Shown here: positions 1-21,331 of the stretch, one piece after another
How positions within the stretch are numbered: the first letter of the stretch is position 1
Layout: the number at the start of each line of letters is the position of its first letter
Source: a virus
Length of the DNA stretch: 21,331 nt
IMG/VR virus record: IMGVR_UViG_3300002494_000006
Span: 1 to 21,331 of that record
Strand: one strand, 5' to 3'
Made by a program: the position numbers and the translations under genes
Notes under the pieces: model-generated
Database searches by the model: none
Seen by the model: only the letters and a program-made list of their open reading frames with translations
Told to the model about the DNA's origin: nothing

Positions 1-407
1 ATGGACACGGCTCGATTGGATATTTTCAGCTTACACCAAAGTTTTTAGACCCGATTTTAAGACCGTTATATCCTGATTATACTAAACCTTACTCTAAAGA
101 CCATTTCTATGCTTTTGCTTACTTTATAAAATCTCTTCATAGCTCTAATCCATCCAACAAACTCTTCGTAACATATCAACGATACAACGGTGGAAACTGG
201 GTATTGAAGGAATGTAAAAGAGCTGGTGTTTATGAATGGAGTAAATGTAAACAAGCTTGTATGCGTGGTAATGTTTGCGTACGGAAAGTCAACGGTGAAT
301 GTAAGCAATATAGAAGCGCGTGTGATATTAACTATTCATACTCTTTATTGATTTATAAATACGGACAAAAATATAAGAAAGGTATTGATTATTTTCAATT
401 TTGGTGA
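1..407 (+). CDS. Lysozyme-like / lytic transglycosylase, C-terminal part (5' end outside window)
   Basis: The frame is open from the window edge (first complete codon at base 3) to TGA at 405-407, so this is the last 134 residues of a longer protein. The visible part starts with GHGSIGYFQLTPKFLD, which resembles the Gly-Tyr/Leu-Phe/Met-Gln motif that follows the catalytic Glu in SLT-type transglycosylases. It continues to YNGGNW, the Asn-Gly-Gly motif of that fold. The catalytic Glu must lie upstream of the window. The C-terminal part carries six Cys (KEC, SKC, QAC, NVC, GEC, SAC) and ends in a Tyr-rich stretch (DINYSYSLLIYKYG). The expected role is peptidoglycan cleavage, either at host lysis or during entry; its place just before the portal gene does not settle which. 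A TTG at 204 could be mistaken for a start but is internal. The fold call rests on two motifs only. Confidence 0.66.
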   Translation, partial: GHGSIGYFQLTPKFLDPILRPLYPDYTKPYSKDHFYAFAYFIKSLHSSNPSNKLFVTYQRYNGGNWVLKECKRAGVYEWSKCKQACMRGNVCVRKVNGECKQYRSACDINYSYSLLIYKYGQKYKKGIDYFQFW

Positions 408-440
408 TATAGTATATGTATAATTTAACAAGGAGTTATC

Positions 441-2276
441 ATGTATTTTAACATAACATCAATCAACGGCGAGCTTTCTTTACCTAAAGAAGAGCTTGAG
501 ACTTTTGCTTTAACTGTTTATAAAGAGTTGCAATCAGTATCTCAACCAAGGCGTAGTCGTGTTATAGACTATCTTTCAGAATTAAACGGCAACTCTTCAA
601 TACCTGAACCAGACGATAGCACTGGCAATTGGAGAACAAACATTAAATCTTCTATCTTTTTTCAAAAAACGTTATTTGCTTATTTATATTTAAGAGCGTT
701 GCTTCATAAATCTACACAATCTCTTTTATCATTTGAAAGTAAGAAATATACTTATCTTCCATCAGCTTATAGAAAAATTTTTAATCTTGGGGTTTATAAA
801 ACTTCTTTATTCGATAAAATAGACAAAGCGTTATGGTATGGTATTTTATCTGGAGAGCTTGCTATATTGCTTGATGCTGATTACACTATTGATGAATGGG
901 ACGATGTAGAGTTTACTGTAATAGCTAAAGCTTTAAATCCTTTACAATACTACAAATCTTCTGATAACCAATTCTACGCATACGATGTATTCTTACCGAT
1001 AGAAAAGATAAAAGGTTTATCTAAACTCTGGAAATATAAACCTGAAAAATTAGAAGTTTATAATCTTACTACTGATAAGGATAGGACTGATTATCTTATT
1101 ACTTCAATGAGAGATAGAGCTACTTACGGCAAAATTACATACATCTTTGGACGTTATGTAAACTCTGAAGGTGAAGTTTCTTTACCGCTTAAGTTTACTA
1201 TTTACAATGATAAATATTTAGTAGATGTAGAAAATATTTTACACGCAGATAAACAATTTCCAGTTATATCTATTTCTTTTTATTCTGACGAAATGCAATT
1301 ATCTTACGCTGACTTAATCTGGGACTATTATAAAGAAGATAGCAGACTGACAAGAGCTATAATTGATAGAGCTATTCTTTCAACAACTATGGGATTTGAG
1401 ATAAATACTTCAGCGCTTGCAACAAAAGATGAAGTGTTTACAGTAAAACCTTTTACAGTAATTAAGACAGTATCTGACACACCAGCAATTAAACCGTTTT
1501 CTATGGCGAGTTTTGACCCGAATGTTTTACCAGTAAGACAGTTAATCCTTCAAGAAGCACAAAACGTTTCAGCTTTGACTGAGTTTTTGATGGGGCAACC
1601 TACGAGTAAAGGTAGACCAACAGCTAAAGAGGTTGCTTTAAAAACTCAAATGACACAAAACATTATATCCACCATAATAAATAGAATTGAAGATGAATTT
1701 ATAGCAAGAATATCGAGAAAGCTTATCTCTTTAATGTTCCAATATCATTTACAAGAAATTATTTCAGGAATACTTGATCCAACAGAGTTAAAAGAAATGA
1801 ATGAGCTTATGAATAAAGCAATAATGGAAGATAGAGAGCCTTATTACTACTTAATTAAAGAGTTATATAAAGGCACAACAATCAGAGTTCAAGGGATGTC
1901 TGGTGTAATCAAACAAAAAGAAGAGCTTGAGAATATTCTTCAAGTAGTTGAGATGTCTGCTAATCTTGGATTAATCCCTTACTTAAACATGGTTGAGATA
2001 TTTAAAAAAGTCTTCCAAATCCTTCAACTTGACGCAGAGCTTGTAAGAATACCTACTCCAGAAGAGCTACAAGCTATGGCTAAAGCACAAGCTGAAAAAC
2101 AAAAAGTTTCTGACGAGTTATCAGCTTCAATATCAGAGCAATTTTTACAAGATAAAGAGATATTAACAGAATTAGCACGAGATCCACAAACATTGATGGC
2201 TTATATCCAAATGATAGCTAATGCTAAAGCATCTCAAGTACAAGGAGATAAAGATGGAAAAGTTAATAATAGCTAA
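441..2276 (+). CDS. Portal (head-tail connector) protein
   Basis: This 611-residue protein has the length and composition of podovirus portals. At residues 384-400 it has a GQPTSKGRPTAKEVALK stretch, followed by a long helix with Asn/Arg/Glu (NIISTIINRIEDEFIARISRK). This matches the 'G-R-x-T-A-x-E-V' helix typical of podovirus connector proteins. The portal forms the dodecameric ring at one capsid vertex through which DNA is packaged and ejected. The start is ATG 441 with AAGGAG at 430-435. The last 23 bases overlap the next gene. The tail (about residues 545-611) is Gln/Lys/Glu-rich and probably disordered. The terminase lies about 5 kb downstream instead of next door. The family call is fairly secure; closeness to a named phage cannot be judged by eye. 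Confidence 0.8.
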   Translation: MYFNITSINGELSLPKEELETFALTVYKELQSVSQPRRSRVIDYLSELNGNSSIPEPDDSTGNWRTNIKSSIFFQKTLFAYLYLRALLHKSTQSLLSFESKKYTYLPSAYRKIFNLGVYKTSLFDKIDKALWYGILSGELAILLDADYTIDEWDDVEFTVIAKALNPLQYYKSSDNQFYAYDVFLPIEKIKGLSKLWKYKPEKLEVYNLTTDKDRTDYLITSMRDRATYGKITYIFGRYVNSEGEVSLPLKFTIYNDKYLVDVENILHADKQFPVISISFYSDEMQLSYADLIWDYYKEDSRLTRAIIDRAILSTTMGFEINTSALATKDEVFTVKPFTVIKTVSDTPAIKPFSMASFDPNVLPVRQLILQEAQNVSALTEFLMGQPTSKGRPTAKEVALKTQMTQNIISTIINRIEDEFIARISRKLISLMFQYHLQEIISGILDPTELKEMNELMNKAIMEDREPYYYLIKELYKGTTIRVQGMSGVIKQKEELENILQVVEMSANLGLIPYLNMVEIFKKVFQILQLDAELVRIPTPEELQAMAKAQAEKQKVSDELSASISEQFLQDKEILTELARDPQTLMAYIQMIANAKASQVQGDKDGKVNNS

Positions 2277-2529
2277 CATTGTTGTTATTATCTTTAATAT
2301 AATCTTAATTGTTTTCTTGATTTATGAGCTTTTGAAATTAAAACGTGAATTTAACATAGTATTAACATTAGTCGAAAACTTTGAAAAAAGATTAAACGAG
2401 CTTTCGGAAGCGGTTAAGATTATAATTAAACTTAATTTAAATAAAACGAAGGGCGATAACGGCAAAGCAACACCTTTCAAACCTGAAGATTTAGAAAAAA
2501 TAAAGGAGTATTTGAATGTTATTAACTGA
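2254..2529 (+). CDS. Small membrane-anchored coiled-coil protein
   Basis: This is a 91-residue protein. I chose ATG 2254 over the in-frame ATG at 2221 because AAGGAG lies at 2242-2247, the right distance upstream of 2254, and the earlier start has no such site and lies deep inside the portal gene. Residues about 4-27 are one strong hydrophobic segment (IIANIVVIIFNIILIVFLIY). It is followed by a charged helix of coiled-coil type (KREFNIVLTLVENFEKRLNE) and a short polar tail. This layout, N-terminal membrane anchor then coiled coil, is that of inner-membrane spanins or small virion membrane proteins, but no lysis function is shown. It overlaps the portal gene by 23 bases and the next gene by 14, so it is translated as part of the late operon. 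Confidence 0.68.
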   Translation: MEKLIIANIVVIIFNIILIVFLIYELLKLKREFNIVLTLVENFEKRLNELSEAVKIIIKLNLNKTKGDNGKATPFKPEDLEKIKEYLNVIN

Positions 2530-2956
2530 GCCTGATTTCTTAACTGTAGAAGAAGCTTTTAGGAGAAAGGTTAAACATCCTGTTTTTGTTAAATACGGTG
2601 ATACTATCATCGGCAAAAAAGTTGATGATGAAGTTTTCTTCAACTATTCTGCCGATGATAGTATTACTTTATTTATAAAAGACATGCTTAAAATATATAA
2701 AGCTAAAGTAATACAAGATAAATACAACTATAATAGACAAGCTTTTTTAACTATAACAGGGCAAAAAGTTTACTTTACACAAGACTTACCAACTTACAAA
2801 GGGCATATACATTATAGATTATTCCCTAATCTTTACACATCAGATTTTACTGATTTATCAGTTGCTTACAATGTTTTACAGATACTGGAAGGTAAAAGGA
2901 CGGAAGCAGAAGTTAATAAAATTTATCAAGATATAGAGGAGCAGTATAGAAAATGA
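2516..2956 (+). CDS. Unknown 146-residue protein
   Basis: I do not recognise this family. The start ATG 2516 has AAGGAG at 2503-2508 and overlaps the end of the previous gene; the stop overlaps the start of the ATP-grasp gene by 4 bases, so the three genes look translationally coupled. The protein is soluble, mixed alpha/beta and aromatic-rich, with no signal peptide or membrane segment. Its C-terminus is an acidic helix (EGKRTEAEVNKIYQDIEEQY). Its position between portal and an ATP-grasp enzyme would allow a virion role or a partner of the enzyme; neither is shown. The coding region contains a large perfect inverted repeat (listed separately). Confidence 0.75.
   Translation: MLLTEPDFLTVEEAFRRKVKHPVFVKYGDTIIGKKVDDEVFFNYSADDSITLFIKDMLKIYKAKVIQDKYNYNRQAFLTITGQKVYFTQDLPTYKGHIHYRLFPNLYTSDFTDLSVAYNVLQILEGKRTEAEVNKIYQDIEEQYRK
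2601..2664. repeat. Perfect 15-bp inverted repeat with nested hairpin, inside a gene
   Basis: Bases 2601-2615 (atactatcatcggca) are the exact reverse complement of 2650-2664. The 34-base interval can fold further: gaag at 2630-2633 pairs with cttc at 2638-2641 around a tttt loop, and agtt pairs with aact outside it. In RNA the outer stem can add four more pairs (2597-2600 with 2665-2668, two of them G-U). It lies about 85 bases into the 146-residue gene, and no T-run follows, so it is not a simple terminator. Confidence 0.85.
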
Positions 2957-4161
2957 AAGCGTTAGTAATCGGCACTGGGATTGAGTTTTCACATGTTTTA
3001 GCTTTGGCTGAGGCGGGAGTTGAAACTTACTATTATACCGATTTTATTTCAACCTTTCCTTCATTTGACGATTTTGCATCAGGGCAAGGCTTTACTAATA
3101 TAAAGAAAGTTCACAATCCGTTTTCATATATTGATAAAGTAGATTTAATAGCTAATTTTGATGTTCTTAACGGAGATTTGTTTGAGTTTTTGAAAAAGAA
3201 AGGCTACAAAACTTTCGGAGGCGGAGTATCAACAGAGTTAGAATTAAACAGAAGAGCTTTGAAATCTGCTTTAAATGTAGTTAAACTCCCTTCCCCTAAC
3301 TATAGAATAGTTAAAGGTTATGATAATATACCAGTTCCAAGCGTAGTTAAACTTTCTATTTTTAGAGGCTCAATGGAGACTTTTATTCTTAAGAATGAAA
3401 CACAAAAGAGAAATATTAAGACTAGGATTGAAATAGAGTTTGGGGCTTTTTTAAAAAATGTAGAGTTTGTAGTTGAAGATTTGATAGATTTAGATAAAAA
3501 CTATGTAGAATGCGGTATTGATGCTTTTTTCGATGCAGACAAGGGCGGATTTATTTTTCCTTTATTGTTTGGTGTTGAATATAAAAAAGGTGTATATATA
3601 GGCAGAGTTATAAACAGTCTTGGAGAATTACCTAAACCTATTCAAGAAACAGTTTTAAAGTTATCTCAACTACTTATTAAAGCTGGTTATAGAGGTATGC
3701 TTTCAACTGAAGAGTTTTTAAACGTTCGGACAGGCAAGCATTACTTTTTAGATATAACCGTAAGAGGTGCTTATCCTTTATCTCTTGGTTATAGATATGC
3801 AATAGAGAATTTTAAAGATGTAGTGTTTAATAGCGTAGAGCCTAAGTTTAAAGGTAAGTATTATGTTGCCGTGCCATTTAATGTAGAAGAAACAAAAAAT
3901 ATGTATGTGAATGTAAAATATCCTGATAAAGATAAGAGATATAACTTCGAAGCGTTAATGAAAGTTAAAAATGATTATTACTTACCTAAAGCAGAGCAAC
4001 CTTCAGGTGGTATAGTATGTGAAGTATTCAACACTTTAGATTTAAATAAAATTAAACAAACAATGTCTGATTTACTTAGCAATATAGAAGCTTACTCTTT
4101 AACTGATAAGTTGGAGCAGTTGGAGGACTGTTATAATGAGTTTATTAAACTCGGTAAGTAA
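2953..4161 (+). CDS. PurD-like ATP-grasp enzyme
   Basis: This is a 402-residue protein with the layout of the ATP-grasp superfamily, closest in feel to phosphoribosylamine-glycine ligase (PurD, about 430 residues). It starts with a Rossmann-like domain (ALVIGTGIEFSHVLALAEAG, residues 3-22). A linker GYKTFGGGVSTELELNRRAL resembles the PurD segment that leads into the ATP-binding lobe. There is a probable ATP-binding Lys in PSVVKLSIFRGS. Then come ECGIDAFF (186-193), GMLSTEEFL (248-256) and FLDITVRGAYP (266 on). In the last motif the usual metal-binding pair Glu-x-Asn appears as Asp267-x-Thr269, so the active site is altered. Such enzymes join an acid to an amine using ATP. Standing among virion genes, it may modify a phage or host-surface protein instead of making purines; that is inference. 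Start ATG 2953 overlaps the previous stop by 4 bases. Confidence 0.72.
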   Translation: MKALVIGTGIEFSHVLALAEAGVETYYYTDFISTFPSFDDFASGQGFTNIKKVHNPFSYIDKVDLIANFDVLNGDLFEFLKKKGYKTFGGGVSTELELNRRALKSALNVVKLPSPNYRIVKGYDNIPVPSVVKLSIFRGSMETFILKNETQKRNIKTRIEIEFGAFLKNVEFVVEDLIDLDKNYVECGIDAFFDADKGGFIFPLLFGVEYKKGVYIGRVINSLGELPKPIQETVLKLSQLLIKAGYRGMLSTEEFLNVRTGKHYFLDITVRGAYPLSLGYRYAIENFKDVVFNSVEPKFKGKYYVAVPFNVEETKNMYVNVKYPDKDKRYNFEALMKVKNDYYLPKAEQPSGGIVCEVFNTLDLNKIKQTMSDLLSNIEAYSLTDKLEQLEDCYNEFIKLGK

Positions 4162-4546
4162 TCAGCTTGTAAAGAAAGATGAGATAGAGCAAGTAGTTAA
4201 AGAAAAAGCTGCTCTTAAACTATCACAAGAAGATGTAGTAAACTATGCTATACATAGACAAATCGAAGACTTAGAAACTGCAAGAAAAATATTACATCAA
4301 GCTTATATACAAGCAGAATTACTTTACAATGATGCGGAGTTGTTCGCTAAAGTAAAAAATCCAGCAAGGACTTTGGCGGATATACTAAAGACAAAAAATG
4401 AAATTGCAAGAGAGTTGATTTCTTTATCCAACGCTACTGATAAATTAAAACCAAAACAAGAACAAATTTCTACTCCTTTAATAAACATTAACATTACAAC
4501 TCAAAAGTCGATTGAAGACTTCATAGAAGTGGAGGTTGAAGAATGA
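4136..4546 (+). CDS. Unknown helical protein, 136 residues
   Basis: I do not recognise this family. Residues about 10-105 are almost all predicted helix with many Ala, Glu, Lys and Leu (for example EDLETARKILHQAYIQAELL), and the C-terminus is acidic (DFIEVEVEE). The start ATG 4136 has GGAGG at 4122-4126 and overlaps the ATP-grasp gene by 26 bases; the stop overlaps the next start by 4 bases. A small terminase subunit would be of this size and helical, and none has been found elsewhere in the window, but there is no clear DNA-binding motif. A chaperone or other assembly protein is equally possible. Confidence 0.72.
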   Translation: MSLLNSVSNQLVKKDEIEQVVKEKAALKLSQEDVVNYAIHRQIEDLETARKILHQAYIQAELLYNDAELFAKVKNPARTLADILKTKNEIARELISLSNATDKLKPKQEQISTPLININITTQKSIEDFIEVEVEE

Positions 4547-5361
4547 ATGTAAATGATATAAAACTTGTCTCTTCACAAGATGAGTTATTTCCGAAATGTG
4601 CTAATACTGCTTGGAAGAGTAAGTTTTCCAACTCTTGGAAAGAGTGTGAAGTTTGGTCTGGAGATAAAAGATATTATTGTTTGACTGATAAAATAGCGCA
4701 AGTATATATTTTAGATGTAGATAACCTCACAACAAGCTCAACTTTCAAATTTCCTTTACCAGTTAAATCTTATGAGCCTGATTTATTTTTAAGCTATCGT
4801 AATAATCAAGCTAAAAGAAAAACTGAAGGTGTGAAAGGATATATAGTTGGAAACGAGTTTACAACAAAAGAAAATATACAAATTAAAGAATTAAAATTTT
4901 ATTTAACTTCTGATGTTAAAGTTCCGCAATCTTATGTATTAAATAAGTTTAAGATAACAGCTACAAGCTTTTATATGCAGTTTCCTTTATTAATAGAAAC
5001 ATTAGCAAGAAAGGTATCAAGAGCTATTGCAGAGGCTAATGCTCCTTTATTAATAGAAGCATTAGCAAGAAAGGCATCAAAAGTTATTGCAGAAGCTAAT
5101 ATTCCTTTATTATTTGCTCATCATAAACAAGCTCCAGTTTGCAACTCTTGGAGAAGTTTTGATAAGTGGAGTATTGTTAACAATTGGAGAGATTTTTATT
5201 GCGGTCTATTATTAACAAGAGTATCAAGAGTTAATGCAGAAGCTAATGTCCCTGTATTAGGTAATGCAACTGTGCAAAGGCGTTGTGCTAATAGTAGTTT
5301 TTGGAGTAAATTTAATAATTGGAATAGTGTTAATAGGTGGAGTGATTTTTATTGCAATTAA
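4543..5361 (+). CDS. Repeat-rich protein with Cys-bracketed, Trp-rich modules
   Basis: This is a 272-residue protein of unknown function with clear internal repetition. Three modules begin and end with Cys and are full of Trp: residues 19-46, 200-220 (CNSWRSFDKW...WRDFYC) and 248-271 (CANSSFWSKFNNW...WSDFYC). Between the first and the others lie two nearly identical 20-residue copies of PLLIE(T/A)LARK(V/A)S(R/K)(A/V)IAEAN, with a decayed third copy (LLLTRVSRVNAEANVPVL) between modules 2 and 3. The pattern suggests growth by duplication, as seen in phage receptor-binding or adhesion proteins, and the neighbours downstream look like tail/fibre genes. The paired Cys could form disulfides or bind metal. 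GGAGG at 4531-4535 supports ATG 4543. No reverse transcriptase gene is present, so a diversity-generating retroelement is not indicated. Confidence 0.75.
   Translation: MNVNDIKLVSSQDELFPKCANTAWKSKFSNSWKECEVWSGDKRYYCLTDKIAQVYILDVDNLTTSSTFKFPLPVKSYEPDLFLSYRNNQAKRKTEGVKGYIVGNEFTTKENIQIKELKFYLTSDVKVPQSYVLNKFKITATSFYMQFPLLIETLARKVSRAIAEANAPLLIEALARKASKVIAEANIPLLFAHHKQAPVCNSWRSFDKWSIVNNWRDFYCGLLLTRVSRVNAEANVPVLGNATVQRRCANSSFWSKFNNWNSVNRWSDFYCN
4981..5112 (+). repeat. 60-bp in-frame tandem repeat
   Basis: Bases 4981-5040 and 5041-5100 are near-identical 60-base units (9 differences by eye), followed by the first 12 bases of a third. A diverged partial copy sits at 5209-5256. The unit encodes 20 residues, so expansion or contraction keeps the frame. 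Confidence 0.9.
5140..5355 (+). repeat. Duplicated Cys/Trp module (two copies; a third at 4597-4680)
   Basis: The segments 5140-5202 and 5284-5355 encode matching modules with the pattern Cys, Asn-Ser, Trp, Phe, Trp, then W-x-D-F-Y-C, and share long stretches of DNA such as gatttttattgc. A more distant copy at 4597-4680 starts tgtgctaata like the third copy. Confidence 0.8.
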
Positions 5362-5377
5362 GATATGGAGTTGACGT

Positions 5378-6550
5378 ATGAATAAAAATTCTATAAATCT
5401 CTTAAATTTACCTATAACTAAAATTACTGGTGAGTTTGTAATATTAAACGAAAATAAAAATGTCATATTCCCGCAAATACTTCAAACATTTGAAGCATCA
5501 TACTCTCTTAATGCTTTTAGTGTTTATGACGGTTTTTATTTAAATAATAAAATAATTTACGTATTTAACCAATACGGTGATAAGGTTTTGTATAATTTAA
5601 ACAGCTTATATAATACGCCTAATTTCAAAGGCTTTTGTGTATTCGGGAATGTGTATTTTACGTTTTATCAAGATAAATGTTTAGTGATAGACACTAAGAC
5701 AGACACAGTAAAAACAATTACTTTAACAATAGATAATGCCGTTCAAGGTATTGTTAAAGTAAAGCAGTTAACATCGCAACTTTTTGCTATAATAACAAAC
5801 AATCCTACAACTATTCATTTATTTGGTTTAGATAGTGCAGGAGCTATAGCATCGGCTACTAACGGAAGCACAGTCAATATTAACTCATTTTCTTATGCTA
5901 CATTTTCTAATCCTGTTCATAATATAGACTTAATATATTTTGACAACAAGCTTTATTTGCTTGGAGATGATTATACTGTTATTTTAAATATGGATATAAA
6001 AGATATTATTTACCTACAAACAATACAAACATTTAATTATAGATATACTCCGTTTGACGAATTCGAAAATGTTGGAATAAAATTTGTTAGAGAAACACAA
6101 TCTTTTTATTTGTTTTATCATATGCTTTATAACAATTATATTTACATTACTAAAGATTTAAAAAATTATTATTTCGGAAGAGAAACTGTATTTTTAACTC
6201 CTGATATTTGTTTTAAATTAAATGAGTTTAAATTCTATTTAATTACTAAAATTTTACAAAGTGGGTTTCAATTAACAACAGACTATCACGAAATTACTTT
6301 CAGATTAAATTTACCTTATGTAGTTTTGAAATCAGCTGAGATAAACATACCTGAAGTTCAAACTGATACGCCCGATAGAGTAGCAACTATGACTATTGAA
6401 GCAAGATATGATAACGGTTATAATATTTGGAGTTATGGTGTTTTATATGATAAGAGCAATTACAGAATTTTAGTTCGTGGTGAAGAATTTGTAATCTCTC
6501 TTTATTCCACTAACGCGTTAAGAATTGAGGGGTTTAATCTTTGGGCGTAA
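5378..6550 (+). CDS. Probable tail-associated beta-rich protein
   Basis: This is a 390-residue protein I cannot place in a named family. It is made of short aromatic/hydrophobic strands separated by turns, with recurring patterns such as YFDNKLYLLGDDYTVILNM and NNKIIYVFNQYGDKVLYNL. That is the look of a beta-propeller or other all-beta fold. There is no signal peptide or membrane segment and little charge. Proteins of this type in phages often form tail stabilisation or receptor-facing parts. It follows the repeat-rich gene and precedes other probable tail genes. The start ATG 5378 has GGAG at 5367-5370. The stop overlaps the next gene (TTG 6541) by 10 bases. The structural role is inferred from position and fold appearance only. 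Confidence 0.72.
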   Translation: MNKNSINLLNLPITKITGEFVILNENKNVIFPQILQTFEASYSLNAFSVYDGFYLNNKIIYVFNQYGDKVLYNLNSLYNTPNFKGFCVFGNVYFTFYQDKCLVIDTKTDTVKTITLTIDNAVQGIVKVKQLTSQLFAIITNNPTTIHLFGLDSAGAIASATNGSTVNINSFSYATFSNPVHNIDLIYFDNKLYLLGDDYTVILNMDIKDIIYLQTIQTFNYRYTPFDEFENVGIKFVRETQSFYLFYHMLYNNYIYITKDLKNYYFGRETVFLTPDICFKLNEFKFYLITKILQSGFQLTTDYHEITFRLNLPYVVLKSAEINIPEVQTDTPDRVATMTIEARYDNGYNIWSYGVLYDKSNYRILVRGEEFVISLYSTNALRIEGFNLWA

Positions 6551-6729
6551 GAATAATTCGAGGCGAAGCAAATAAGAAAGTGAAAGTAAATCAAGGTGTG
6601 GTAATATATATTAAACCAGATAATACAGTTCAAGGTGAATTAGTGTTAAATGAAAAAGTTATTGATACATCGCTTTTTTCTGCTATAATAATAGTGTCGG
6701 AGGTAGATAAAACATGGCAACAAATTTAA
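6541..6729 (+). CDS. Unknown 62-residue protein
   Basis: This is a small soluble protein, probably all-beta (VNQGVVIYIKPDNTVQGELV), with no recognisable family. It uses a TTG start preceded by GAGGGG at 6527-6532. It overlaps the gene before by 10 bases and the gene after by 16, as is usual in this block. It may be a short accessory to the neighbouring tail proteins. The TTG start and the absence of homologues I can name keep confidence moderate. Confidence 0.62.
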   Translation: MGVRIIRGEANKKVKVNQGVVIYIKPDNTVQGELVLNEKVIDTSLFSAIIIVSEVDKTWQQI

Positions 6730-7085
6730 CCATAGGTTTTGTAGACACAATATCATCTGTTTTTCCAACTTTGTCTGTTGCTTTAATCAGACAAGACGGG
6801 ACAGAGTGTTCGGGTGGAGGTTATACAAGAAAACCTTTTGGAGCAACTAAAACATCTGAAGACGCTAATTACATTTACCTTTCTAATAACACCAACATAG
6901 CATTCCCGATTGCTACTGCAGATATAGCACCTACAAACAACCCTGTTGCAAAAGTTAGTTTATACAACGGCACAACTTTAATTGCTACTATTGATTTAGT
7001 ATATCCAAAACCTTATCTAATTCAAGAAGAGATTATTATTCCAGCCGATGGATTAAAGATAAAGATACCAAAAACAAATACATAG
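6714..7085 (+). CDS. Probable phage tail-fibre/decoration-type protein
   Basis: This 123-residue protein matches the outline of a widespread phage family of about 120-150 residues. That outline is: an N-terminal strand region, a GT(E)xSGGGYxR motif (here GTECSGGGYTRKPFG), a segment like ITFPxATADW (here IAFPIATADIAP), a V-x-L-Y/F-(N/D)-G strand, and a C-terminal 'lysine-proline ... PADGLKIKI' end. Members are annotated as tail-fibre or virion accessory proteins. The start ATG 6714 has GGAGG at 6699-6703. Only a 9-base gap separates it from the terminase gene. The exact place in the virion cannot be told from sequence. Confidence 0.66.
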   Translation: MATNLTIGFVDTISSVFPTLSVALIRQDGTECSGGGYTRKPFGATKTSEDANYIYLSNNTNIAFPIATADIAPTNNPVAKVSLYNGTTLIATIDLVYPKPYLIQEEIIIPADGLKIKIPKTNT

Positions 7086-7094
7086 GAGTAATGC

Positions 7095-8546
7095 TTGAGT
7101 ATAGTTTTAACTGATAAACAAGCAGAGATATATAACACCTTCTTCAACAAACCTAATACAAGATGGGTGTTATCTGTCGGTGGTAAAGGTTCTGCTAAAA
7201 CAACAGTATCTGTTATAATCTTACTTACTTTATTCTTTGATGAAAGATTTAAAAACTCGCAGATACTAATTGCAAGGGAAAGTTTAAGAGATTTGAAAAA
7301 CACACTTGTTGCAGAGTTTAGAAAGAAATGCGCAGAAATCGGTGCAAAGCAGGATGAGGTGTTTATTGTTAAAGATGATTTACAGTATATAGAAAACTTA
7401 GTCACTGGCACTAAGATTTTCTATCTTTCTTTATCTGACAAAAACCAGCAATATCGCTCTGTTTTATCTTATGAGTTTAACGTTGTTATAATAGACGAGC
7501 TTGACCGTATTAGTGAAGAAGCTTTCGATGAAGTAGCGCAAAGGATGAGATTAAGAAGAGATTTTGAAAAAGGATTACTAAATTTAAACCCAGTGCCTGA
7601 AACACACTGGGTTTATCGTAAATTTGTAAAAAATAACTACCCACAGACTGAGATTATTAAGTCCTCTTCATATGATAACTTCATCAAAGTTAAAATCCCT
7701 GTTCATGTATTTACATCAAAAGCTAAACCTTATGTGTATGAAGATAAAGAGTATTATGTAATAAACAATACACGGTATGAAGTCATTGGTAGAGAAGGAG
7801 ATTATATTCTTGCTAAACAGTTTAACTTATCTCATTCATTTTACGTAGAGATGGAGCATCGTAATTATGCTTTTAAAAGAGTTATGCTTTATGGAGAATG
7901 GGGTTCGGCTTATGTAGATAATGGTTTATACACTTCATCTTTCACTGAAGCTAATGTATTTAAAGGAGTAATAACACCTAAAGATTTACAATACTTTTAT
8001 AAAGTTTACGCAGGCTTAGACTTTGGATTTAGAAGACCAGCATTTGTTTTACTTGCTGAAGATGAGTGGGGAAGGTTAATAGTCATAGACGAATTGCTTG
8101 GCGAAAACGTTTCTACTCTTCAATTTATTGACTTAGTAAGAAGACGCTTAAGAGAAAAATGGAGGCTTGATGCTTTACAAGTAGAATGGTATGGTGATAT
8201 CGCTGGAAGACAAGCTTCACAATCTGATGGCATTTCTATTATAAGTAGAATTAGACAAGATTACAATATTGATGTAATCACGAATAAAGTGCCGATTATG
8301 GACAGTGTAGGACTGATTAGAGAATTGCTTGATAAAGATATCCGCAATCAGAAAGCTCTTCAAGTTTCACCTGATGCACCGATTAGCACTGCTGGTTTTT
8401 TAGGAGAGTTTAAAATGGATGATTACGGCAAACCTGTAAAAGACGGCTACTACGACCATATACATGATGCTTTAAGGTATGTGATATGGGGAGTTGCAAG
8501 ACAAAGTAAATACAATAAATTTAAAGTTGTAGTTCCTGACTATTGA
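7095..8546 (+). CDS. terL: Terminase large subunit (packaging ATPase/nuclease)
   Basis: This 483-residue protein has both terminase domains. ATPase: Walker A GGKGSAKT at residues 29-36 and Walker B VVIIDE with Asp134-Glu135. RNase H-like nuclease: AGLDFG with Asp309, a second acidic strand LIVIDE with Asp332, and YYDHIHDALRY with Asp454/Asp458. It cuts concatemeric DNA and pumps it through the portal. In Walker A the Gly before Lys is Ala34, a deviation from the usual GxGKT. I use TTG 7095 as start because GGAG at 7085-7088 is 6 bases upstream and the nearby ATG 7091 is out of frame and stops at once. A perfect 11-bp inverted repeat falls in the coding region (7585-7615). Confidence 0.93.
   Translation: MSIVLTDKQAEIYNTFFNKPNTRWVLSVGGKGSAKTTVSVIILLTLFFDERFKNSQILIARESLRDLKNTLVAEFRKKCAEIGAKQDEVFIVKDDLQYIENLVTGTKIFYLSLSDKNQQYRSVLSYEFNVVIIDELDRISEEAFDEVAQRMRLRRDFEKGLLNLNPVPETHWVYRKFVKNNYPQTEIIKSSSYDNFIKVKIPVHVFTSKAKPYVYEDKEYYVINNTRYEVIGREGDYILAKQFNLSHSFYVEMEHRNYAFKRVMLYGEWGSAYVDNGLYTSSFTEANVFKGVITPKDLQYFYKVYAGLDFGFRRPAFVLLAEDEWGRLIVIDELLGENVSTLQFIDLVRRRLREKWRLDALQVEWYGDIAGRQASQSDGISIISRIRQDYNIDVITNKVPIMDSVGLIRELLDKDIRNQKALQVSPDAPISTAGFLGEFKMDDYGKPVKDGYYDHIHDALRYVIWGVARQSKYNKFKVVVPDY
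7585..7615. repeat. Perfect 11-bp inverted repeat inside terL
   Basis: Bases 7585-7595 (taaacccagtg) are the exact reverse complement of 7605-7615, with a 9-base loop. The arms fall in the codons for the NLNPVPETHWVYR stretch after Walker B, so protein constraint may explain part of it. No T-run follows. Confidence 0.75.
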
Positions 8547-8570
8547 CAAGTTTTATTTTTGAATTAAATT
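8543..8570 (+). promoter_or_regulatory. Candidate promoter for the scaffold-capsid genes
   Basis: A full TTGACA lies at 8543-8548, overlapping the terL stop. With a 15-16 base spacer, ttaaat (8564-8569) or taaatt (8565-8570) could serve as a weak -10, each matching TATAAT at four of six positions. This 43-base gap is among the few non-coding stretches and sits just before the genes needed at highest level, which makes a promoter plausible. Confidence 0.32.
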
Positions 8571-8589
8571 TCTAAAAGGGGGTTTTACA

Positions 8590-9183
8590 ATGGACAACGA
8601 ATTAGAGCAACTTTTAGAACAGTTAAAAGAGTTAACAAATGAGACGCAATCTCAATCTCAATCTCAAACACAAGCGCAGGATTATACTCAAACGCAAACA
8701 CAACAGAATAACGCTTCGGTTGAAGAGCAGTTTCAAGCTTGGAAAGAAATCGGTATTATGAGATTTGCTTCAAAATATCAACACTTGCCGAAGTTTTCTC
8801 AAATCCTTTACATGGTTGTTCCGAGAGCGGACAAACAAGTTTTAGCTGATATTCAAGCAGGGAAAGTTAAAGATGAATATCTCGAGTATTTAGAAGAAGC
8901 TTACAACCAAGTAATAAAAGAAATTGCTTCATTCTCAAAAGAGCTTTTATCTACACAACAAATTAACAGACAGCAACCTAACCAACCACAAACTCAAACT
9001 CCTTCATACGATATGAATAATTATTACAATGACTATAAAAAATATCTTGAAGATATAACGGTTAAGGATGTAGCTATTATTGAATTTAGAGATGGTTTAT
9101 TGGATGACAACGGCAAAGTAAGAGCCGTTGGAATACCTAAAGCAAGTTTAGGCGAAAGAATTAAACTTCATACCGAAAACTAA
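8590..9183 (+). CDS. Probable capsid scaffolding protein
   Basis: This 197-residue acidic, low-complexity, mainly helical protein sits between terminase and major capsid protein, the usual place of the scaffold. Residues about 18-45 are Gln/Ser/Thr repeats (QSQSQSQTQAQ, TQTQTQQ) encoded by a CAATCT hexamer run at 8647-8667; another Gln/Pro-rich stretch lies near residues 125-140. The middle part (FQAWKEIGIMRFASKYQHLP) is more ordered. Scaffold proteins guide procapsid assembly and leave the head before or during packaging. A purine-rich AAAAGGGGG at 8575-8583 precedes ATG 8590. The call is by position and composition; a capsid-completion or decoration protein is possible. Confidence 0.6.
   Translation: MDNELEQLLEQLKELTNETQSQSQSQTQAQDYTQTQTQQNNASVEEQFQAWKEIGIMRFASKYQHLPKFSQILYMVVPRADKQVLADIQAGKVKDEYLEYLEEAYNQVIKEIASFSKELLSTQQINRQQPNQPQTQTPSYDMNNYYNDYKKYLEDITVKDVAIIEFRDGLLDDNGKVRAVGIPKASLGERIKLHTEN
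8647..8667 (+). repeat. Hexamer repeat (CAATCT)3.5
   Basis: Three full copies and a half copy of CAATCT encode alternating Gln-Ser in the probable scaffold protein. Length change by slippage in steps of six bases would keep the frame. Confidence 0.8.
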
Positions 9184-9204
9184 TTTAATGGAGGTTAGAT
9201 AACA

Positions 9205-10284
9205 ATGGCAGTTTTTTGGAGTACAGTAGCAACACCAACACAATCATCATTCACTTCTGAAGTATTTTTGGATACTGGAGATGCTTCACCAATCACAAGA
9301 GCTGAAATGTCTAAGGAGATTATGAAGAAGGTAATGCCTGAAGCGACGTTTAGAAAGTTTGTGTCTAAGTTTACAGACTTCGGACAAAACAAAGCTTCTT
9401 ACTTCATTATGGTAAAGAGAAACACAAGAGGTGATGACACACTATGGACAGGTAATCTTGGCGAGTTTGACCCATTACCAGAGCAATCAATGAGCTGGAA
9501 ACAATTTGACGTGCAAGTAGATGAGCGTGGTATGAAAATGCCGTTTACTGAAAGAGCAAGAACATTTGCAAAATTTGACATTGTAGCTGAAGTAAGAGAG
9601 CAAATATCAGACAGCATTGTTGCTTCAATCGAAAGAGATTTAGTTGTAAACGCGTTTGGTTATCTTGATGTATTAGGAATAAACACAGCTACTGGCTTAA
9701 CAGTTCAAACAGGTAAAACAGTATTACCAACTAAAATATTCTCAAACAACACTACTCCTATAACAGTGACTAAAGTTGACTTAACAACAACACCACCAAC
9801 ATTTGCACCGTTAACTATGAATACAATTCTATCTTTCGCTAAAGCACTACAAGACTTATACACTCCTTCATACAATGGCAACGGCTTCGGAGATTATCTT
9901 ATAATCCTTAACAAACAAGCTGAAAATGAATTATTACAAGACCCAACATTCTTTAATGCGGTGACAAGATTTCAAGATAAAGAAAAACTTTACACTGGAT
10001 ATATTGGTTCATTCTATGGACAAGAGTTTGTGCTTGATAAAGGAAAATGGATAGATAGATTTATCTGCACAGCGCAATCTACTTTAAACGGTAAAGCAGT
10101 AGCTATATTCTTATCTAAAGATGCAGTTAGAGAAGCTATTATAAAACCAGAGCAAGTATTACCTATGGAAAAGGCTGACTTTGGAAGATATATGGCAATA
10201 GCTGTAAACACTTACAGAGGCGAAACTCCAACTTGGTTTAGTGTTGAAGGACAACCAGCGGGCGGTATTTTAATCGGAGCTTAA
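9205..10284 (+). CDS. Major capsid protein (HK97-like fold)
   Basis: This 359-residue protein follows the scaffold and precedes the adaptor, the standard position for the coat protein. The segment ASYFIMVKRNTRGDDTLWTG, then PLPEQSMSWKQFDVQVDERG and a helix with EVREQISDSIVASIERDLV, has the order of the E-loop/P-domain start and spine helix in capsid proteins related to the N4-gp56 group. The middle (residues about 165-200) is a Thr-rich loop region that could be surface exposed. The C-terminus ends RGETPTWFSVEGQPAGGILI. GGAGG at 9190-9194 supports ATG 9205. Hundreds of copies build the icosahedral head. The HK97-fold assignment is by pattern and context, without structural comparison. Confidence 0.8.
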   Translation: MAVFWSTVATPTQSSFTSEVFLDTGDASPITRAEMSKEIMKKVMPEATFRKFVSKFTDFGQNKASYFIMVKRNTRGDDTLWTGNLGEFDPLPEQSMSWKQFDVQVDERGMKMPFTERARTFAKFDIVAEVREQISDSIVASIERDLVVNAFGYLDVLGINTATGLTVQTGKTVLPTKIFSNNTTPITVTKVDLTTTPPTFAPLTMNTILSFAKALQDLYTPSYNGNGFGDYLIILNKQAENELLQDPTFFNAVTRFQDKEKLYTGYIGSFYGQEFVLDKGKWIDRFICTAQSTLNGKAVAIFLSKDAVREAIIKPEQVLPMEKADFGRYMAIAVNTYRGETPTWFSVEGQPAGGILIGA

Positions 10285-10287
10285 TCC

Positions 10288-10917
10288 ATGACTAATCAAG
10301 AGTTCATAGATTTTGTCATACGGGATAAAAAAGTCCCGTATGACGATACTATGCTTACTCAAATATGGAATTATTTTAAAATAGCAATACAAGACTTGGA
10401 AACAAGAATTGATTTTGCTTACAATCATAAAACAACTTTATTTTCTGTTTTAAAAGGTAATCATTTTATCGCTATTCCTGATAATGTAAAATATATCAAA
10501 ACTGTTTTTGATAAAAAACATAAACAAGAGTTGGTCGGTGATAAAGATACAAAAGCTTTTTACTTAATGTTTGACACAACAGCTAAAGGATATCCTAACA
10601 GATATTACTACGATGCAACAGATAAAAAGCTTTTCTTTTCTTGTTCTCTTATTGACAACAATGATTACATAATTGATTACTATGTATATACTTACAACGA
10701 TAACATACTAACATCTCCAACAGCAACTCATCCTTTATTGAATGAAAATTTTGAGTTGCTTAATCTGACTATAGGCTTACTTATAGAAAGATTTTACTCT
10801 GCAGATTTCAATATTGAAGCTAAGTTAAAAGAATACATGGAAGTTAATGAGAGAGCAAGACAAGAAAGGCGTGAGTACAGTAAGACTTTAATCAGAATTG
10901 ATAATCCGAGGTATTAG
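10288..10917 (+). CDS. Head-tail adaptor / tail tubular A-like protein
   Basis: This is a 209-residue protein just after the capsid gene. Its central part has the features of podovirus adaptor proteins: FIAIPDNVKYIKTVF, then GYPNRYYYD, a strand pair ending DYIIDYYVYTY, and a C-terminal helical bundle (LNLTIGLLIERFY ... EYMEVNERARQERR). Such proteins form a ring under the portal and seal the filled head. Only 3 bases separate the capsid stop from ATG 10288, so its ribosome-binding site (GGAG, 10276-10279) lies within the capsid gene. A strong hairpin covers codons 10-19 (listed separately). It could limit its translation or protect the capsid message. The adaptor call is from pattern and position. 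Confidence 0.68.
   Translation: MTNQEFIDFVIRDKKVPYDDTMLTQIWNYFKIAIQDLETRIDFAYNHKTTLFSVLKGNHFIAIPDNVKYIKTVFDKKHKQELVGDKDTKAFYLMFDTTAKGYPNRYYYDATDKKLFFSCSLIDNNDYIIDYYVYTYNDNILTSPTATHPLLNENFELLNLTIGLLIERFYSADFNIEAKLKEYMEVNERARQERREYSKTLIRIDNPRY
10315..10344 (+). promoter_or_regulatory. Perfect 11-bp stem-loop just after the capsid gene
   Basis: gtcatacggga (10315-10325) and tcccgtatgac (10334-10344) are exact reverse complements around an 8-base loop (taaaaaag). It starts 31 bases past the capsid stop and 27 bases into the adaptor gene. No T-run follows on either strand, so it is not a standard terminator; an RNA-stability or attenuation role is possible. Confidence 0.6.
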
Positions 10918-10919
10918 AT

Positions 10920-11876
10920 ATGAAATTTGGTAAAATTTTCAAAGGTGTTAGTAAATCTATAGGTAAAGTTGCGGGCGGTGCAGCTTTAGGGTTTATAAAC
11001 TCTGGCGGTAATCCTTTAGGTGCGATTATAGGAGGTTTAGGCGGAGCGTTGTCTGGAGGCGGTGGTGGAGGTGGTGGCGGTGGAGGTGGTGGCGGGGGTA
11101 ATGTTGGTGTTTATATTCCACCTACCGTTCAAGAAGCATACAACATAATTAAAGGATTAGAAGGACAGGTTGGGAATATTGCTTCAACTCAGTATCGTAT
11201 ACAAAAACCCTACTTAGACGAAGCTTTACAAACATTTAGACAATTCCCTACTACAATAAATCAAATATTTAACGACACTGAAAATAGAGTTGCACATAGA
11301 TATGCAAGCTTATTTGACAATATACAAAATCAAATGAATAACCAATGGAGTAAATCCGCTTTAGGCTTATCTGCTTTAGGTATGTATAACACTCCTGCTA
11401 CACAGCTAACTCAAGCAGATATAGTAAGTGATTTATTCGGAAGAGTAGCTGAAGAAAAAACTCAAGCTTTAAACAATTTAGATATAAATAAAATGAGTAG
11501 CTTTATTGATTACTACAGCAAAGCACCGCGATTATTAACTTCATTTGGAGAAGTTTATGCAGACTTAGACCCAGAGATGCGTAAATATCAAACACAATTA
11601 CAATTAGCGGGAATATTAAACGGATTAAATACATTTATATACCCACAACAAAGCGCTTCAGCTAAAATAGGAGAAATGATAAACAAAGCATTAGAGAAGC
11701 ATAGTGGAGATTTACCTTCTTGGGATAAAGTAAAAAGTGGTATTAGTAGTATAGGTAATGCTATCGGCAGGATTTTCGGCAGAAGAGGCTCTTCAGTTTC
11801 TTTCTCTGTACCAACTCCGAGTTATGGTTTTGCTAATGCTTTTAATAACGCATTTAAAATTCCTAAGATATTTTAA
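10920..11876 (+). CDS. Probable internal virion / DNA-ejection protein with poly-Gly tract
   Basis: This is a 318-residue protein at the start of the block where podoviruses keep their core (ejection) proteins. The N-terminus is a Gly/Ala-rich amphipathic-to-hydrophobic region (KVAGGAALGFINSGG, GAIIGGLGGALSG) that could insert in a membrane. It runs straight into 15 consecutive glycines. Residues about 70-240 are long polar helices (QNQMNNQWSKSALGLSALGM). The C-terminus has a second Gly/Ser segment (SGISSIGNAIGRIFGRRGSS). This resembles the small ejection proteins of T7-type phages, which enter the host envelope to form a DNA channel. GAGG at 10908-10911 precedes ATG 10920. The function is inferred from composition and position. 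Confidence 0.66.
   Translation: MKFGKIFKGVSKSIGKVAGGAALGFINSGGNPLGAIIGGLGGALSGGGGGGGGGGGGGGGNVGVYIPPTVQEAYNIIKGLEGQVGNIASTQYRIQKPYLDEALQTFRQFPTTINQIFNDTENRVAHRYASLFDNIQNQMNNQWSKSALGLSALGMYNTPATQLTQADIVSDLFGRVAEEKTQALNNLDINKMSSFIDYYSKAPRLLTSFGEVYADLDPEMRKYQTQLQLAGILNGLNTFIYPQQSASAKIGEMINKALEKHSGDLPSWDKVKSGISSIGNAIGRIFGRRGSSVSFSVPTPSYGFANAFNNAFKIPKIF
11055..11099 (+). repeat. Glycine-codon run (15 GGN codons)
   Basis: This is a 45-base run of only GGA, GGC, GGT and GGG codons in an otherwise AT-rich genome. It encodes 15 consecutive Gly. It is an obvious place for length variation and for sequencing error. Confidence 0.92.
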
Positions 11877-11888
11877 AGGAGTAAAACC

Positions 11889-12824
11889 ATGTCGATAACA
11901 GTATTAAATCCAGCAGGCTTTACAGAGTTAAGTAAATATACAGGAAATCCTTTCTTAGATGTAATGATTGATTTAGAAGGTGTGTTTAATACTTTAGCTC
12001 TTTATCAAAAGTCTAAACCTTATATAGATAAATACTCTGATACATCTCTTTCTGATTTAAGAGATAAAATCAAAGCAAACTTACCTGAAGTTGTTAATGA
12101 AGACGGTAGCATTAACTTTGTAAAGCTTGAAGAATTGGCAAATCAAGGCAATGCAATGGCTGAAACAATACTTGGAATAAGAAATCAAAGAGAGCACTTT
12201 GCTAATGCTACACTCGGAGAAAAGCTTGCAACTCTTTATAACCCTGAAAAAGCTAATGCAATGACGCAGGTGCTATCAGGAGCGCTTATAACAAAGCAAG
12301 CAAAAGTTATGAAGCATCTTAAAGATGTAGAAGCCGCAATTAAAAAACTCGGGCTTCCGCAAGAATTAGAAACAATCTTTTTAGCAAATAAAGAGAAGAT
12401 AGCAGGAGACCCAAACATGATTTCTGCTCTCTTAAACTACTTTACTTTAAGACAAAAACAACCGAATAATAATCCTGATGTTAACTTAACTACAGACCAA
12501 CAAGCTAACAATAGCTTTTATCAACCACAGCAAATACAAAGCATAGAAGATATATTTAATAAACAAAGCGAAGATATAATTAATAAAATAAATGAGGTCA
12601 TATCTAAAACACAAAAAACTAAGAAAGTCTCTACTAAAAAACAAGATAAATTAGACACTGTTTTAAGAAAAAGTAAATCAACTAAATCACAACAAGCTTC
12701 TTCTCCTTTAACAAAACAAACACAACAATCTTTGAATTCTGGCATTATATTTCCTTGGCAAAATGTAAACATGCCGATATTACCTTTCGAAGGTTTATTA
12801 CCAAAAACAACTAAATTATGGTAA
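11889..12824 (+). CDS. Probable internal virion protein
   Basis: This is a 311-residue protein of no family I can name. Residues 1-185 are mainly helical and globular (LGEKLATLYNPEKANAMTQV, HLKDVEAAIKKLGLPQELE). Residues about 200-285 are a Gln/Asn/Lys/Ser-rich, probably disordered linker (KTQKTKKVSTKKQDKLD). The end is a hydrophobic Pro-rich tail (IIFPWQNVNMPILPFEGLLP). AGGAG at 11877-11881 supports ATG 11889; the next gene starts 9 bases after the stop. It lies between two proteins with the look of ejection proteins, so a core/ejection role is likely but unproven. Confidence 0.62.
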   Translation: MSITVLNPAGFTELSKYTGNPFLDVMIDLEGVFNTLALYQKSKPYIDKYSDTSLSDLRDKIKANLPEVVNEDGSINFVKLEELANQGNAMAETILGIRNQREHFANATLGEKLATLYNPEKANAMTQVLSGALITKQAKVMKHLKDVEAAIKKLGLPQELETIFLANKEKIAGDPNMISALLNYFTLRQKQPNNNPDVNLTTDQQANNSFYQPQQIQSIEDIFNKQSEDIINKINEVISKTQKTKKVSTKKQDKLDTVLRKSKSTKSQQASSPLTKQTQQSLNSGIIFPWQNVNMPILPFEGLLPKTTKLW

Positions 12825-12833
12825 GGTGAAACT

Positions 12834-13901
12834 ATGTGGGGAGCGTTATTAAGGGGTTTATCTTTCTTACCAACAGCAGGAAAAGGCGCAATAAAATGGG
12901 CAAAAAAACATCCGATACTTACTACAATAGGGCTGGGCACAGCAGGAACTATTGCTTTATCTGGTAAAGATACACAACAACAAGCACAGGAACAGCAAGC
13001 ACAGCAACAACCACAACAGCAACAACCACAACAGCAACAACAGAAACAACAGAAACAACCGCAACAACAGCAACAATCCGAAATTCCTCAATTACCTCCA
13101 CTTGAACAAATACTACCGCAATTCGAACAAATGCAAACTTCTTTACCGCTACAAGGTTATAATGTGAATTTGGAAGATAACCAAGGATTACAACAAATAC
13201 AAAATCAAATACTTTCACTATTCCAAGATTTAGATAAATATAGAGTAATGTATGAAGAGACAGCACAAAAATATACACAAGCTAATGAAGAGTATGAGAA
13301 ACAACTCCTCGGTATATTGCCTACCATTCCTTTACTACTTACTAAAACTCCTTTAAACAATATGACTAACGAAGATTTACTATCACATACAAACACTTTA
13401 TTTAGCTCTATGCCTTATAGCACAGCTCTACAAAGTGTTGATAAATTAATGAAAGGTTATTATTTAGCAAAAATGAATGGAGTTGACCCAAGCTCTTTAT
13501 CTACTATAGACTTAGTAGAAATTGCTGAAAACCCTGTGTTAGCTAAATCTGTAGATGAGAATTTAGCTAACTTTTTGACACAAATAGGAGAAGTTATAAA
13601 ATACAAGATAAAGAGTAATATGGATAAAGTTGGAGCATTAAAAGACCAATATCAAAATGTATTGAAAGAATTGGAAGAAAAAGGTAAGCTATATAAAAGT
13701 TTAATTGATGCTTTCAAGTTTGAAGCAAAACTTAATTTTGATATAAATAAATTTAATGAAACAATGAGATATAAATGGGCAGAACACGAAGCGAAACAAG
13801 ACTACCGAAACAAATCATTAGCTTTGAGACGAGAAAGTTTAAACTTAAGAAAACAAAAACAAAACGCACAAGAAACTGATGTAGACAAACTTTTTAAATA
13901 A
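12834..13901 (+). CDS. Probable internal virion / ejection protein with poly-Gln tract
   Basis: This is a 355-residue protein. The N-terminus has a basic stretch then a hydrophobic segment (HPILTTIGLGTAGTIALSG, residues 26-44) that may associate with membrane. Residues 48-81 are almost all Gln with a few Pro, Lys, Ala and Glu. The rest is helical, with coiled-coil character at about residues 255-350 (KDQYQNVLKELEEKGKLYK; SLALRRESLNLRKQKQNAQE). It is followed 17 bases later by the giant ejection-type gene. AAGGTG precedes ATG 12834. The family is not recognised; the role is inferred from context. Confidence 0.64.
   Translation: MWGALLRGLSFLPTAGKGAIKWAKKHPILTTIGLGTAGTIALSGKDTQQQAQEQQAQQQPQQQQPQQQQQKQQKQPQQQQQSEIPQLPPLEQILPQFEQMQTSLPLQGYNVNLEDNQGLQQIQNQILSLFQDLDKYRVMYEETAQKYTQANEEYEKQLLGILPTIPLLLTKTPLNNMTNEDLLSHTNTLFSSMPYSTALQSVDKLMKGYYLAKMNGVDPSSLSTIDLVEIAENPVLAKSVDENLANFLTQIGEVIKYKIKSNMDKVGALKDQYQNVLKELEEKGKLYKSLIDAFKFEAKLNFDINKFNETMRYKWAEHEAKQDYRNKSLALRRESLNLRKQKQNAQETDVDKLFK
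12975..13076 (+). repeat. CAA/CAG-rich low-complexity tract (poly-Gln)
   Basis: About 34 codons are mostly CAA and CAG with scattered Pro, Lys, Ala and Glu codons. The tract creates long open shadow frames on both strands (Asn/His-rich in the + strand shadow, Val-rich on the - strand) that are not genes. Confidence 0.9.
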
Positions 13902-13918
13902 AATAAGGTGGTAGATAA

Positions 13919-16900
13919 ATGGGTATATTAGAAAAAGTAAACGAAGGAGTGGAGTTTATAGCAAGTATTCCTACAGAGATAGCGGATACAGCCTATAGTC
14001 TGGCAAATACTATCTACTATACAGCTACAGGTAAAACTCTTGGAAAACCGCTTCATTCAAAAGTGCTTGTTAATGATATAACAACAAAACTTACAGGAAG
14101 AAAAGTTTTTAAAAATATTCCTACAGAAAAAGAGTTGCAAAATCCAGATAAAGCAAAAGAGTATTTTTCGAAAGCTGTTAAAAATAATAACAAAGAGCTT
14201 TTAGAAATAGTTTTGCGAAAATCAACAGAAAATCCTATTACTGCTGAAGCTGTTTTAAAATCTGCTGATGATGATGTTTATAATAGAGTTATTGCTATAT
14301 ATAACAACAAAGCAAATACTGAAGACGGTGTAGTGTTAGCGAGAGAGTTATCTCTTTTATCTGAATTAGCGAAAAATCCTGAAATTAGACAAAAGCTTCC
14401 TAAATCAGTTAAGTTTATTGAAAAGTTAAATAACAACAACTTTTTTAAAGAACATCCAGAGCTATTACATGTAAAAGAAACAATAGAAAGATATCACACT
14501 GTTAATAAAACACTTGATTATATTAACTTACTTTCTGTAGCTACTTTCGGAGCGGGTAAAATTGGAGCAAAAGTTTTCAAAACTCCTTTAATGAAGGCTG
14601 TGTCTCATGTTATAGCTGGTGCAAGTGCAGGAACGCCAATCATTACAGGTGTTTATAAAGCATCTGTAAATCATGAAAGCTTATCTCAAGCAGTATCTCC
14701 AATTGATGTTTTAATGATTGGGGATGTTATAAGGAGCGGTAAAGACATCCTTAAAACAAAAGAAGCTATCGCTACATATGAAATCTACAATCAAATGAAA
14801 AATCCAACCTTTAATCCAACCGAACATTTACTAACATACCTATCTAAGAAACATGATTTAACAGATAAAGAATTAGAAGATTTTAAACTTGCTGTTATGC
14901 AATCTGAAAGAGATGAGTTTAAAAATTCCGAGACATTCTACAACGCTTTATCGAAAAACGTAGGAGAAAAATACACATCCATTCTTAAAAAGACAATATC
15001 AAGAAAGAGCTTCGAAGATGATTTAGTAAAATATCATAATCAAATAGTTGAAGCTTTCTTAAATCATGAACCTTTAAAAGAATATTTTATAAAAACTTAT
15101 AATAAAAACGGTAAAATTAAAATTGAAGATATAAACAAAGTTGAGGAAGATTTATTTAAAATGTCAAAGACTGACCCCGTGATTGCTAACTTTATGAAAT
15201 TTAACAGGCAAAATAAATTGATTGGAGAATTGATACAAGCAATAGAACACGGTAATAAAGAAGTAGCGGTAAGCATTATGAGACCTGTTGCTATAGGTAA
15301 AGATGATACTCCAGCAATCGAAGATAGAGTGATTGAGTTAACAAGACCGCTTAAATCTATTATCGATGAGTTAGAAACTGAATTTTCAAAAAATGCAGTT
15401 ATATCAATTACTTATAATAATAAACAAGGTGAAACAATTTCCAGAACAATAAAAGGTTTTTATGCTCCTTCTAATGATGAGTTTAGAATTCTGCATGGGA
15501 AGTTTAAGGTTTTAAAAGGCGGAGATGATTGGGAAGAAATAGAAGATACTTTTACTATTCCTTTATCAAGAACACACGAAATTGAAACTACACTAAAAGA
15601 AATTGCTAAAGAAAGAGGTTATATTGATATAAAACCTGTAGAAAATGCGGTAGAGTATATTAAACCTTCTACTAATATATTCCCGTTTAAACTTACAAGC
15701 TTAGCAAATAAATTATTAAAATTAGAAAACACACTCTTAAAAAATAATCAAAAAATAAAAGATAAAGAAGTAGAGGAGTTTAGAAAGCTTGTAGAAGAAG
15801 CTTACGAACACGGTTATCTCCCACCTGTCATTAGACAAAAAGTAGGTGAAAAAGAGATAGATTTGGTAGCCACTTTAGACTATTATTTACAACTCAAACC
15901 ACAAGAAGTTTTTAAAGTTATAAAAAGCAATATCATACAGCATACAAAAGATATATTGTCAAGAAATAAAGAAACATCAAGAATGTTTAAAGAAGTAGTT
16001 TACGACGAAAGCGAAGCGTTGCTTAAGCTTGTTAAGAATGAGTTGGGCGAATATCAAGATATGATAAAAGGAATGAAACAAGATGTTAAAGAGATGGGGA
16101 AAGATATATTAGATAAAACAAAATCATTTGTTAAAGAAGACACCAAACTTAATAAAGAATTATTGGAAGCTGTTAATGTTTATGTTAAAGATGTTGTTGG
16201 TAATTTAAAACAAGTAAATAACTCTGTTAAAAATATTAAAAGTAAAATCAAGGAGTATGTAAAAGAAGAAGGAGGAGGTTTATCAAAATATGTAAATCAC
16301 GAGCTCGGTAGAATTGATAACATGTTTAGATTAAATCAAGAACTTAGTAAAATCGAAGATTTAGCAGAACAAATTAGAAAAAGACAGTTTAAAGAGTTGT
16401 ATAAAGTGTTTAAAAAAGAATTAAAAGATATGAAAGTAAGTGTGAAAGGTTATAGACAAATAGGTGAAGATGTTTTATCAGATATCAATAACATAGATAA
16501 AGAGTTAAAAAATACTTATTCAGAAATAAAAAACTCTGTAGCTAATGTAAAGGAATTGCTTAAAACAGCTCAAGAGGTTTCAAAAATAAATAAAACTGAT
16601 TTAATAAAAAATATAGAAACAGATTTAAAACTTATAGATGAAAGCTTGTTGAATTTAGATACAACAGATTTATATACTTCAATTAAAGGCTTCTTCGAAA
16701 CAGCTAAAGAACGTTATCAAGACTATGCTTTACAAACAGAGAAAATAGAAAGTAAAATTAAAGACTTAAGCGAATTGGCTAAAGCTTTAGCTTCTGCAGA
16801 AAGAGTAAGTTTAAGAGATAACATCAAGCTTACAGACTTGATAGATAAATCTGCTTTAAGAATAGATGCAGTAGCTAATACTGTTAAGAAGATAGCTACT

Positions 16901-18952
16901 ACACCTTACTATGAAATGAGAAGACAAGGTAGCGGTTTTGCAACAACTTTTGATAGTTATGATGATTTTAAAACTTACGCTTCATTAAAGTATTTAGCTC
17001 CTACTTTTAAACATTTAAAATCTACTATATTTTTACACAAATTTGTGGATGAGTTAGAAGAGTTAGAAAAAAGAAATCCGCACGGTTTAAATCCTACTCA
17101 AAGTCTTGTAAAAGATTTCTTAAATCTATATCTACATAAAGGTTTAGGAGATGTTGCAAAAGCTCAAAGAATACTCGGAAATTTAATAACTCTTCTTAAT
17201 CCGTCCGTAGCTCTTGGAAACTTTGCTGCTAGCTTCCAAATTTTACATTCTTTATTCCCAAGTTTAGACATTATGAAAATCGGTGAAATAAAAAATGTTT
17301 GGAATAAAGAATTTAGAAGGATGCTATTCTCTGAGGGGCTTTATAAATACAACATACTTAATCCGTTTTATGTAGGAGTTGAAACAATATTAAAATCTCA
17401 TGTATTAACTAATTTGAAAAATGATGAAATATTTAACAAAGTAATTTTAGACTATGCTAAACATACTGGAATACAAGATGAGACAATTTTAGAAAGTATT
17501 AAAGCTTATTATCTTGATAGAAGAGAAGAGTTTGCGGACGATATTATAAACTATATCTCTGGTGTAGATGTCGGCGCTTTACAGGTATGGGCTGTTAAGT
17601 TCGGTAAAATCGGTGAAATGGTAATGCCATGGTATAGATTTATTTTTACCCCATTTTCATTAGCTGTTGAAACAATAAAGAATTTTAGAAATATGCCAGA
17701 GTATATTCAACGTTATGGCGTTGGTAAAACAATCGGTAAAACGTTAGCTTTTTCTACCTTTTCAGCAATAGCGTTAGGCTCTCAAGCTGTGCCAATTATG
17801 GCTCCAGTTGAAACTACTTATTCTTTATCTAAAACATTTGTTAACTTACTTGCTACAATATTTGGTGAAGATGATGTATTTACAGATAGAAACTTTGCGC
17901 AATTAGTGTTAAGAGAATTGGATTATAATGTATTAAAGACAGGATTACTTGACCCAAACGAAAGAGTTAATTTTTATACAAGCTTTGGCTCTGCTTTACT
18001 TCAAGCAATAGCAGGCGCAGAAGCTCAAAGCTGGGATACAAATCCTTTCATACACAGTTTAAAAGTTGGGTTAGATTTTATCTCTAAGATAGGTGCAAGC
18101 GGTGTTATATCCCCAACTTCAGGCTCTTACGTTGCCGATATTCCTGCTCCTGCTTTCTCCTTAATTCAAAACATCGTTAAGAAAACAATGTTTGTAAATG
18201 ATGAACAAACAAAAGCTACACAAACTGCGCTTGCTTTAATTCAGTCTATACCTATAACTAACAACCTTTACAAAGAAGTAGCAGGCAGAACACTCGTTAA
18301 AGGTGTGGGGGAAAGCGGAAAAGAAGTGATATGGCAATCTTCACTACCGCAAGAGCTGTTATCAAAAGAAGGGCAAGGCTTACTCGGTTTAGCTCATTTA
18401 GTCGGATTTATGATATTGAATGCTGATACAATCTTTAATGGAGCTGAAATACAAAAAGCTATGCAGCTATTTAAATATGAATTAGCTACTGATGAAGAGA
18501 AAAAGAAAATGTTTAGCCCTGTAAAAAATCCGCCAGGAACTGATTATTATAAACCCCTTAACTTCAAAGATTATAATGTATTCAGAAATAAACCAGAAGA
18601 TATAATAGCTACTCTTAAATATATTCCAGAAGAAGATTTACCGAAAGTTAAAACAAGAGCTGATGATTTGATTATTACAAATATTAAAAAGTTAGCTAAG
18701 CTTGTAGAAGAAAGTAAAGGCACAAGTAAAGAAATAGAGGAGATTAAACATAGATATGAAGCTTTACAAAACTATATTATAGTAGCAGATTATTTAGATT
18801 GGGATAAAATATCGAATGATGAAATTGATACAACATTAGATAAAATGAAAGAGTTGCATCAAAGAGCATATAAAGTCTTGAAATTGAAAGGAATTGACGT
18901 AGATTATAAAGAGATAATTAGAAGTAAAAGAAAGCTATCAGGAAGTAGATAA
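13919..18952 (+). CDS. Giant internal virion / DNA-ejection protein (1677 residues)
   Basis: This is the longest gene of the window and the last large one of the late block, the place of the big core protein (gp16-like) in podoviruses; T7 gp16 is about 1300 residues. I see no transglycosylase motif in it. The N-terminal third is helical with a Gly/Ala-rich hydrophobic segment near residues 205-245. Residues about 680-1000 are long Lys/Glu coiled coils (DMIKGMKQDVKEMGKDILDK). After about residue 1000 comes a more ordered part with LLNPSVALGNFAASFQ (about 1092), PWYRFIFTPFSLAVET (about 1236) and a hydrophobic segment LAFSTFSAIALGSQAVPIMA (about 1272). These recall the large polyvalent phage proteins. 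The C-terminus is charged helix. It probably travels into the host with the DNA. AAGGTGG precedes ATG 13919. Confidence 0.72.
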   Translation: MGILEKVNEGVEFIASIPTEIADTAYSLANTIYYTATGKTLGKPLHSKVLVNDITTKLTGRKVFKNIPTEKELQNPDKAKEYFSKAVKNNNKELLEIVLRKSTENPITAEAVLKSADDDVYNRVIAIYNNKANTEDGVVLARELSLLSELAKNPEIRQKLPKSVKFIEKLNNNNFFKEHPELLHVKETIERYHTVNKTLDYINLLSVATFGAGKIGAKVFKTPLMKAVSHVIAGASAGTPIITGVYKASVNHESLSQAVSPIDVLMIGDVIRSGKDILKTKEAIATYEIYNQMKNPTFNPTEHLLTYLSKKHDLTDKELEDFKLAVMQSERDEFKNSETFYNALSKNVGEKYTSILKKTISRKSFEDDLVKYHNQIVEAFLNHEPLKEYFIKTYNKNGKIKIEDINKVEEDLFKMSKTDPVIANFMKFNRQNKLIGELIQAIEHGNKEVAVSIMRPVAIGKDDTPAIEDRVIELTRPLKSIIDELETEFSKNAVISITYNNKQGETISRTIKGFYAPSNDEFRILHGKFKVLKGGDDWEEIEDTFTIPLSRTHEIETTLKEIAKERGYIDIKPVENAVEYIKPSTNIFPFKLTSLANKLLKLENTLLKNNQKIKDKEVEEFRKLVEEAYEHGYLPPVIRQKVGEKEIDLVATLDYYLQLKPQEVFKVIKSNIIQHTKDILSRNKETSRMFKEVVYDESEALLKLVKNELGEYQDMIKGMKQDVKEMGKDILDKTKSFVKEDTKLNKELLEAVNVYVKDVVGNLKQVNNSVKNIKSKIKEYVKEEGGGLSKYVNHELGRIDNMFRLNQELSKIEDLAEQIRKRQFKELYKVFKKELKDMKVSVKGYRQIGEDVLSDINNIDKELKNTYSEIKNSVANVKELLKTAQEVSKINKTDLIKNIETDLKLIDESLLNLDTTDLYTSIKGFFETAKERYQDYALQTEKIESKIKDLSELAKALASAERVSLRDNIKLTDLIDKSALRIDAVANTVKKIATTPYYEMRRQGSGFATTFDSYDDFKTYASLKYLAPTFKHLKSTIFLHKFVDELEELEKRNPHGLNPTQSLVKDFLNLYLHKGLGDVAKAQRILGNLITLLNPSVALGNFAASFQILHSLFPSLDIMKIGEIKNVWNKEFRRMLFSEGLYKYNILNPFYVGVETILKSHVLTNLKNDEIFNKVILDYAKHTGIQDETILESIKAYYLDRREEFADDIINYISGVDVGALQVWAVKFGKIGEMVMPWYRFIFTPFSLAVETIKNFRNMPEYIQRYGVGKTIGKTLAFSTFSAIALGSQAVPIMAPVETTYSLSKTFVNLLATIFGEDDVFTDRNFAQLVLRELDYNVLKTGLLDPNERVNFYTSFGSALLQAIAGAEAQSWDTNPFIHSLKVGLDFISKIGASGVISPTSGSYVADIPAPAFSLIQNIVKKTMFVNDEQTKATQTALALIQSIPITNNLYKEVAGRTLVKGVGESGKEVIWQSSLPQELLSKEGQGLLGLAHLVGFMILNADTIFNGAEIQKAMQLFKYELATDEEKKKMFSPVKNPPGTDYYKPLNFKDYNVFRNKPEDIIATLKYIPEEDLPKVKTRADDLIITNIKKLAKLVEESKGTSKEIEEIKHRYEALQNYIIVADYLDWDKISNDEIDTTLDKMKELHQRAYKVLKLKGIDVDYKEIIRSKRKLSGSR

Positions 18953-18953
18953 A

Positions 18954-19139
18954 TTGGATTTACATAGCTTACTTACCTTCTTAAGTGTGGTGCAGATTGT
19001 AGCTACTCTTATCCTTATTCCAGTGATAAAATTTATCTTAGACACTAAGGTACAAATGGAAAAAGAAAAGATTTTGATAGAAATGATTTTGAAAGAGGTA
19101 GAAGAAATTAAACAAAAAATTAAAGGAGTTGGAAAATGA
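18954..19139 (+). CDS. Small membrane protein with C-terminal coiled coil (holin/spanin-like layout)
   Basis: This is a 61-residue protein. Residues about 5-28 form one hydrophobic helix (LLTFLSVVQIVATLILIPVI); the remainder is a charged coiled coil (EKEKILIEMILKEVEEIKQK). It uses TTG 18954 with AGGAAG at 18940-18945, 8 bases upstream. It starts 1 base after the giant gene's stop and overlaps the next start by 4 bases (ATGA). Small one-span proteins at the end of late operons are often holins or spanins. The layout is compatible with either, but nothing is specific. A similar layout occurs in the protein at 2254-2529. Confidence 0.7.
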   Translation: MDLHSLLTFLSVVQIVATLILIPVIKFILDTKVQMEKEKILIEMILKEVEEIKQKIKGVGK

Positions 19140-19309
19140 CATCTAAAAAAGTTATTGAAATTGATAAAGGTGCTTATAAGCTTTTAGTTGAAGTAGAAGT
19201 TAATGATTTAACTACAGAATTGCCAGAGATTGGTGAAGGGGTGGCTAACACAATAGCTGAAGCTGTTGAGAGACATACAGAGCAAAGTAAAAAGAAAAAG
19301 AAAGATTAA
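19136..19309 (+). CDS. Unknown 57-residue protein, last gene of the late block
   Basis: This short ORF starts at ATG 19136 with a strong AAGGAG at 19123-19128 and a 4-base overlap (ATGA) with the previous stop, which together make it a convincing gene. The protein begins MTSKKVIEIDKGAYKLLVEV, has an acidic middle (ELPEIGEGVANTIAEAVE) and ends in a lysine run (SKKKKKD). I do not recognise it. Its stop TAA (19307-19309) overlaps the stop of the convergent nuclease gene, and a terminator follows 20 bases later. Confidence 0.75.
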   Translation: MTSKKVIEIDKGAYKLLVEVEVNDLTTELPEIGEGVANTIAEAVERHTEQSKKKKKD

Positions 19310-19635
19310 TCCCACTCCCGAACTTGAATAACACTACCGTCAGGTAGTGTTTTTATATGAAATACATACACTGTAAAACCTCTACTCAACCAGCCTAAGA
19401 CCTTGGCTTGGTTGAGTGAAAGTTTGTTGTTATCTAGTTTTACTTCAACGAAAGCAGGCTTCAATATCTCATTATAAGGATGTTTATAACTAACAACTAT
19501 AAAGTCAGGGAAGCCTCTGATTATTGGTGTATACAGTTTTACGGCTTCGTCAAAAATGTAATCTTTTAAGAACTTATACGTTGTTTTTTCCTTATCAAAT
19601 TTTTTATTTACAGATATTTCACAAATCTTCTTCAT
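19306..19635 (-). CDS. VRR-NUC-like PD-(D/E)XK nuclease
   Basis: This 109-residue protein has the compact nuclease core: RGFPDFIVV supplies the Pro-Asp, FVEVK the Glu-x-Lys, and LSLNQAKVLGWLSRG the Gln-containing helix of the VRR-NUC group. The active-site set is therefore Asp, Glu, Lys and Gln. Phage members act as structure-specific endonucleases, for example on branched DNA, in replication or recombination. I prefer the ATG at 19635 because GGAGG (19645-19649) is 9 bases upstream; the in-frame ATG at 19644 touches that site directly. It overlaps the zinc-ribbon gene by 17 bases. Its 3' end contains the terminator of the opposing late block, so its last codons serve two purposes. Confidence 0.78.
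   Translation of the reverse strand: MKKICEISVNKKFDKEKTTYKFLKDYIFDEAVKLYTPIIRGFPDFIVVSYKHPYNEILKPAFVEVKLDNNKLSLNQAKVLGWLSRGFTVYVFHIKTLPDGSVIQVREWD
19330..19354 (+). terminator. Rho-independent terminator of the rightward late block
   Basis: A perfect 9-bp stem aacactacc (19330-19338) / ggtagtgtt (19343-19351) with loop gtca is followed by a T-run (19350-19354). It lies 20 bases past the last rightward stop, within the last 17 codons of the convergent nuclease gene. The T-run is on the + strand only. Confidence 0.83.
19384..19417. repeat. Imperfect 12-bp inverted repeat in the nuclease gene
   Basis: actcaaccagcc (19384-19395) pairs with 19405-19417 with one bulged base (T19408) and a 9-base loop. 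It lies about 30 bases past the terminator. It could be a back-up stop for rightward transcription, but no T-run follows on the + strand. Confidence 0.6.
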
Positions 19636-19819
19636 CTTGAACATCCTCCATAACTAAATCTACATCAACTTTTCTTTTCTTAACATTCTTAAAAAGCTTT
19701 TTGTAGCAACGCTCGCATAAATCAAATTGATATCTGTCTTTACCTTTCATAACATCAATAAAAACAATTTCGTCAGGTGTGGTAAGAGACTTGCATAAAT
19801 CACAAACATACATTAGCAT
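19619..19819 (-). CDS. Small zinc-ribbon protein
   Basis: This 66-residue protein has two CxxC pairs, CDLC (6-9) and CERC (35-38), separated by a beta-type stretch (DEIVFIDVMKGKDRYQFDL). That is a typical zinc ribbon. The C-terminus is basic (KKLFKNVKKRKVD) then acidic (MEDVQDEEDL). Such proteins bind nucleic acid or protein partners; a transcription or replication accessory role is possible. GGAGGTGGAG lies just upstream of the ATG at 19819, within the last codons of the DndC-like reading frame that ends at 19800 in the -1 frame. The 20-base overlap fits the gene packing seen throughout this phage. Confidence 0.74.
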   Translation of the reverse strand: MLMYVCDLCKSLTTPDEIVFIDVMKGKDRYQFDLCERCYKKLFKNVKKRKVDVDLVMEDVQDEEDL

Positions 19820-19997
19820 GCTCCACCTCCTTTTCCCAAATTTCTTTTATCAAATCTAACTCTTCATTTGATATAAGCTTAAGCCCTGTTTGTTTTTCTG
19901 CTTCTAATAACTTTTCTAATAAAACCTTTCTAAACTCTAAAGTAAAACCACCTTTTACTAATTTACCTTTTCTAATTTTATCTCTTCTTAATTCAGG
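19800..19997 (-). CDS. C-terminal segment of the DndC-like protein, in the -1 frame
   Basis: Directly past the break at the A-run (minus strand, 19998-20002), the -1 frame is open for 65 codons to TGA (19800-19802). It reads PELRRDKIRKGKLVKGGFTL, then EFRKVLLEKLLEAEKQ, then LISNEELDLIKEIWEKE. This matches what I know of the DndC C-terminus: a basic stretch, then the G-(P/F)-(Y/F)-T-L-E-(F/A)-R motif, a Leu-rich helix, LIS(E/D)EEL and I...W. It has no ATG, GTG or TTG before a TTG at 19853, so it cannot be a normal separate gene. It is either the end of the DndC-like protein reached by frameshifting, or a broken gene or sequence error. With it the protein would be about 351 residues. Confidence 0.68.
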   Translation of the reverse strand, partial: PELRRDKIRKGKLVKGGFTLEFRKVLLEKLLEAEKQTGLKLISNEELDLIKEIWEKEVEHANVCL

Positions 19998-20854
19998 TTT
20001 TTAGAATTTTCTAATAAAAATTTTCTATACTCTGCTAAAGGCTTTAACCAATCTTCGCCGTTTTCAATTAAAGAACTTAATGATTTTTCTTTTTCAACAA
20101 CCGTGCAAGTCCAACAACCAAATCTGCTATTACCGCAAGAACTGCTTTCTGAACCTTCCTTTAACTCAACAATAACAGGGCATTCACCCGCATTTGCTTG
20201 TTTGTATAAATTAAACAACTCTCTATTGTTTACACCAAAAGGTGAAGGATTTTTAAGTAAATATTCCCGAACATCTTCTACACTCCAATCTCTAATAACA
20301 GGATAAATCAAAGCCCCTTTTAAAGAGTAATGTTTAAGGAATAAGCTATTGTCTATAGAAACTTCTTTTATAGTCTTGCTTCTATTTTTACTCTCTGATG
20401 AACGCACTCCTAACACTATAATAACTTCTCCGTGCTTTGAGATTTTATCTTTTACAAATTTATTAGTAGGTCTAATCTTTAATCTATCAGTGCACCACCT
20501 AAACTTTCTTGTCGGTGCAGTATAGCCTTTTCCTATAACACAAACCCAAAATGTTTCCTTTAACTCAGGCACTACTTTCTCAACATAGAAAGGCAAACCT
20601 TCTCTTTCCGCTGTCTCTTTTATTTTCTCTAACGTTTTATCTAAGTAATTAACTACTTTAGGAATTTCTACAAGCGTGTCTGAAGATATGATATATACAG
20701 GATTAGTAAGCTTGTCTTTAATCTGGGATAAAGCCTCCCAAACTAATTGCAATGATGCTGTGCTATCTTTACCGCCACTAAAACCAATAACAAACGGCTT
20801 ATTTTGAGATAAATAAACTTCTTGAATTTCTTGATACTTTTGCTTTAAATTCAT
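19988..20854 (-). CDS. DndC-like / PAPS-reductase-family PP-loop protein (frame broken near 3' end)
   Basis: This 288-residue reading frame matches the DndC family closely. The PP-loop is SGGKDS at 26-31. VYIISSDTLVEIPKVVNYL (53-71) follows, then RKFRWCTDRLKIRP with Cys121, and GEVIIVLGVR. Cys225 is in GECP, and Cys240, Cys247 and Cys250 in SCGNSRFGCWTC. These Cys probably hold an iron-sulfur cluster. DndC takes part in replacing a non-bridging oxygen of the DNA backbone by sulfur; other PAPS-reductase relatives act in sulfur assimilation. No dndB, dndD or dndE is visible here. The frame ends in ENSKNLN, short of the family's usual C-terminus, which continues in the -1 frame. GGAGG (20861-20865) overlaps the polymerase stop and supports ATG 20854. 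Confidence 0.86.
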   Translation of the reverse strand: MNLKQKYQEIQEVYLSQNKPFVIGFSGGKDSTASLQLVWEALSQIKDKLTNPVYIISSDTLVEIPKVVNYLDKTLEKIKETAEREGLPFYVEKVVPELKETFWVCVIGKGYTAPTRKFRWCTDRLKIRPTNKFVKDKISKHGEVIIVLGVRSSESKNRSKTIKEVSIDNSLFLKHYSLKGALIYPVIRDWSVEDVREYLLKNPSPFGVNNRELFNLYKQANAGECPVIVELKEGSESSSCGNSRFGCWTCTVVEKEKSLSSLIENGEDWLKPLAEYRKFLLENSKNLN

Positions 20855-20864
20855 TTTACACCTC

Positions 20865-21331
20865 CTAAGCTTTTGCTATAGATTTTATTACATCTGGTTG
20901 CTCTACTTCAAGTCTAAAATATTTTACAGGAATTCTTGCTTTATCGCATAACAAATCCCAAGCTTGCTCCATCTCTTGTTTTAAAGCATTAGCTATATCG
21001 TTAGCTTCTTCTTTATAGCATTCAATTATAATTTCATCATGTATAACATTTGCTATATCTAATGAAGAATATTTTTGTTTTAGATTGATTAGAGTTTGCT
21101 TTAAAAGCTCAGCTCCGCTTCCTTGTATCTGTAAGTTTAAAGCTTCGTTGTAAGATTGTGTTTTATATTTTCTACCGAGTATAGTCGTGTTTTCATAAAA
21201 CTTTGAAGAGTATAAAACATTTTTAACTTGCTGATGCTTTCTTGCTATCATTGGATAAGTCTCAAGCCATTTATGTTTGATGTATTCTCCTTCATCTTCC
21301 GATAAAGCAATGCCTGAATTTATGTAAACAT
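20865..21331 (-). CDS. Family A DNA polymerase, C-terminal part (5' end outside window)
   Basis: The frame is open to the window edge; an internal Met at 21251 is not the start, since the residues before it (KHKWLETYP) continue the family pattern. Visible are the segment LGRKYKTQ, the Gln-Gly helix LNLQIQGSGAELLKQTLINL, and motif C, NVIHDEIIIE (HDE at 21033-21041), with the Asp-Glu that bind the catalytic metals in the palm. About 155 residues are present, so the 3' exonuclease and most of the palm/fingers lie outside. It is the most upstream gene seen of the leftward block, followed after 10 bases by the DndC-like gene, and is expected to replicate the phage genome. Confidence 0.93.
   Translation of the reverse strand, partial: VYINSGIALSEDEGEYIKHKWLETYPMIARKHQQVKNVLYSSKFYENTTILGRKYKTQSYNEALNLQIQGSGAELLKQTLINLKQKYSSLDIANVIHDEIIIECYKEEANDIANALKQEMEQAWDLLCDKARIPVKYFRLEVEQPDVIKSIAKA

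Follow-up and report, generated by a model that had tools for sequence, protein, structure and literature searches.

The window analyzed here is the whole stretch of viral DNA, 21,331 nucleotides in length. On its minus strand, the end of a gene for a family-A DNA polymerase is followed by a DndC-like gene, a gene for a 66-residue protein, and a gene for a VRR-NUC-like protein. The features of this region are listed below.

20865 to 21329, minus strand: C-terminal part of a family-A DNA polymerase, whose gene immediately precedes the DndC-like gene and is truncated where the contig stops.
19988 to 20854, minus strand: 0-frame part of a DndC-like PP-loop gene (PAPS-reductase type), 288 amino acids.
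19998 to 20002, minus strand: run of five A's, one base shorter in the window than in both close relatives (TCTAAAAA-CCT versus TCTAAAAAACCT / TCTAAAAAGCCT).
19800 to 19997, minus strand: continuation in the -1 frame, equivalent to the conserved DndC C-terminal region, 65 codons plus a stop.
19619 to 19819, minus strand: small CxxC-type protein of 66 amino acids, the downstream neighbor, whose first 20 bases are shared with the -1 frame.
19306 to 19644, minus strand: VRR-NUC-like endonuclease, next in the operon, scoring just under the Pfam cut-off.

The 0-frame part of the DndC-like gene encodes the SGGKDS motif, a GYTAPTRKFRW loop, and the four Fe-S cysteines, and its product terminates with ...FLLENSKNLN. 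Reading the minus strand from position 20005 downward gives TCT AAA AAC CTG AAT TAA, with the five A's at 20002-19998, and this places the stop at 19988, directly after ENSKNLN, as the preliminary description had it. The -1 frame is opened only by a TAA located at 20003-20001, and its translation is PELRRDKIRKGKLVKGGFTLEFRKVLLEKLLEAEKQTGLKLISNEELDLIKEIWEKEVEHANVCL (65 codons, about 19997-19803), also given as PELRRDKIRKGKLVKGGFTLEFRK...LIKEIWEKEVEHANVCL. Its stop codon occupies 19802-19800, which results in a 20-base overlap with the next gene (ATG at 19819). No ATG, GTG, or TTG lies near its beginning. The two C-terminal family motifs previously noted in this frame, GGFTLEFRK and LISNEELDLIKEIW, match GGF(T/K)LEFRK and LIS..E..LIKEIW in both close relatives. 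The -1 frame aligns with the last 58-74 residues of uninterrupted homologues at 74-78% amino acid identity (E = 5e-28 and 5e-22), and none of the 5374 stretches of 66 codons in the -1 frames of other window genes is open. Given these in-register matches and the lack of comparable open stretches elsewhere in the window, the continuation is not a product of chance. The features originally described at this locus, namely a DndC-like gene with an early stop whose family C-terminal region continues in the -1 frame, from the lack of a usable start to the ending inside the next gene, are thereby confirmed.

The preliminary description had called for a comparison of the A-run in related phages. Two close relatives span the site, IMGVR_UViG_3300033894_000009 (L003, also G002; gene at 1352-2389) and IMGVR_UViG_3300035661_000134 (L002, also G001; gene at 5001-6038), whose DndC-like proteins are 94% and 87% identical to that of the window, respectively. 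Both resemble the window in the sequence around the site and in gene order (polymerase, dndC, then VRR-NUC), and in L003 a homologue of the 66-residue CxxC-type protein likewise sits downstream of the intact gene. Both differ from the window, however, in having one additional base in the A-run and a single open frame of about 346 amino acids. The codons at the site are TCT AAA AAG CCT GAG in L003, TCT AAA AAA CCT GAG in L002, and TCT AAA AAC CTG AAT in the window. A search of viral contigs with a pattern spanning the site, which admitted both run lengths, returned only L003 and L002; a pattern for the upstream stretch returned only one of them, and a protein search of viral contigs again returned only these two, though near-identical records may be missing from the set that was searched. 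No close relative of the gene was found in genome contigs. For L006-L009, which are further relatives from the group, no match to the DndC-like gene was obtained, in some cases because the contig stops short of it. In some 35 more distantly related viral homologues whose frame can be followed across this stretch, no break occurs at the window's site. A viral dndC homologue that is split in two frames, at a different position, occurs in IMGVR_UViG_3300044993_000431 (L062, around 3001-3650).

Of the 22 window genes (20.4 kb of coding sequence), dndC alone is divided between two frames when set against the open reading frames of four related phages; the remaining multi-frame matches were to antisense or spurious reading frames. 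A second one-base difference from L003 is situated at 19819-19830, about 180 bases downstream of the first, in the ribosome-binding spacer before the next gene. It breaks no gene. As a result of it, the ATGA stop/start overlap observed in L003 is gone, and the -1 frame extends by about six codons. Elsewhere in the window, the gene at 4543-5361 is highly variable, with 32-40% identity to its relatives versus 70-90% for most of its neighbors; it contains internal near-repeats (LLIEALARKASKVIAEAN; NSFWSKFNNWNSVNRWSDFYC), and its product may be a tail protein or one that binds the receptor. Two genes that lie close together (10920-11876 and 12834-13901) are predicted to encode structural or internal proteins of the virion, and these proteins contain a long run of glycines and low-complexity stretches rich in glutamine.

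The age of the break was assessed from substitutions on either side of it. In the comparison of the window with L003, dS is 0.50 and dN is 0.036 upstream of the break, and the corresponding downstream values are 0.34 and 0.038, such that dN/dS falls within 0.07-0.11 on both sides. With L002 employed to polarize the changes, 32 silent and 10 replacement changes are assigned to the window's branch in the upstream part, and four silent and two replacement changes in the downstream frame. About 24 replacements would be expected downstream had that segment evolved neutrally since the split, and the probability of observing two or fewer is 2e-8. The break is not old, because the downstream counts are far below this neutral expectation. 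If only the downstream part had been freed from selection, the break could occupy at most about 19% of the branch (5% level); if the whole gene had been freed, the limit is about 5%. By its substitution pattern, the -1 frame is under purifying selection and shows no sign of decaying, and the earlier statement that it has not eroded is borne out by both these counts and the lack of an internal stop codon. An old, decayed pseudogene was considered and rejected, there being neither relaxed constraint nor further lesions. An unspoiled downstream frame is what one would see if the sequence were in error, if the mutation had arisen very recently, or if recoding rescued the gene.

On the basis of these comparisons, the locus very probably contains an ordinary, single-frame phage dndC-like gene that in this particular sequence is one base short in its A-run. 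In the relatives, Ser-Lys-Lys-Pro is decoded through TCT-AAA-AAR-CCT; with the run shortened by one base, as in the window, the 0-frame runs into a stop within a few codons. When a frame break is validated by homology, stands alone, and has no other accompanying sign, a recent indel or an error of sequencing is the expected cause (PMC3711429). The chances are about even that the missing base was lost from the contig consensus through faulty base calling or assembly; that the sampled phage truly underwent a deletion, and did so very recently, is a serious possibility as well, if somewhat short of even. We lean slightly toward the consensus error, because the contig ends only 1.3 kb away from the site and the second one-base difference is located nearby. 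Nothing marks the five-A run at 19998-20002 as especially error-prone, since the A/T runs in window genes include 106 with five bases and 40 with six or seven.

A different explanation is that the shorter site is real and that the host ribosome, by programmed or otherwise utilized -1 frameshifting, or the RNA polymerase, by slippage that adds one A, slips at T_AAA_AAC to yield both a short form of 288 residues and a long, fused form. Such recoding would account for a -1 frame that is open and constrained and for a junction that brings back the family C-terminus in register, and A_AAC fits the Z_ZZN tetramer pattern in a formal sense. The heptamer T_AAA_AAC, however, does not conform to X_XXZ_ZZN, in keeping with the original remark that it is only partly canonical. 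In a systematic study in E. coli, the shift-prone tetramers were A_AA.G, U_UU.Y, C_CC.Y, and A_AA.A (PMC4066793). A_AA.C falls outside of this group even when a pseudoknot is supplied (PMC4066793), although the window's host may not follow the E. coli rules, and the nearest named phages by terminase and polymerase are too distant to indicate that host. Furthermore, the P-site Lys-tRNA would need to re-pair with UAA. The preliminary description had reported no strong downstream stem, and indeed the 70-120 bases downstream of the site fold no better than shuffled sequences (z = -0.73, 0.78, and -0.04), with a three-sequence consensus of this region showing no compensatory or covarying pairs. By inspection, no Shine-Dalgarno-like GGAGG is located just upstream of the site. 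None of the three hallmarks of programmed -1 frameshifting (a slippery motif, a stimulatory element, and a conserved break) was thus found here, and the arrangement is absent from both close relatives and from every viral homologue readable there. With regard to transcriptional slippage, a bacterial example involves runs of nine A's or T's (PMC5009743); five A's are short for such a process, and the long homopolymer run that it calls for is lacking. Finally, three other window genes, all of them uninterrupted, contain an in-frame T_AAA_AAC as well, at codon 182 (2953-4161), codon 53 (7095-8546), and codon 396 (13919-18952). Recoding of either type is, accordingly, very improbable. The preliminary description had left three options, and its homopolymer error and very recent mutation both stand, favored by intact relatives with one base more and by the constrained -1 frame, whereas real recoding is not supported.

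It is also very improbable that the truncation is real and purposeful, with the 288-residue protein serving as a functional DndC core and the downstream piece being dead. The short product does retain SGGKDS, the loop predicted to read DNA, and each of the four Fe-S cysteines. It lacks residues 287-346 of the intact form, however, and that segment contains Arg 290, Gly 297, Gly 302, Arg 309, Leu 327, Glu 332, and Ile 336, all seven of them conserved in 90% or more of a set of 30 homologues. In an AlphaFold2 model of the intact L003 protein (mean pLDDT of 91.3), residues 287-346 form a confidently ordered β-hairpin and two α-helices. A Foldseek search with this model pointed to the PP-loop/PAPS-reductase fold, and a sequence search of the PDB revealed no DndC. 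Even the shorter homologue from Thermus phage Tsatsa (319 amino acids) has the C-terminal part, and the downstream frame of the window is free of decay. Should the mutation be genuine, the 288-residue product would keep the PP-loop and the Fe-S ligands and lose the conserved, ordered C-terminal hairpin and helices. Judging from the model, it would probably be inactive, since the lost part is ordered and holds the seven conserved positions. The notion of two separate genes or domains, the second beginning within the -1 frame by translational coupling, can for practical purposes be dismissed: the -1 frame does open right around the first gene's stop, but it has no nearby start codon and the relatives encode both parts as one protein.

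The reading of the locus as a single DndC-like gene with one base missing from its A-run carries a caution for annotation, namely that it should be treated as one gene with a frame break in the record and neither as a recoded gene nor as two genes. Whether the missing base is an error or a mutation, the gene is biologically equivalent to its intact relatives, a lone, short phage DndC.

The window protein matches DndC (TIGR03183), the DNA phosphorothioation sulfurtransferase, with an E-value of 3e-108 and a score of 362.6 bits, above the curated cut-off of 290.4 (379.2 for the intact L003 protein), and its PADLOC match to DndC is at 2e-124. Like DndC, the phage form has the PP-loop SGGKDS, four Fe-S cysteines, FRWC, RFGCWTC, and a C-terminal R..G...R..L..LI..E...I. 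The cysteines of the window protein align with Cys 146, Cys 273, Cys 280, and Cys 283 of the 543-residue Salmonella DndC; these four carry the same numbers in the 540-residue enzyme from E. coli B7A. The loop in E. coli B7A DndC equivalent to GYTAPTRKFRW is predicted to read DNA, and the stretch 433-482 together with the last helix, in the numbering of that protein, is predicted to bind DndD (PMC12193691). Unlike bacterial DndC, the uninterrupted phage protein stops at a point corresponding to residue 404 of the 543-residue enzyme and so is without the predicted DndD-binding stretch and last helix. No dndB, dndD, or dndE partner was present among the neighbors scanned in the 41.9-kb relative (G001).

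The phage group nevertheless retains this lone, short DndC (about 346 amino acids) under strong purifying selection (dN/dS of about 0.07), and a shortened DndC that is so constrained while lacking the DndD-binding end is of slightly wider interest. One may guess that it uses its PP-loop to transfer sulfur or AMP to a nucleic acid, maybe against host restriction. Lone phage homologues of DndC are known, that of Thermus phage Tsatsa being one example (PMC11437467). Annotated as a "PAPS reductase" (XKB89950.1), the Tsatsa protein comes from a different phage and is about 32% identical; it, too, is short and DndC-like, is encoded in a single intact frame, and ends just past the same C-terminal motif.
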